64,000 nucleotides of DNA from Lachnospiraceae bacterium. GTDB lineage: Bacteria; Bacillota; Clostridia; Lachnospirales; Lachnospiraceae. The position numbers and the translations under genes are program-made. Each line of letters opens with the position of its first letter. Position 1 is the stretch's first letter. Below, piece after piece: positions 1 through 64,000 of this stretch. The notes beneath the pieces were generated by a model. It was given only the letters and a program-made list of their open reading frames with translations, was not told where the DNA came from and did not search any database. Location of the stretch: positions 1-64,000 of the forward strand of contig JAAWOU010000003.1 of assembly GCA_022799755.1 (NCBI GenBank), in the 5' to 3' direction.

Positions 1-125
1 ATGCCCCTGCAGGGGAGTAATTTTCTGCTGCACAATACGCATCTGAAAATTCTCCCGGGCATGGCCGTTTCGAGACTGTTGTATTCCAGTTCCGTCTCTT
101 CACTCCCATGCCCCTGCGCCTCCCC

Positions 126-650
126 CTACCGATTCCTAAGCCGTCCTGCCAGTATGTTCAGCATGGCGCCGCACGCTGCGAAACAGATCAGATAGAGCTT
201 GCCGATGCTGCTGGTACAGACTTCCAGCAGACCGCCCACCACCGGGTAGTGCAGGCACACCCTGCCGATGAGCTCCTGGTATCCCACGGGGTTCATGTCG
301 TTCTCCGCGTTGGCGTCTCCCTTGGTGATAAACTCTCCCTCTCCCACACGGTTCTTCACCACACGGTGGGCAATGACCGAATCCCCGCCGTGGAATGCAA
401 TGATGTCACCCTCCGCCACATCCTCCGGCCGCAGGGTCTCCACATAGATCACGCTTCCCACCGGTATCTCCGGCTCCATGCTTCCGCTGACTATGTTGTA
501 GACTTCATATCCTCTCGCGTGGGCCAGCGTAATCGGCAGATAGAATCCGATCACACCAAGCAGGATCAAAGTCCCTATTATGTTGCAAAGGGCGGGAACT
601 AACTTCCCGCCCCTTTTCTTCGTCTCCTGTCCCTGTGGACTACTGCTCAT
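126..650 (-). CDS. sipW: SipW-like signal peptidase I
   Basis: Motifs YNIVSGSMEPEIPVGSVIYV (catalytic Ser), GDIIAFHGGDSVIAHRVV and TKGDANAENDMNPV; hydrophobic N- and C-termini. ORF extends to 680; internal Met at about 650 is a plausible start. Confidence 0.85.
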   Translation of the reverse strand: MSSSPQGQETKKRGGKLVPALCNIIGTLILLGVIGFYLPITLAHARGYEVYNIVSGSMEPEIPVGSVIYVETLRPEDVAEGDIIAFHGGDSVIAHRVVKNRVGEGEFITKGDANAENDMNPVGYQELIGRVCLHYPVVGGLLEVCTSSIGKLYLICFAACGAMLNILAGRLRNR

Positions 651-2463
651 TTTCTTTCTTCCCTTTCCTGCGGGCCGCAATGATCAGCCAGATGCCTGCC
701 CCTGCCAGGGCTGCCACCGCTGCCAGGATACCGGCTTTCGCCGGGGTGGGGAGCATCGCCAGGGGCGTGGCAAGATCCTCCAGGATGGCGTCCGCGATGT
801 TCCTGCCGCCGCCATTGCCGCCATTCCCGTCCCCGTCGTCATCGAATCCTCCCAGCGGAGTCTCCTCCTCGTCCAGGTCCTCATATTCGTCCGGTTCCGC
901 CAGAGGAGGCACCTCGTCCTCCACCTCTACGATCCCGGGCTCCTGCTCAGGCTCTTCCGGCGTCACCACCGTCACGGGGGGAGCCGGTTCTTCCTCTGCG
1001 TCGGGCTCCTGGGGCGCTGCCGGCTGCCCGGGCACCACCACCGTGTTCACGTTGGTCACCGTAGGCACCTCCGTGTAGATGAATGTGAACAGATTCTGGG
1101 AGGCGTCCGCCGCCAGGGTCTTGCCCAGGTTGTAAGCCTGGGGCTGCCAGCCCTCAATGTACTGGTACGCCACCACCGGCTTGTCGCCTACATTTCCATA
1201 GTATACCGCACTGGGGTACAGCTCATTCCCCGCGGTGTCCTGATATGCCACGGTGTAAGCCACCGTCTCGCCCTGTATGCCGTAGGACACTACAAAGTCC
1301 GTGTCACCGGTCACTGTGACGGAGGGGTTGGCCAGTTTGTTTGTGCCGTTGTCCTCGCCGCTGACCCGAAAGCCCTTGCGGTAATACTTGCTGTCCGGCT
1401 GCAGGCTCACGCCTTTCTGAATGTCAAACACCACCTGGGTCCCATAGTGGAGTCCCTTTATCACGCAGACTTCCCCGTTTTCCACGCTGACGCTGGCGCC
1501 TGCGTCGGTAAGCCGCTGTACTACAGAGCTGTCGATGGTTCCCTGGGCGCCTGCAAAGAGCCTTAACGTGTAAGTGTAATCGGCCGAGGAAGCCTCCGCC
1601 GGCTGCGACATGCCAACGGACAGGCACAGGGCCAGCGCAATTCCCAGCGCTTTCGCGCCTTTCTTCTGTTTCTTCCGCTCTCTCAGTCCGAACACGGCCA
1701 AGAGCAGGAAGAGTACGCCGCTGACACCGGCAGCTATGATATAGGGAAGCAGATCGTTCTCGTCTCCCGTGCGCACAATCTGTGTCCTGGCGGAACTGTC
1801 TGCCCCGTCGCCGCCGTTTCCGCCGCTGACGCTACCGTCCGCGGGATCTCCGTTTTCGTCCACCACGCGGTTCACGGTCTGGGTGTTGACGGTGGTGGTA
1901 TCCACCGCAAAGTTCATCTGCAGGCTGGCCAGGGTATTCTGGTAATCATTGCCCTGGGTCTCGCCGTCTAAGGCTACCCGCAGCGTAATCACGGCGCGCT
2001 GTCCCGGATTCAAGGTGTCCAGGTACAGGAAATCCTCCAGGCCGCTGGTGGCCGCTTTCAGGCCGATGCGGCTTCCGTTATTGTCGCCGCCCACGGTGTC
2101 GCTGGTGAACAGGATCTCCCGCGTCCCCGCCGGATCCGTGTAGGCCAGCTCATATTCATATGCGCCGCCCTGGGCTCCGCTGCCTGCGGTTTCCTCCAGG
2201 GACTGCAGTACCTCGTTGGTCATGTACCAGTTGGCTGCAGCGGCATTGTCGTTTTTCAGATTCAGTGTGATGGTGATGTCGTCGCCGGGCTGCAGATCGT
2301 AGACCGCACTGTTCATGTCCGATGCCGTACGGTCTTCCGACAGCTTGCTGTCTTCGGTAAACGTCACGTTCCTCTCTGAGGTCAGCGTCTCCGCCCGGAC
2401 CGTACCCGGGGCGCAGACAAGCATCCCTGCCAAGAGGATGAACGTCAATAATTTTTTCCTCAT
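640..2463 (-). CDS. Large surface protein: TasA/pilin-like N-half with internal anchor-like segment, second half with MucBP-like repeat and C-terminal TM
   Basis: N-terminal signal peptide (MRKKLLTFILLAGMLVCAPGTVRA); internal TGDENDLLPYIIAAGVSGVLFLLLAVFGLRERKKQKK followed by a signal-peptide-like KALGIALALCLSVGMSQPAEA; YTVAYQDTAGNELYPSAVYYGNVGD.. MucBP-like; C-terminal TM plus RRKGKK. Confidence 0.7.
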   Translation of the reverse strand: MRKKLLTFILLAGMLVCAPGTVRAETLTSERNVTFTEDSKLSEDRTASDMNSAVYDLQPGDDITITLNLKNDNAAAANWYMTNEVLQSLEETAGSGAQGGAYEYELAYTDPAGTREILFTSDTVGGDNNGSRIGLKAATSGLEDFLYLDTLNPGQRAVITLRVALDGETQGNDYQNTLASLQMNFAVDTTTVNTQTVNRVVDENGDPADGSVSGGNGGDGADSSARTQIVRTGDENDLLPYIIAAGVSGVLFLLLAVFGLRERKKQKKGAKALGIALALCLSVGMSQPAEASSADYTYTLRLFAGAQGTIDSSVVQRLTDAGASVSVENGEVCVIKGLHYGTQVVFDIQKGVSLQPDSKYYRKGFRVSGEDNGTNKLANPSVTVTGDTDFVVSYGIQGETVAYTVAYQDTAGNELYPSAVYYGNVGDKPVVAYQYIEGWQPQAYNLGKTLAADASQNLFTFIYTEVPTVTNVNTVVVPGQPAAPQEPDAEEEPAPPVTVVTPEEPEQEPGIVEVEDEVPPLAEPDEYEDLDEEETPLGGFDDDGDGNGGNGGGRNIADAILEDLATPLAMLPTPAKAGILAAVAALAGAGIWLIIAARRKGKKENEQ

Positions 2464-2476
2464 CGTCTCTCCCCTC

Positions 2477-3196
2477 CTAGTCCAGACTCAATACGCCGTT
2501 GTCGATGGTCACCCTGCGGCCCCATGCGCTCCAGACGGCATCCTGGGCATTGTGCTCCTGCACCGCATCCACCTTGGCTTCGATGCAGAACCGGGCGCCG
2601 TCATATTCGTAGGTCCTGGTAATCGTGGTATACCCTCCCTGGGTCTGCCTCGTCTCGCTGACCCGGTTGGCTATGCTGCCGTCAATGGTCAGCTTATCCG
2701 CAAACAGCGTCGTCTCGCTCTGGGAAGCCAGGAGCTTATTATAGTAGAGCACGGTTCGTTCCCGGGTAGAAGCCTCCTCGTCCACCAGCCAGTCGCTGCC
2801 GATGTTCACCAGGTTCAGATCGATCAGATCCGGGGACAGGGCAGGGATCTTCTCTCCGTTCTCGTCCATCCAGTATTTGTGAATGCTGACACGGACATAC
2901 TCATTGATGACGCCGCTGTTGTATACGTTGAGTTCCTCCCTGTAGGCCGTTTGAAACTTCAGTTCCTCTCCCTCTCCAAGGAGGCCTTTCAGCAGTTCGC
3001 CCTCCACGGGCGCCCCGTTCTCCACCAGCGTCACGCCGATCTCCTGGAGCTGGATATTGGCCGCATAGTCCTCGGAAAAGTAAGTCAGCGCAGCCCTGGC
3101 TCCACCTATGGAGCTGAAGAGCAGCAGCCCCACCGCCAGCGCAAAGGCAGCTACGGTCGTAGCAGGAGAGGTCAATATCTTCTTAAACTTTTTCAT
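2477..3196 (-). CDS. TasA/camelysin-like SipW-dependent surface protein
   Basis: MKKFKKILTSPATTVAAFALAVGLLLFSSIGGARAALTYFSEDYAANIQLQEIGVTLVENG signal peptide of SipW-substrate type; in the same operon as SipW. Confidence 0.65.
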   Translation of the reverse strand: MKKFKKILTSPATTVAAFALAVGLLLFSSIGGARAALTYFSEDYAANIQLQEIGVTLVENGAPVEGELLKGLLGEGEELKFQTAYREELNVYNSGVINEYVRVSIHKYWMDENGEKIPALSPDLIDLNLVNIGSDWLVDEEASTRERTVLYYNKLLASQSETTLFADKLTIDGSIANRVSETRQTQGGYTTITRTYEYDGARFCIEAKVDAVQEHNAQDAVWSAWGRRVTIDNGVLSLD

Positions 3197-3768
3197 CCGT
3201 CAATTCCCCCTTCCATCCCGCCGGTCACCACCTGTACCGACCAGTCCGCGGCCTGGGAACCCAGTATGTTCCCGTCGGCGTCATACTGCACCGGCATGGA
3301 CTCATAGATGACGACTACATTACAATCATCACCCTCCTCGGCATCCTCCGGGAACGCGATCCGGATGTCAAGCTGGCTGGTTTGGGACTTGGACACCGTG
3401 CCGTCCTCCGTGGATGTGATCCCTGGGACCACGGAATTATAGTAATAATATCCGTCCGCACCGGCCTGCCATCCCTCCCCTTCATAGGTCAGGCCATACC
3501 GGCTGCCGCTGAAAGCCCTTGCCCGAACATACACCGGCGCGGTCCCCTCGTTGGTCACTGTCAGGTGCTTGGTGTGCTCCGAGTAGGTCTCCACGATTTC
3601 CGTCTCGTTCCCAAGGTTCACGGCATAGCCGCCGGAGGCGCTGGTGTAGGTGGTGAAATAAGCCCATGCGCTCCCCGCCGTGGCGGTGAGGATCATGCCT
3701 GCCGCCAGAGCGGATACTGCCGTCAAAAAGATATTTCTTCTCTTCATCTCATCCCACCCCCTACTCAT
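3193..3768 (-). CDS. SipW-type signal peptide protein, TasA-like
   Basis: MKRRNIFLTAVSALAAGMILTATAGSAWAYFTTYTSASGGYAVNLG..; 'AYFT' cleavage region typical of TasA/CalY proteins; 4-nt overlap with the downstream gene. ORF extends to 3768; internal MKRRN start is likely. Confidence 0.65.
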   Translation of the reverse strand: MSRGWDEMKRRNIFLTAVSALAAGMILTATAGSAWAYFTTYTSASGGYAVNLGNETEIVETYSEHTKHLTVTNEGTAPVYVRARAFSGSRYGLTYEGEGWQAGADGYYYYNSVVPGITSTEDGTVSKSQTSQLDIRIAFPEDAEEGDDCNVVVIYESMPVQYDADGNILGSQAADWSVQVVTGGMEGGIDG

Positions 3769-4939
3769 TCACGTCGGGTGTTCCGGCCGGGATCTGTGTC
3801 CAGTTCCACACCAGGCCCTCCCCGTCGTCCGCATACTCGAAATGGTTCGTGATGGCCGAACCCGTTCTGCCCGTGCCGTTGTATATGTTCCGGAAAGAAG
3901 CGATATTGCTAAAGTCCGCGTCCTCTAAAGTCCCATTGGTCATGGTCAGTGTCTGCGCCGGAGCGCTGTCCGGAGCCGTCTGGTAGGTGGCGCCGGAGTA
4001 AATCTCCGTGACGGTGACCTGGGCTCCCACCGGGATTTTGTCAGCGATCAGCTCGCTCTGAATTCCCGGCGCGGTGAAAGTCAAAGAGACTACATCGCTG
4101 TATACAACCCTGTCCCCGAAGACCGCTTCCACTGCGAAGACGAATGTGGCAGGATTTCCTGTCAGGTACTCGGTCAGCTCCTTGTCGATCCTAAGCGCCG
4201 CGAACCGCTCGCTTAAGGCCGGCTTGGACTCGGCCGCACCCATGCCCCTGAGTTCGTAGATCCACTCGCCCGGATTGGAGGTGGCGGCAGTGCCGTCCAC
4301 GCTCTCTTTGGTGGGCAGCGCCACCAGCTGGGGACTGTAGGTGAAAGTGTATGATTCCGAGTAGGCGACGGTCTGGATTCCGTCAGGCTCAGCGCCGTCC
4401 TCGGCGGGCCGGCGGACCAGGTAATCGGCCTGCTCCAGATCGGCCCCCCTGACCACCATCAGATAGAGACCCGGCTCTAAGTCCGTAAGCTCCACCGCGT
4501 CGCTTCCCTCCGCTTTCACGGCCGTGTAAGCCGGCGCCACAAAGTTCCCCTCCGCAAACACCACGGCCGCGGCCAGTCCGGCCTGTTCCATCCAGATCCG
4601 CGCCGCATCCGTCTCTCCTGCCCTGATGTCCACGTCCAGTCCGGCAAACGTGTCTGTCGTCTCAAAGCGGCAGGCGTCGAATCCCTCCTCTTTCACGGCA
4701 TCCGCCACCTTGTACAGGTCAACGGCCACGTCCGGCGACTGGGCCTCCCCGCTCTCCTCCATTGCCTTGGGCTCCACTTTTACCTGCAGCACACATTTCC
4801 TGGCAAGGTCCAGGGGTTCTGCCGCGCGGGCAGTCCCGCCCAGCGCCGCCATGGCACATCCCGCCGCCATTATGGATGCCAGCGCGAGGCAGGTCAGGCG
4901 GCCCCAGAACCGCCGGCGGCTCTTCCGTTTCATTTTCAT
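3761..4939 (-). CDS. Pilus accessory/minor subunit-like secreted protein
   Basis: Signal peptide, SpaA/Cna-like beta-rich region (LTDLEPGLYLMVV), lies between sortase and TasA-like genes; no LPXTG seen. Confidence 0.55.
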   Translation of the reverse strand: MKMKRKSRRRFWGRLTCLALASIMAAGCAMAALGGTARAAEPLDLARKCVLQVKVEPKAMEESGEAQSPDVAVDLYKVADAVKEEGFDACRFETTDTFAGLDVDIRAGETDAARIWMEQAGLAAAVVFAEGNFVAPAYTAVKAEGSDAVELTDLEPGLYLMVVRGADLEQADYLVRRPAEDGAEPDGIQTVAYSESYTFTYSPQLVALPTKESVDGTAATSNPGEWIYELRGMGAAESKPALSERFAALRIDKELTEYLTGNPATFVFAVEAVFGDRVVYSDVVSLTFTAPGIQSELIADKIPVGAQVTVTEIYSGATYQTAPDSAPAQTLTMTNGTLEDADFSNIASFRNIYNGTGRTGSAITNHFEYADDGEGLVWNWTQIPAGTPDVNE

Positions 4940-4966
4940 GGACGTTTCCTCCTTTAATCTCGATTC

Positions 4967-5878
4967 TTATTTAAATTCGTTGTCTCGCTTAAATTCCTCC
5001 AGCAGCTCCTCCCCGGTCTTGCCGGAGCGCTTCCTGCCGGACAGGATCAGCATGATTACCAGTGTGACGAACAGCAACGGTATCCCCACTGCAGGTATGA
5101 CGTAATAGGAGGGTATCTTCCGGGCCTCCGCGGCCACTATTACGATCTTTTCTTCCTCGATGTTGTCGATTCTGTGTCCCCGCACCAGCATCCTGTGGGA
5201 ATTGATCCCGTAGGGGGTACAGGTGAGCAGCGTGCAGTAGTCCTTGCCCCGGGTCACGTTCAGCGCCTCCATCTGAGTGGGCTCCACGATGAGGATCTGG
5301 TCCACCTCGTAGGTCAGTGTCCGGTTCAGCACCGTGAGGATGAAAATATCCCCTTTCTCCATCCTGTCTAAGTCCGTGAACAGCTTCGCAGAGGGCAGGC
5401 CCCTGTGAGCCGACATCACACTGTGCCGCCCCTCCCCGCCTATGGGAAGACTGGAGCCCTCCAAATGCCCCACGGCCACATTCAGCACGGGATCGCTGGT
5501 GCCGTGATAGACCGGGAGATTCACGCCGATCTTCGGGATAGAGATATGGCCTATGATGCCGTTCCCTGCCACGTCCAGGACGCTGTAGTACAATTCCTCC
5601 AGCTCCTCATGTTCCGAATACGGCGCGCCCAGTTCGTGCAGCTTTACATTGTATTCCTCCGCCGCGGCGAAGAGGGCCTCATAGTCCGTCTCATCCAACT
5701 CAGCCACTACCTCGTCATAGTTTGCAATGGCCCGGGTCTGGTGGAGGGAGTTCCAGTAGTCGCTGACTGTGGGGTAGAGCATGACGCCCAGCCCTGTCAG
5801 CAGGACCACCGTCAGGAGGATGTTGGAGAGGGTGCCCTTTTTCCTCCCCGTCCTCCGTTTCTTTTCTTTCTTCTTCAT
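4967..5878 (-). CDS. srtC: Class C (pilin-type) sortase
   Basis: GHISIPKIGVNLPVYHGTSDPVLNVAVGHLEGSSLPIGGEGRHSVMSAHRGLPSAKLFTDLD.., catalytic TLLTCTPYGINSHRMLVRG; two TM segments. ORF extends to 6040; start chosen at MKKKEKKRR. Confidence 0.9.
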   Translation of the reverse strand: MKKKEKKRRTGRKKGTLSNILLTVVLLTGLGVMLYPTVSDYWNSLHQTRAIANYDEVVAELDETDYEALFAAAEEYNVKLHELGAPYSEHEELEELYYSVLDVAGNGIIGHISIPKIGVNLPVYHGTSDPVLNVAVGHLEGSSLPIGGEGRHSVMSAHRGLPSAKLFTDLDRMEKGDIFILTVLNRTLTYEVDQILIVEPTQMEALNVTRGKDYCTLLTCTPYGINSHRMLVRGHRIDNIEEEKIVIVAAEARKIPSYYVIPAVGIPLLFVTLVIMLILSGRKRSGKTGEELLEEFKRDNEFK

Positions 5879-6095
5879 CGGTTTCCCGTCAGTCACTCCT
5901 TGCATCTTCTCTGGATTCCTGCCCCGGAAAGAAATGTTTTCCGGGCCGTTTGCTGAGCTTCGCCGGAACCGCCGCATACGCCATGCGGTTTTTCCGTTGC
6001 TCGCCGCACACCACGGGAAGGTGTCAGCCTCGTGCGGCATCCTCCGGGGAGGGGATACGGTCGGCCTGCCCCGGAAGTTTGGTGCTTATTTGATA

Positions 6096-7685
6096 TTAGT
6101 CACGTCCGCTCATGCGCTTCTTGGTGATCAGAAGTACGCCTGCCGCTACTACCAGAATACCGCCTACCACGTAGAAGATCGTGGTACCGATACCGCCGGT
6201 GGAGGGGAGGAGAGCTCCCGTGCTGTTACCGATCGATTCAACATTAACCAAATCTGCAATCTGTGTATCATTGTCACTGCCTGCCGCAATCTCAACCGCT
6301 GTCGTCGTTTCCATCAGGTTAAAGCCGTCGGGAGCCTTTGTCTCCAGCAGATAATAAGTTCCCTTGTCGAGCCCCGCCACAATATTACTCATACCGTCAG
6401 TTCCGGTAGTAACTTTTACAGTACCCTCCGGGAAATTCCCATCCGCTTTCGCTGCCCAGGCATAACCGTTTTCTTCTGTGTAGGTCAGATACTTTGTTGC
6501 ATCAGTAACCGCTATCGTATCAATGATTACGAATTCAGCGCCGCTCAGCTTTTTTGCTGCCTCTATTTCCTCAGCTGTAGGATTCGCTTTATCCTCCACG
6601 TTCGTCAAATCGAACTTTCTTACCTGCAGGGAACCTGTATAAATGTTGTTCTCCTTACCGGGATCCGTCGTATTCGCGTTGTAATTGATGGTAGCCTCGT
6701 TTGTAATTGCTGTGCCTGATGCTACGTCGGCCGTTACTTCTGCGTTATATGTGACAACAATCGTTCCCGGCACCTCATAGTAAAAGTCTTCTGCGGTTGC
6801 AGCGTCTGTCACAGTCTGGGTTGCAGCCCAGGGAATGGTAATTGTGAATTCACGGGTTGCAGTATTCTGCTCTACAGTATAAGTCTTCTCCGCATTTCCA
6901 CTTGTAGCAAGCGAAATCGTCTCGCCATTTACCTTAACTGCCACAGAGCTAAGATCCAATTCCATGCCCTCAGGCATTGTGTCTTTTACGACGTACTGAT
7001 ATACTTTTTCCGTATCGGTTGTCACATTGTCCCCGATTCCTGTGGTCTTAGTGACAAAGTTCTGTGCGTTTTCATACGAAAGCTCATACTGTACGGTCTC
7101 GCCGACAGCGTAGAAGATTTCTTCGACACGCCCGTCCGCATTCAATATATAAGACTTCTTGCCGCCATTGTCTCCCCAGCCGGGTTCGGTATTCTTCTCT
7201 GTGATGACGATATCACCCTCAACTGCTCTCAGCATTGCCGCTGCTCCGCCATTTGCGGTAGAGCTCACATAATAGTAGCCATCACTTAAATCCGTAAAAA
7301 CGACTTCTGCTTTGTCCGCATCCGCAGCAAGTGTTTGCACCGCAGGCGTCTCCAATGCAATGTTATCTGCATTTGCTTTCAGATACGCCACAAGATCAGC
7401 CGCTGCCAAATTGTCGGCCGGAATGTAATATACATTCGCTCCTCCGTTGTCAACTTCCGTGAAAAGAGCTCTGAAATCACCTGTGAGCTTCTTGTCTGCC
7501 GGTCTGGTATAGGACGCAGTACCGCTTTCAGACTCCGTTACATTGAAAATCTTGTACGCCTTATAGGTCGCACCTTTTACAGCGCCCTTGATCGTGATGT
7601 TCGACGCCGATGCGGTGATGCCCATGGCCAGAACCATGATGGCTGCCAAGGCAAACGCAAATAACTTTCTCATTTTACCTTTCAT
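6096..7685 (-). CDS. SpaH/EbpB-family LPXTG-anchored major pilin
   Basis: Signal peptide, Cna-type domains (KTTGIGDNV.., GLDKGTYYLLETKAPDGFNLM), C-terminal LPSTGGIGTTIFYVVGGILVVAAGVLLITKKRM sorting signal. Confidence 0.9.
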   Translation of the reverse strand: MKGKMRKLFAFALAAIMVLAMGITASASNITIKGAVKGATYKAYKIFNVTESESGTASYTRPADKKLTGDFRALFTEVDNGGANVYYIPADNLAAADLVAYLKANADNIALETPAVQTLAADADKAEVVFTDLSDGYYYVSSTANGGAAAMLRAVEGDIVITEKNTEPGWGDNGGKKSYILNADGRVEEIFYAVGETVQYELSYENAQNFVTKTTGIGDNVTTDTEKVYQYVVKDTMPEGMELDLSSVAVKVNGETISLATSGNAEKTYTVEQNTATREFTITIPWAATQTVTDAATAEDFYYEVPGTIVVTYNAEVTADVASGTAITNEATINYNANTTDPGKENNIYTGSLQVRKFDLTNVEDKANPTAEEIEAAKKLSGAEFVIIDTIAVTDATKYLTYTEENGYAWAAKADGNFPEGTVKVTTGTDGMSNIVAGLDKGTYYLLETKAPDGFNLMETTTAVEIAAGSDNDTQIADLVNVESIGNSTGALLPSTGGIGTTIFYVVGGILVVAAGVLLITKKRMSGRD

Positions 7686-7796
7686 AGTAAAACCTTCCTT
7701 TCTTTTCCCTCAAAATGTTTGTTTTTAGTTCCGTGTTGCTATATTTGGTCTTGCAGTCGGCGCATTTTCACGTCGATTGGAGGCTTCATTTCAGAA

Positions 7797-10700
7797 TCAA
7801 GGCCGACCTCCTTTCTCCTTTTTACGCCTCATGCCGAGACCGTACACAAGACTGACCGCGATTGCCGCGAGACCGCCTAATGTATACATTGTGATGCCGG
7901 GGCCGCCGGTTTCAGGAAGCATAGCGCCGGTACTATTGGCAATTTCAATGGTATACGTCTCTTCCTGCTCATCCTTTGTGATCGTGACCTCTTCCATGTT
8001 CTCTTTCTTGTCAATGCCGCCTGTGGTAACGGTGATGACAAAGGCCTTTGCCGGTAAAATATAGCCGGCCGGCGCTTTCGTTTCCAGAATATGCCAGGTT
8101 CCAAGTCCCAGACTTCTGACGGGTTCATCGGTGGTCGTGTCGCATAACACGCCGGCCGTTCCCTCTACCTCTGCGGACTTCCATGTGTATTCCGTGGTTT
8201 GGCCGTCATCCGCCGTATACGTCACCTTAAATTCCGCACCGTTCAGATAGCGGTTCCCGGCTCCTGTCTCTTTTTTCCGAAGCATCACCGATTTCTCGGC
8301 GGGTACGTTGGCAACTTTCACCTCAATCGAGGTTTCCTCCGTCCCCACGCTTGCCTGGGCTATTATGTCTGTGCCCTGTCTGAGAGTAATCGTCTCAACG
8401 CCCACTTCCAGTTCATACGGCGCTTCCGGCGTCACATATCCTTCCGGCGCGCTTACTTCCTGCAGCCAGTAGGATCCCAGTTCCAGAGGTTCGTCAAAGA
8501 CAAGTCCATTCTCTCCCGATACCTTTGTTCCATCCGGATTTTCGGCTGTTGTCCATATGGATTCGGGATTGGTCTCCCCCTCAAATGTATCCGCGGTCTT
8601 GTTGTAGAGCTTAAATACCGCGCCTTCCAGGAATGTATCCTGATCTCCCTGGTTTGCGGCTGCTGTTTTCAGAAGTCTCACTGTCCTGGTCTTCAGGCAG
8701 TTGGTGATGGTGTAGACATTGATTTCTTTTGCTTGGCCGTCTATGGTCAGTGTTTCAGTGGTCTTTACCGCGTAAACGATATCCGTGTCTGCCTGCTGCG
8801 CTGCCGCTTCATAGCGGTCATCCAGATTCACTTCCGAAACTCTGTACTCTATTGCCTCGGGCAGCTCGGTGACCAGTTCCGTCCACTGCGCTGCCGCGTC
8901 CGATGATCCCTCCGGCGCTCTCAGTGTCACAATGCCATCCGTTCCGTTATCGATGGGTTTCCAGGCATCCTCGGCTCCGTTTCGATATTCGACTTTAAAC
9001 TGAACCTCCTCCGGACGGAATCCCTTTGCGTCGTTCTCATCATCCCATACTTTTACCAGCTTAATGGGGACGATCTTCTCGTTCCTGACGATTATATTTC
9101 CGTCTTCCATCGTGCCCTCTGGTGCACTGGCGCCGGTGTAAATCATGTTGGCGGGAATCTTTGCGTCCTGTGCCACATCACTCGGCGCATTTGTATAGCA
9201 GACTGTCACGGTACCGACTTCTTTGCCGCCTTCCGGCACTGCTTTGTATCCGGCCGGAGCTTTTGTCTCGACTAATGTGTAGGTGCCCCATGGCAAGTTT
9301 TCAAAACCTGTCAGGCCGTTTTCGTCAGAGATTCCCTTGAGCGGATTTCCGTCCCGGTCTGTTACCGTCTGGCCATTCTGTCTCAGGATAAACTCGGCTC
9401 CCTGGATTCCCTGAAGAGGGGTTGACATATCGTCCTGGTCCGCTTTCTTTAGGGAAATGTCGTACAGCAGGCCGCGGACATAGGGAACCGGGAATGCCAG
9501 CGTTGTACCCTTGTCATATGTCAGGGTGGCCGACTCATTTACCCGATAGCTGTGACCTGTGTTTGCACCATTGTGTTCGTCGTCTGCACCGCTGTTCATA
9601 CAGCCGGCACAGCTGTTAAAACCGGCTTTTGTCACATCCAGCCTTACTCTGTAAATCAGTTCGGCTACATTACATCTCCAAACAATTTTTGTGTTTCCCT
9701 CCACGGTTTCAACATAATCAGGATTTCCTTTCACCTTGGGTACCCAAGTCAATCTTCCGCTGCCGGCATCATAACTGGGTGCCTGGTCATAGTCTCCCTT
9801 TACGACGCTGTCATAAATGATGTAGTCTCCCATGTCATCTACGACACTTTTTAAATCAAACTTTGTTACCATTTCCTTCTGCAGAATATCGATAACCGTA
9901 TCCGGCAGTTGAATTGTATTGGATCCCTCCCTTACTTCAGGACCAATCAACATATACTTTCCTGCATTGTCACCTTGCGATAGCTTAATATAAAGTGTTA
10001 TGTTATTTCCTTTTTCAAAGCTAAAGGGGACATTGCTCGCCAATACATTCCCATTCCTGTCTTTCAGAGTTATTGTACATTTTTTATTTAAACTGCTCCC
10101 ATATGCCACACCAACATCGCTTCCGTTTAGCGCAATAATCGTTCCTATCGTAGTGTCATGGTTGTTGTTGGAAGATATGGCGGCAAATTCCGACATTTCA
10201 AAGTAACTGGTAAATTCTTCTTTCATATCCACCGACAGATACACCAGGAACTCATTCTCCACATCCGTGGGAATCACATTCTTCTGAAGTCGGACCTTGT
10301 CATTCTTTGCGGGCTTATCTCCAGCGGTATTTCCCACATATCCCCCGCTTACAATCTGCCACCCGTTCTTTCCCTCCGGCAGCGTCATCTTATCCAGAAT
10401 GCTTCCCTCCGTTTCTTCCGCCACCGTGGCCGCGCTGTTCATGCTGTACACGGCCGCGCCTGTGGTGGAGAAGCTGTCCTGGGTAAATTCAAAGTCGCTT
10501 CCCTCACCGCTTTCCACTACCTGAGCATCGAGAACCTCGGTCCCGTCCTCTGCAAAGTGTACGGCCGACGTGATCTCGCCCTCGTTCACTGTCACCGGGT
10601 TCTGATAGCTGATGCGGATGTCCACCGGTGCCTCCGGCTCTATCTTCTCATTGTCCACCAGGAAAGTGATATCGAAGAACCTGACAAAGGATATCTGGAT

Positions 10701-12587
10701 CTCTTTCTCCGGCGTCTCCGGGTCCATGTTTTCCTGAGCGATGGCCTGGAGCATCTCCTGGTAGCATGCCTCGAACTCGGCAGTGCCTTTCAGAATTTCT
10801 TCCACTTTCAGCGTTGCCCTCTTGGGAATCCGCGCCTCCGCGCCATATGTCACCATGACCGTATAGTCTTCTCCCTGTGCGGTCAAAGTGCGTCCGCCCT
10901 CAGGGAACTGCTCTTGCGCCGCCACCGTGGCCAGTACGGATACACCGTTTTGCACAAATCCGAATCCGGTGCTTTCCTCGGTCTCCTCAACCGTGCCTGC
11001 CAAAGCCACTGTGCCGTCCTCCGCAATGCAAGCCGCCGATGCCGTTCCGTCCTCGCCCATGGCTATCGGGCTCTGATACCTGATCTTGGCCTCTACGGGC
11101 GTCTTGGGCACAACCGCTTCGCCCTCTTCTGTCACAAAGGAAATGCGGAAGAATTTTGCGAAAGTAAGTTCCATCTGCTCTTTGCTCTGGGCCTCTTCCT
11201 CTGTGATCTCGGTGTTGCTGTCTATGGCTGCCAATACTCCCTGGCAATATTTCTCGTATTCCTCCGAACCCTCCGGAATCTCCTGAACATTCAGCGCTGT
11301 CCCCAAGGGAAGCTCCGCGTCCTCGCCGCAGGTGACTTCAACCGTGTAGCCGTTTCCCTCCGCAGTGAGTGCACCCTGGAACCATTCCGGCTCGGGCTCC
11401 TCCGCAATCTGAAAGCACTCCTCTGTATGCACATGCTCTGCGGCTGCCAGCTGTCCGCAGGTGAGGGCGGTCTCAGTTGCATAGCACTCCTCGGTATGGG
11501 TATGTGCGCCCTCTGCCTCAGCGGTCTCGCAGGTCAACTCTTCGGTCCAGGCATAGCACTCGTCCGTGTGCTCATGGATCCCCTCGGGTATCTCACAGAC
11601 GGATTCCTCGCTCCAGGCATAGCATTCGTCCGTGTGCTCATGGCCCTCTTCCTCAGCCTGGCCGCAGCTTAACTCTTCATTCCAGGCATAGCATTCGTCC
11701 GTGTGCTCATGGCCCTCTTCCTCAGCCTGGCCGCAGCTTAACTCTTCATTCCAGGCGTAGCACTCGTCCGTATGCTCGTGGCTCTCCTCGGCCAGTCCGC
11801 AGGTCAGCTCCTCGGTCCAGGCATAGCATTCGTCCGTATGTTCATGCCCTTCCTCCTGGGAAGCGCAGGTCAGATCCCCTTTTGTCTTTGTGTAGCACTC
11901 CGGGCCGTGTCCGTGGCCCTCCCCGGCCGTACAGGTCAGGTCGCCCTTTACTTTCACGTAGCATTCCGGGCTGTGCCGATGCCCTGCCTCGTCCTTTCCG
12001 CAGGTCAGGTCGCCTTTTACTCTGGTATAGCACTCCGGGCTGTGCTGATGGCCGGCCTCGTCCTTTCCGCAGGTCAGGTCGCCCTTTACTTTCTCATAGC
12101 ACTCTTCGCCGTGCTCATGCTCGGTTCCCTCAGCCTCACAGATCAGGTCGCCCTTTACTTTCTCATAGCACGCCTCGCCGTGCTCATGGCCCTGGGATTC
12201 CTCCTGGCCGCAGACCAGCGTCTCCTGCTCCGTGAAGCACGCGTCCTCATGTACATGGAGCTCTGCCGTTATCTCGGGCAGGGTGCACACCAGCTCCCCC
12301 TCCTCCCCATAGCAGCTCTGGTCATGGGTGTGGATGACGTAGTCCGCCTGGCCGCAGATAAGCTCCCCGTCACTGCCCTGGCACTGCTCCGTGTGCCGGT
12401 GTATCTCCGGCTGACAGCTGAGCGCTCTCTCCCCCTCATCCGCGGTGAGCGCCTGGCCGCTCAGGGTCAGCGCCGCCACCGTCCCCGCCGTCACCAGCAG
12501 GGCCAGGCTCAGAAACGCCGTCAGCCAGATCTTATATTTCCTCTGCTCCCCCAAGATTCTTGCAGCCTGTTTCCTCAAAGATTCCAT
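7797..12587 (-). CDS. 1596-aa SpaA/Cna_B-type LPXTG adhesin/pilin with N-terminal His/Cys repeat region
   Basis: C-terminal LPETGGPGITMYTLGGLAAIAVSLVYGLGMRRKK; several Cna_B/SpaA motifs (GTYTLVETKAPAGYKAV, GSYWLQEVSAPEGYVTP, GTWHILETKAPAGYILP); about 15 HxHxxxC repeats at the N-terminus. Confidence 0.9.
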   Translation of the reverse strand: MESLRKQAARILGEQRKYKIWLTAFLSLALLVTAGTVAALTLSGQALTADEGERALSCQPEIHRHTEQCQGSDGELICGQADYVIHTHDQSCYGEEGELVCTLPEITAELHVHEDACFTEQETLVCGQEESQGHEHGEACYEKVKGDLICEAEGTEHEHGEECYEKVKGDLTCGKDEAGHQHSPECYTRVKGDLTCGKDEAGHRHSPECYVKVKGDLTCTAGEGHGHGPECYTKTKGDLTCASQEEGHEHTDECYAWTEELTCGLAEESHEHTDECYAWNEELSCGQAEEEGHEHTDECYAWNEELSCGQAEEEGHEHTDECYAWSEESVCEIPEGIHEHTDECYAWTEELTCETAEAEGAHTHTEECYATETALTCGQLAAAEHVHTEECFQIAEEPEPEWFQGALTAEGNGYTVEVTCGEDAELPLGTALNVQEIPEGSEEYEKYCQGVLAAIDSNTEITEEEAQSKEQMELTFAKFFRISFVTEEGEAVVPKTPVEAKIRYQSPIAMGEDGTASAACIAEDGTVALAGTVEETEESTGFGFVQNGVSVLATVAAQEQFPEGGRTLTAQGEDYTVMVTYGAEARIPKRATLKVEEILKGTAEFEACYQEMLQAIAQENMDPETPEKEIQISFVRFFDITFLVDNEKIEPEAPVDIRISYQNPVTVNEGEITSAVHFAEDGTEVLDAQVVESGEGSDFEFTQDSFSTTGAAVYSMNSAATVAEETEGSILDKMTLPEGKNGWQIVSGGYVGNTAGDKPAKNDKVRLQKNVIPTDVENEFLVYLSVDMKEEFTSYFEMSEFAAISSNNNHDTTIGTIIALNGSDVGVAYGSSLNKKCTITLKDRNGNVLASNVPFSFEKGNNITLYIKLSQGDNAGKYMLIGPEVREGSNTIQLPDTVIDILQKEMVTKFDLKSVVDDMGDYIIYDSVVKGDYDQAPSYDAGSGRLTWVPKVKGNPDYVETVEGNTKIVWRCNVAELIYRVRLDVTKAGFNSCAGCMNSGADDEHNGANTGHSYRVNESATLTYDKGTTLAFPVPYVRGLLYDISLKKADQDDMSTPLQGIQGAEFILRQNGQTVTDRDGNPLKGISDENGLTGFENLPWGTYTLVETKAPAGYKAVPEGGKEVGTVTVCYTNAPSDVAQDAKIPANMIYTGASAPEGTMEDGNIIVRNEKIVPIKLVKVWDDENDAKGFRPEEVQFKVEYRNGAEDAWKPIDNGTDGIVTLRAPEGSSDAAAQWTELVTELPEAIEYRVSEVNLDDRYEAAAQQADTDIVYAVKTTETLTIDGQAKEINVYTITNCLKTRTVRLLKTAAANQGDQDTFLEGAVFKLYNKTADTFEGETNPESIWTTAENPDGTKVSGENGLVFDEPLELGSYWLQEVSAPEGYVTPEAPYELEVGVETITLRQGTDIIAQASVGTEETSIEVKVANVPAEKSVMLRKKETGAGNRYLNGAEFKVTYTADDGQTTEYTWKSAEVEGTAGVLCDTTTDEPVRSLGLGTWHILETKAPAGYILPAKAFVITVTTGGIDKKENMEEVTITKDEQEETYTIEIANSTGAMLPETGGPGITMYTLGGLAAIAVSLVYGLGMRRKKEKGGRP
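11420..12405 (-). repeat. Degenerate tandem repeats encoding 15 HxH-x3-C(Y/F/Q).. LxC units (about 60-75 bp each)
   Basis: Units such as HEHTDECYAWNEELSCGQAEEEG (two consecutive identical copies), HEHGEECYEKVKGDLTCG, HQHSPECYTRVKGDLTCG, read from the translated ORF. Confidence 0.9.
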
Positions 12588-12620
12588 TGTGCCGTCTCCT
12601 TCCTTGTATCTGCAAAACTG

Positions 12621-13325
12621 TTAGTTTATCAGTCCCATCTCCCGCACCGGCCATATCCGGAACGTGATCTTTCCCACCACGCTGTCCTCGCTGATGCAGC
12701 CCACCGACCTGCTCCGGCTGTCTACGCTGGTGGCCCTGTGGTCTCCCATGACGAAGCATTTCCCGTCCGGCACCTGGCAGGGCAGCTCTATGTCGCACTG
12801 TCCCAGGGCTTTCTGCGCCAGGTAGGGCTCGTCGACGGGCTCCCCGTTGACGTATACGTTCCCCTCCCCGTCTATGTCCACCCAGTCCCCGGCGGTGGCG
12901 ATGACCCGCTTCACCAGGATGCTGTTGTTGTAGTAGAACGCCACCACGTCGCCGATCCGGAATTTTGCGCCGGACACTGCCACCACGATATCCCCGTCCT
13001 GTAGGGTCTGTGTCATGGAGGTGCCGTCTATCCGAAGCACCGGCAGGAACAGTACCGCGGTCAGCACCGCTGCCGCCGCTACCACCAGCAGAGAGAAGCT
13101 TGTGCTGCGCAGGACCTTTCTGTACCGGCTCTTGTGCCGGGTCTTGTGCAGTTCCTCCTCCAGCTGTTCCAGGGTGGGGGCTTGCGCTTTCCGCTCCCCG
13201 GCTGTTCCCTGCTGCGGTTCCCTGCTCAGCTCCTCCAGCCCTATCTCGTCCAGGTCGTACACGTATATCTCCGCCATGGATGCCTGTTCTCTTCCGTCAG
13301 GCCGGCCCTTACGTCTGCGCTTCAT
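12621..13325 (-). CDS. lepB: Signal peptidase I (LepB type)
   Basis: RIDGTSMTQTLQDGDIVVAV (Ser), NNSILVKRVIATAGDWVDIDGEGNVYVNG (Lys), KCFVMGDHRATSVDSRSRSVGCI (box E). GAGGA SD upstream of ATG. Confidence 0.95.
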   Translation of the reverse strand: MKRRRKGRPDGREQASMAEIYVYDLDEIGLEELSREPQQGTAGERKAQAPTLEQLEEELHKTRHKSRYRKVLRSTSFSLLVVAAAAVLTAVLFLPVLRIDGTSMTQTLQDGDIVVAVSGAKFRIGDVVAFYYNNSILVKRVIATAGDWVDIDGEGNVYVNGEPVDEPYLAQKALGQCDIELPCQVPDGKCFVMGDHRATSVDSRSRSVGCISEDSVVGKITFRIWPVREMGLIN

Positions 13326-13354
13326 GTAAAAGTTCCTCTGTCCTGTCCCGGAGA

Positions 13355-13380
13355 TACCTCATAATAAACATTACGAGGTA
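13355..13380. repeat. Inverted repeat, left recombination-site candidate (IRL): TACCTC-ATAATAAACATTAC-GAGGTA
   Basis: 24/26 identical to the reverse complement of 13636..13661; each copy has perfectly complementary 6-bp arms around the same 14-bp core. Confidence 0.92.
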
Positions 13381-13635
13381 ATTTTGAGGGGAATATAAAG
13401 TTTTCGTTCCAAAACCCATTTTCATTCTCTATTTAGACGTATCTTTTGACTTGAAGTTTGGTATAGTGTTTTTACAGGCAGCACAAGAGCAGCCATACCT
13501 TTATTCAATGGCTGAACGGAAAGTTCCTATATATCAGAAATACTTTGGAAAATACTTTGGAAAATGATTCTCAGATATTGAATTTCTAAAACGGAAAGCG
13601 TATAATGAATCAGGACTAAAGGTTATTTTCAGGAG
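13381..13635. other. Putative invertible promoter segment (255 bp between the inverted repeats)
   Basis: Bounded by IRL/IRR, next to a tyrosine recombinase gene, contains an outward-facing promoter, lies immediately upstream of a 13-kb pilus operon. Confidence 0.82.
13578..13606 (+). promoter_or_regulatory. Sigma70-like promoter TTGAAT-N17-TATAAT, directed rightward (away from the pilus operon)
   Basis: -35 at 13578..13583, 17-nt spacer, perfect -10 at 13601..13606. Confidence 0.8.
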
Positions 13636-13661
13636 TACCGCGTAATGTTTATTATGCGGTA
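13636..13661. repeat. Inverted repeat, right recombination-site candidate (IRR): TACCGC-GTAATGTTTATTAT-GCGGTA
   Basis: Reverse complement TACCGCATAATAAACATTACGCGGTA matches IRL except for one compensatory base pair in the arms. Confidence 0.92.
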
Positions 13662-14509
13662 TTTTCATTGTACAGCACCAGCCCCAGGCCGTCCAGGCGC
13701 CGCTCCTGCATCTCGCAGCTCATGAGAGTGTAGATGCGGGTGGTGTTGATATTGGAATGACCCAGCAGGTCAGCCAGATGGCAGATATCTTTTTCCATAT
13801 TATAGTAAGTAACCGCAAAGAGATGGCGGAGATTGTGCGGGAAGACTTTCGCCTCCTCCACGCCGGCCTCCCGGCACAGGGCTTTCATGGAATGGAGGAT
13901 GTTGCTGCGGTCCATGGGTCTGCCGCCTCGGGTCACGAAGACGCTGCCTGTCCGGATCCCAGCCGCTTTCGCATAGCGCTTCAGCTCCCGGCACAGATCC
14001 AGCGGCAGGATCACCGTTCGGGTCTTTCCCTTGAGAGATACCGTGGCCCGTCTGGTGTGCAGAGCGTCCACGGTGACAAAGGGCAGCTCGCTGACCCGGA
14101 TGCCGGTGGCGCAGATGGCCTGCATGACCAGGCACAATCTCTGGTTACCCTTGCGTCTCGCCGTCTCCACAAGGCGCATGTACTCTTCCCTGGACAGCTC
14201 CAGCTCCTTAGAGCGGAAGACGGCTTTCTGAACCTTGAACGTGCGCACCGCGCATTCGGGCCGCCCTAAGAAGCGCAGAAAGCTGTTCACCCCGGCCAGC
14301 ATGGAATTGATGCTGGCCACTGTGTAGGTCTCCGCCAGATGCCTCTTGTAGCGGATGGCAGCCTCCTTTGTGACAGATTGCCCGCCCAGAAAGGCAATGA
14401 AAGCCTTTGCGTCACGCAGGTATTTTTCGATGGTGGCTCTGCTTTTTTCCTCTGCCTGCAGCCTCTCTCTGAATTGTTCTATCGCAGTCTTATCTTTTGT
14501 GAATTCCAT
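13652..14509 (-). CDS. Tyrosine recombinase/integrase (285 aa), candidate DNA invertase for the adjacent promoter
   Basis: MEFTKDKTAIEQFRERLQAEEKSRATIEKYLRDAKAFIAFLGG N-terminal SAM-like domain; ATGIRVSEL, HNLRHLFAVTYYN, LGHSNINTTRIYT catalytic R..HxxR..Y signature. Stop codon lies inside IRR. Confidence 0.92.
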   Translation of the reverse strand: MEFTKDKTAIEQFRERLQAEEKSRATIEKYLRDAKAFIAFLGGQSVTKEAAIRYKRHLAETYTVASINSMLAGVNSFLRFLGRPECAVRTFKVQKAVFRSKELELSREEYMRLVETARRKGNQRLCLVMQAICATGIRVSELPFVTVDALHTRRATVSLKGKTRTVILPLDLCRELKRYAKAAGIRTGSVFVTRGGRPMDRSNILHSMKALCREAGVEEAKVFPHNLRHLFAVTYYNMEKDICHLADLLGHSNINTTRIYTLMSCEMQERRLDGLGLVLYNENTA

Positions 14510-14613
14510 TTCCCGGCCTCCTGTCCTCCTCTTGTTCATTTGAAAGAAAATATATGACTGTTCGGATTTCTCATCGTACCATATTCTCTGTGGGTTTGTC
14601 ATCTCTGTTTCAG

Positions 14614-14653
14614 AAAAATCCCCGGACCGTACACATCTGCACAGTCCGGGGAT
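14614..14653 (-). terminator. Intrinsic terminator downstream of the SPOCS/LysM gene
   Basis: Minus strand ATCCCCGGAC-loop-GTCCGGGGAT followed by TTTT. Confidence 0.75.
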
Positions 14654-14673
14654 TCCGGTTCGGCCTATTCTTT

Positions 14674-16239
14674 TCAGCTTCCTTTTACAATCAGCAGCTT
14701 CTGTCCCGTCTTCAGCTCGTCGCTCTCCAGTCCGTTCAAGTCTCTGAGCGCGTCTACAGGGACATAATATTTCTTTCCTATGTTCCAGAGATTGTCTCCT
14801 TCCTTTACCATGTAGACCACCATACCCGGCAGGCTGCTCATCTTTCCGCTGTCCAGCTCCGACACATTGATGGCGCTTATCAAGTCCACGGTAATGGTCT
14901 TGAATACCACTGTGGAGAAACTGAGCACGGCCTTTACGTCCATCTCCTCTCCGTCCAGCATAGTCACCTGGAGCTGCTCCACCTCCGCGCGGACCTCCCC
15001 CATGTCCTCCGGCGCGATGTCCGGTACCTCCAGCGTATACTGGTAGGGGATGAAAGCCTGTGTGCTGCCGTAGGGCGCCTCGTCCTCCCCTGTGATGTAG
15101 AGGATCTTCACCTGCAGGGCGCCCTGGAGCAGTATGCCGTTCTCTACCGTGCTGCGCTGCTCCAGTGTCACGCTGCCCTCGCTGTGCAGCAGCTGCAGCA
15201 CCGTGCCGTCCGTCACATGGACATGGTCCGTGACCTTGGTCTTGCCGATCACTTTGGCCAGCAGCCTGCGCAGGTCGGCCCTGTGGCTCACAGTGCTTAC
15301 CTCCTTGGACACACCGTAAAGGTCGGATATGATTTCCAGCTTCTCCTCCTGATAGATGCGGATGGCTATATCCAGCACCAGTTCCAGCCCTACATTGCGC
15401 TCCTCTCCGTCGAAGTCCGGGCGCACGGCCAGCTCCTGCTGTCCCAGGCGATACCGGATATCCGGCAGCATCCCCTCCCTGCATCCGTGGCACTCCAGCA
15501 CGCCGCTAAAGGGAACCGCAGTCTCAAAGCTGCGGCAGGGATGGTCCTCGCCCTCGCCCTCATATAATAGGAAGAGATGGATGTCCCCGGAAACGCTGAT
15601 CTTCTCCTCCATGACTTTGAACTCCACATCCCCCAGGGAGACATTGCTCCAGAGAATCTGGAAAATATTGGGATAGTTGGAGGGCAGCGCCACCTCCTCT
15701 TTCAGGCGGTAGATGTCATTCTTACAGATGGCGATCTGGGCCAGCTCCAGAGGCATGCGGCGGTATTCCACTTTCTCCTCCCCGTGGACGGCTATGGGCG
15801 CCTCCTCGTCATAGAGTTCCTCCACCCGGGCTGTCAGAGTGACCAGAGACTGGATGCCCAGCTTGCGGGAGTTGATCATGTTCATGGAGATATCCTCTAC
15901 CTCCCCGTCCACTGTAACGGTATCCGCAGGCGCCACGCCCTGCATATTGATCCTCTCCTCAAAGGAGAGCTTACCCTCCAGGACCACCAGGCTGCTCCCC
16001 TCTTCCATGGTATGGTATAGTACCACAAAGCCAAGCCTCCCCCGGACCGTCACCGAATCCGTCCCCGGCTTGATCTCATCGATGACCAGCTCTCCTTTCT
16101 CCAGATTCAGGGCGGCCACATCCGGCTTGTTCTCCGGAATGTTCACGTCATCCTCCAGAGTAAATTGTGTGACGGCCTGGACTCTGACGCGGTCCATATG
16201 TATATTCCTCTTTAATAGCTCCACGAAAAATACCTCCAT
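14674..16239 (-). CDS. DUF3794 (SPOCS) and LysM protein, SipL-like
   Basis: N-terminal repeats with VTVRGRLGFVVLYH.. and ALQVKILYITGEDEAPYGSTQAFIPYQYTLEVPDI; C-terminal LysM VVYMVKEGDNLWNIGKKYYVPVDALRDLNGLESDELKTGQKLLIVKG. Confidence 0.8.
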   Translation of the reverse strand: MEVFFVELLKRNIHMDRVRVQAVTQFTLEDDVNIPENKPDVAALNLEKGELVIDEIKPGTDSVTVRGRLGFVVLYHTMEEGSSLVVLEGKLSFEERINMQGVAPADTVTVDGEVEDISMNMINSRKLGIQSLVTLTARVEELYDEEAPIAVHGEEKVEYRRMPLELAQIAICKNDIYRLKEEVALPSNYPNIFQILWSNVSLGDVEFKVMEEKISVSGDIHLFLLYEGEGEDHPCRSFETAVPFSGVLECHGCREGMLPDIRYRLGQQELAVRPDFDGEERNVGLELVLDIAIRIYQEEKLEIISDLYGVSKEVSTVSHRADLRRLLAKVIGKTKVTDHVHVTDGTVLQLLHSEGSVTLEQRSTVENGILLQGALQVKILYITGEDEAPYGSTQAFIPYQYTLEVPDIAPEDMGEVRAEVEQLQVTMLDGEEMDVKAVLSFSTVVFKTITVDLISAINVSELDSGKMSSLPGMVVYMVKEGDNLWNIGKKYYVPVDALRDLNGLESDELKTGQKLLIVKGS

Positions 16240-16304
16240 ATATACTCGTATAGGAATATATATGAAAGGATTCCGAAAAGTATGCCTTACCGTTTGAGGC
16301 AGTA

Positions 16305-17210
16305 TCACGCTACAGCCCCGATCAAATCTTTCACATCCTCCACATGGTACTGCTCCATATAACGCTCTATGCCCTCCACCACCTCCTGACAGGTGTAAGG
16401 ATTCACAAAGTTCATGGCGCCGATGCTGACGGCAGTGGCGCCGGCCAGCAGGAACTCCACGGCATCCTCCGCATTGGCAATCCCCCCCATGCCAATGACG
16501 GGAATCCCCACCGCATGTGCCGCCTGATAGACCATCCGCACCGCAACGGGCTTGATGGCAGGGCCGCTCATACCGCCGGTCTTGTTGGCCAGGGCGAACC
16601 TGCGCGTGTGGATGTCGATTTTCATGCCGGTGATGGTATTGATCAATGACAGGGCGTCCGCCCCGGCTGCCTCCGCCGCCTTTGCCATCTCTGCGATGTC
16701 CGTGACATTGGGGCTCAGCTTCATGATGACAGGCTGGTTGGCGTGGCGTTTGATTTCTTTTGTAATGTCGAACAGGGCGTCTGCTTTCTGGCCAAAGGCA
16801 ATTGCCCCCTCTTTTACATTGGGACAGGAGACATTGATCTCCAACATGGAAACCGCCTTTTCCTGGCTCAGGCGTTCTACTACATCTACATAATCTTCCA
16901 CTGTCCTGCCGCAGACATTCACTATGATTTTCGTGTCATACTGTTTCAGGAAAGGAATGTCCCTTTCCAGGAATACATCGATACCCGGATTCTGGAGGCC
17001 GATGGCATTGAGCATGCCGCCGTAGACCTCCGCCACTCTGGGTGTGGGATTGCCGGGCCAGGGGGCGTTCGCCACGCCCTTGGTCACCACGGCTCCCAGC
17101 CGGTTCAAATCCACGAATTCCGAATATTCCATCCCGGAGCCAAAGGTTCCGGAGGCTGTCATAACAGGGTTCTTCAGGGTGACGCCCGCAATTGTTACCT
17201 GTGTGTTCAT
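16305..17210 (-). CDS. pyrD: Dihydroorotate dehydrogenase, catalytic subunit (class 1B)
   Basis: VTLKNPVMTASGTFGSGMEYSEF, INVSCPNVKEGAIAFG, VIGMGGIANAEDAVEFLLAGATAVSIGA. Confidence 0.95.
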   Translation of the reverse strand: MNTQVTIAGVTLKNPVMTASGTFGSGMEYSEFVDLNRLGAVVTKGVANAPWPGNPTPRVAEVYGGMLNAIGLQNPGIDVFLERDIPFLKQYDTKIIVNVCGRTVEDYVDVVERLSQEKAVSMLEINVSCPNVKEGAIAFGQKADALFDITKEIKRHANQPVIMKLSPNVTDIAEMAKAAEAAGADALSLINTITGMKIDIHTRRFALANKTGGMSGPAIKPVAVRMVYQAAHAVGIPVIGMGGIANAEDAVEFLLAGATAVSIGAMNFVNPYTCQEVVEGIERYMEQYHVEDVKDLIGAVA

Positions 17211-17442
17211 ATGCTCCTCCTCTATCCTCCGACGGCAGCGGCAATCTCGTCCGCAGTCCTCCCCTGCGGCTGCCGCACCGCCGTATATGCCGGTCCGGGG
17301 CCCTTGCGCTCATCCTGCCGGATTCCGTCATGCCTGCCGGCATAAACGTCCGGGACCGTCCCCGCCCGGTGCACGGATACACGGCCGCGCAAGGTCCCGC
17401 AAATGCAGTCCTCATAAAATCCCGTCCCGATTCCGACGGACC

Positions 17443-18213
17443 TCAGATCTCCACGTCCCGGGCCTCGAAGACAGGGCCGTCTGTGCAGATGCGGGCATTG
17501 TGCACATGGGAGTGATGGTCGATCTCCCTGGTCTTCACCACGCATCCCAGGCAGGCTCCCACGCCGCAGGCCATATGTTCCTCCAGGGAAATGTAGGCCG
17601 GAATGCCCCTCTGGGCCGCGTATGCTTTGATGGCCCGCAGCATAGGCATGGGGCCGCAGGCAAAGATCGCATCCGCCTCCAGTCCGTTCGCTGCGATGGC
17701 GTCCATCACATTGCCCTTTGTCCCGGCGCTGCCGTCCTCTGTGGCCACGTACACGGCGCCGTATTTTTCCAGGTCTTCTTTCAGAAAGAGATGCGCGTCC
17801 CGGTAGCCTACTATGATGCTCTTATGGGCCTCCAGACGCTTGGCCAGCTCCAGAATGGGGGGCACTCCGATGCCGCCGCCCATGAGGAAGACCCTCTTTC
17901 CGGCTCCCTCCTCCAGGGGAAATCCGTTCCCCAGGTTCCCCAGCAGGGAGATCTCGTGTCCCTCCCCGTAGCCTGAGAATTCCCTGGTCCCGGCCCCGGC
18001 AATGCGGTATACCATGCGCAGCGCCCCCCTGTCGGCGTCCGCCTCGCAGATACTGATGGGCCGGGGAAGCAGGGTACTTTTATCCTCCGGATAGACACCC
18101 ACAAACTGCCCGGGTCTCGCCTGGGCCGCAAGAGGGGTCTCTATCCACATGTCGAAAATGTCCGGTGCGATCTCCCTCTGGGAGAGCACTTTTGCCGTGT
18201 GCTTTTGTTTCAT
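17443..18213 (-). CDS. pyrK: Dihydroorotate dehydrogenase electron transfer subunit
   Basis: PRPISICEAD, GNGFPLEEGAGKRVFLMGGGIGVPPILELAK, C-terminal ACGVGACLGCVVKT Fe-S cysteines. Confidence 0.93.
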   Translation of the reverse strand: MKQKHTAKVLSQREIAPDIFDMWIETPLAAQARPGQFVGVYPEDKSTLLPRPISICEADADRGALRMVYRIAGAGTREFSGYGEGHEISLLGNLGNGFPLEEGAGKRVFLMGGGIGVPPILELAKRLEAHKSIIVGYRDAHLFLKEDLEKYGAVYVATEDGSAGTKGNVMDAIAANGLEADAIFACGPMPMLRAIKAYAAQRGIPAYISLEEHMACGVGACLGCVVKTREIDHHSHVHNARICTDGPVFEARDVEI

Positions 18214-18244
18214 ATATTGCTTCCTTTCCGGATATTACAAAATC

Positions 18245-19522
18245 CTACAGGCCCCCATAAACCGTCTTTCCCCCGGCAATGGTCCGCACCACCCTCCCCC
18301 GCAGCTTCCAGCCGGTGAAAGGGGTGTTGGCGGATTTGGAGGCATAGCTCTCCGGGATAAATTCCGCGCCAGGGTCTATCAAAACGATGTCCGCCGGACC
18401 GCCCTCCGCCAGATAGCCGGCGTCCAGGTGATAGAGCTTCGCCGGGTTGGCGCTCATGAGGCGCAGGAGCTGTCCCATGGTCAGATGCCCGGCCTCCACC
18501 AGATAGGTGACGGCCAGGGGCAGTGCGGTCTCCAGGCCGATGATGCCGCTTGGCGCTTCGGTGATTGGCTTTTCTTTCTCCTCTTTTGTGTGGGGTGCAT
18601 GATCGGTGGCAATGATATCGATCGTGCCGTCCGCCAGCCCCCGGATGATGGCCAGCCTGTCCTCCTCCTCCCTGAGGGGCGGATTCATCTTCGCCAGGGT
18701 TTTATACCGAATGACGGCTTCCTCCGTCAGCGCAAAGTGGTGGGGTGTGGCCTCCGCGTGGATGTTGCCGGCCTGAGCCCTGGCACGGCGTACCAGCTCA
18801 ACGGATTCCCGCGCGCTGATGTGCTGTATATTGATATCGGCTCCTGTCTCCAGGGCCAGCTTTAGATCCCGCTCCACCAGGCGTATCTCCGCCTCTCTGG
18901 GGGAGCCGCCTATTCCGAAATGCGCGCTGGCTTTTCCGCGGTTGATGCCGTTGTTGTCTATAAGCGCCGGATCCTCCTCATGAAAGCTTATGGGCATGTC
19001 CAGGACGGCAGCGCACTCCATGGCTCTTCGCGCCAAGTCACCGTCCAGAAGCGCAACGCCGTCGTCCGTGAAGCCCACCGCGCCCAGCTGCGCCAGCTCC
19101 TCCATGGGAACCAGCTCCTTTCCCCGCATCCCCATCGTCACGTTGGCGCAGGCGTATACATGTATCCCCGTGCCGCGGCCTTTCTCCAGTACGGATCGAA
19201 GCGTATCCCGGTTGTCTATGGGCGGGTTCGTGTTCGCCATCATCACTACAGTGGTATAGCCTCCCCTGGCAGCGGCGGCGGCTCCGGTGGAAATATCCTC
19301 TTTCTGCGGAAAGCCCGGATCTCTGAAATGGACGTGAACATCCACCAGGCCAGGCGCTGCAAACAGCCCCTGGGCATCGATCACCTGGCAGCCCGGCCCC
19401 GGCGCCTCCAGCCCCGGTCCGATCCGCAGGATCCGGTCCCCTTCCGTGAGGATATCAAGCTTCCCCTCCCTGCCGGATCCGGGATCGATCATATATCCGT
19501 TCCGTATGAGCAGCATACGCAC
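18245..19522 (-). CDS. pyrC: Dihydroorotase
   Basis: LVDVHVHFRDPGFPQKEDISTGAAAAARGGYTTVVMMANTNPP; DIIATDHAPHTKEEK. Confidence 0.95.
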   Translation of the reverse strand: MRMLLIRNGYMIDPGSGREGKLDILTEGDRILRIGPGLEAPGPGCQVIDAQGLFAAPGLVDVHVHFRDPGFPQKEDISTGAAAAARGGYTTVVMMANTNPPIDNRDTLRSVLEKGRGTGIHVYACANVTMGMRGKELVPMEELAQLGAVGFTDDGVALLDGDLARRAMECAAVLDMPISFHEEDPALIDNNGINRGKASAHFGIGGSPREAEIRLVERDLKLALETGADINIQHISARESVELVRRARAQAGNIHAEATPHHFALTEEAVIRYKTLAKMNPPLREEEDRLAIIRGLADGTIDIIATDHAPHTKEEKEKPITEAPSGIIGLETALPLAVTYLVEAGHLTMGQLLRLMSANPAKLYHLDAGYLAEGGPADIVLIDPGAEFIPESYASKSANTPFTGWKLRGRVVRTIAGGKTVYGGL

Positions 19523-19897
19523 CTCCTGTAGTCACTCTCCCCTGTCGCGGGGAGTCTGTTCCTTTTCAATACCGTCGTCGGAAAGCAGCGCTCTCAGGGC
19601 ATTAAGCGCTTTATAGTAATCAATCCCATGCCTGCCCCGCCGCAGTTCCTGTCCGAAGCCTCCGAAAAAAGACTCGGCACATGGCAAAAAGACAATAAGA
19701 ATAGGAATCCAACATTAACTTGGTTCATTATAGCACACTGTTGCCACATTATCAATTTACTCTATTGATAATCATAACATTTTCCCAACCCTCTGAAAAT
19801 GTTCAAAGGGAAAGCCGCAGCCCCTATCGGCCACAGCCTCCCCTCTGTTATCCCTGAAATATTCGCTTTCCGCTAAGCCCCGCTCGGACCGGCGCTG

Positions 19898-20305
19898 TCA
19901 CTCAAACGTCACCGTCTGCTCCAGATACTCCGTCTTCACCACAATGTATGGGTAGGAGGGCTGAGGATCCTCCTTTTCGGAGGGTTCCGGCCCGAGCAGG
20001 CTGGTGTCGATGACAATGTTCGAGTCCGTCAGGTACAGCTCGTTTACGGCAATGCTGTAGCCCCCTGTCTTCTGTTCTCCATAGCCGATGCATATGTATA
20101 GATTCGCATTGTCCTTGTAGGTAATCTGGAAAGCCCCCGTCTTCTTCTCCTCAATGATGGGCAGGAGCTGCTGCGGTATCATCTCCTGGCTCAGTACCGT
20201 AAAATCCAGATCCCGGAGCTTGATTTTCTCCTCGTTCATCATCGTGCAGCCGCTCAGAAACAGCAGGCAGGCAATCACCAGCCCACAAAATCCCGTTTTC
20301 TTCAA
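19898..20305 (-). CDS. Lipoprotein with PrcB-like C-terminal domain
   Basis: Lipobox LLFLSGC; TGGYSIAVNELYLTDSNIVIDTSLLGP..PSYPYIVVKTEYLEQTVTFE pattern. Confidence 0.65.
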   Translation of the reverse strand: MKKTGFCGLVIACLLFLSGCTMMNEEKIKLRDLDFTVLSQEMIPQQLLPIIEEKKTGAFQITYKDNANLYICIGYGEQKTGGYSIAVNELYLTDSNIVIDTSLLGPEPSEKEDPQPSYPYIVVKTEYLEQTVTFE

Positions 20306-20418
20306 TGACAGACCTCACAAACTTTTTTCTATTTTTTTCTATTTTATGTACAGCCAGGGATTTCTATGCTAGAATAGAAGAGATTGTTTCATCAATATTG
20401 TTAGGAGAGGCTGATATC

Positions 20419-21192
20419 ATGATTCGTCTGATTTTAGTGGCACTTTATCTGTTTTCATTCCTGATTCTTTCCATTCCCGTTCTCATCGTGGAATGGCTTG
20501 TTGCAAAGCGCAATCCCGGGCACAGAGACCGGCTCTCCAAGGCCCTGGTGGGCTGGGGTTTTCGCTGTATCCGCGCTCTGGCCGGCACGAAGCTCATCGT
20601 AAGGGGCCAGGAGCATATCCCCGCGGACGGCGCCGCCCTGTTTGTGGGCAATCACCGCAGCTATTTCGACATCATCCTCACCTATCCCCAGTTCCCCGGA
20701 ATCACGGGATATGTGGCGAAAAAGGAAATGCTGCGCTACCCGCTGCTGAACAGCTGGATGCGCAACATCCACTGCCTGTTTTTGGACAGAGACAATATCA
20801 AGGAGGGGCTAAAGACCATCCTTGCAGGCGTGGAAGAGGTGAAAAGCGGCGTATCCATGTGTATCTTCCCGGAGGGAACCCGCAATAAGGTAAACGACAC
20901 TTTCCTGCCTTTCCACGAGGGAAGCTTTAAGATAGCGGAGAAAGGCGGGGTGCCCGTGGTTCCCATGGTCATCCTGAATTCCGCCGATATCTTTGAGGAC
21001 CATCTGCCCCGGATCAGGAGGACCACCGTGGTCCTTGAGTTCCAGCCCCCCATCCATATCAAAGAGATGGAGAAAAACGACCGCAAAAATATAGGCTCCT
21101 ATGTCAGCGGCCTGATTTCAAAGCGGTATTTTCAGCTGAAAGAGGAATACGGACCGCTTATGTCCCAAGCGGCAGTTCCACCCGAAAGCTAG
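20419..21192 (+). CDS. plsC: 1-acyl-sn-glycerol-3-phosphate acyltransferase
   Basis: VGNHRSYFDI (NHxxxxD) and FPEGTRNK motifs; ATG at 20419 preceded by GGAGAGG. Confidence 0.9.
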   Translation: MIRLILVALYLFSFLILSIPVLIVEWLVAKRNPGHRDRLSKALVGWGFRCIRALAGTKLIVRGQEHIPADGAALFVGNHRSYFDIILTYPQFPGITGYVAKKEMLRYPLLNSWMRNIHCLFLDRDNIKEGLKTILAGVEEVKSGVSMCIFPEGTRNKVNDTFLPFHEGSFKIAEKGGVPVVPMVILNSADIFEDHLPRIRRTTVVLEFQPPIHIKEMEKNDRKNIGSYVSGLISKRYFQLKEEYGPLMSQAAVPPES

Positions 21193-22372
21193 TGACCTCG
21201 TCCTCGCTCTGGGCGGTGATGACGCCGCCGTGAAGCGTGACGATCTCTTTCGCGATGGCAAGTCCCAGCCCTGCACCGCCGGTGTTGGTGGCTCTGGCGT
21301 CGTCCAGCCGGAAGAATTTCTCGAAGATGGTATCCAGCTTGTGGGCGGGAATGGTCCTGCCGAAGTTGGATATGACGATATAGACGTAGTCTTCGGACAC
21401 GCTGCATTCCACGGCTATGCCCGTGCCGGGATAGCTGTAGGCAATGGCGTTTTTCAGGATATTGTTGAACACCCTGGCCAGCTTCTCCCCATCCCCGCAG
21501 AGAGTGACCGGTCCGCCTGCGGGGGCCGGCTTTACCTCCAGAAGAATGGTGTTCCCGTGCTCGCTCAGCAGCGGATAGAACTCGTCCGCCATCTGCTCCA
21601 GCAGAAAGGACAGATTCACGGTCTCCTTTTCCAGGATGATCTGCTGCAGGTTATAGCGGGTTATCTCAAAGAACTCATTGATCAGTTTCTCCAGCCGCAG
21701 AGCCTTGTCCAATGTAATGCGGACATATTTTGCCCTCTGGGGGGCAGGCATGTCCGGCGCCTCGTCCATAAGGCTTAAGTATCCGATGACAGAAGTCAGC
21801 GGTGTCTTTAAATCGTGAGCCAGATAAGTAATCAGATCGTTTCTGCGGTTCGCCTCCTCCCGCAGCATCTGCGCGTTTCGCTGCATATCCGCCTTGATCT
21901 CCACGATCCGCACGGAAATCTCCTCATAGCCCCTGGGAAAGGCCTCCGACGCCTCCCTGTCCCTGTGCATATACTCGTCGATCATGCGGCCCGCATTCTG
22001 CATGGCCTCTTTCACCTGTCTGGACGCGTACAGAATGGACGTCACCCGCACGATCACCACCACCGCGGCAACCACAATGACAAATGCCTTGAAGAGCATG
22101 CCTTTCAGGCTGCCCCAGAGAATCTCTTTCGTGTAATATCCGTCCACATAGGCCTCCCCCAGGGCAATCCACTGGGTGTGAACAAAATTGTCTTCAAACC
22201 ATTCTCTCACGAATCCGTTGACGATGCGGTCCAAAAAAACATAGAGAGCCCCGCATATCACACATCCCCCCGCAAGTATCAGGCATGTGGTCAGAAACCG
22301 TTTCAGCTTTTCATTCGCCCTCAATTTTGTATCCGCACCCCCAGACTGTCTTAATGTACTTCGGATGTTCAA
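21158..22372 (-). CDS. Sensor histidine kinase, VanS-like
   Basis: LITYLAHDLKTPLTSVIGYLSLMDEAPDMP (H-box), FNNILKNAIAYSYPGTGI (N-box), GGAGLGLAIAKEIVTLHGG (G-box). Confidence 0.9.
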   Translation of the reverse strand: MNIRSTLRQSGGADTKLRANEKLKRFLTTCLILAGGCVICGALYVFLDRIVNGFVREWFEDNFVHTQWIALGEAYVDGYYTKEILWGSLKGMLFKAFVIVVAAVVVIVRVTSILYASRQVKEAMQNAGRMIDEYMHRDREASEAFPRGYEEISVRIVEIKADMQRNAQMLREEANRRNDLITYLAHDLKTPLTSVIGYLSLMDEAPDMPAPQRAKYVRITLDKALRLEKLINEFFEITRYNLQQIILEKETVNLSFLLEQMADEFYPLLSEHGNTILLEVKPAPAGGPVTLCGDGEKLARVFNNILKNAIAYSYPGTGIAVECSVSEDYVYIVISNFGRTIPAHKLDTIFEKFFRLDDARATNTGGAGLGLAIAKEIVTLHGGVITAQSEDEVTSFRVELPLGT

Positions 22373-23003
22373 AGGAATCGCCCATCTTTTCCCGCAAATG
22401 CCTTATATGCACCGTGATGGTGTTGTTCTTGGTGTAGTATTCCTCCTCCCAGATCAGTCGAAACAGCTCCTCGGCGCTGACCACCTGTCCCTTTCGCTGG
22501 CACAGAATGCGCAGAATGGAGAATTCCGTGGGCGTCAGGCTCAAAGGCCTCTCGTTTAAATAGCATTCATGAGTCTTCACATTTACGGTGAGACCGGACA
22601 CCTCCAGCAGGTCCTCCTGCTGCAAGCCTGTGTTGTATCGCTTATATCGGCGCAGCTGCGCTTTCACCCGGGCCACCAGCTCCAAGGGCAGAAAGGGCTT
22701 GGTCATGTAATCGTCCGCCCCCATGGTAAGGCCGGTGATCTTGTCCACCTCCTCCCCCTTTGCCGTCAGCATGATGATGGGATAATTATGGTTTTCTCTG
22801 ATCTTGCGGCAGATGTCAAGACCGCTCGCCCCGGGCATCATAATATCCAGGAGGGCCAGATCGAACTGTCTGCTCTCCACAATTTCCATGGCCTGGGTTC
22901 CGTCATAGGATTTGACTACCTGATAGCCCTCGTTCTCCAGGTACAGGGCCACCAGATCTGCGATCTCTTTTTCATCGTCCGCCACTAGTATGACTTCGTT
23001 CAT
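22311..23003 (-). CDS. OmpR-family response regulator, VanR-like
   Basis: ILVADDEKEIADLVALYLENEGYQVV.., LALLDIMMPG, TAKGEE, C-terminal winged helix IRHLREKMGDSFEHPKYIKTVWGCGYKIE. Confidence 0.92.
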   Translation of the reverse strand: MNEVILVADDEKEIADLVALYLENEGYQVVKSYDGTQAMEIVESRQFDLALLDIMMPGASGLDICRKIRENHNYPIIMLTAKGEEVDKITGLTMGADDYMTKPFLPLELVARVKAQLRRYKRYNTGLQQEDLLEVSGLTVNVKTHECYLNERPLSLTPTEFSILRILCQRKGQVVSAEELFRLIWEEEYYTKNNTITVHIRHLREKMGDSFEHPKYIKTVWGCGYKIEGE

Positions 23004-23177
23004 ACGTTCCCTCTTTTCCGGCTTTTTTCCGATTGCCGCCATCGGACAGGCTTTCCCGCTTTTCGGCCATAAGTATTATACTCTATAAATGCTAAAAATG
23101 GATTAAGATTTTCCTAATGTTCTCTGATATTGTCTTGGCCGCCTGTCTTTTGCACCGGGGCTTCCCGCTGTGGCAGG

Positions 23178-24797
23178 TCACCCCATGGCCTGCAGGAATG
23201 CCAGGATTTCTGAAAAGCCGCAGTCGTGGGAGGCCTTGACCAGGATGGTGCTGCCCTTTGGTATCAAAAAGGCGCTGTCTGCTGCCAGGGCCTCCAGCAG
23301 GGCTCCTCTGTGGAGATAATGGAGGATGCGGCAGAGTGGCGGGGATGCCTGGTTCGCTTTTGCCTGCTCCGCTTTCTCCCACTCTGCTGCCGCCTGGTAC
23401 ATATAGCGGGCCTCTTCCCCTACACAGAGGATGGTGTCGATACCGGCCTCCGCGGCATAGGTTCCTATCTGGGCATGGTAGTCATGGGAATTCTCCCCAA
23501 GATTCAGCATGTCGCCCAGAATCGCCACTTTCCGGGTATCCGCCAGCGCCAGGAGGTCTAAGGCCGCTTTCACGGAGGCCGGATTGGCATTGTAGCAGTC
23601 GTCGATGATGGTGTATCGGGGATGGCTGATGATGTGGGTACGCCCGTCCACGGCAGACACTTTGGCGATGCCGGCGGCAATCTGCTCTCCTGTCAACCCG
23701 AACAGCCGGGCCACGCATGCGGCTGCAGCGGCGTTTAGTACCATGTGCCTGCCGGGCTGGGAGACATGTACCGGAAGTCTGTGGTATCCGGGCCAGACCG
23801 CTTCTTTTGCTGTGCCATCTGTCTCTGCGTTATTTATGTCTGCTGTATTCGCCAGCTTTGTGCCGCCCATTCCCGGCGTTTTCTCCGGCTGTGCACCTAT
23901 AGCCCCTGTATCCTCTCCTGGTTTTATACTGTTCCACGCAGTTCGGCCCGGCACCATCATAAGCGTAGCGTCACTGCCCCAAAGGCCCCTGCCCACGATG
24001 TCTACTGCCGCCACCTCCTGGGAGGAACTGCTCCCAAGCCCGAAGAAATGGGGCTTGTGTCCTTTGATTTCTTCCAGGCCGTTCAGCTTGTCGTCCTCGC
24101 CGTTTAAACAGATTTCTCCATCCGCGGACATGTAGTCGAAAATTTCCGATTTCGCCCGCAGGATCCCATCCCTGTCCTTTAGATTGTTCAGATGGCTCTG
24201 GCCGATATTGGTGATGACACAGACGTTCGGCCGGACCATTTTGCTCAGACGCCTCATTTCCCCGAAATCGCTGATACCCATTTCCACCACGGCCAGCTCA
24301 TGCTCTCTGCGGATGCGCAGCAGCGTCAGAGGCACGCCGATTTCATTATTGAAATTGCCCTCTGTCTTCAGAACACGAAATTTTTCCGCAAGCACACCTG
24401 CGATGAATTCCTTGGTGCTGGTCTTGCCCACGCTGCCGGTGATGCCTATGATCTTGGCGGAAAGCTTCCTCCTATAGAACTCCGCAATGTCTTTCAGCGC
24501 CTTTAGGGTATCCTCCACCAGAATGTAGCTGCCCCAGGGCTCCTCCCCTGCCTCCTCCATGTCCTCCGGGCGCTTCTGGGTCACTGCCAGAATGGCACCT
24601 CTCTGGTATGTATCGGAAATAAAGCGATGGCCGTCCACCCGCTCTCCCACCGTGGCCACAAATACGCCCCGGGCCTCCACCTTTCTGGAGTCGATGACCA
24701 CGGAACTGACAAAGCTGTCACAATCCGCCCTGCCGCCCTGTATTGTCAGCTGCCCGCCGCAGGCCTCGGCAATCTCTTTTATCGTCAAATCCATCAT
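23178..24797 (-). CDS. murF: UDP-N-acetylmuramoyl-tripeptide--D-alanyl-D-alanine ligase
   Basis: IIGITGSVGKTSTKEFIAGVL, NFNNEIGVPLTLL, VVEMGISDFGEM, DDCYNANPASVKAAL, GDMLNLGENSHDYH. Confidence 0.93.
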   Translation of the reverse strand: MMDLTIKEIAEACGGQLTIQGGRADCDSFVSSVVIDSRKVEARGVFVATVGERVDGHRFISDTYQRGAILAVTQKRPEDMEEAGEEPWGSYILVEDTLKALKDIAEFYRRKLSAKIIGITGSVGKTSTKEFIAGVLAEKFRVLKTEGNFNNEIGVPLTLLRIRREHELAVVEMGISDFGEMRRLSKMVRPNVCVITNIGQSHLNNLKDRDGILRAKSEIFDYMSADGEICLNGEDDKLNGLEEIKGHKPHFFGLGSSSSQEVAAVDIVGRGLWGSDATLMMVPGRTAWNSIKPGEDTGAIGAQPEKTPGMGGTKLANTADINNAETDGTAKEAVWPGYHRLPVHVSQPGRHMVLNAAAAACVARLFGLTGEQIAAGIAKVSAVDGRTHIISHPRYTIIDDCYNANPASVKAALDLLALADTRKVAILGDMLNLGENSHDYHAQIGTYAAEAGIDTILCVGEEARYMYQAAAEWEKAEQAKANQASPPLCRILHYLHRGALLEALAADSAFLIPKGSTILVKASHDCGFSEILAFLQAMG

Positions 24798-25028
24798 GAT
24801 CTGTTTCCTATCCTTTCTATCCTTTCTATCTTTTCCCCTGAATGCCTTTCCACTGAATGCCTTTCCCGAATCCGCTTCCCGAAATGCTTTTCCCCGAATG
24901 CTTTCCCCCGGGTCCGTTCCCTGTTCTGCGCATTCCCCGATTGTGGCTGTGCTGCCACAGCGCCTCCCGCCTCTTTGTCCGGTGTCCGCCTCCTCCCGGC
25001 AGGACGCGCTCTGTGGATTGCCGCCCTC

Positions 25029-26057
25029 TCATCTTCCATTATGTACCAGCTTCAGAATCTCCCCGCACAGCTGTCCGAAGTCCATGCCCGCAGCCGCAGC
25101 CTCCTGGGGCAGCAGGGAGGTAGGCGTCATGCCGGGCAGCGTGTTTGCCTCCAGGCAGTAGATCTCTCCGTCTTCCCCCATGATGAAGTCCATCCTGGCG
25201 TAGCTCTTCAGCCGCAGAATCGCAAATACCCGCTCCGCAATCTCCTGCATCCTGCTGCTCTTCTCCCCGGGAATCTGCGCCGGGCAGGTTTCCACAGTGG
25301 TGCCTGCCTGATATTTATTTCTGTAATCATAGAAGCCCTCCTTGGGCGCCATCTCGATCACCGGCAGCGCTTTTCCGTCTATGACCCCTACGGAGAATTC
25401 TCTGCCCCTGATGTACTCCTCCACGATCACCTCATCCCCGTACCGAAATGCTTCCTCCATGGCTTTTTTGTATTCCGACCCGTCGTTTGCGATACAGACC
25501 CCGATGCTGGAACCGCCGCAGGAAGTCTTCACGATACGCGGATACGGGATATCCCCGGGTTCGCTCTCTCCCAGCTTCTGCCGAAATCCCCGGGGTGTGG
25601 GAATCCCATATGCCCTGAACAGATCCTTTGTGATCCCTTTGTCCATGGCCAGACAGGAGCCCACGAAATCCGCTCCGGTATAGGGTATCCCCAGCAGATC
25701 GAAGCAGGCCTGGATCCTGCCGTCCTCGCCGTTGGCCCCGTGCAGGGCCAGGAATACGCAGTCCGCTTTCTGACAGATCTCCAGCACATGGGGGCCGAAA
25801 AACCCCTTTTCGCCCTCTCCCCGCAGGGCTTTGAGAGACTCCAGGTCGGGACATTCCTCTCCCACCGCGCCCACCTGGGCCGCCCAGTCCGTATCCTGCT
25901 CGAATATTCCATCCGTTTCTCCGTCATACCCCAAATAGACATCCAGCAATATGGCCTGGTGCCCGTTATCCCGAAACGCACGGTAAATCATACCGCCGGA
26001 GCTCAGCGACACATCCCTTTCCGAGCTGTTTCCCCCTGCCAAAACTACGATTTTCAT
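25029..26057 (-). CDS. ddl: D-alanine--D-alanine ligase
   Basis: ALHGANGEDGRIQ, VKTSCGGSSIGV, EEYIRGREFSVGV, GFYDYRNKYQAGTTVETCPA omega loop, CLEANTLPGMTPTSLLPQ. Confidence 0.93.
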   Translation of the reverse strand: MKIVVLAGGNSSERDVSLSSGGMIYRAFRDNGHQAILLDVYLGYDGETDGIFEQDTDWAAQVGAVGEECPDLESLKALRGEGEKGFFGPHVLEICQKADCVFLALHGANGEDGRIQACFDLLGIPYTGADFVGSCLAMDKGITKDLFRAYGIPTPRGFRQKLGESEPGDIPYPRIVKTSCGGSSIGVCIANDGSEYKKAMEEAFRYGDEVIVEEYIRGREFSVGVIDGKALPVIEMAPKEGFYDYRNKYQAGTTVETCPAQIPGEKSSRMQEIAERVFAILRLKSYARMDFIMGEDGEIYCLEANTLPGMTPTSLLPQEAAAAGMDFGQLCGEILKLVHNGR

Positions 26058-26365
26058 ATAAAGCGCCGCCTTTCTTATGCCGTGTGCGCCAGGCTGCGGG
26101 ACTGCCTCCATTGGCCCGCGCGCGATACAGCCATTCTATTGATACTTATTCTGTCCGCCGCCGATACATACCAACAACAGCCCTACAGTCCGCCGACTTT
26201 TTCATTATACTAAGAAAGGCAGCGGGAATCAACCGTAATTGCAGATACGGCCTCATTCCCCATAGCAGCATAATTATCGTTTACGGCACTTTCCGCCATG
26301 TGATTTCCTGCGCATTTTGCACAGGCAGTCCTGGGCAAGCGCTTGCGTTGTTTTGACTGCGTGAA

Positions 26366-27541
26366 CTACTCGTTGGCGCCGGCCTCGTAAACCACCTCTC
26401 CGTCAATGATGGTGTACAGCGTCCTGGTAAATACCTCCATGGGATTCCCGGTGAAAATCGCAATGTCCGCGTCCTTGCCCGGCTCCAGGCTTCCCACCCG
26501 GTCCGCCACGCCGCAGATCACAGCCGGGTGGATGGTGACTGCCTTATAGCCCTCCTCCAGGTCCAGGCCGGACTTCACCGCCAGCCCCGCGCACAGGGGC
26601 AGGGACTGGATCAGCGACACGGGATGATCTGTGGTAACGGCGGTCATGACCCCAGCCCGGTTCAGGACGCCCACGGTCTTAAAGGCCATATTCTGGACCT
26701 CGATCTTAGATCTGCTGGCAAGGTCCGGACCTACGATGGCGGGAAAGCCCTCCGTCGCCAGCTCATTTGCGATCAGATGCCCCTCGGAGCAGTGGTCCAG
26801 GGTCATCTTCAGGTTAAATTCCTTTGCGATGCGCACAGCCGTAAAAATGTCGTCCACCCGATGTACATGGGCCTTGATGGGGATCTCCCGATTCAGCACG
26901 GGCAGCCAGCATTCCAGCCGGAAGTCCTCCTCGAACGCCTCCCCGTTTTGGGCTGCATTTTGTTTCTTCTCCCGGTAGGCGAAAGCCTTTGTCAGCTCCT
27001 CCCGCAGCATCGCCGCTATGGCCATCCGGGTGGAGGGGCTTTTCCCCTGACCGGAATAGTTGACTTTCGGATTCTCCCCGAAAGCCACTTTCATGGCCGC
27101 CGGCGCTTTCACGATCAGATCGTCCACCCTGCGCCCCCTTGTCTTCAAAAAGGCAAACTGCCCGCCTACCACATTGGAGCTGCCGGGTCCTATCATGGCC
27201 GATGTGATTCCTGCCCTGACAGCGTCGTCAAAGGCCGCGTCCATTGTGTTGACGGCGTCGATGGCGCGCAGGTAAGGGGTGACGGGATTCACCGTCTCGT
27301 TGCAGTCGTCCCCCTCCATGCCCTTTTTCTCCTCCGTAATGCCCATGTGACAGTGGGCCTCTATCAGTCCCGGCATGACCAGACCGTTTTCCGCCTTTAT
27401 GATACGCTCACCGGGAGCGGGATGAAATGTCTTTTTGTCCCGCTTCCCGATTTCCGCTATCTTGCCCTCCTGAATTCGAATCCAGCCGTTCCTGATATCC
27501 TCTCCGGCCATGGTCTTGATCAATCCGCCGACAATATACAT
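26366..27541 (-). CDS. Amidohydrolase (imidazolonepropionase-like)
   Basis: GLVMPGLIEAHCHMGITEE, KAHVHRVDDI, TTDHPV, LEPGKDADIAIFTGNPME. Confidence 0.88.
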   Translation of the reverse strand: MYIVGGLIKTMAGEDIRNGWIRIQEGKIAEIGKRDKKTFHPAPGERIIKAENGLVMPGLIEAHCHMGITEEKKGMEGDDCNETVNPVTPYLRAIDAVNTMDAAFDDAVRAGITSAMIGPGSSNVVGGQFAFLKTRGRRVDDLIVKAPAAMKVAFGENPKVNYSGQGKSPSTRMAIAAMLREELTKAFAYREKKQNAAQNGEAFEEDFRLECWLPVLNREIPIKAHVHRVDDIFTAVRIAKEFNLKMTLDHCSEGHLIANELATEGFPAIVGPDLASRSKIEVQNMAFKTVGVLNRAGVMTAVTTDHPVSLIQSLPLCAGLAVKSGLDLEEGYKAVTIHPAVICGVADRVGSLEPGKDADIAIFTGNPMEVFTRTLYTIIDGEVVYEAGANE

Positions 27542-27637
27542 AGCAGCCTCTCCCTAACTCCTCTCGGCTTTTTCTCTGTCACTTCTCGCGGCTTCGCCTC
27601 TCACAGTGACATGATGCAGCCTTGAAACGTGCAGTCA

Positions 27638-28618
27638 CTATTGCATCAGTGTCTCCGGATTCACGGGAGCGCCGTTCATGGTAAGTTTCAGGTACAGATT
27701 GCTTCCCTCCAGGCTGAAGTACTTGGTGGGAGCCGCAATGAACCCGATCACATCGCCCGGATTCACATGGCTGCCCTCTATGACCCGTATCTCCTCCAGC
27801 TGTCCGTAAGTAATCTGGTAGCCGTCTCCCAGGTCCATGGTGAGCGCATGCCCGATCTCCTCGTTCTCAAAAATGGCCGTAACCGTGCCGTCCGTGCAGG
27901 CTGTCACGGCATCCCCCTGGTTTGCCGCTATCATCAGGGCAGGATTGTACTTAAACTGATCCAGGGTGGAAAAATACACGCCGCCGTTCATGCTGAAAGG
28001 GATCAGCACCTCGCCGCTGACAGGACGCAGCAGTCCCTCGCTCTCGGCAAAGTGCAGGGGCTCTGCCACCCCGGTATTCTCCGTGTTCTCCGCCGTCTGA
28101 GGAGCGCTTTCCGTGTTTTCTTTGCTGCCCGGGTTCTCCTCCTGGGGTACATCCGGTGTGGACGTGGTGTCGGGATCCGTCTGATCCTCCGGCTTCTGCT
28201 CTATGATCTCCGGTTCCTGGGCGATGGTATCCTGGCTCGGCAGGTCATCCGGCATCTCATCCGTGATTTTGTCCGTCAGCCCCGGGATCTCCACCAGGCC
28301 GGAGCCCGCTTCCATGGGCAGGTAATCCAGGTCGTCGTCCATCCCAGAGATTTCCTGGGAAATGTCCGGAGCGCTTTCCGTGATGCTGGGTTTATTCACG
28401 TTCTCCTCCACCGGATTGTTCTTGGCAATCTCCTCATGCTTATCCTCCACATTGTCCTCCAGCGCAGTGAAGTCAATGGTATAGCCATCGCTCTGGTCCT
28501 GGTTCTGATTCGACTTCATGTAGATTCCCGTCATGGTCAGTGCCGCAAGCACAAACGCGGATGAGGCGATCATGATGGTGCGTTCCTTTTTCGCATTGTT
28601 CCTTCTGTTTTTTCTCAT
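27638..28618 (-). CDS. M23-family peptidase-like membrane protein (SpoIIQ-like)
   Basis: N-terminal TM, low-complexity linker, C-terminal LIPFSMNGGVYFSTLDQFKYNPALMIAANQGDAVTACTDGTVTAIFENEEIGHALTMDLGDGYQITYGQL. SD before MRKNRRNN. Confidence 0.75.
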   Translation of the reverse strand: MRKNRRNNAKKERTIMIASSAFVLAALTMTGIYMKSNQNQDQSDGYTIDFTALEDNVEDKHEEIAKNNPVEENVNKPSITESAPDISQEISGMDDDLDYLPMEAGSGLVEIPGLTDKITDEMPDDLPSQDTIAQEPEIIEQKPEDQTDPDTTSTPDVPQEENPGSKENTESAPQTAENTENTGVAEPLHFAESEGLLRPVSGEVLIPFSMNGGVYFSTLDQFKYNPALMIAANQGDAVTACTDGTVTAIFENEEIGHALTMDLGDGYQITYGQLEEIRVIEGSHVNPGDVIGFIAAPTKYFSLEGSNLYLKLTMNGAPVNPETLMQ

Positions 28619-28740
28619 AGCTGCCTTCCCTTCCTTTTTCATTCCAAGCAAACTCGTTTTGAGAGATTCATTTTTCTCATTGACAGTTTGCCCCGCAGAA
28701 AGAGAATTATGCATGACTTTCTTAGATTAAATCAGTATCA

Positions 28741-28772
28741 AAAAAGACAGCTTCTCCCATGGAAAAGCTGTC
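28741..28772 (-). terminator. Intrinsic terminator for the 28793..30001 gene
   Basis: Minus strand GACAGCTTTTCC-atg-GGAGAAGCTGTC followed by TTTTTT. Confidence 0.8.
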
Positions 28773-28792
28773 CCGCTTTGTTTTCATAAATG

Positions 28793-30001
28793 TCAGGCGC
28801 GAGCCTGATACTTGGCCACGTCCACATGCTGCACCGTGCCCGCGCAGCCGTTTTCGTAGAGGAACACGCCGCTGTTTCGGATGGCGCCCTGTGTCTGGCC
28901 CGCCTGTCCTTTCAGGGTAAAATCCGTGGAGACGTTCTGCAGGCAGATGGCACCCACACCCTTGTCCGTCAGACTGTAGAGCACGTCTTCTCCGTTTTCG
29001 TCCTTGCACCAGATCTTCAGCTTCGCCCAGACGGCGTCGTTCTCGTCAATCCAGCCGTTGCCGTCCTCATCGTACTTGGCCAGATCAGCAAACCCGTTTC
29101 CGCTGGCAGTGCCGAACAGCTCGCTGCCGTCATTGATCACGCCGTCTCCGTTCTTGTCCAGCGCCAGATACCCGCTGCCTGCGCCCAGCTGCGACACCTC
29201 GTCCAGCTCGCCGTCCGCGTCTATGTCGAAATAGAACGTCTGGTCGGAGAGAGAGGCGATGTCCGTGTCCAGATTGATCACCAAAGGGTCGCACATGGTA
29301 AATCCCAGCTGCATGCTCTCCATGTAGCGCTCCTGCACACTGCGGCTCATGCCCACGTTCACATTGAAATCAATCTCCCTGCCGTCCGCGGTGCGCACCT
29401 TTCCCACAGTGGAAAAGCTGGTCTCCTCGGACTCTACATGAATCGTCTCATTGACATAGGAGAGCACCCTTATGTTCGCAATATTCCCGAACACCAGGTT
29501 CTCCTGTCCGCTCCCGGCCGCTCCCCCGGAAACGTTCTGATTCGACCCGTTGTTCGAACCGTTTCCGTTCTGCCCGGAGACCGACTCATAGAGTGTGGGC
29601 CTCTGCTCCTGTCCCCATCTGCCGAATCGATTTCTTCTGGCCGAGAACAGAATATCATAAATGTAGCGAATCGTAGTCTGGCGGATATTGGCCAGGGTCT
29701 GGCTGGAGGAGCTCCTCACCGCCACATTCGATGTTTTGCTCTGCAGACGGCCCTGCCAGTCCTGAAGCGCCGGCTGGGAACGATCCGCGCCCTGCCGGGT
29801 CCTTTCGGCATCCTGCTCTCCCCCCAATATATCTCCTCCCACGGCAGCGTTAAGAGCGTCCTTACCGCCCGTGAACGTCCCTTTCAACACAGTAAACCGC
29901 CTTATGGAAACAGCTGTGGAACGATACTCTCTGGCAGAGCCCATCCCCACTGTACCGGAATCAATCTTCAATCCTTTCTCCACTCCTTTATGTCCACCCA
30001 T
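28793..30001 (-). CDS. Hypothetical protein with EF-hand-like calcium-binding motifs
   Basis: DIDADGELDE, LDKNGDGVINDGSELFG, YDEDGNGWIDENDAVW. Confidence 0.7.
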   Translation of the reverse strand: MGGHKGVEKGLKIDSGTVGMGSAREYRSTAVSIRRFTVLKGTFTGGKDALNAAVGGDILGGEQDAERTRQGADRSQPALQDWQGRLQSKTSNVAVRSSSSQTLANIRQTTIRYIYDILFSARRNRFGRWGQEQRPTLYESVSGQNGNGSNNGSNQNVSGGAAGSGQENLVFGNIANIRVLSYVNETIHVESEETSFSTVGKVRTADGREIDFNVNVGMSRSVQERYMESMQLGFTMCDPLVINLDTDIASLSDQTFYFDIDADGELDEVSQLGAGSGYLALDKNGDGVINDGSELFGTASGNGFADLAKYDEDGNGWIDENDAVWAKLKIWCKDENGEDVLYSLTDKGVGAICLQNVSTDFTLKGQAGQTQGAIRNSGVFLYENGCAGTVQHVDVAKYQARA

Positions 30002-30153
30002 CCTGCGGATTTCCAGTTTCCCACCGTCCCTGATGCGGAACCTGCCCTCCTGCCGGACTTTTTATGGCTTCCATCCTGTCCCCCCAGCCGCGCCGTCAGC
30101 TCTGGGCTTCCCCGGCGCGCTGCCGTTCCCGTATACCTCCACACGGATACGGC

Positions 30154-30204
30154 ATAAAAAAATGGCATTTAGACAGGGAATTCCTTTCCCTGCGTAAATA
30201 CCAT
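30154..30204 (-). terminator. Strong intrinsic terminator downstream of the sseB-like gene
   Basis: Minus strand ATGGTATTTACGCAGGGAA-agga-aTTCCCTGTCTAAATGCCAT followed by TTTTTTT. Confidence 0.8.
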
Positions 30205-30307
30205 CCGTGGTGTCCATATATACTGTACTCGGTGCAGTCGGCCTAACTGCTGTCCTGTACTAATTATATCGACACAATGCCGTCTTTCTTTAACATATTT
30301 TACCTGC

Positions 30308-30802
30308 TTATTTTTTCTGCTTTTGGGCCGCCTGCCTGGCCTGGGCTGCCTTTGCGGACATCATGCCCGCCAGCATCTCCCTGGGCACGATAATATTGGC
30401 CCCCAGAGGATTGATCACCATGCCCAGCGCGGGACAGATATTCCCCTTGGGATCCCTGCGCAGTATCATGGCTGCATAGTCGTCAATCGTCAGAGAAAAG
30501 AACGGAAATTTCTGGTTCTTCTCCTGCCACTTCTCGTATTCCGCCTCGTCCGTGAAAGCCATAAAGAATTTCGCGCCGTCGGGCGTGTTGAGCATGGGGA
30601 ACTGGACCTTGCTGTTCGGGGAGGGGCTCAGCTTCCCCTGGGCGTCCTCTGTGGGGGCCGGTTCGATGATCGCCGGGGAGATGAAGCTGGCCTTGGCAAG
30701 CTCTCCTACGAACATGCTGCGGTGTGCGGGGGTGTCCTCTGCTTTCATCAGCTCGATGGAGCCCATCAGCAGCGGATTGGATACGGTTTTATTGAATTCC
30801 AT
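30308..30802 (-). CDS. SseB family protein
   Basis: FPMLNTPDGAKFFMAFTDEAEYEKWQ..FPFFSLTIDDYAAMI..GMVINPLGANIIVPREML. Confidence 0.8.
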   Translation of the reverse strand: MEFNKTVSNPLLMGSIELMKAEDTPAHRSMFVGELAKASFISPAIIEPAPTEDAQGKLSPSPNSKVQFPMLNTPDGAKFFMAFTDEAEYEKWQEKNQKFPFFSLTIDDYAAMILRRDPKGNICPALGMVINPLGANIIVPREMLAGMMSAKAAQARQAAQKQKK

Positions 30803-31023
30803 GTTTTCTCCTCTTTCTGTCAGATTTCTTTTTTGGTATTTGCTTCTTGGGGTTTTCCCGGGGCTTTTGTCGTCCTTTCTATTATAGCCAGCCGGAATCA
30901 TTTGTGCAACCGTATTTTCATCGAATTTTCCGGACTGCTGTGAGCGGCAGGCGGTGACTTAGTCACTGACCGACCGAAAATTACCCTGTATGATAGAGGA
31001 AAAAACGAGGAGCGACAGATACT

Positions 31024-31227
31024 ATGGTAAAAAAGAAAGCAGTGGTCAGTATTCGGGAATGTGTGGCCTGCGGATGCTGCATGAAAGTCTGTCCGCGAAG
31101 CGCGATCACCGTTCCAAACGGGATCCACGCAGACATTGACAGGGAATTATGCGTGGGATGCGGAAAATGCGCCAAAGAATGCCCTGCAAGCATTATCTCA
31201 CTGGAGGTGGCGGAAAATGAACCGTAA
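31024..31227 (+). CDS. 2[4Fe-4S] ferredoxin
   Basis: CVACGCCMKVCPRSAITV and CVGCGKCAKECPASII. Confidence 0.92.
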   Translation: MVKKKAVVSIRECVACGCCMKVCPRSAITVPNGIHADIDRELCVGCGKCAKECPASIISLEVAENEP

Positions 31228-31831
31228 AAAGAAATGGTATGATTACCTTTGGATCGCTTCTCTTACTTACCTGATCCTGGGCTTTTTCAACATCCTATTC
31301 GCTTGGCTGGGGCTTTTATGCTTTTTCATACCGCTCTTCATAGCCATCATAAAGGGCAACAAGGCTTACTGCAACAGATATTGCGGCAGAGGCCAGCTCT
31401 TCGCTCTGGCAGGCGGCAGGTTCGGCCTCTCCCGGAAAAAGGACATCCCGCGCTGGATGAAATCAGGCTGGTTTCGATATGGCTTCTTGCTCTTCTTCTT
31501 TACAATGTTTTTCCTCATGCTGTGGAACACCTGGCTGGTCTTCTCCGGGGCAAAGGATCTTGGCATGGCGGTGACGCTGCTGTGGACTTTCAAGCTTCCC
31601 TGGCACTGGGCCTATCACGGCACCCTGTTCTCGGAGGGTGTGGCACAGTTTGCTTTCGGCTTCTACAGCGTGATGCTCACCTCCACCGTGCTTGGATTCC
31701 TTACCATGATCCTGTTCAAGCCCCGGTCCTGGTGCGTGTACTGTCCCATGGGGACCATGACGCAGCTTATCTGCAGAGCCCGTGCCGGGCGGAAAAATAC
31801 CCCGGCCGCCGAGGAGCATACCCGGGCATGA
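31217..31831 (+). CDS. NapH/CcoG-like 4Fe-4S membrane protein
   Basis: Multiple TM segments, CNRYCGRGQLF and CVYCPMGTMTQLIC; overlaps the ferredoxin stop. Confidence 0.75.
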   Translation: MNRKKKWYDYLWIASLTYLILGFFNILFAWLGLLCFFIPLFIAIIKGNKAYCNRYCGRGQLFALAGGRFGLSRKKDIPRWMKSGWFRYGFLLFFFTMFFLMLWNTWLVFSGAKDLGMAVTLLWTFKLPWHWAYHGTLFSEGVAQFAFGFYSVMLTSTVLGFLTMILFKPRSWCVYCPMGTMTQLICRARAGRKNTPAAEEHTRA

Positions 31832-31835
31832 TGCA

Positions 31836-32498
31836 CTACAGGGCCAGGCTGCGCAGACGCTTCTTATCCAGAAGCGTGACGCCGCCCCTTGAGACCTCCA
31901 CAATCCCCTCGGCGGCAAAATACTTCAGCATCCTGGACACCACCTCACGGGCAGATCCCATATACCGGGCGATCTGCCCGTGTGTCAGCGCAATGGTATC
32001 CGAGTCGATTCTTGCGGACTCGTCCAGCAGAAAAATTGCCAGCCGCCTGTCCATGCTCATGAACAGGATCTGCTGCATCACCCACATCACATCCGAAAAG
32101 CGGCTCACCGCGGTCTCCAGCGCGAATATCCGGATATCCGGATTGCGCTGTGAAACCGCCGCAAAGGCAGGCCCGCTGACCACACAGCACTGGCTGTCCT
32201 CCTCCGCGTCTACGAACACGTCGAAAGTAATGGCATCCAGCACGCAGGAAGCGGACAGCATGCAGATATCCCCTCTCTGCAGACGGTAAAGGGTGATGTC
32301 CTTTCCCTCTTCCGACATAATGTACAGCCGCAGGCATCCGGAACGAACCAGTATCACACCAGAACATTCGCTGCCGTTGTGAATGTTTTTCCCCTTAGGA
32401 TAGGTGACGCTTTCCGAGTTTCCGCAGATATACGCCCTGTCCGCCTGGGATATCTTCTCCCAAAAGGGGAACATTTCGCTGTAAACGGCTTCAAACAT
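31836..32498 (-). CDS. Crp/Fnr family transcriptional regulator
   Basis: cNMP-like domain; TLTHGQIARYMGSAREVVSRMLKYFAAEGIVEVSRGGVTLLDKKRL HTH. Confidence 0.9.
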   Translation of the reverse strand: MFEAVYSEMFPFWEKISQADRAYICGNSESVTYPKGKNIHNGSECSGVILVRSGCLRLYIMSEEGKDITLYRLQRGDICMLSASCVLDAITFDVFVDAEEDSQCCVVSGPAFAAVSQRNPDIRIFALETAVSRFSDVMWVMQQILFMSMDRRLAIFLLDESARIDSDTIALTHGQIARYMGSAREVVSRMLKYFAAEGIVEVSRGGVTLLDKKRLRSLAL

Positions 32499-32529
32499 GA
32501 ACCCTCACCTCATTCTCCCCCCCGGCGCC

Positions 32530-34317
32530 TTACCTTACTTCCACCGGCATCATATAGCCCTCCCGGTCAAAGACGATTCTCCCCATGCACAGCTCCCTGT
32601 GCCAGCCTTTTCCCTCCGGGTATCTCTCCGGGGGCGTTGCGAAGCGGTGGTATGCGATTCGGTAATCGTCTCTCCCCGGCAGCTTCAAAATGCTGTGGTG
32701 CCCCGTGCCAAGGATTCCCTTTCCGGCTTCTTTCTCCAGGATCGGATACCGAAACTCCACAGGGCCCTCCAGCTTCTTTGACACACCGTAATTCACATGA
32801 TAGTCCTCGCTGCCCGTATCGTCGCAGGACCATGTGAAATGATACAGATCCCCTCTCTTCAGCACAGTCACGGATTCGCGGAAGTCCGTAAGTCCCTCAA
32901 TGTTTCGCAGGGTATCCTCCTCCACATGGAGCATGTCCTCCCCCAGCCGCCCCACGGCCGCCGCCCCGTTTCCGAAGAGCAGAAAGCACCTGCCGTCCTC
33001 CCAGTACAGGGAGGGATCTATGGTCTGGTTCATACGGATTCCCCGCCTGGCCATCATCTCCATGGTCAGCAGAGGCTCCTCCATGGCCCGGAAAGGCCCT
33101 GTGGGCGACTTTGCCACCGCAGCGCCGATGCAGGAGACGCCGCTTTTATCCTTGGCGCAGAAATAGAAAAAGTAATCCCCGCCCTTTTTCGTAATGCAGG
33201 GCGCCCAGGCGCTCCCCACGGCCCAGGGGACATCCCGGGACACATCCAGAAGTCTGTTCCCTCTCAGGAAGTGCTTTCCGTCCCCGGAGGTAAACACATA
33301 GAATTCATTTCCGGACCAGTGGGGGAATCCGTCCGTGGTGGGATACAGATAATAGACTCCGTCCTCGTAGTATAAGTCCGGATCCGCATACAGGCCCCGG
33401 GCCACCGGATTCCTGCTGCCATACTCCCTTTGCAGAGCCTCGTACTCTTCATCCGTAATCATCAGGACGCCCCCATGGCGCTTTTTCGTATCTCCCATAT
33501 CGTATTCCCCGGCGGACAGAATCCGAAACGCTCCGGACTCCAGATCCTGGGTCAGCATGGGCAGATATCCCTTTCCGGCCATGAACTGATCCGCAATCAC
33601 GCACCAGGTCTTTCCGTCCGGCAGCAGATATCCCTCCGGCCCCTCCACGCCCTCCAGCTTTTGCAGGACAGGGGACTCTATCCGGACAAATTCCCCTGTC
33701 AGGGAGTCCGCCCGCTCCAGGATCAGGCGCTTGGTGACCTCGTCCTTGGAGATGCGGTAGTATCTGCCCCCGCTCTCCAGTATGGTGGTGTCGATCACAT
33801 GATCCTCCCGCTCCATGTACAGGAATGTGCCGGAAAATGTCCTGAAATCCTTTGTGTAGGCGGCGTAGATCCGTTGCCTGCTCCTCTCCTCCCCGGAGGC
33901 CTTTACCATGGAAGCGAAGAACACCAGGAATTCTCCTCTCTCCCTGTCGAACACGGCCTCCGGCGCCCACACGCAGCCTGCCTCCGGCAGACCTACCCGG
34001 CAGGCCCTCTCTCTGCTCCAGTGCAACAAATCCTCCGACTCCCAGACGATTAAATCCCGGCTTCCTCCATACTGCGCGGTCTCCCAGCCTTGCCCGGCCT
34101 CGATGCGCAGATCCGTGGCGATCAGGTAGCATTTACCGTCCAGCGGGCTGCGCACCGGGTAAGGGTCCCTGACACCGAGCGTGCCGATCCGTGAATAAAG
34201 AATCGGTTTCCCGTCATTCAAATCCTCCCAGTGAAGTCCGTCTCTGCTGACGGAAAAATAGATCTGCTCCCCGTCTCTCTCCTCGCCGATGAAATGTACC
34301 AACAGATATGCCGCCAT
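32530..34317 (-). CDS. Glycoside hydrolase family 43-like protein
   Basis: YADPDLYYEDGVYYLYPTTDGFPHWSGNEFYVFTSGDGKHF; VGSAWAPCITKKGGDYFFYFCAK; TIDPSLYWEDGRCFLLFGN. Confidence 0.85.
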   Translation of the reverse strand: MAAYLLVHFIGEERDGEQIYFSVSRDGLHWEDLNDGKPILYSRIGTLGVRDPYPVRSPLDGKCYLIATDLRIEAGQGWETAQYGGSRDLIVWESEDLLHWSRERACRVGLPEAGCVWAPEAVFDRERGEFLVFFASMVKASGEERSRQRIYAAYTKDFRTFSGTFLYMEREDHVIDTTILESGGRYYRISKDEVTKRLILERADSLTGEFVRIESPVLQKLEGVEGPEGYLLPDGKTWCVIADQFMAGKGYLPMLTQDLESGAFRILSAGEYDMGDTKKRHGGVLMITDEEYEALQREYGSRNPVARGLYADPDLYYEDGVYYLYPTTDGFPHWSGNEFYVFTSGDGKHFLRGNRLLDVSRDVPWAVGSAWAPCITKKGGDYFFYFCAKDKSGVSCIGAAVAKSPTGPFRAMEEPLLTMEMMARRGIRMNQTIDPSLYWEDGRCFLLFGNGAAAVGRLGEDMLHVEEDTLRNIEGLTDFRESVTVLKRGDLYHFTWSCDDTGSEDYHVNYGVSKKLEGPVEFRYPILEKEAGKGILGTGHHSILKLPGRDDYRIAYHRFATPPERYPEGKGWHRELCMGRIVFDREGYMMPVEVR

Positions 34318-34440
34318 GTTTCGTCCTCCCGAAGCGTTATTTATGAATTCCCTTTTTTATGTGGTTCCCCCTGCGCTTTCTTTTCCATAGTAGCAGATTC
34401 TATTCCGGTTTGCCAGAGGAAATTGCGGCTTTCATGAAAT

Positions 34441-35589
34441 TTACCACAAAAGCCTCCCCACCCCTTTCACCTTGTACACGGCTTCTATGAAGTAATAGTC
34501 CGCGTAGCTCATGGTGAAATGGTGCTCCGGGGAGTGGTAAGCCGCGCTGCAGTTCTGTACGATGGCATCGCAGTCCGGGCCGAAATCCGCACGGCTGTCC
34601 GCTATGGTCCGGAGAATCCGCACAGCGGCATCCTCATAGGCCTCCCGCTCCCCCGCCGGCAGACGTCCCGCCAGCTCCAGAAAGCCTCCGGCTATCACGC
34701 AGGCCCCGCAGGAATCCTCATAGGCAGGTTCCGCCGGCTGGCAAAAGTCCACGGGGATGATCCCGCTGTCCGGAATGTTCGCCAGGCAGTAATCCGCCAC
34801 CTGTCTCGCCGTATCCAGATACTCCCGTCTTCCGGTATGGATATAGCTGATCATAAAGCCGTACAGGGCCCAGCCCTGGCCTCTGGTCCACGAGGAACCC
34901 TCCCCATAGCCCTGGCCGCCATGGCTTTTCACCCTCTCCCCTGTCTGCGGGTCAAACTCCACGATATGGCACACGGAGCCGTCCGGGCGGACGAAATGCT
35001 CCCTGACCGTGTCCGCGTGAAGCATGGCGATCTGGCGGAATCTGGGGTCCCCGCTCTCCTCGCTGGCCCAGTAGAGAAGCGAAAGATTGAACATGCAGTC
35101 TATGATGGCCCAGCCCCTGGTGTCCTCCTCCAGGTCGTTCCATGCCCGGATGAACCGGCCCACGGGATTAAACCGGCCTGCCAGGAGGGTGGCCCCGTGG
35201 AGAGCCGTCCTGCGGGAATCCGGATTCCCGGTGAGCTTATAGTCCGCCACGGCAGTGGGCACGAACATAAAGCCCACGTCATGGTGCAGCCCGTAGAAGT
35301 CCTGAAAGCACTTTTCCATCTTTCGCTCCGAGATACGGGCAATCCGCGCATAGCGTTCCTCTCCCGTATCCTGATACAAAAGCCAGAGGATTCCGCCCCA
35401 GAAACCGTTGGTCCACCAGTTCAGGCCGTCGTCCGGCCGCCACTGCCCGGAGGGATCCGATCTGTCGTCATAGTCTCCGTTCTTGTCTGTCCGATAGGGG
35501 ATCTTGTCTCTGTTCTTCTCGCTGACCCATTCCATTTTCCTGCGGATCTGTCCGATCACGGTATCCGCCCATTCTTCGTAACGTTTCAT
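34441..35589 (-). CDS. Glycoside hydrolase family 88-like (unsaturated glucuronyl hydrolase)
   Basis: WTNGFWGGILWLLYQDTGEERY, HHDVGFMFVPTAV, GSSWTRGQGWALYGFMISY, RRPEFL-like hydrolase core. Confidence 0.85.
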   Translation of the reverse strand: MKRYEEWADTVIGQIRRKMEWVSEKNRDKIPYRTDKNGDYDDRSDPSGQWRPDDGLNWWTNGFWGGILWLLYQDTGEERYARIARISERKMEKCFQDFYGLHHDVGFMFVPTAVADYKLTGNPDSRRTALHGATLLAGRFNPVGRFIRAWNDLEEDTRGWAIIDCMFNLSLLYWASEESGDPRFRQIAMLHADTVREHFVRPDGSVCHIVEFDPQTGERVKSHGGQGYGEGSSWTRGQGWALYGFMISYIHTGRREYLDTARQVADYCLANIPDSGIIPVDFCQPAEPAYEDSCGACVIAGGFLELAGRLPAGEREAYEDAAVRILRTIADSRADFGPDCDAIVQNCSAAYHSPEHHFTMSYADYYFIEAVYKVKGVGRLLW

Positions 35590-35651
35590 ACTCTGCCTCC
35601 GTCTCTCAAAGAGTTCTCCTATTCCTTATCTTCATTCCCGCATATCCGGGA

Positions 35652-37358
35652 TTACCGGGAGGTGGGAAAAACCTCAAACCAGTCAAAGTCCGCATGTTTC
35701 CCAAATCCGGTTAGATCCTGACAGCAGATGCCCGCCATGGCTCCGGTGAACCACCCCTCCCTGCAGGCCTCGTCCGACAGAAAGCCCGCGTTCACAAGAG
35801 GGCCTATGTTCCGCAGCGTCTCTCCCCTCAGGCCGTAGGAGAACTGTACCTGTGTCCCTGTCAGGGACAGATGCAGAACTATGTCCCGGCCCGTTTCTAC
35901 GGGTATGTAGTCGGTTAAGTACGCATACTGTTTGTTCTCCGCTTTCAGCAGGGTGATGCATTTCCCCACATCCTCGTCATGGGACAGGTGCAGGTACAGA
36001 TAGTTGTCGGTATCATACAGTAAAATCAGCCCCGCCATCTGCTTGAACACCTCCGGCTCAAAGTCCAGGCAGGCGCCCGCCTCCATATGGTACTCCGTGA
36101 TCCGCCTGGCGATCAGAGTCTGGGAAAAGCGGGAGGCCAGTCCGCTTCTCCCGTACATTCGAAGCCACCCAGGGCGTCTTGCCAGAGAAATAAAATGTTC
36201 GTCCATGGGAATCCGCAGGGACTGATAGTCCGGATGGAGACAGGGCTCGTCAAAGTCGTCCCGCACAGGCGCTTCCCTAAAACGCTGCTCCCGCTCCTTA
36301 TCCGCCGGGCCTCCCTGGGCCGGATTTCCGGATTCCGCCGCGCCTTTCGGCGCCTCCACCTCCTCCTTTGGCGTATTGCCGCCGCCCTCCAGCACAAGCC
36401 ACCCGTCCTCTGTCCAGCGCATTTTCTGTATGGCCGTCTCCCTGCCAAGCATGTACCGCCTCTCGCCTGCGAACCGCTCCGCGTCCGGGGGATTTCGGTC
36501 TTCTGAAGCCCTGGCGCACAGGTGCACCGCATACCACTCCCCCTCCGGGGTCTCCACCAGATCGCAGTGTCCCGCTTTCTGCAGCAGAATATCCCCATGG
36601 TGGCGGGAGGTCAGGACGGAATAGGCCTCGCCCTCCTGCCGCAGCGGGTCCTCGGGCCGGTACATCTCATAGGGGCCCCAGACATTCCGGGACCGCTGTA
36701 TGGTCTGGCCGTGGGCCTCGCCGGTGCCGGTATCCGCGCTGAACAGGTAATACCAGCCGCGGCGCTTGAAAATATGGGGCCCCTCCAGGAAGATCCCCTC
36801 CGCCCGGTAGATGTCCCGCACCGGGCCCGTCATCTTCCCCGCGGCAGGGTCATATTCCTGCAGTACCAGCCGTCCCTGGTATTTTTTCGGCACTCTGTGG
36901 TCCGTCACCATGCTGACCATGTATTTGCGGCCGTCGTCGTCATGGAACAGAGAGGGGTCAAAGCCGAAATTGTTCAGCGCCGCAGGCTCCGACCAGGGCC
37001 CCTCAATGCTCTTTGCTGTCACCAGGTAATTCTCCGTGTCGTACATGTTGCAGTAAAAGGATCTCACGACAGTGTAGACCAGATAGAATGTGCCTTTGTC
37101 ATAGGTGAGACAGGGCGCCCAGATTCCCTGGGAGGGCCCCACGCCCCGCAGATCCAGCTGGGAAGTGCGGTTCAGCGGGTACCCGATGAGATTCCAGTGG
37201 ACCAGATCCCTGGAATGATGAATGCGCACGCCGGGCCACCATTCGAAAGTGGACGTGGCGATATAGTAGTCGTCCTTTACCCGGATGACGGACGGGTCCG
37301 GATGGAAGCCGCGCAGGATAGGATTGCGGATAATTGCCTTTTCTGAATTCTTGCCCAT
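35652..37358 (-). CDS. Glycoside hydrolase family 43 (beta-xylosidase-like)
   Basis: IRNPILRGFHPDPSVIRVKDDYYIATSTFEWWPGVRIHHSRDLVHWNLIGYPLNR; FDPSLFHDDDGRKYMVSM; LEGPHIFKRRGWYYLFSADTG. Confidence 0.93.
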   Translation of the reverse strand: MGKNSEKAIIRNPILRGFHPDPSVIRVKDDYYIATSTFEWWPGVRIHHSRDLVHWNLIGYPLNRTSQLDLRGVGPSQGIWAPCLTYDKGTFYLVYTVVRSFYCNMYDTENYLVTAKSIEGPWSEPAALNNFGFDPSLFHDDDGRKYMVSMVTDHRVPKKYQGRLVLQEYDPAAGKMTGPVRDIYRAEGIFLEGPHIFKRRGWYYLFSADTGTGEAHGQTIQRSRNVWGPYEMYRPEDPLRQEGEAYSVLTSRHHGDILLQKAGHCDLVETPEGEWYAVHLCARASEDRNPPDAERFAGERRYMLGRETAIQKMRWTEDGWLVLEGGGNTPKEEVEAPKGAAESGNPAQGGPADKEREQRFREAPVRDDFDEPCLHPDYQSLRIPMDEHFISLARRPGWLRMYGRSGLASRFSQTLIARRITEYHMEAGACLDFEPEVFKQMAGLILLYDTDNYLYLHLSHDEDVGKCITLLKAENKQYAYLTDYIPVETGRDIVLHLSLTGTQVQFSYGLRGETLRNIGPLVNAGFLSDEACREGWFTGAMAGICCQDLTGFGKHADFDWFEVFPTSR

Positions 37359-37505
37359 AAGATGCCTGCTTTCTATTATCATTATTTTATATGGTAACTC
37401 TATAGGATGATCATACCATCTTGACAGTGGGCTTTCCATTTCCTAAAATGTAATTAACTGACTTTTTCTGCAATCTTTTTATTCCAACGGGAGGAAAGGA
37501 GTTCT

Positions 37506-38336
37506 ATGATTACCGTGAATGTCTGCGGCTATGATTCCATGCACTGCATGGCGTTTGACCGTTCCAACGAAAAAGGCTATGAGGACAATGCGCTGCTGCT
37601 TATAAAAACCGAATCTTTCTTTGAAATTCAGGGAACGCTCCGGACGTTTCCCCCGAATACGGTGATGCTCTACGAAAAGCATTTCCCTGTCCACTACGGC
37701 TGCCAAAGCCCCCGTTACAATGACGACTGGATTCACTTTGACCTGCAGGGGGAGGATGCCTGTCTCCTCCGGAAACTTTCCATTCCTGTGAATCGTCCCT
37801 TTTCGCTGCCCCACCTGGGCCTGCTGACAGACTACAGCAGACTGATCGTGCAGGAAAAGCTGTCCTCCCATGCCTGCAAGGAGGCGGTAATCGATTCCCT
37901 CATGCACGCCCTGCTCTATTCCCTGTCCGGCAAGCTCCGGGAGTCCCAAAACCGCAACGAGAGCAACCGGTATTACTATCCCATGCAGAAGCTGCGCATG
38001 GAAATTTTGAACGCCCCCTGTCAAAAATGGGAGACGCCCCAGCTCGCCAAAAGGCTTCACTTAAGCGTCTCCCATTTCCAGCATCTCTATAAACAGTTTT
38101 TCGAAACCACATGCATCCAGGACATCATAAATGCCCGGATAGAGCATGCCAGACTTTATTTATGCATCTCGGATATGTCCGTCTCCTCCCTGGCCCTTTT
38201 CTGCGGTTACGAAAACGAGCTGCACTTCATGCGCCAGTTCAAAAGGCACACGGGCATGACCCCCAGCCAGTACCGGGAGACCCACCGCAGGCAGGGCGGA
38301 GAGCGCCGATCCCAGGGCCCTCTGTCATCTCCGTGA
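37506..38336 (+). CDS. AraC family transcriptional regulator
   Basis: LAKRLHLSVSHFQHLYKQFFETTCIQDIINARIEHARLYLCISDMSVSSLALFCGYENELHFMRQFKRHTGMTPSQYRETHR. Confidence 0.92.
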   Translation: MITVNVCGYDSMHCMAFDRSNEKGYEDNALLLIKTESFFEIQGTLRTFPPNTVMLYEKHFPVHYGCQSPRYNDDWIHFDLQGEDACLLRKLSIPVNRPFSLPHLGLLTDYSRLIVQEKLSSHACKEAVIDSLMHALLYSLSGKLRESQNRNESNRYYYPMQKLRMEILNAPCQKWETPQLAKRLHLSVSHFQHLYKQFFETTCIQDIINARIEHARLYLCISDMSVSSLALFCGYENELHFMRQFKRHTGMTPSQYRETHRRQGGERRSQGPLSSP

Positions 38337-38346
38337 AAAAAACGGA

Positions 38347-40656
38347 CTATACACGATTGTAGTTGATCAGGCACCCTTTCAGAATAATCTGCCGCTCCTC
38401 GCAGGTGAGGTCCCCCAGGCGCAGCTCAAAGGCTTTCATGCCGTCCTCTCCCACTCTGTAAGCCACAATCGTCTCCGCCTTTTCCTCCACGGCTCTGCGG
38501 ATGCCCGGGAAGAAGAGATAGTCCAGGTTTTTGAAAGGTAGCTCCCCCTCTTCGATCAGGAAAGGCAGCATACCCCAGTTGATCAGGTTGGAGCGGTAGC
38601 GCTTTGTGGCATATTCATTGGCGATATTCGCCCATCCCCCCAGCACTTTCTGGCAGGAGGCGGCCTGCTCCCTTGCGGAGCCGTCGCCGGGCTTCACGGC
38701 GAATATGGTGGAGCCGAAGCCTGTGTTGGAGTGGTCCGCCTCCGGATACTGCCCCTTGATAACTCCCATGAGCTCTTTTAGCACCGGCAGCTCTCTACAG
38801 GGATGTCCGCCGGCCATGCGGGCTTTTTCCGCTTTCTGGATTTCCTTGGCCCGGGCCACATATTCCGGGTCCTTGCGGCTTAAGGTGAACTCCGCCAGTC
38901 CCAGCGGGTTGGAGCGGTAGGAGGATGTCTCCCCGGAGGGGATCAGCTCGTCCGTGGTGGTAACAGGATCGTGGATCTCGCTGACCACCTGCAGCAGGAG
39001 ATTCTCCGGCAGCGCCTCCATTTCCGGCCAGTCCTTGATATTGGGCCCCAGCTGAATCTCCACATCGGGGTCAGCCGCGCCCTTGGAATCGAAGACACGG
39101 TTTGCGTATATCTTGCCGTCAAAGTAATACTGATATTTCCCGATTTCCCCGTCAAATTCCGTGGCCGGGGTCAGCACGCCCTTGTTGGCCGCGGTGGCCG
39201 CAATGGAGCGGGCATCCATCAGGGCCACGGAGGAAATCTGGCCGTTCTGGAGCTTACTGCCCTCCCGGTTGGGGAAGTTCCTGGTGGAGTGGCGGATGCT
39301 GAACGCATTGTTGGCCGGGGTGTCTCCCGCGCCGAAGCAGGGGCCGCAAAAGGCCGTCTTCATGACCGCACCGGTCTCCATAATGGCCGCGGCACAGCCG
39401 TTTCGCACCAGTTCCATGTACACCGGCATGGAGGCCGGGTACACGCTCAAGGTAAAGCTGTCCGCCCCGATGGAGCTGCCCTTTAAAATGTCCGCCGCGG
39501 CGCAGATATTCTCGAAGCCGCCGCCGGCGCAGCCGGCGATGATACCCTGCTCCACCATGAACTTACCGTTCCTCACCTTGTCCCTTAAGCGGAATTCCAG
39601 AGGCGAGCCGTCCGCGGCCTTGGCCCCGCCCAGGCTCACCAGGGCCCGCTTCTCCGTCTCCTCTAAGATGTCCGTGAGATTGGCGTTGAGCTCCTCTATG
39701 GTGTAGGTATTGCTGGGATGGAAAGGCATGGCTATCATAGGGCGCACCTTGGAGAGATCCACCCGAATCAGACCGTCATAGTAGGCCGCTTCCCCGGGTG
39801 CAAGCTTTCTGTAATCCGCTTTCCGTCCGTGGATCTCATAGAACTTTTCTATCTCCTCATCCGTCTCCCAGATAGACGACAGGCATGTGGTCTCCGTTGT
39901 CATCACATCGATGCCGATGCGGAAGTCTGCGCTTAATGACGCCACCCCGGGACCTACGAATTCCATGACTTTATTCTTCACGTACCCGTTCCCGAACACA
40001 GCGCCGATAATGGCCAGCGCCACGTCCTGGGGACCCACGCCTTTCACGGGCTCGCCCGTGAGATAGACGGCTACCGTCTGGGGCCTGCTTATGTCATAGG
40101 TCTGGTTCAGCAATTGCTTTACCAGCTCCGGCCCTCCCTCGCCCACGGCCATAGTGCCCAGCGCGCCGTATCTGGTGTGAGAATCCGAGCCCAGTATCAT
40201 CTGTCCGCCGCCCGCAAGCATCTCTCTGGCGTACTGATGGATCACCGCCTGATGAGGGGGCACATAGACGCCGCCGTATTTCTTGGCGCAGGATAAGCCG
40301 AACATGTGATCGTCTTCATTGATGGTGCCGCCCACGGCGCACAGGGAATTGTGGCAGTTGGTGAGCACATAGGGCATGGGGAACTTTGTAAGCCCCGAGG
40401 CCCTAGCGGTCTGTATGATGCCCACGAAAGTGATGTCATGGCTGGTGAGCTTGTCGAACCTTACTTTAAGCTTGTCCATGCTGCCGGAGGTATTGTGGCT
40501 CTCCAGAATTCCGTAACAGATTGTCTGCTTTGACGCTTCCTCTTTGGTGATGTTCTTTCCGGTTTTGCCCAGAACTGCCTGCTGTGCCTCCGGTCCGTCG
40601 GCGATGACCTCCCTGCCGTTTACCAGATACGCGCCGCCCTGCAATAATTCTACCAT
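38347..40656 (-). CDS. Aconitase-family hydratase
   Basis: [76 protein letters not shown]. Confidence 0.88.
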
Positions 40657-40841
40657 ATGTGGGGTTCCTTTCTTTTTTTGATATGCCGTGCCTTTTCCGG
40701 TTCGGATTCCCGGAAAAAGACTTGGTTGCCGTAATGACTGCAAGGGCGTGCCATTTCGCACGCCCTTTCGAAATACCTTTCATGAAATGCAGTCTCTCCT
40801 GCCGCGCGCTGCGCCCGGGAGAATGTCTGCCCTTGGGATGA

Positions 40842-43364
40842 TTACAATGTCACCTTGTCCAGATGCCAGATTTCGTCCACATACTGCTGGATGGTCCTGT
40901 CGGATGTGAACTTCCCGGAGCATGCCACGTTCAGGATGGCGCTCTTAGCCCAGCCCTCACGGTCTCTGTAGGCAGCCTCCACCTTTTTCTGCGCCTCCGC
41001 ATAGGGCTTGAAGTCTTTCAGAATGAAGTAGGTGTCCGCTTTCGAGGTGGACAGCTTGTTTAACAGCGAATTGTACAGCGTCAGGAACAGTTCCTTATCC
41101 TTGTCGTAGGTTCCGTCTATGAGCTGGGTCAACACCCTGTGGATATCCTTGTCACTGTTAAAGATCTGCATGGGGTCATAGCCGCCGTTGTTCTCGTAGT
41201 TTATGACCTCGTCGGAGGACAGGCCGAAGATGAACGCGTTCTCCTCTCCCACTTCCTCCACGATCTCCACATTGGCGCCGTCCATGGTGCCCAAAGTCAG
41301 GGCGCCGTTTAACATGAACTTCATGTTGCCCGTGCCGGAAGCCTCCTTGCTGGCCGTGGAGATCTGCTCGGACACGTCCGCCGCCGCGAAGATGATCTCC
41401 GCGTTGGACACATTGTAGTTCTCAATGAACACCACTTTGATCTTACCGCCGATGGAAGCGTCGTTGTTCACCACCTCAGCCACGGCGTTGATCAGTTTGA
41501 TGGTCAGCTTGGCGTTCTTATAGCCTGCAGCCGCCTTTGCGCCGAAGATAAACGTCCTGGGGAAGAAGTCCATATCCGGATTGGCTTTCAGCTCATTGTA
41601 CAGGTACATTACATGGAGAATGTTCATCAGCTGTCTCTTGTACTCATGGAGACGCTTTACCTGCACGTCGAAGATGGAATTCGGATCCACGTCGATGCCG
41701 TTATGCTCCTTGATATATTTTGCCAGACGGAGCTTGTTCTGAAACTTGATATCCATGAACTCTTTCTGGGCTTTCTTGTCCTCAGCCAGGGCCTTGATGC
41801 CCGCGATCTGAGGCAGGTCCGTGATCCAGCCGTCGCCCACCTTGGAGGTAACCCACTCTGCCAGCAGGGGATTGCCGTGAAGCAGGAAGCGGCGCTGGGT
41901 GATGCCGTTGGTCTTGTTGTTAAAGCGCTCCGGGAACATCTCGTAGAAGTCTTTCAGCTCCTGGTGCTTTAAGATCTCCGTGTGGAGCCTTGCCACGCCG
42001 TTGACGGAATACCCGGCCACGATGGCCAAATGTGCCATCTTCACCTGTCCGTCGTAGAGGATCGCCATCTTGCGGATCTTCTCCTGTACGTCCACGCCGT
42101 GTACGCCTCTGTACTTCTGCTCGATCTGGCGGATGAACCTGCGGTTGATCTCGTCCACGATCTGGTACACTCTGGGAAGCAGTCTGGAGAACAGATCGAT
42201 GGGCCACTTCTCCAAAGCCTCCGCCATGATGGTGTGGTTGGTGTAGGCGCAGGTCTTGGTCGTGATTTCCCAGGCCTCGTCCCAGGTCAGATCATAATCG
42301 TCCAGCAGAATGCGCATCAGCTCCGGAATGGCCACGGTGGGGTGGGTATCGTTGAGCTGGAATGTCACCTTCTCGTGGAAGCGGCGGATATCGTCATGCT
42401 TTCTCATATATTTGTCCACAGCCTCCTGGACGGAAGCGGAGATAAAGAAATACTGCTGTTTTAAGCGAAGCTCCTTGCCCGCGTAGTGGTTGTCGTTGGG
42501 ATAGAGCACGTTCACCAGATTCCTGGCCAGGTTCTCCTGTTCTACTGCTTTGCTGTAGTCACCCTTGTCAAAGGAATCCAGCTGGAAGCCGCCCATGGAC
42601 TCCGCATCCCACACGCGCAGGGTATTGACGATGCCGTTGCCGTAGCCCACGATCGGCATGTCGTAGGGAATGGCTTTCACGGACTGGTAGTCCTCCTGCA
42701 CATAATGGTTCCTGCCGTTCTCGTCGGTGCGCACGGTGACATAGCCGCCGAATTTCACTTTCTTGGCGTATTCCGGCCTGCGCAGCTCGAAAGGATTGCC
42801 CTCTGCCAGCCAGTCGTCCGGAATCTCCATCTGAAAACCGTTCTCAATCTTCTGCTTGAACAGGCCGTAGCGGTAGCGGATGCCGCAGCCGTAGGCGGGA
42901 TATCCGAGCGTGGCCAGGGAGTCCAGGAAGCATGCCGCAAGTCTTCCCAGGCCGCCGTTGCCCAATGCCGCGTCCGGCTCCTGGTCCTCCAGCACGTTGA
43001 TGTCCACGCCCAGCTCTTCGAGAACCTCCTTTGCCCCCTCGTAGGCCTGGAGGTTTACCATGTTGTTGCCCAGGGCGCGCCCCATCAGAAACTCCATGGA
43101 CATATAGTACACCATCTTGGGGTCTTCCTTGTCATAGGCCTTCTGGGTGTTCATCCAGTTGCCGATCACCCTGTCCTTGATCGAGTAGGAAGCAGCCTGG
43201 AAAATCTGCTGGGGAGTGGCCTCTTCCAGCGTCTTGCGGTACATATTCATGACATTATACAAGACACTCCTCTTGAAAAGCTCTTTATCGAACGTGGGCT
43301 TTTTCTCTGACGCTTCGGCTGTGCCCGTCTGCTTCTTTGCGTCCGTCGTGTTCGTGTTTTTCAC
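40842..43364 (-). CDS. glgP: Glycogen/starch/alpha-glucan phosphorylase
   Basis: LGNGGLGRLAACFLDSLATLGYPAYGCGIRYRYGLFKQ; EASGTGNMKFMLNGALTLGTMDGANVEI pyridoxal site. Confidence 0.97.
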   Translation of the reverse strand: MKNTNTTDAKKQTGTAEASEKKPTFDKELFKRSVLYNVMNMYRKTLEEATPQQIFQAASYSIKDRVIGNWMNTQKAYDKEDPKMVYYMSMEFLMGRALGNNMVNLQAYEGAKEVLEELGVDINVLEDQEPDAALGNGGLGRLAACFLDSLATLGYPAYGCGIRYRYGLFKQKIENGFQMEIPDDWLAEGNPFELRRPEYAKKVKFGGYVTVRTDENGRNHYVQEDYQSVKAIPYDMPIVGYGNGIVNTLRVWDAESMGGFQLDSFDKGDYSKAVEQENLARNLVNVLYPNDNHYAGKELRLKQQYFFISASVQEAVDKYMRKHDDIRRFHEKVTFQLNDTHPTVAIPELMRILLDDYDLTWDEAWEITTKTCAYTNHTIMAEALEKWPIDLFSRLLPRVYQIVDEINRRFIRQIEQKYRGVHGVDVQEKIRKMAILYDGQVKMAHLAIVAGYSVNGVARLHTEILKHQELKDFYEMFPERFNNKTNGITQRRFLLHGNPLLAEWVTSKVGDGWITDLPQIAGIKALAEDKKAQKEFMDIKFQNKLRLAKYIKEHNGIDVDPNSIFDVQVKRLHEYKRQLMNILHVMYLYNELKANPDMDFFPRTFIFGAKAAAGYKNAKLTIKLINAVAEVVNNDASIGGKIKVVFIENYNVSNAEIIFAAADVSEQISTASKEASGTGNMKFMLNGALTLGTMDGANVEIVEEVGEENAFIFGLSSDEVINYENNGGYDPMQIFNSDKDIHRVLTQLIDGTYDKDKELFLTLYNSLLNKLSTSKADTYFILKDFKPYAEAQKKVEAAYRDREGWAKSAILNVACSGKFTSDRTIQQYVDEIWHLDKVTL

Positions 43365-43601
43365 TTTTTTCTCCTTTCACTCTCTTAAAATCTATATGAT
43401 ATAAGCATTTCTCATCGGCCTTTGGGCCTGACTTATACTATTATACCAAAATTCACCAGCCATTCCAACTGATTTTTTACACAAATTTCGGGAACCGATT
43501 TTGCATTCAGCCCGCTGTGATTTCCGCAAAAAGGCTTATCACAGCCTTGCCCATCTGCATTGTTTTATTCATTTTCCACAGAAAATTCTTCAAAATATTG
43601 T

Positions 43602-45860
43602 TCAGGATTTTCCGCCCCGCCTCCTCTTTCGAGTACCGTACACGCAGCAGACAATGACGCCAGCCACGCTCCCCCAGCTGACGGCCTCGCTGAGCCTCCA
43701 GTAGACAGGGCTTACGAAACATACCGAAACCGTATCCTGAAACCCCGGCGGCAGCAATACCCGGATTACGTTATTGTCTCCGTAAACGCATTCCAGCTTC
43801 TCTCCCGCCCCTGTCCGGGCCTGATATCCTTTATAGAGGAACAGCGGCACCTCCACGTATCCCTCCTCCTGGGCAGACTCGTTGACGCATTGAAAGTCCG
43901 CCGCCAGGTCGCCCTTGGCATATTGGAGCAGCTTTACATTTTCGGAAGTTTTCGGAAAATCAAAGGAAAGTCTCGTCGCATCCGTGCCGTATATCAGATA
44001 CTCTCCGCCGGACACATATCCGAAGACCTGGTTGTTGTCAAATATCCGCACCTTTTCATAGGTGTAGGTTATCCGGTAGATGAAATACATGGACGAGGTT
44101 CCCACTGCCAGAACCACCGCCGCCGTTCCCAGGAAATAGAGCGGCTTTTTCCACCGGCACTCATACTTTGCATACCACAGGCAATACCCGGCGGCAGGAA
44201 CCAGAAACAATGTCCCCCAGTTTAAAAATCTGGTGGGAATCAGAAAACTGGACACGATTCGCTCCGCCAGGGGACTTGTCTGCTGGAACCAGTCCCAGGG
44301 AAATACTTTCAGGGAAAACGCTATGCAGACCGCTGACAGACAGGCGCACAATCCGGCGCCCGCAAGCAGCTTACTCCGCTTCTTTTTGATCAGAGAATAC
44401 ACCCCGATGCAGAAAAATGCAGCCAGCAGAACCATGGGAATCAGGCCCGGTCCCACCGCTCTGATGGGCATTCCCTGCTCATCGATCAATACGCCGTCAA
44501 AGAAATGCGCAAACACCAGATCCAAACTGGTCCCCCGATACTGAATCATCTGTTTCCCCAGATTTTTCACCAGCAGATCCTGGGAAATATAATAGTCCAG
44601 AAACGGCACAATATACCACGCATTGCACAGCAATGTAACCACCGCGCCCTTTACAAGCTGTGTCAAAATTGCCTTTCGGAACACTCTGCGAATATTTACC
44701 AGACACACCGCCACGGTGAAGACAAGCGCCAGCTCGCAGGTCAGCGTGTGGGACTGCAGCACCCCGGAGTACCCTATGACCAAGAGCAGCCAGGTCCTGC
44801 CGTATCCTCTCTCATCGGCGTCCTGCGCGAACAGGCGGAAGTATCCGTATAAAAGCAGGGGGAGGAAAATCTGGGCACAGCCCTCCCCTACGCATCCCCG
44901 CCCATAGAGCACCGTAATCCTGTACAGGGAAAACGCGTACAGCGCGCTGCACATGAGCCCGATATATTGATCCCGAAACATTCTGCGGAAACAGTAAAAT
45001 GCCACGCCTATGGTGGCAAAATTCATCAGTATAATGAAGATATTGTAGCTGTACAGAACCGGGAATCCTATCAGCCATAAAAGCGCCGGGATATACAGGA
45101 GCGTGGACCCGTACAGAACGCCGTCCGCATACCCGTACCCGTAGGGGAAGTTCGCCTCCAGCCGCATGGGAAATACCCCTCGGGCAATGCTTCCCGCCAC
45201 ACCGTCAATCCGCTCCAGATGGTAGCCCACATCCCCCGTGCTGTGGAGCCAGTTCATCAAAAAAGGTCTGGACAGCAAAAGGGTCAAAAGGACAATCCCT
45301 CCGACCACAAAAAAGTCGGATGTCGGTATTTTGTGCACATGATGCCGGGCCGCGCAGACAATGCATCCCAGCGCCGCGATTCCCGCCGTCAGCACGAAGA
45401 AGATGATCATGTACCAGAACTGCCCCGTCTCCTTGATGCGCAGCTCCTTAAAGTAGATCTCCTCCTGGGCATCGCCCAGGACAGACAGGGTGAGGTTGTC
45501 CGATTTTCCCAAGAGCCAGAGATGAAAGGTCTCCGAGGAATGGGCCGCGGGAAGCGTCTGCCCGTTCTGCATTGCCTTGAGAGGCGGCAGAGAATCGTCT
45601 GTCAGAGAGACCACATACCCCAAATTGGCCATGGTCTCATAGTCCACCGTCACGGCGTAGATTCCCACCGGCAGTTGGATCCCGTCATACAGTATCCTCT
45701 GTGCATCGCCTGAGGCAAAGGTTCGGTCAAGGGAATAGCGGTATTCCTTTTTCTCCCCCATAGCCGGTATCAACAGCAGTATTACAATGGCCGCAATCGC
45801 AATGCACACCCCCGTAAACGCTTTTCTGTAGTTGCCTGTCAATATCTTCTCTGTCTTCAT
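43602..45860 (-). CDS. Large polytopic membrane protein (YfhO/GT-C-like)
   Basis: Many TM segments; SRPFLMNWLHSTGDVGYHLERIDGVAGSIARGVFPMRLEANFPYGYGYADG. Confidence 0.65.
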   Translation of the reverse strand: MKTEKILTGNYRKAFTGVCIAIAAIVILLLIPAMGEKKEYRYSLDRTFASGDAQRILYDGIQLPVGIYAVTVDYETMANLGYVVSLTDDSLPPLKAMQNGQTLPAAHSSETFHLWLLGKSDNLTLSVLGDAQEEIYFKELRIKETGQFWYMIIFFVLTAGIAALGCIVCAARHHVHKIPTSDFFVVGGIVLLTLLLSRPFLMNWLHSTGDVGYHLERIDGVAGSIARGVFPMRLEANFPYGYGYADGVLYGSTLLYIPALLWLIGFPVLYSYNIFIILMNFATIGVAFYCFRRMFRDQYIGLMCSALYAFSLYRITVLYGRGCVGEGCAQIFLPLLLYGYFRLFAQDADERGYGRTWLLLVIGYSGVLQSHTLTCELALVFTVAVCLVNIRRVFRKAILTQLVKGAVVTLLCNAWYIVPFLDYYISQDLLVKNLGKQMIQYRGTSLDLVFAHFFDGVLIDEQGMPIRAVGPGLIPMVLLAAFFCIGVYSLIKKKRSKLLAGAGLCACLSAVCIAFSLKVFPWDWFQQTSPLAERIVSSFLIPTRFLNWGTLFLVPAAGYCLWYAKYECRWKKPLYFLGTAAVVLAVGTSSMYFIYRITYTYEKVRIFDNNQVFGYVSGGEYLIYGTDATRLSFDFPKTSENVKLLQYAKGDLAADFQCVNESAQEEGYVEVPLFLYKGYQARTGAGEKLECVYGDNNVIRVLLPPGFQDTVSVCFVSPVYWRLSEAVSWGSVAGVIVCCVYGTRKRRRGGKS

Positions 45861-46059
45861 GTGCCCCCGTTTTCTCCCTGTACTCGGTTTTCGTCTTTCC
45901 GCCTGCGGATTGCCCGCCCTTTCGGGCAGGGTGCCCCGGCGTCGGCCTCAGCGCATTGCCGGGCAGGCCGGCCTCTGCCTGATCTCTCCGGAAAATGCCC
46001 TGTGGGGCGGCTCTGCCAAAGCCTGGCAGCAGACCGCCCCCCGGTATCCCGATCCTATA

Positions 46060-49000
46060 CTATATTTTCTCCAGTGCAATGACGACTTTCTCGCCGTTTA
46101 CGTTCCATTCTTTCGCTACCGCGAAAGCTTTCTCATTGGTCAGCTCCTGAGCCAGCACTTTGCCGCAGATGGCATCCGCGTTTCTGGCGGCTATCTGTGC
46201 CAGCTTCTCGTTTCCGTTCACGGACACTTTGATGTGGTCCATGACCTCGAAGCCCGCGTCCTTTCGCATGGTCTGGATCTTGCTGATCAGCTCATAGACA
46301 AATCCCTCCTCGATGAGCGCTTCCGTCAGGTTGGTGTCCAGCACCACGGTCATCTTCCCGTTCTCCTGGGACACATAGCCCGGCTTCTGGGTCATGTCGA
46401 TCAGCAGATCCTCCTTTGTCAGCTCCACTGCCGTGCCGTTCACCTCAAAGGCAAGCTTCCCGCCCCCGTTCAGCTCATCCATGGCGGCGTTTCCGTCCAG
46501 TCCGGCCAGGGTCTTCTGGATCCCTCCCAGCTGCTTTCCGTATTTGGGACCCACCGTGCGCAGCTGGGGCTTGAATGTGTAGGTGGTGTAGTCCCGCACG
46601 TCCTCCGTGTAGACCACATCCTTTACATTCAGCTCGTCCCGGATGATGGCGGTGTAGAAGCCGTCCAGTCCCACCGCTGTCTTTGTGTCCTCTCCCGCAC
46701 CAGCGGGATCCGCACCGGCGGGATCCGCCCCGTCGCCCTGTTCTGCTCCGGCCCCCATCTTAACGTACATCCGGCCGATGGGCTGGCGGTTCTTGATGGC
46801 GGCGGTGTTCCGGCAGGCCCGGCCCAGCACCACGGCCTCCAGCACCTCCTCCATGTCCGCCTCCAGCTTTTTGTCAAGGAAGCGTTCCTCCACTGTGGGG
46901 AAATCGCACAAGTGGATGCTCTCCGGCGCAGAGGCGTCGCAGGTGCACACCAGATTCCGGTAGATCTCCTCCGTCATGAAAGGAATCATCGGCGCCGCCG
47001 CTTTGCACAGCGTCACCAGCGCCGTGTGCAGGGTCATATAGGCGTTAATCTTGTCCTGCTCCATGCCCTTGGCCCAGAAGCGCTCACGGCTGCGGCGCAC
47101 ATACCAGTTGCTCAGCTCCTCCACGAAATCCTGCAGGGCCTTGGCCGCCTCGGGGATGCGGTATCTGTCCAGATCCGTGTCCACCTGGCCCACCACGGTG
47201 TTCAGCCTGGACAGGAGCCATCTGTCCATCACGGGCAGCTTATGGTACTCCAGTGTATATTTCGACGCGTCGAACCCGTCGATATTGGCGTAGAGCACGA
47301 AGAAAGTGTAGGTGTTCCAGAGCTTATCCAGGAACTTGTGCTGTCCCTCCAGCACGGTCTTGCCGGAGAAGCGCTTGGGCAGCCAGGGGGCTGCGCTGGT
47401 GTAAAAGTACCACCGGATGGCGTCCGCGCCGTACTCATCCAGGGCCTCGAAAGGATCCACCACATTCCCCTTGGACTTGCTCATCTTCTGGCCGTCCTCG
47501 TCCGCCACCAGGCCCAGCACGATGACGTTCTCATAAGGAGCCTTGTTGAAGAGCAAAGTGGACTCCGCAAGCAATGAGTAGAACCACCCCCTGGTCTGGT
47601 CCACGGCCTCGGAGATGAAATTGGCCGGGAACTGCTGTTCAAATAAATCTTTGTTCTCAAAAGGATAATGGTGCTGGGCAAAGGGCATGGCCCCGGAGTC
47701 GAACCAGCAGTCGATGACCTCCGGCACCCGCTTCATGGTCTTCCCGCACTTGGGGCAGGGGAAAGTCACTTCGTCGATGTAAGGGCGGTGCAGCTCCACG
47801 CTTTTTGTCTTCTCGCTGCCTGTCAGGGCGGCAAGCTGCTCTCTGCTGCCCACGCTCTCCGTATGCCCGCACTCACACTCCCAGATATTCAAGGGCGTGC
47901 CCCAGTAGCGGTTCCTGGAGATGCCCCAGTCCTGGATGTTCTCCAGCCAGTTGCCGAAGCGCCCCTCGCCGATGGTGGGGGGGATCCAGTTGATGGTCTT
48001 GTTGTTGCGCACCAGGTCGTCTTTCACCGCGGTCATCTTGATGAACCAGGACTCTCTGGCGTAGTAGATCAGGGGCGTGTCGCAGCGCCAGCAGAACGGG
48101 TAGTCATGCTCGAATTTCGGCGCGGAGAACAGTTTCCCCTCCTTGTCCAGGTCCTTGATGATATCCGGATCCGCGTCCTTGACGAATTTTCCGGCGTAGG
48201 GAGTCTCCGCCGTCATATGGCCCTTGCCGTCCACGAACTGCACCAGAGGCAGGCCGTACTTTCTGCCCACATTGGCGTCGTCCTCACCGAAAGCGGGGGC
48301 GATGTGCACGATGCCTGTGCCGTCGGACATTGTGACATATGTGTCACAAGTGACGTAATGGGCCTTTTTGCCCTGGCGGGCGGCCTCCTCCCCGGCGCAG
48401 GCGAACAGGGGCTCATACTCTTTATGCTCCAGATCCGTGCCCTTGTAGGTCTCCAGCACCTGATAGGCCGCCGCTCCCTCTTCCGCCAGGCCTCCCAGCA
48501 CAGTGTCCAGCAGGGCCTGGGCCATGTAATAGGTGTAGCCGTCCGCGGCCTTTACTTTCACATAGGTCTCATCCGGGTTCACGCACAGAGCCACGTTGGA
48601 GGGCAATGTCCAGGGGGTCGTAGTCCATGCCAGGAAATAGGCCTCCTCCCCCACGCATTTGAACCGCGCCACCGCGGAGCGCTCTTTCACCGCCTTGTAG
48701 CCCTGGGCCACCTCATGGCTGGACAGAGGGGTGCCGCAGCGGGGGCAGTAGGGCACGATCTTGAATCCTTTATACAAAAGCCCCTTGTCCCAGATGGTCT
48801 TTAACGCCCACCACTCGGACTCGATATAGTCGTCGTGATAGGTCACGTAAGGGTCGTCCATGTCCGCCCAGAAGCCCACGGAGCCGGAGAATTTCTCCCA
48901 CATGCCCTTGTACTTCCAGACGCTCTCCTTACATTTGTCGATAAAGGGAGCCAGGCCGTACTCCTCGATCTGCTCCTTGCCGTCCAGGCCTAAGAGCTTC

Positions 49001-49290
49001 TCCACCTCCAGCTCCACGGGCAGGCCGTGGGTGTCCCAGCCGGCTTTCCGGGGCACCATATAGCCTTTCATGGTGCGGTATCTGGGGATCATATCCTTGA
49101 TGGTGCGGGTCTCCACATGGCCGATGTGGGGCTTGCCGTTGGCCGTGGGCGGGCCGTCGTAGAAAGTATAGGTTGGCCCCTCCTTGCGGCTGTCGATGCT
49201 CTTTTTAAAGATGTCGTTTTCTTTCCAGAATTTCTCTACTTCTTTTTCGCGTTCTGCCAGACTTAAGTCTGATGAAACCGGTTTGTACAT
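46060..49290 (-). CDS. ileS: Isoleucyl-tRNA synthetase
   Basis: YDGPPTANGKPHIGHVETRTIKDMIPRYRTMKGY (HIGH) and DEDGQKMSKSKGNVVDPFE (KMSKS); start at MYKPVSSDLSLAEREKEVEKFWKEN. Confidence 0.97.
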   Translation of the reverse strand: MYKPVSSDLSLAEREKEVEKFWKENDIFKKSIDSRKEGPTYTFYDGPPTANGKPHIGHVETRTIKDMIPRYRTMKGYMVPRKAGWDTHGLPVELEVEKLLGLDGKEQIEEYGLAPFIDKCKESVWKYKGMWEKFSGSVGFWADMDDPYVTYHDDYIESEWWALKTIWDKGLLYKGFKIVPYCPRCGTPLSSHEVAQGYKAVKERSAVARFKCVGEEAYFLAWTTTPWTLPSNVALCVNPDETYVKVKAADGYTYYMAQALLDTVLGGLAEEGAAAYQVLETYKGTDLEHKEYEPLFACAGEEAARQGKKAHYVTCDTYVTMSDGTGIVHIAPAFGEDDANVGRKYGLPLVQFVDGKGHMTAETPYAGKFVKDADPDIIKDLDKEGKLFSAPKFEHDYPFCWRCDTPLIYYARESWFIKMTAVKDDLVRNNKTINWIPPTIGEGRFGNWLENIQDWGISRNRYWGTPLNIWECECGHTESVGSREQLAALTGSEKTKSVELHRPYIDEVTFPCPKCGKTMKRVPEVIDCWFDSGAMPFAQHHYPFENKDLFEQQFPANFISEAVDQTRGWFYSLLAESTLLFNKAPYENVIVLGLVADEDGQKMSKSKGNVVDPFEALDEYGADAIRWYFYTSAAPWLPKRFSGKTVLEGQHKFLDKLWNTYTFFVLYANIDGFDASKYTLEYHKLPVMDRWLLSRLNTVVGQVDTDLDRYRIPEAAKALQDFVEELSNWYVRRSRERFWAKGMEQDKINAYMTLHTALVTLCKAAAPMIPFMTEEIYRNLVCTCDASAPESIHLCDFPTVEERFLDKKLEADMEEVLEAVVLGRACRNTAAIKNRQPIGRMYVKMGAGAEQGDGADPAGADPAGAGEDTKTAVGLDGFYTAIIRDELNVKDVVYTEDVRDYTTYTFKPQLRTVGPKYGKQLGGIQKTLAGLDGNAAMDELNGGGKLAFEVNGTAVELTKEDLLIDMTQKPGYVSQENGKMTVVLDTNLTEALIEEGFVYELISKIQTMRKDAGFEVMDHIKVSVNGNEKLAQIAARNADAICGKVLAQELTNEKAFAVAKEWNVNGEKVVIALEKI

Positions 49291-49410
49291 TTTTAGATTC
49301 CTTCCTTTCCCGGCCGTGGCGTAATCTATGCCGAACTTCACGCTCCGCCCAGCCCCTGATTGATTTTCTGAGAAAGAGAATACATTTTGCCATACGCATA
49401 TTTCCGGTAA

Positions 49411-49935
49411 TAACAAAATAAGCTCCGTCCCGTAATAGGACGAAGCTTTTCTCTTCGTTTCACCACCTGTTACAGCGTACATTTCATGACGGGGAAACCA
49501 GCATATACTCACCAGCGATAAAGTTTGCCGCCAGCTTATAGCATCTGACGCTCGTGAGTCGGGTAACAATGGAAGAAAAGCATTCCATAGCAAATGTTAG
49601 CGACCGTCAGCATAACTTACACTGTAAATCGCATACCGTCATAAATAATACGGTTTCCCATAACGTAGGAACCCCGTGCAGAACTACTCGGCCTGCCGCC
49701 GTCACCGCGCTCCGGCAATGCCGTCAGATCCGGCGCGCCGGCTTTCCGCCTTTTGCCCTGCCTGCTCAGAAGTGATTTTCGCCGTTCCCATACTCACACC
49801 GGACTCGCACCCTCACCGGCTCGCTGTGGCTTTCTCGGTAATCGAAATCTTTTCCAAACGGCTACTCTCTTCGTCATGGCATTTCTTCTCTATAGGAATT
49901 GTCGGCTGTCGTTTGCAGACAATTCCATCTGATAA
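49411..49935 (-). ncRNA. T-box riboswitch leader of ileS
   Basis: Minus strand: stem I AGAGAAG..ATGACGAAGAGAGTAG.. with specifier ATC in AAAATCACTTCT (Ile codon); T-box-like AACAGGTGGTGAAACG; terminator AAGCTTCGTCC-tatta-(C)GGGACGGAGCTT followed by T-rich ATTTTGTT. Confidence 0.8.
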
Positions 49936-49938
49936 GTC

Positions 49939-49968
49939 ATTATAGCCCTTTCGTTTTTCTTTTGTCAA
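49939..49968 (-). promoter_or_regulatory. Sigma70-like promoter for the ileS T-box transcript (TTGACA-N18-TATAAT)
   Basis: Plus-strand TGTCAA at 49963..49968 and ATTATA at 49939..49944. Confidence 0.8.
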
Positions 49969-50071
49969 GCGGGTTTAGAGATTTCCCTGAAAATTTTAAC
50001 CCCGCTTTTTAAGCCGGCGGCCTGTTCAATCAGGAAAACCAGGCAGAGCGTCAGCTCGAATTGCGAGACCG

Positions 50072-52210
50072 TCATTTATGTTCATTCAGGTACAGCTGCA
50101 CCCTGTTTTGGATCACTTCCGCTGTCTCTTCCACACCTTTGCTCCCGTTGAAGTAATAGGCGGCTTCCTCGCAGATGATATCCAGGAGGGGCTCCGTACG
50201 GACAGGCAGCAGCCTTGCATTTTCCATGGCATCGATATATTCGTTTATCACGCTCTCGGTAAAGTCCCTTTCTTGGAAAGTTCTTATCTCAAAACTTATT
50301 TCTCCATCCTGTATGATCGTATATGGCCCGTCCCATTCACCCCGGCCATCCATCTCCAAATCTTTCCTGATCCACTCTTTAAAGGCCGATTTTAACACGG
50401 GGGAACTAAATGCCCTGGCAGCGGACTGCATTTCCTCCCCCAGCAGGAACCGTAAAAATTCCCAGGCCCCTTCCTGATTCGCCGAATTGGAATTGACGGA
50501 AAATATACTGTAGGAACTCACTGCCCCATGAAGTCCGTCATCAAACAATACGCCTGAAACCACTTCATTTCCGGGCTGATTATCATAAATATCTTGGATC
50601 CCCCACCTAAAGGCCAGAAGGGAGTTGTTCTTTCCGGATTCATATCCGAACCGCCCCGCCGCCTCCAGCAGCTTTCCGAAGAGCCCGCCGCTGAAATCAC
50701 AGGCTCCCTCCTCCCAGTCCACCATGCCCCACAGATCCTCGGAGCCTTCCAAAAACAGCCGCAACAGGCCGGCGGAATCCACATATTCCATATAAGCCGC
50801 CTCCTCCGGCCAGGCCAGAAGCGCATCCGCCAGTGTCTCGATGTCGGATGGTTCTTCCCCTCCCAGCAGGCGGGGGTCTGTTTTGTATACCGTAAAATCT
50901 CCTATTGCGGAAATGCCGTATATCCCGTCCCCTTCCCTCCGGCAGAATGCCACCGGGAAGTAATCCTCCTCGCGGATCCCGTCCGCCTCCATGAAAGGCG
51001 CAAGATCTGCAAAGGCTCCCTTCTCTATCAGGCTGATGACGGCATCCCCAAATATACTGGATCCCATGAAAATGTCCGGCCCCTTCCCGGCGGCGATCTC
51101 GATACTGGTTTTTCTGACAAAGTCTTCGAAGTCAGAATCATAGGATGCCCACTTTTGCCCCGTACGGTAGAAATCCTCCAGTACTACATAGTAGGTATCA
51201 TTTTCCTGGTTAAACCGGTTGACGCGGTTTACTGCCCACGGATAAAAAGACTCCGCCCGTATGACAATGGGAATCCTCTCCACCCTGCTCATGTACAGCC
51301 TCTGTATGGTCGCTCCCGTGCCGTCGCTGCAGCACCTCAGCGTCTCCACACTGCCGTCCTCAAGTACCCGGAAGCTTTGCTGCTCCCGCTTCTGCGCCCA
51401 TGATTCCCCGTCCCAGTTGTTATAGGAGGTTCCCAGAAACTGGAGCAGCTCCAGCAGGCTTTCCTCCTCAAGATCCACCTGCCAGAAGCCGTCATCCCTG
51501 CCCAGGCAGACCGCATCCCCTTTCAGGCCAAGACATGTTGCCCCATAATAAGAAATGGAGCCGCCGCCATACCACTGCTTCACATCCCACATTTCCTCCG
51601 GCAGAGCGCCAGGCCGGCTCTTTGCAAGTTTTGTTGTCCCATACCCGTCATCCAGGAGCCAGTAAACTGAGCCGTCTAAAGTCTGGCAGATGTTAAATAA
51701 CAGGAACTCGTCCTTCCCATCAGAACCTGTACGGTATAGTTCTTCTCCGGAAGGATCCAGTATGACGACCGGATTCGGCTCGTCCAGTGATTTCCTCCTT
51801 TTTCCCCAGAAATAGAAATTCCCTTCGCTGTCCTGAAACCCATGCGTAAAGGAAACAAGATAGTCAGACGGCACATTCACGGTGGCGGTTTCCCGGCTTC
51901 CGTCCATTTTATACCGGAAGATTTCCCCTCCGTTTACGCCCCAGGCCGCATCGAAAGTAAGCTGTCCCCACAACTGCACGGCTTCCCCCCGGTAAAACTG
52001 CATGCCCAGAAAATACAGAGCCTGGCCCGTGCGGTCCAGCTCCGGAAAGGCAGTGTTTTCTACCATGATGTCATAATATTCTTTCGTTTCATTAGTATCC
52101 TCCACTCTTTCCAGGGAGGCAGATGCATCGTCCTTACCGCAGCCTCCCGGAAACAGGCAGCAGAAACACAGCAGCAACAAAAAAAGGAATTTTTTCATAC
52201 AATCCATACG
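50072..52210 (-). CDS. Extracellular solute-binding lipoprotein (ABC transporter type)
   Basis: Lipobox LFPGGCGKDD; ESFYPWAVNRVNRFNQENDTYYVVLEDFYR..., EIAAGKGPDIFMGSSIFGDAVISLIEKGAFADLAPFMEAD, NQEGAWEFLRFLLGEEMQ. Confidence 0.82.
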   Translation of the reverse strand, partial: RMDCMKKFLFLLLLCFCCLFPGGCGKDDASASLERVEDTNETKEYYDIMVENTAFPELDRTGQALYFLGMQFYRGEAVQLWGQLTFDAAWGVNGGEIFRYKMDGSRETATVNVPSDYLVSFTHGFQDSEGNFYFWGKRRKSLDEPNPVVILDPSGEELYRTGSDGKDEFLLFNICQTLDGSVYWLLDDGYGTTKLAKSRPGALPEEMWDVKQWYGGGSISYYGATCLGLKGDAVCLGRDDGFWQVDLEEESLLELLQFLGTSYNNWDGESWAQKREQQSFRVLEDGSVETLRCCSDGTGATIQRLYMSRVERIPIVIRAESFYPWAVNRVNRFNQENDTYYVVLEDFYRTGQKWASYDSDFEDFVRKTSIEIAAGKGPDIFMGSSIFGDAVISLIEKGAFADLAPFMEADGIREEDYFPVAFCRREGDGIYGISAIGDFTVYKTDPRLLGGEEPSDIETLADALLAWPEEAAYMEYVDSAGLLRLFLEGSEDLWGMVDWEEGACDFSGGLFGKLLEAAGRFGYESGKNNSLLAFRWGIQDIYDNQPGNEVVSGVLFDDGLHGAVSSYSIFSVNSNSANQEGAWEFLRFLLGEEMQSAARAFSSPVLKSAFKEWIRKDLEMDGRGEWDGPYTIIQDGEISFEIRTFQERDFTESVINEYIDAMENARLLPVRTEPLLDIICEEAAYYFNGSKGVEETAEVIQNRVQLYLNEHK

Positions 52211-52326
52211 ATCTCCTTTACACACATTTGCCCGGCATATCATCCAAAGAAGGGATGGCCTGCGGCATCCCTTCCTGTATCTCTATTCAGCATGGGCTGC
52301 AGATTCATTCTCTGCCGTTGGTAAGA

Positions 52327-52647
52327 TCAGAAACTTTTTGTAGCACCACATTCTTCACATTTCCACTCAGTGCCTACATTCTTAAAATGATGGTGTTTCA
52401 AATCCCCACGATGGATCAGACCTCTCGATACAATAATCCCACACTGGGCGCACTTATCCACCTCCTGAGTTCTCAGACAGTGATAAACATCATCTACCGA
52501 CTCTGGAGTTATATCCACTGTCGTAATATATACGACTGTATGCTTACACGGCTGAATTACTCTGCTTTCCGCAGCATATACCGGCTGGGTGCTAAGCAAC
52601 GCCGAAAAACAAATTATAGTTGCTAAAACTCTTTTGACTTTCTTCAT
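52327..52647 (-). CDS. Small secreted protein with CxxC..CxxC zinc-ribbon-like C-terminus
   Basis: MKKVKRVLATIICFSALLSTQPVYAAESRV signal peptide; CAQCGIIVSRGLIHRGDLKHHHFKNVGTEWKCEECG. Confidence 0.65.
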   Translation of the reverse strand: MKKVKRVLATIICFSALLSTQPVYAAESRVIQPCKHTVVYITTVDITPESVDDVYHCLRTQEVDKCAQCGIIVSRGLIHRGDLKHHHFKNVGTEWKCEECGATKSF

Positions 52648-52744
52648 TACTTTTCTCCTCTCTCTGAAAAATCCGTTGATTGTAAGCCCTGCTGAAATAT
52701 TCATTTCTATATAACCAGTATACAGAGAACTGGTATACAACATA

Positions 52745-52841
52745 ATAGTATCTCAATTTGTTATAATACGCAATATGACAAATTACTTGATTTTTTCAGC
52801 CAATTTGTCATATTGCGTTCCATCCAAAAACATTATATAAT
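52745..52841. promoter_or_regulatory. Divergent symmetric promoters sharing a perfect 17-bp inverted repeat (arms 52768..52784 and 52802..52818)
   Basis: Plus: TTGCGT (52813..52818)-N17-TATAAT (52836..52841). Minus: TTGCGT (52773..52768)-N17-TACTAT (52750..52745). Arms ACGCAATATGACAAATT / AATTTGTCATATTGCGT. Confidence 0.75.
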
Positions 52842-52879
52842 AACAGGAAATGTTTTGACTTTTAAAGGAGGGATTTTTC

Positions 52880-53104
52880 ATGAAACGACAAAAATATCAT
52901 TTGAAAACGCTGGTCTCTGCATTAGCACTCACGCTTGCATTAGCCGGGCCTGTATTTCCCGGGTCAGGAGAGGGAGAGGATGGCAGCATTCCCACGCCTC
53001 CGAAATTTCCTCCTGTGGAGGAAGAAATTCCGGAGACAGACGAGGGCGACGGTATCCAACCGTTAACAGATAAGGATGATCGTACGACAGAGATTAAAGC
53101 CTGA
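52880..53104 (+). CDS. Small secreted acidic Pro-rich peptide (74 aa)
   Basis: GGAGGG SD, signal peptide MKRQKYHLKTLVSALALTLALAGPVFP, then GSGEGEDGSIPTPPKFPPVEEEIPETDEGDG. Confidence 0.6.
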   Translation: MKRQKYHLKTLVSALALTLALAGPVFPGSGEGEDGSIPTPPKFPPVEEEIPETDEGDGIQPLTDKDDRTTEIKA

Positions 53105-53126
53105 CTTATACTGCACGCCAGTTAAC

Positions 53127-53205
53127 TTTACAGTACGCCCCGACTGCAGACCGCCAGCCAGATACTTCACTGACCGCATTACTGTAAATTCTGGCGGTCT
53201 GCAGT
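53127..53205. terminator. Strong inverted repeats between convergent genes (15-bp perfect stem 53143..53157/53191..53205)
   Basis: ACTGCAGACCGCCAG ... CTGGCGGTCTGCAGT, interleaved with TTTACAGTA (53127..53135)/TACTGTAAA (53180..53188). Confidence 0.5.
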
Positions 53206-53213
53206 ATATTTGA

Positions 53214-55202
53214 TTATGACAAATACTTAGATTCCCTTTTTGATAAAAATGCTTTCGTAGAAGAATCGGACATAAACTCTGCCATTAATTTGCTTATTTG
53301 AAAGGCTTTTTCCCATACTGGCCGGAGGGATGCATATTCTTCCGGCTTTTTTTCGGCAATTTCATATGCATTCCACGCAATATGATAAAATAGATTGTGT
53401 ATACCGTTGATTCTGAAAAGCAAAAGTGATTTCAAAATCATATACTCATTCATCTTTACGGTATTGTCAAGGCAGCAAATATCACCAAGATAATTATCAT
53501 AGCATTCGAAAGCAATATCAAACCCATAATGATAAATACCTGTCCGATAACTATTTTGATTGATGGAGAACAGCACCGCCTCAAACCATTTCTTCGCCTC
53601 CTCCAACCTGCCAAGTTTGCGGTAAAAGCTGCCGATATTGCTTACGATCATGATCTCCTCCCGCTGGTAAACCCACCATTTCATGTCTTTCCTTTCGAAA
53701 TCAGGCACGGTACAGCGCAGCGCTTCCAGCAGCATTTCCAGGCTTTCCTGCAAATCGCCTCCCTTTTTCTGCTTCAGGATGGCATCGAAGAACAGAAGCT
53801 CCTGCCTTACTTTGGGGAACGCCGGGTTTACCCTGCTTCGAAACTTCTGTATTTCCCATTCCGCCAAATCCCACCTCTCACATTCCATCAGGGTACTGAT
53901 CAGCTGTCGCTGTTCCAGCACCTCCAGAGACTCCGTTTCCAGCAGGGGCATATTCCACCCTCCGAATTTACCGTATTGCTTCACCAGCTTATCGTAATTT
54001 TCGTAGGAGGGTTTATGGAGCCCTTTTTCTATCCTTTCCAGCTGCCTGGGAGACATAACAAGTTCATCCCCGTCATAGACAGCTTTTTCACGGGATTTCC
54101 CATCAAATTTGCGAAGCATTTTCAGCGTCATTCCGGCGTCCCTGGTATTGTCCACAGAGCTCCCCTGCCAGATGCGGTATCCGGGATAGCCGAACCATGC
54201 GTAAATATCCAGGAACATTTTCCGGAAAGCTTTCACCTGTTCCAAATATTCCGGTGCGGCAAAAAGAGAGGCATCGCATTCGCACAGGCAGTCCAGCAGC
54301 GGCAATACATAGCAGTGGCACCCATTCCTGCGCAGCAGTTCCAGGGCCTCCTGTCCTTTCCTCAGAAGCCCTGTCTCCTGTCCATTCCCCGAAGATCCCG
54401 CTTCCTGCTCTTTCCTTGGAGGCCCTGCCTCCCGCATGCTGGCAGCCATGCTTCCCATGGCGGTATCCCGGCCGTCAGGCTCCCCATGCTCTGCCAATGC
54501 GGCTGCCATCCGGATTCCCAGGACAGCGGTCTGGGGCAGTATCATTGTCATCGCGCGTTCCTTCCAGCCATGCTGCCCGGGATAATCCCACACTGCCTGC
54601 CATAGCTGCCATGCTTCCTCCTTACAGCCATTTTCAAACAGGGCGGCGCTTACCAACAGGACAGCGTCCAGCTCACCGGGCGAAAGACAGAGCGCTCTCA
54701 GGTTTTGTTCCCAGCCGTCCGGGACGGTGCAGTTCACCGCCTGTGTGGCAGTATCCAGGATGACCTCCGGAGCCTCCCCGCCCGCTGTCCTTTGCCGTTC
54801 CAGCATCAGGATGACCTCCGCTTTCAGAAGGAACTGCTCCTCCAGGGGCTCCCGCTTTTTATATTTTCTCCTGTAGTCATCGATTGCGGCGGCGGCTTCT
54901 TCCGGCAGTCCCGGTACCAGCAGGCAGATATCCTCCCTCTTCCGCCATCGCTCCAGGTCTTCCCCCGATGCCATCGCTTCAAAGTACTCCGCCGGGATTC
55001 CCATCCGCAGCATCAGGGTGTCTCCCTCCATCTTTGTCCACTGTGCCATACCCTTTTCTACCATCTCAAGCTTGGTTCGACTCATGATGCCGGAAGATAA
55101 TTTCTCCAGGCCCAGCTTCCGCTTCTTCCTCTCGGCGCCAACGGCCTTGCCATACGCTCTATTGTACTTCCGTATGAATTCCTGTTCCTTGGTTCTCTTC
55201 AT
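53214..55202 (-). CDS. Putative transcriptional regulator with two possible XRE-like HTH regions and TPR-like repeats
   Basis: AVGAERKKRKLGLEKLSSGIMSRTKLEMVEKG and SPRQLERIEKGLHKPSYENYDKLVKQYGK HTH-like; C-terminal EEIMIVSNIGSFYRKLGRLEEAKKWFEAVL TPR-like. Confidence 0.6.
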   Translation of the reverse strand: MKRTKEQEFIRKYNRAYGKAVGAERKKRKLGLEKLSSGIMSRTKLEMVEKGMAQWTKMEGDTLMLRMGIPAEYFEAMASGEDLERWRKREDICLLVPGLPEEAAAAIDDYRRKYKKREPLEEQFLLKAEVILMLERQRTAGGEAPEVILDTATQAVNCTVPDGWEQNLRALCLSPGELDAVLLVSAALFENGCKEEAWQLWQAVWDYPGQHGWKERAMTMILPQTAVLGIRMAAALAEHGEPDGRDTAMGSMAASMREAGPPRKEQEAGSSGNGQETGLLRKGQEALELLRRNGCHCYVLPLLDCLCECDASLFAAPEYLEQVKAFRKMFLDIYAWFGYPGYRIWQGSSVDNTRDAGMTLKMLRKFDGKSREKAVYDGDELVMSPRQLERIEKGLHKPSYENYDKLVKQYGKFGGWNMPLLETESLEVLEQRQLISTLMECERWDLAEWEIQKFRSRVNPAFPKVRQELLFFDAILKQKKGGDLQESLEMLLEALRCTVPDFERKDMKWWVYQREEIMIVSNIGSFYRKLGRLEEAKKWFEAVLFSINQNSYRTGIYHYGFDIAFECYDNYLGDICCLDNTVKMNEYMILKSLLLFRINGIHNLFYHIAWNAYEIAEKKPEEYASLRPVWEKAFQISKLMAEFMSDSSTKAFLSKRESKYLS

Positions 55203-55525
55203 TCCCCTGTCCTCTCCACTTTGTCTTACGTGGCTGCATTACATTGATGCTTTTTACAGGCATACGGCTCTTTCGAAAGAATCTCAGGCAAGCCTTTGCC
55301 TGAGATGATTGTACCACAGTCCATCTCCCATTTTCCACCAAAAATGGGGTTTCCCACTTGCATTTTCCATGGTGGCGGAGGAACGCAATGCCGACCGGGT
55401 GAAGCGGGTACAGATCCGGGGGAGGAAACCCTTTCTTTCTGGTTTCCTCCCCCTTGCAATTCCACCCCGGATGGTATATGATTGTAAAAATGCAAAATGC
55501 CGGACACGGCAGAAAAGAGGAGTCT

Positions 55526-56980
55526 ATGGACAGACAGAATCTCACACTTATGACGGACCTGTACGAGCTCACCATGATGCAGGGGTATTTCAGGCACAAG
55601 GATCAGAACGAGACCGTGATCTTCGACGCTTTCTACCGCAAAAATCCCTGCGACGGTGGCTACGCCATCTCGGCGGGCTTAGAGCAGGTCATCCAGTACA
55701 TCAAAGAACTGCATTTCGACCAGGAGGACATCGACTATCTGGCCTCCCTGGGCATCTTCCAGGCCGACTTCCTGGAGTACCTAAAAACTTTCCGGTTCTC
55801 GGGAGATATCTATGCCATCCCCGAGGGCACCGTCATGTTCCCCAGGGAACCCGTAATCAAAGTCATAGCCCCCATCATGGAAGCCCAGCTGGTGGAGACC
55901 GCCATCTTAAACATCATCAACCATCAGAGCCTCATCGCCACCAAGGCCGCCCGGGTCTGCTATGCCGCCAGAGGGGACGGCATCATGGAATTCGGCCTGC
56001 GCAGGGCCCAGGGGCCGGACGCGGGCACCTACGGGGCCAGGGCTGCCATAATCGGAGGCTGCATCGGCACCAGCAATGTGCTCTGCGGCCAGCTCTTCGA
56101 CGTGCCCGTCAAAGGGACCCACGCCCACAGCTGGATCATGAGCTTCTCCGACGAGTACACCGCTTTCAAGACCTATGCGGACATGTACCCTACCGCCTGC
56201 ATCCTGCTGGTGGACACCTATGATACCTTAAAGTCCGGTGTGCCCAATGCCATACGTGTCTTCACGGAAATGCGGGAAGCCGGCATCCCCCTGACTTTCT
56301 ACGGTATCCGCCTGGACAGCGGAGACCTGGCCTACCTCTCCAAACAGGCCAGAAAGATGCTGGACGCCGCAGGCTTCCCGGACGCTGTGATCTCCGCCTC
56401 CAACGACCTGGACGAGTACCTCATTGACAGCCTGAAAGTACAGGGTGCAGCCATCACCTCCTGGGGCGTAGGCACCAATCTGATCACCTCCAAGGACAAT
56501 CCCTCCTTTGGCGGCGTCTACAAACTGGCTGCCATCCAGGACGAAAACGGACAGTTCATCCCCAAAATCAAGCTCTCCGAGAACAGCGAGAAAGTCACCA
56601 ACCCGGGAGACAAAAAGATTTACCGCGTCTATGAAAAGGATACCGGAAAAATCAAGGCCGATCTCATCTGCCTGACTGAGGAAACCTACCGGGAAACCGA
56701 TGAGCTGATGCTATTCGACCCCCATGAGCCCTGGAAGAAGACAAAGCTGAAAGCCGGTACATACACCCTGCGCCCCCTGATGGAGCATATCTTCCACAAG
56801 GGCCAGTGCCTATATACCTCCCCCAAAGTCATGGACATCCGGGCCTACTGCCAGCAGGAACTGGACACTCTCTGGGACGAGACCAAGCGCCTGGTAAACC
56901 CCCACGAGGTCTATGTGGACCTGTCCCAGAAGCTGTACGACACCAAGATCCGCCTGCTGGAGGAGCTCAGCGGGAAATAG
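55526..56980 (+). CDS. pncB: Nicotinate phosphoribosyltransferase
   Basis: MDRQNLTLMTDLYELTMMQGYF, EFGLRRAQGPDAG, GIRLDSGDLAYLSKQARKMLDAAG, TSWGVGTNLITSKDNPSFGGVYKL. Confidence 0.96.
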   Translation: MDRQNLTLMTDLYELTMMQGYFRHKDQNETVIFDAFYRKNPCDGGYAISAGLEQVIQYIKELHFDQEDIDYLASLGIFQADFLEYLKTFRFSGDIYAIPEGTVMFPREPVIKVIAPIMEAQLVETAILNIINHQSLIATKAARVCYAARGDGIMEFGLRRAQGPDAGTYGARAAIIGGCIGTSNVLCGQLFDVPVKGTHAHSWIMSFSDEYTAFKTYADMYPTACILLVDTYDTLKSGVPNAIRVFTEMREAGIPLTFYGIRLDSGDLAYLSKQARKMLDAAGFPDAVISASNDLDEYLIDSLKVQGAAITSWGVGTNLITSKDNPSFGGVYKLAAIQDENGQFIPKIKLSENSEKVTNPGDKKIYRVYEKDTGKIKADLICLTEETYRETDELMLFDPHEPWKKTKLKAGTYTLRPLMEHIFHKGQCLYTSPKVMDIRAYCQQELDTLWDETKRLVNPHEVYVDLSQKLYDTKIRLLEELSGK

Positions 56981-57105
56981 CCTTTCCACGCTTCGCAAGT
57001 ATTCTATTGCCAAAGGAGCAGGGGAATGACTTTCTCCACTGCTTGCGCGCGGGCGCCCGTCAGCCTCTGCCGGCATATTTCCAAGCGCTTTGGGTGCCCG
57101 TGTGT

Positions 57106-57148
57106 ATAAAAAACGGGGCACTTTGGAATCCAACCAACTGTGCCCCGG
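57106..57148 (-). terminator. Intrinsic terminator
   Basis: Minus strand GGGGCAC-agttggttggattccaaa-GTGCCCC followed by GTTTTTTAT. Confidence 0.75.
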
Positions 57149-57396
57149 CCAAAGCCAGATACTCTTTTATTATATTTCTCCCAATTCGTTTATTTGTTGC
57201 TACTGCCTATTTCCACTCTACACTGCAGATGTTTTCTAATTGCTGAATTTGTTCGTCTGACGCAGATATGCTTTTACTCCTCCATGACCTGTCAAAATCT
57301 GATATTGTTCTGTATAGCCGTTCCATAACAGACTCCGGCATCCCTTGATAAAATTGTATCATTGAAACCTGCTTCCCCATGAGCCCGGCAGCCACA

Positions 57397-57807
57397 TCAC
57401 ATCACCTCATGCCTGGCAAAAATATTTCCGGAAGCCTCATATCCCACAGCCAATAGCCCGGCGCTCACCGGCAGGGCCAGCATCCCATAGGGCACTCCTG
57501 CTTTCAATAGTTCCACGGACATCAGAGAACTGAACTGCATCTGGTAGATGGGCAAAAGCACCAACAGCCGAAACAGCGAACCTGTCTCCGACACAGGCAG
57601 CAGCGCCGGAGACAGACACACCGCCGCGGAAGCCACCATGGCTGCCATAGGGTTCCTGCAGGCAGCCGAAAGTACCAGTGCCACCGCAGCCGTCCCCACA
57701 GCCCCTGCAAAACTCAGCAAAACCTGATATCCCACCAAAGCGCCGCAGGTAATATTGAACGGAATATACCCCTCCTCATCGTCTGCTATCAGGATTCTGT
57801 ACCCCAT
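57397..57807 (-). pseudogene. Deletion-scar fusion: response-regulator N-terminus joined to C-terminal part of an ABC-2-like permease
   Basis: MGYRILIADDEEG (receiver start) runs directly into YIPFNITCGALVGYQVLLSFAGAVGTAAVALVLSAACRNPMAAMVASAAVC.. membrane segments. Confidence 0.6.
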
Positions 57808-57874
57808 ATTTTATCGCTCCTTTGTGGCATTTCTTTTTAGTATAACGCCAAAAATCCAATTTTTTATCTACTTT

Positions 57875-59904
57875 TTAAGAAGATATCCGGAATTTCCGGA
57901 TCAGGCTGTTCAGGGTCCTGGCCTGGTCCAACAGTTCTCTGGAGACCGAGGCGCTTTCCTCCGCCACGGCAGAGTTCGTCTGTACCACCCTCTCGATTTC
58001 CCGGATCCCCTCCTCCACGGATACGATCATTTCCGACTGCCGCACGCTTGCCAGGGCCAGGTCATCCATAAGCGTCTTAATGGACTGGATGCACTCGTTG
58101 ATCGTCTGCACCGCGGAGATCACGTCCCCTGCCGCCGCGGTCCCTGTCTTCACATCCTGCACGGAACTGTCAATCAGGACACCTGTGCTCTGGACAGCCT
58201 CCCCGGACTCGGCGGCAAGGCTGCGGACCTCCTCCGCCACCACGGCAAAGCCTCTGCCCGCCTCGCCGGCATGGGCCGCTTCCACAGCGGCATTCAGTGC
58301 CAGAATATTGGTCTGGAACGCAATGTCCTCAATGGTCTCTATGATGCTTCCTATCTTGGCGGAGGACTGTTCGATATTCTGGGTGGCCACTTTCAGCTGC
58401 GCCATCTTAGCGTCTGCCTCGACGGCATGGCCGTTTGCTTTGTCCACCAGCTCCCTGGCGTCGTGGCAGCACAGGTTGCTGTCCTTAATCCGGGCCGTAA
58501 TCTCTGTCACATTGGCCGCCAGCCCCTGCACGGAGACGGATTGCTCCACGGTTCCCTGGGAGAGCGTGTTGACCCCTGCGGACAGCTGTTCCGCTCCTGA
58601 GTCCACCTGATTGGAGATATGGGAGATGTCCCGCATCAGATTGGTCAGATTGGTGCGGATAGTCTTCAGGCTCTCGGCCAGAACCCTGAAATCTCCTATA
58701 TAATATGTCTCATTCCGGACCACGTCCACGGCGATGTTCCCGTTCGCCATCTCTCCCAGAATCCGTCCGATATCGTCAACAGTCTTGCGCAGATAGTCGC
58801 AGACGTCATGGGTGGTCTGCGCTATCATACCGATCTCATCCTTTCTGCCGTAAAACTTATCCAGCGCCTGGTCGGCGGAGAGATTCATGCCGCCCAGATG
58901 CCTGATGGCCCGCTCCACCGCCATGAGCTCCTTTCCCTGGCGGTACAGGATCAGGAGAGTCACCAGGATGATCACCGCTGCCACCGCTGCGCATATGGTG
59001 CCCACCACAATGCGCACCTCCGCCACTGCCCCGTATACCTCCGCCGCGCTGTCCCGGACCATGAAGACCCATCCGCGGTCTTTCAGGTATTTATAGACCA
59101 CCAGCTGTTCCACGCCGTTTTCGTCCTGATAAGAATAGGTGCCTGCCTGGGTGTCGCCGCTTTCTTTGATTCTGCCGATGATCTCCCGGTAGCCTTTGTC
59201 CGCTGTCTCCGTGTTCAGCAGTTCTTCGTCCTCATGGTAAAGGTAGACGCCTGTCTCCACATTCAGGAATACATATTCGCTGTTTGGCAGTCCCTTGATG
59301 TCCAGTCCCAACAGAACGTCCATGAGGCTGTCCGCATAGACCCCCGCCCCTACATAGCCGATGCAGCTGCCCTGCTCAAAGATCGGATGATACATGGAAA
59401 GTATCATGCTGCCGGTTCCCGGCGATTTCATGATGCCCGAATTGGTCAGCTCCTCCCGGGCCAGAATGGTGTTTCGGAACTGTTCCAGAGATTCCCCCGT
59501 CCGGGTGGTGATGCCAATGGCCTGCTGTGAAGTGTGAGTCAGCACGAAGTATCCGGAGTAGCGATGTAGAGCCCCTCAAAGATGCCTTTCACAGCCGCAA
59601 AGTCCTCTGTATATTTCTGGCCCTCTTCCAGTTTCCCCGAATCCTCCGGATCCATGAGCAGGGCGTGCACATCACTCCCAAGGGCGAAAGCCGTCATATA
59701 TTCCTCTGCGGACGCCACATAATCATTGATGATGGCGGCCCTGGATTCCACGGCGTCCGTCATCTGATTGGTGATGTCGTTCCTGACTATGGCAGAGACC
59801 CTGTCGGAGACCGTGCGCCACAGCAGCAGCATTCCCACCAGGGTGATGGCTGTGGTGATAATGCCCATACGAGTTGCCAGTTTGCGGTTTACTAGAAATT
59901 TCAT
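57875..59904 (-). pseudogene. Methyl-accepting chemotaxis protein split by a frameshift at about 59540
   Basis: N-terminal part 59539..59904 (TM and start of Cache-like sensor, ends ..[12 protein letters not shown]) and C-terminal part 57875..59545 (..[23 protein letters not shown].., TM, signalling domain [38 protein letters not shown]). Confidence 0.85.
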
Positions 59905-60328
59905 GACCTAATTACCCCCATGCTGCAGATTGAAACGCCCTCCTTAGACCGGACGGCCGTTCCACAAGATGTTATACTTATGTTTTTCCAGGAGATATTT
60001 TAGCACAAATGATTTTCTTTTTCAATATCTTACATTGCCTTTCCCGCCGTCAGCAGATACCCAGTATTACTTATTCACGGCTTCGACGCTCACAGCAACA
60101 TACCCAGTTACTCCCGGAGCCCTGTCCCCATGAGGCCGCAGTCCCAGTGAGCAAAAGTATAAAAGTCGGAATCCCTCCGCCTTGACAGAACGCCGGAAAA
60201 GCGCCATAATACAGTCAAAACACTCCAAACGATTGCTTATGATTGTCCGCGCAAAATGCGCGCGAAGACACCTCACCGGACATGGGAAAAATCTGTCGAT
60301 ACCGCACCCTTGATAAGGAGAATGCACA

Positions 60329-60793
60329 ATGATCATACGTAGATACAGCTCCTCGGACTGCGCACAGATGGCGGAATTGTTCTACTGGACCGTCCACTCC
60401 GTGAACGCAAAAGATTATACAAAAGAACAGCTGAACGTCTGGGCCACCGGGCAGGTGGATTTGGCCCGGTGGGACAAGTCTTTCTCTGAGCTTTACACAG
60501 TTGTAGCCATCTGGGAGGACGTGCTGGCCGGATTCGGCGACATAGACCGGACGGGCTATCTGGACCGGCTGTATGTCCATAAGGATTATCAGCGAAGAGG
60601 CATCGCCACCGCCATCTGCGATTCCCTGGAGCGGGCTTTTCCCGTGGAGAAAGTGACCTCCCACGTCTCCGTCACCGCCCGGCCTTTCTTCCAGGACCGG
60701 GGCTACCTGGTCCAAAGAGAACAGCAGGTGGTCCGGGGCGGGATTCTCCTGACCAATTATGTCATGGAGAAACGGCTCTCCCGAAATGTCTGA
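60329..60793 (+). CDS. GNAT family N-acetyltransferase
   Basis: IDRTGYLDRLYVHKDYQRRGIATAICDSLERAF acetyl-CoA site; ARPFFQDRGYLVQREQQVVRGGI. Confidence 0.9.
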   Translation: MIIRRYSSSDCAQMAELFYWTVHSVNAKDYTKEQLNVWATGQVDLARWDKSFSELYTVVAIWEDVLAGFGDIDRTGYLDRLYVHKDYQRRGIATAICDSLERAFPVEKVTSHVSVTARPFFQDRGYLVQREQQVVRGGILLTNYVMEKRLSRNV

Positions 60794-60852
60794 CGGTGCG
60801 CCGCACATGCGCGGCCGCGGCGCCGGCAGTCAGTTCCGCGCGGCGCCTCCGC

Positions 60853-63720
60853 CTATCCCCTGCCCCGGTTCTTCAGCCGCCACATCACGTCGAACAGCGT
60901 ATCCATGTCCACCGGCTTGGCCAGATGCTCATCCATCCCCGCATCCTTTGCCATGGCGACATCCTCCTCAAACGCATTGGCCGAGAGGGCTATGATGGGC
61001 ACCTTTTGCGCATCCGCCCTGTCCAGCCCGCGAATCGTGCGGGCCGCCTCGAACCCGCTCATCACAGGCATCATCAAATCCATCAGGATACAGTGGAACC
61101 TGCCCTCCTTTGACGCCGCGAACGCTTCCACAGCCTCTTTTCCGTCGTTGGCAGTGACAACCGCCGCGCCGGCCTGCTCCAGGATGAACTTCACGATCTC
61201 ACAGTTCATCTCATTGTCCTCCACCAGCAGCACATGCATTCCCTTGATGTCGGCCCGGATATTCTCCTCCGGCTCCGCGGAGACGGCGTCGCCCTGCGCG
61301 TCCACCGGGATACGAAGCGTCACACAAAACAGGCTCCCCTTTCCGACCCGGCTCTCCACCTCCACCCTGCCGCCCATCTGGTCCACCAGCTTCTTCACAA
61401 TGGACATACCAAGGCCCACACCCTTGTAATGTGTCCTTGCATCCGGGTTCTCTTGGGCGAAAGGCTCAAAAATATGCTTCTGGAAGTCCTCCCCGATACC
61501 GATTCCGTCGTCCGCTATTGCGAATCTGTACTCCGCCAGCCCATCCCGGCAGGAAAGCTCCCTCACCTCAACCGATACAGAACCCCCCCTGCGGTTGTAC
61601 TTCACCCCATTGTCCAGGATATTCGTCAGAATCTGCCTCACGTGCAGCGGATTGCCAATGAGCCTGCTGTGCCGGATGTCCGGCTCCCCGAACACCAGCC
61701 GGACGCCCGCCGCCTCCGCATGGGGAGACATGATCGCAATGCAGTCATCCAGCGTATTGCGCAGGTCAAAAGATTCCTCCACCGCGGCGGGAAGACCGCT
61801 CTCCAGCTTGCTGACCTGGAGCACATCGTTCACCAAAGACAACAGATGCTTCGTGGATACCCGAATCTTCTCCCGGCAGTCCCTCTGCCTCTCGGAATCC
61901 TTTTTGGTCCGCTCCATGATCGTCAGCATGCCCAGGATACCGTTGATAGGCGTGCGCAGGTCATGGGACATATGGGAGAGGAATTCGCTCTTGGCCGAAT
62001 TGGCCCGCCTGACCTTTTCCAGCAGCTCCATGATGGCCTGCTCCTGCTTCTTTCTTGTCACCATGATCTCGGTGATATCCTGGTGATAGCCGTTGAGACA
62101 GACCCCGGGCTTTTTGAACTTCCTGTCCGGTATGCCCCCGCAGCGGACATAAATCTTCCCAAGCTCAGGATGGTTCCAGGGATAGACCACCTCGGAACGC
62201 CCCTGCTCCAGAATCTCCTGCACCACGTCCTGCACCATCTCCACATAGTCCGGCTCGATGTTATCAAACCAGTGCCGATAGCATTCCTCCGGCTCCGTCT
62301 CCTCCGACACACCCAGAAGCATCCGCATGGTCCTGTCCGCGTACATCCTGGGCTCGCAGCCCTCCTCCAGCTCAATGGTCCAGATGCCCGTCCTGGCTCC
62401 CTCCAGGATATCCTCCAGACTCTGCCTGGCCTCGGATTTATACCGTTCCTCCTGCTCCACCAGGGCATTCACATCCCGGAACGCAAAAAATACGCACTTC
62501 TCCTCCCGCTCCTTTCCCGTGACAGAGAAGTGGATCTCCAGATTTTTCAGGCCGGGAGGATTGTCTTTCACCTGGTAGCGGACGAAAAATTTCTTCTTCG
62601 TGGCAAGTTGTGCCAGAATGTACTCTTTTCTCGTCACCATGCGGAGTCTCTCCTGGTCCCTGGGAAGCACATACCGGGAAATATACCTCTCCATGGCCCT
62701 CTCATAGCCATCCGCAAAATTCATGGGCTGGTCTTTCCCCCTGAATTCGTTCTCCCGGTAAATCTGGCATGCGTCCGTGGCGAAATCCACCTGATAAATC
62801 CCCAGATAATCCACATTCAGCGCATAGAGCACATCATGGCTGCGCTTTTCCAGCTCCCGGACCAGGTTGCGCCGCCGCAGGGAGGACACGATGAAATAAG
62901 CCGCCGTCTGCAGCATGTTCGATGTGTACTCCAGAGACCTTACCGGCGGATTGTCCACCCCGTAGAACCCGATGATCCTGTCGTCGTCATACAGCGGAAC
63001 CACCACCAGGGAGTGGATATCCTGCTGCTTGAGATTCTCATACTGAAGAGGGTCGCTGAGCCTGATATCCTCCAGGTCATTGATGACGATATGCCCGCCG
63101 ATGCTGAAATTTTGATACCAGCTGGCACAGACCTCAGGCGGCACGTTCTGGAGATTCTCCTTTTCCGGCCGCACCCCGGGAGCCGTCCACTCATAGGTAT
63201 TGTCGTCGCATCCCTGGTCATTTCTTTCAAAAATGTATGTCCGTTCCCCCTCCAGGGCTTTCCCCAGATATGCCAGCAGCACCTCCAGCGACTGGTCCGG
63301 CGTCTCCTCCAGCAGCGCCACCCGAAGCCCCTCATTGATAATGGCCTCCAGGTTCTGGACGCTCTGCATCATGGTCTTCTGCTGCTCGTGGCTGCTTACG
63401 TCCATCGCCATCTCAAGACGGTACCGTCTTCCTCCCTGGGTCATCAGCGTACTCCGCAGCAGAAAATGCCTGCCCAGGCTCCGGTGGAAATACTGCTGCT
63501 CAACACAGCCCTGTCCGGCTCCGCAGCTGGTGCAGAACGTACAGGGGGCATCGCCGTTTCGAAGAATCTCGTAGCACCGTTTCCCTCTCACCTCCTCCAG
63601 GGAGCCGATGCCGAAGACCTCCATGGCCATCCTGTTCATGTAGACCAGCTCATTTGTCTCTATATCCGCAACATATACGATTTCGTTGATATTTTCAAAA
63701 AACTCCCACATATCACCCAT
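60853..63720 (-). CDS. Hybrid sensor histidine kinase/response regulator (PAS, GAF-like, HisKA, HATPase, REC)
   Basis: SEFLSHMSHDLRTPINGILGMLTIME, THYKGVGLGMSIVKKLVDQMGG, C-terminal HVLLVEDNEMNCEIVKFILEQAGA..ILMDLMMPVMSGFEAARTIR. Confidence 0.93.
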   Translation of the reverse strand: MGDMWEFFENINEIVYVADIETNELVYMNRMAMEVFGIGSLEEVRGKRCYEILRNGDAPCTFCTSCGAGQGCVEQQYFHRSLGRHFLLRSTLMTQGGRRYRLEMAMDVSSHEQQKTMMQSVQNLEAIINEGLRVALLEETPDQSLEVLLAYLGKALEGERTYIFERNDQGCDDNTYEWTAPGVRPEKENLQNVPPEVCASWYQNFSIGGHIVINDLEDIRLSDPLQYENLKQQDIHSLVVVPLYDDDRIIGFYGVDNPPVRSLEYTSNMLQTAAYFIVSSLRRRNLVRELEKRSHDVLYALNVDYLGIYQVDFATDACQIYRENEFRGKDQPMNFADGYERAMERYISRYVLPRDQERLRMVTRKEYILAQLATKKKFFVRYQVKDNPPGLKNLEIHFSVTGKEREEKCVFFAFRDVNALVEQEERYKSEARQSLEDILEGARTGIWTIELEEGCEPRMYADRTMRMLLGVSEETEPEECYRHWFDNIEPDYVEMVQDVVQEILEQGRSEVVYPWNHPELGKIYVRCGGIPDRKFKKPGVCLNGYHQDITEIMVTRKKQEQAIMELLEKVRRANSAKSEFLSHMSHDLRTPINGILGMLTIMERTKKDSERQRDCREKIRVSTKHLLSLVNDVLQVSKLESGLPAAVEESFDLRNTLDDCIAIMSPHAEAAGVRLVFGEPDIRHSRLIGNPLHVRQILTNILDNGVKYNRRGGSVSVEVRELSCRDGLAEYRFAIADDGIGIGEDFQKHIFEPFAQENPDARTHYKGVGLGMSIVKKLVDQMGGRVEVESRVGKGSLFCVTLRIPVDAQGDAVSAEPEENIRADIKGMHVLLVEDNEMNCEIVKFILEQAGAAVVTANDGKEAVEAFAASKEGRFHCILMDLMMPVMSGFEAARTIRGLDRADAQKVPIIALSANAFEEDVAMAKDAGMDEHLAKPVDMDTLFDVMWRLKNRGRG

Positions 63721-63819
63721 TCAGCTGCCCTCCGTCTATTTGTGTAGTACTTTTGGGACTGCGATACTTTAGTTCGATAGTATAACACAAGATTGCCGAA
63801 AAGTCTACTTGCAGGGCTG

Positions 63820-64000
63820 CTATTTCGTACGGGTGTGGCGGGAAACGAGTTTCGTTAAGATATATTTTATGATCAGTCCAAGCATCTTTCTGTTTAGCAG
63901 AAATGCGGCGGACCCCCCCAACAGGATATTGGCAGCGTCACATATCGCATTTCTTTGAAAGCACAGAACCGCGCTTACCGCAAGCAGCATCGCCGAAGCT
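63820..64000 (-). CDS. C-terminal end of a truncated gene running off the window (membrane-associated, unidentified)
   Basis: Continuous minus-strand frame ASAMLLAVSAVLCFQRNAICDAANILLGGSAAFLLNRKMLGLIIKYILTKLVSRHTRTK* ending at TAG (63820..63822). Confidence 0.45.
   Translation of the reverse strand, partial: ASAMLLAVSAVLCFQRNAICDAANILLGGSAAFLLNRKMLGLIIKYILTKLVSRHTRTK

Follow-up and report, generated by a model that had tools for sequence, protein, structure and literature searches.

It is well established that invertible promoters can be linked to tyrosine recombinases. In Escherichia coli, the fimS element is a promoter segment of ~300 bp that is bounded by inverted repeats, lies alongside a tyrosine recombinase gene and switches an adhesive fibre ON or OFF, as is proposed here. 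The closest anatomical match to the present locus is SZO08560/SZO08550 of Streptococcus zooepidemicus, where, likewise, an invertible promoter of an LPXTG surface-protein gene adjoins a recombinase gene; the inverted state of that promoter would transcribe the reverse strand of the recombinase gene, and both orientations are present in reads (PMC2654543). The RecV switches of Clostridioides difficile (flg, cmr, cwpV) share with our locus the tyrosine recombinase, the short intergenic position and the Clostridia host (PMC9286219, PMC5903667), and inversion signatures in Clostridia are reported mainly near signalling and chemotaxis genes (PMC5903667). According to the available parts of two surveys, PhaseFinder-type gut invertons are also inverted-repeat-bounded segments near surface genes, with a median of three invertons per genome in Firmicutes_A (PMC11892184, PMC11868660); the first of these profiles invertons in a defined gut community. 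Here we analyse a window, i.e., the whole 64,000-nt stretch at the start of contig JAAWOU010000003.1 of a Lachnospiraceae bacterium, in which a segment of similar architecture precedes a pilus operon (Table 1). We consider it highly likely that this segment, 13381-13635, is a reversible promoter cassette of the neighbouring recombinase, which switches the lepB-pilin-sortase operon and was captured in the OFF state.

Table 1. Coordinates of the putative switch, its recombinase gene and the adjoining operon in the window
Feature	Coordinates	Strand	Remarks
Second signal peptidase	126-680	-	archaeal-type/SipW-like model hit
607-aa exported protein	640-2463	-	
Two short exported proteins	2477-3196, 3193-3768	-	without Pfam match
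Distal co-directional genes	126-3768	-	assigned to the operon from direction and spacing
DUF5979 surface protein	3761-4939	-	operon member; conserved in L041, 72% identity
Class C (pilin) sortase	4967-6040	-	
Major pilin	6096-7685	-	SpaH/EbpB family, LPXTG anchor
Large LPXTG tip-type pilin	7797-12587	-	1596 aa; SpaA, Cna_B and GBS104-like domains
Signal peptidase I (lepB)	12621-13325	-	first gene of the operon
Left recombination site, TACCTCATAAT-AAAC-ATTACGAGGTA	13355-13380		11-bp palindromic arms, 4-bp spacer; fits the 66-element site profile
Invertible segment	13381-13635		255 bp; captured in the OFF orientation
Candidate promoter P1, box TTTAGACGTATCTTTTGACTT, then extended -10 TGnTATAGT	13432-13467	+	from the alignment of six elements
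Small inverted repeat, CAGCCAT...ATGGCTG	13490-13514	+	between P1 and P2; in four of five copies
Promoter P2, TTGAAT-N17-TATAAT	13578-13606	+	end of the -10 to right site: 29 bp
Right recombination site, TACCGCGTAAT-GTTT-ATTATGCGGTA	13636-13661		inverted; identical 14-bp core; holds the recombinase stop codon
Tyrosine recombinase	13652-14509	-	285 aa, putative cognate inverter; R/K/HxxR/H/Y motifs aligned to XerC-like structures
Candidate recombinase promoter, ATGACA-18-TACGAT with TG	14573-14602	-	consensus match only
Strong hairpin followed by TTTTT	14600-14660	-	-35 kcal/mol; likely terminator of the upstream SipL/LysM gene

The anatomical claims of the preliminary description, which had been made from the letters of the window, were borne out: the two 26-bp sites and their common core are present at the positions given, the stop codon of the recombinase ORF lies inside the right one, the neighbouring protein is a tyrosine recombinase by its Pfam match and catalytic motifs, the rightward TTGAAT-N17-TATAAT is found on the plus strand, and the operon, as its model matches indicate, begins with lepB 29 bp past the left site (start 13325, preceded by the Shine-Dalgarno sequence AGAGGAA). 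The full imperfect inverted repeat extends over 34 nt (13354-13387 / 13629-13662, 85% complementary). Its score of 21 was not approached by any of 300 dinucleotide-preserving shuffles of 12901-14600, the maximum of which was 13, and among 276 control windows from related loci seven scored at least 15 and two reached 21. As in fimS-type invertons, a short segment is thus bounded by repeats beyond chance expectation. The right site, read on the plus strand, consists of an 11-bp hairpin followed by TTTTC, with a predicted folding energy of -13.5 kcal/mol, and in the ON arrangement the left site is without a T-run. A role of the right site as a terminator throughout the family was considered and rejected, given that, in the wider set, a T-run follows the site in the pilus subfamily and not generally.

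The recombinase carries the R, K, HxxR, H/W and Y residues of tyrosine recombinases; its catalytic domain matches Pfam PF00589 (2.2e-25), and the alignment with XerC-like and XerA structures spans GIRVSEL, the lysine, HNLRH, GHSN and the IYT tyrosine. It does not score as a chromosomal XerC/XerD protein (105-140 bits vs. curated Xer cut-offs of 220-335), lies far under the XerC, XerD and XerA equivalog cut-offs, and is matched weakly by the NCBI models of tyrosine-type DNA invertases (32.9 bits vs. a cut-off of 221). Homologs of the recombinase were sought in 99 relatives, in all 138 genomes of the genus and in 397 genomes sampled from the family; many were found, and 71 of the 397 encode a close homolog. 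Five further loci bear organism names, namely, Lachnospiraceae, Lachnotalea and [Clostridium] symbiosum. An inverted-repeat pair was detected beside the 3' end of the recombinase gene in 66 of the 75 loci in which the recombinase is at least 43% identical, and of the nine loci without a pair, three run into a contig edge. In a set of 19 loci from other genera, picked after the rule had been formed and later merged into the 66 so that the two counts overlap, the pair was found on the 3' side in 18 cases and on the 5' side in one; the single locus without it on the 3' side is interrupted by a contig end. Conversely, none of 12 more distant tyrosine recombinases was accompanied by such a pair, and seven of the 276 control windows have one at the same threshold; the linkage between enzyme and repeats thus characterizes this recombinase family. 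Because the tyrosine recombinase superfamily is rich in integrases, a mobile element could be invoked, with the enzyme as its integrase and the repeats as its attachment or excision sites. We find this hardly credible: the repeats are inverted, ~150-410 bp apart and on the 3' side of the recombinase gene; the enclosed DNA contains a promoter and no cargo gene; and relatives differ by inversion rather than insertion. Moreover, a search of viral contigs yielded no relative of the recombinase, which argues against phage origin.

The counts leave out a set of loci (L083, L088-L091, L093) in which the recombinases fall below ~43% identity (36-41%), the repeats are 140-190 bp apart and the core, ACGATA, is constant; several of these lie beside an amidase-like gene, and they look to form a distinct group that is perhaps linked to prophages. 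In L048, L050, L052, L056, L080 and L085, the first gene on the operon side encodes a second, ~30%-identical recombinase, such that two recombinases flank one switch. A decayed copy was also observed in the assembly of the window (G000:C140:18285-18479, L058:9279-9476), where a 65-aa N-terminal recombinase fragment with 58% identity has no inverted repeat nearby.

Alignment of the 66 pairs yielded the site profile ACCACATAAT-N4-ATTATGTGGT, i.e., palindromic arms around a short spacer. The central 4-bp spacer is the least conserved part of the site between elements, with 47 different 4-mers in 66 elements, and the left and right spacers of the same element are identical in 66 of 66. The left-right agreement is 62-83% at arm positions 9-12 and falls towards chance beyond 15 bp. 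Strand exchange by tyrosine recombinases requires an identical spacer in the partner sites. It should be noted that site detection needs an 8-bp exact seed, which by itself guarantees some of the left-right identity; it does not, however, account for the contrast between the variable spacer and the imperfect arms.

The operon of ~13 kb that starts with lepB combines LPXTG pilins with a class C sortase (NF033902, NF033745, TIGR01167) and, judging from these model matches, is a sortase-assembled pilus operon. The tip pilin contains many His-Cys repeats of the HEHTDECY/HRHSPECY type, and the lengths of homologous tip proteins vary between 1596 and 2225 aa, which indicates that the repeat number or the domain content varies. 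In two relatives of the locus (L042 and L034), lepB is directly beside the site, and in L041, which is without lepB, the tip pilin gene occupies that place at a distance of ~150 bp. Across the family, the operon side begins with a co-directional gene in 54 of 63 cases, and this gene typically starts less than 100 bp from the site. In a plain tally, many of the first and second genes encode SpaA/LPXTG proteins, pilins, signal peptidases, BTAD/SARP regulators or capsule/exopolysaccharide functions. The BTAD/SARP-type regulators that follow cassettes (L040:7573-9267, L037:11575-12741, L053, L055, L056, L085) stand ahead of giant surface proteins, and one regulator of this type behind a cassette has an AP2-like domain; these cassettes could possibly form a phase-variable regulator layer. 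The cassettes of L082 and L135 are followed by genes for a signal peptidase and a short exported protein, and these loci by eye resemble SipW/TasA-type matrix loci, making a phase-variable biofilm fibre conceivable.

Within the segment, P2 ranks first among the promoter-like sites of the region, with 10 of 12 matches to the consensus, and is kept in all five pilus-subfamily copies, with TTGAAA in L074. Scores in the rightward direction reach 11.4 (p=0.02 vs. shuffles), whereas those in the leftward direction do not exceed 4.0 (p=1.00), no better than shuffles; the statement in the preliminary description that the minus strand of the segment holds no comparable promoter is upheld. Both P1 and P2 are preserved in the five pilus-locus copies against a diverged background, and P1 is found also in L043. 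As P1 has no ordinary -35, it may depend on an activator, and regulation in this manner is possible. The P1 box might be an OmpR/PhoB-type direct repeat (TAGAC...TTGAC), although its spacing is 12 bp, not 11. The small hairpin between the two promoters shows a compensatory change in L074 and is absent from L042; it might serve as an operator. Neither P1 nor this hairpin had been noticed in the preliminary description. An Rfam scan of the region produced no credible RNA, the single CcsR1 match being discarded as sub-threshold (23.6 vs. 65.3 bits). In-silico inversion brings the -10 of P2 to an end 84 nt upstream of the lepB ATG, in agreement with the "about 80 nt" put forward previously, and that of P1 to 223 nt. 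As in fimS, the promoter inside the segment is aimed at one end, and the target gene lies beyond one site.

A different account of the same promoters is that they work as they stand, producing antisense RNA to the recombinase gene that limits switching, with the pilus operon read through from the recombinase gene. P2 does aim at the 3' end of this gene, 29 bp from the site, and for the inverted state in S. zooepidemicus reverse-strand recombinase RNA is expected and was assayed (PMC2654543). The recombinase gene and the operon are co-directional, and no minus-strand terminator was found between them in the region, such that read-through could leak in the OFF state. The strong hairpin with a T-run upstream, which likely insulates the recombinase gene from the SipL/LysM gene, suggests that the recombinase gene probably has its own promoter. 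However, the hairpin and TTTTC of the right site on the plus strand could terminate antisense RNA prematurely, both orientations are represented among homologous segments, and in seven elements the promoter points toward the operon. We therefore regard this account as very unlikely in place of a promoter switch, although antisense RNA may coexist with the switch as a form of feedback.

The evidence for inversion comes from homologous elements that are found in both orientations, as expected of a fimS-type switch. L039 and L040 share 258 bp, sites included, at 99.6% identity but in opposite orientations, between flanks of 99.4% and 97.5% identity; L054 and L081 are inverted relative to each other over 398 bp (90%), and L048 and L051 over 254 bp (85%). 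L039 is on contig G000:C125:1-16000, from the assembly of the window, and L040 on G026:C16. Other genes of the two assemblies are 80-86% identical, compared to 97.5-99.4% for these contigs, and C125 may, accordingly, be mis-binned or recently transferred. The inversion between L039 and L040 stands even if C125 is mis-binned; L039 may then be no paralog in the genome of the window.

A clearly better-than-shuffled promoter was found in 40 of the 66 elements, and in 38 of these 40 a distance of 26-56 bp separates the end of its -10 box from one site. The promoter points toward the recombinase (OFF) in 33 elements and toward the operon (ON) in seven, an excess with a binomial p=2e-5 when elements are treated as independent, which overstates it. 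Because a cut-off of p=0.05 should yield ~3 false promoter calls per strand, some of the seven ON calls may be noise; the strongest are L040, L035, L117, L052 and L047. Going by predicted promoter direction, the assembled state across the family is usually OFF. All five pilus-subfamily copies (the window, L041, L042, L034 and L074) have the same OFF orientation, and in the 138 genomes of the genus the pilus locus was seen in this orientation only. The proposal of the preliminary description, an invertible promoter with an adjacent recombinase in the OFF state, fits all the comparative tests, namely, the linkage, the spacer identity, both orientations in homologs and the fixed position of a promoter directed at a co-directional surface operon, whereas the ON state was not encountered at the pilus locus itself. 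These five copies, together with the left and right arms that differ (TACCTC vs. TACCGC) around the identical core, could mean that the cassette is real and the lineage of the window is locked, fully or nearly so, in the OFF state through asymmetric arms or a silent recombinase, with the pilus silent or otherwise driven. This is unlikely, given that the recombinase is intact and retains every catalytic motif, and that the spacer of L034 has changed to CGAC and is the same in both sites; such preservation of left-right identity implies ongoing selection or recombination. Moreover, with OFF being the commoner assembled state in the family (33:7), five OFF copies are unremarkable.

Taken together, these comparisons of sequence indicate that a promoter inversion switch is very probably real and functional for the pilus operon. 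In the proposed mechanism, the recombinase would bind the palindromic arms of both sites, and strand exchange within the identical central spacer would invert the intervening 255 bp. In the captured state, P1 and P2 would read rightward into the recombinase gene from its 3' end, with no promoter of the segment directed at lepB; P2 transcripts would meet the hairpin and TTTTC of the right site, and antisense RNA across the recombinase gene may thereby be limited. After inversion, both promoters would lie upstream of lepB at the distances given above, and the 13-kb operon would be transcribed. We infer that the copy in the window inverts, that the adjacent recombinase is its enzyme and that pili are made only in the ON state. 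Pilus expression would then be all-or-none, although regulation at P1, or read-through out of the recombinase gene, could modify this. More tentatively, and somewhat short of an even chance in our estimate, Lachnospiraceae might possess many self-contained, spacer-addressed cassettes that flip independently from an OFF default, with P1 adding conventional control. Each recombinase would then act on its own site pair, so that several surface loci per genome could flip separately, and inversion would license, rather than dictate, pilus expression.

In gut Clostridia, sortase pili are probably adhesins exposed to host and diet, and similar cassettes adjoin surface-structure loci across Lachnospiraceae. 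If the proposed switch operates, a culture or a genome would usually be OFF, and studies of piliation or adhesion could miss the pili. The family rule, i.e., repeats at the 3' end of the recombinase gene, a matched spacer and a promoter 26-56 bp off, predicts phase-variable surface loci from assemblies.

The differences from the described systems are as follows. The S. zooepidemicus switch has 10-bp repeats, GTAGACTTTA/TAAAGTCTAC, around ~115 bp and serves a single surface protein, compared to a pilin-sortase operon here (PMC2654543), the two systems being compared by anatomy. In E. coli, fimS controls chaperone-usher fimbriae and is served by two recombinases, FimB and FimE, both small. RecV, compared by architecture, is one recombinase acting on several switches, whereas here each switch has its own recombinase and spacer. 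The pili of Bifidobacterium breve and Streptococcus gallolyticus are also phase-variable; the available parts of the respective reports attribute this to replication slippage (PMC9187656) and to an attenuation-like mechanism (PMC3894217), not to inversion. The available main texts of the two inverton surveys (PMC11892184, PMC11868660) make no mention of sortase or Lachnospiraceae, and promoter inversion for a sortase pilus operon was not found in the main texts and abstracts searched; individual family members may already be listed elsewhere as unnamed invertons. The mechanism is, thus, known in kind, and the new elements are the sortase-pilus target, the second conserved promoter and a uniform family with one recombinase per switch and putative spacer addresses.
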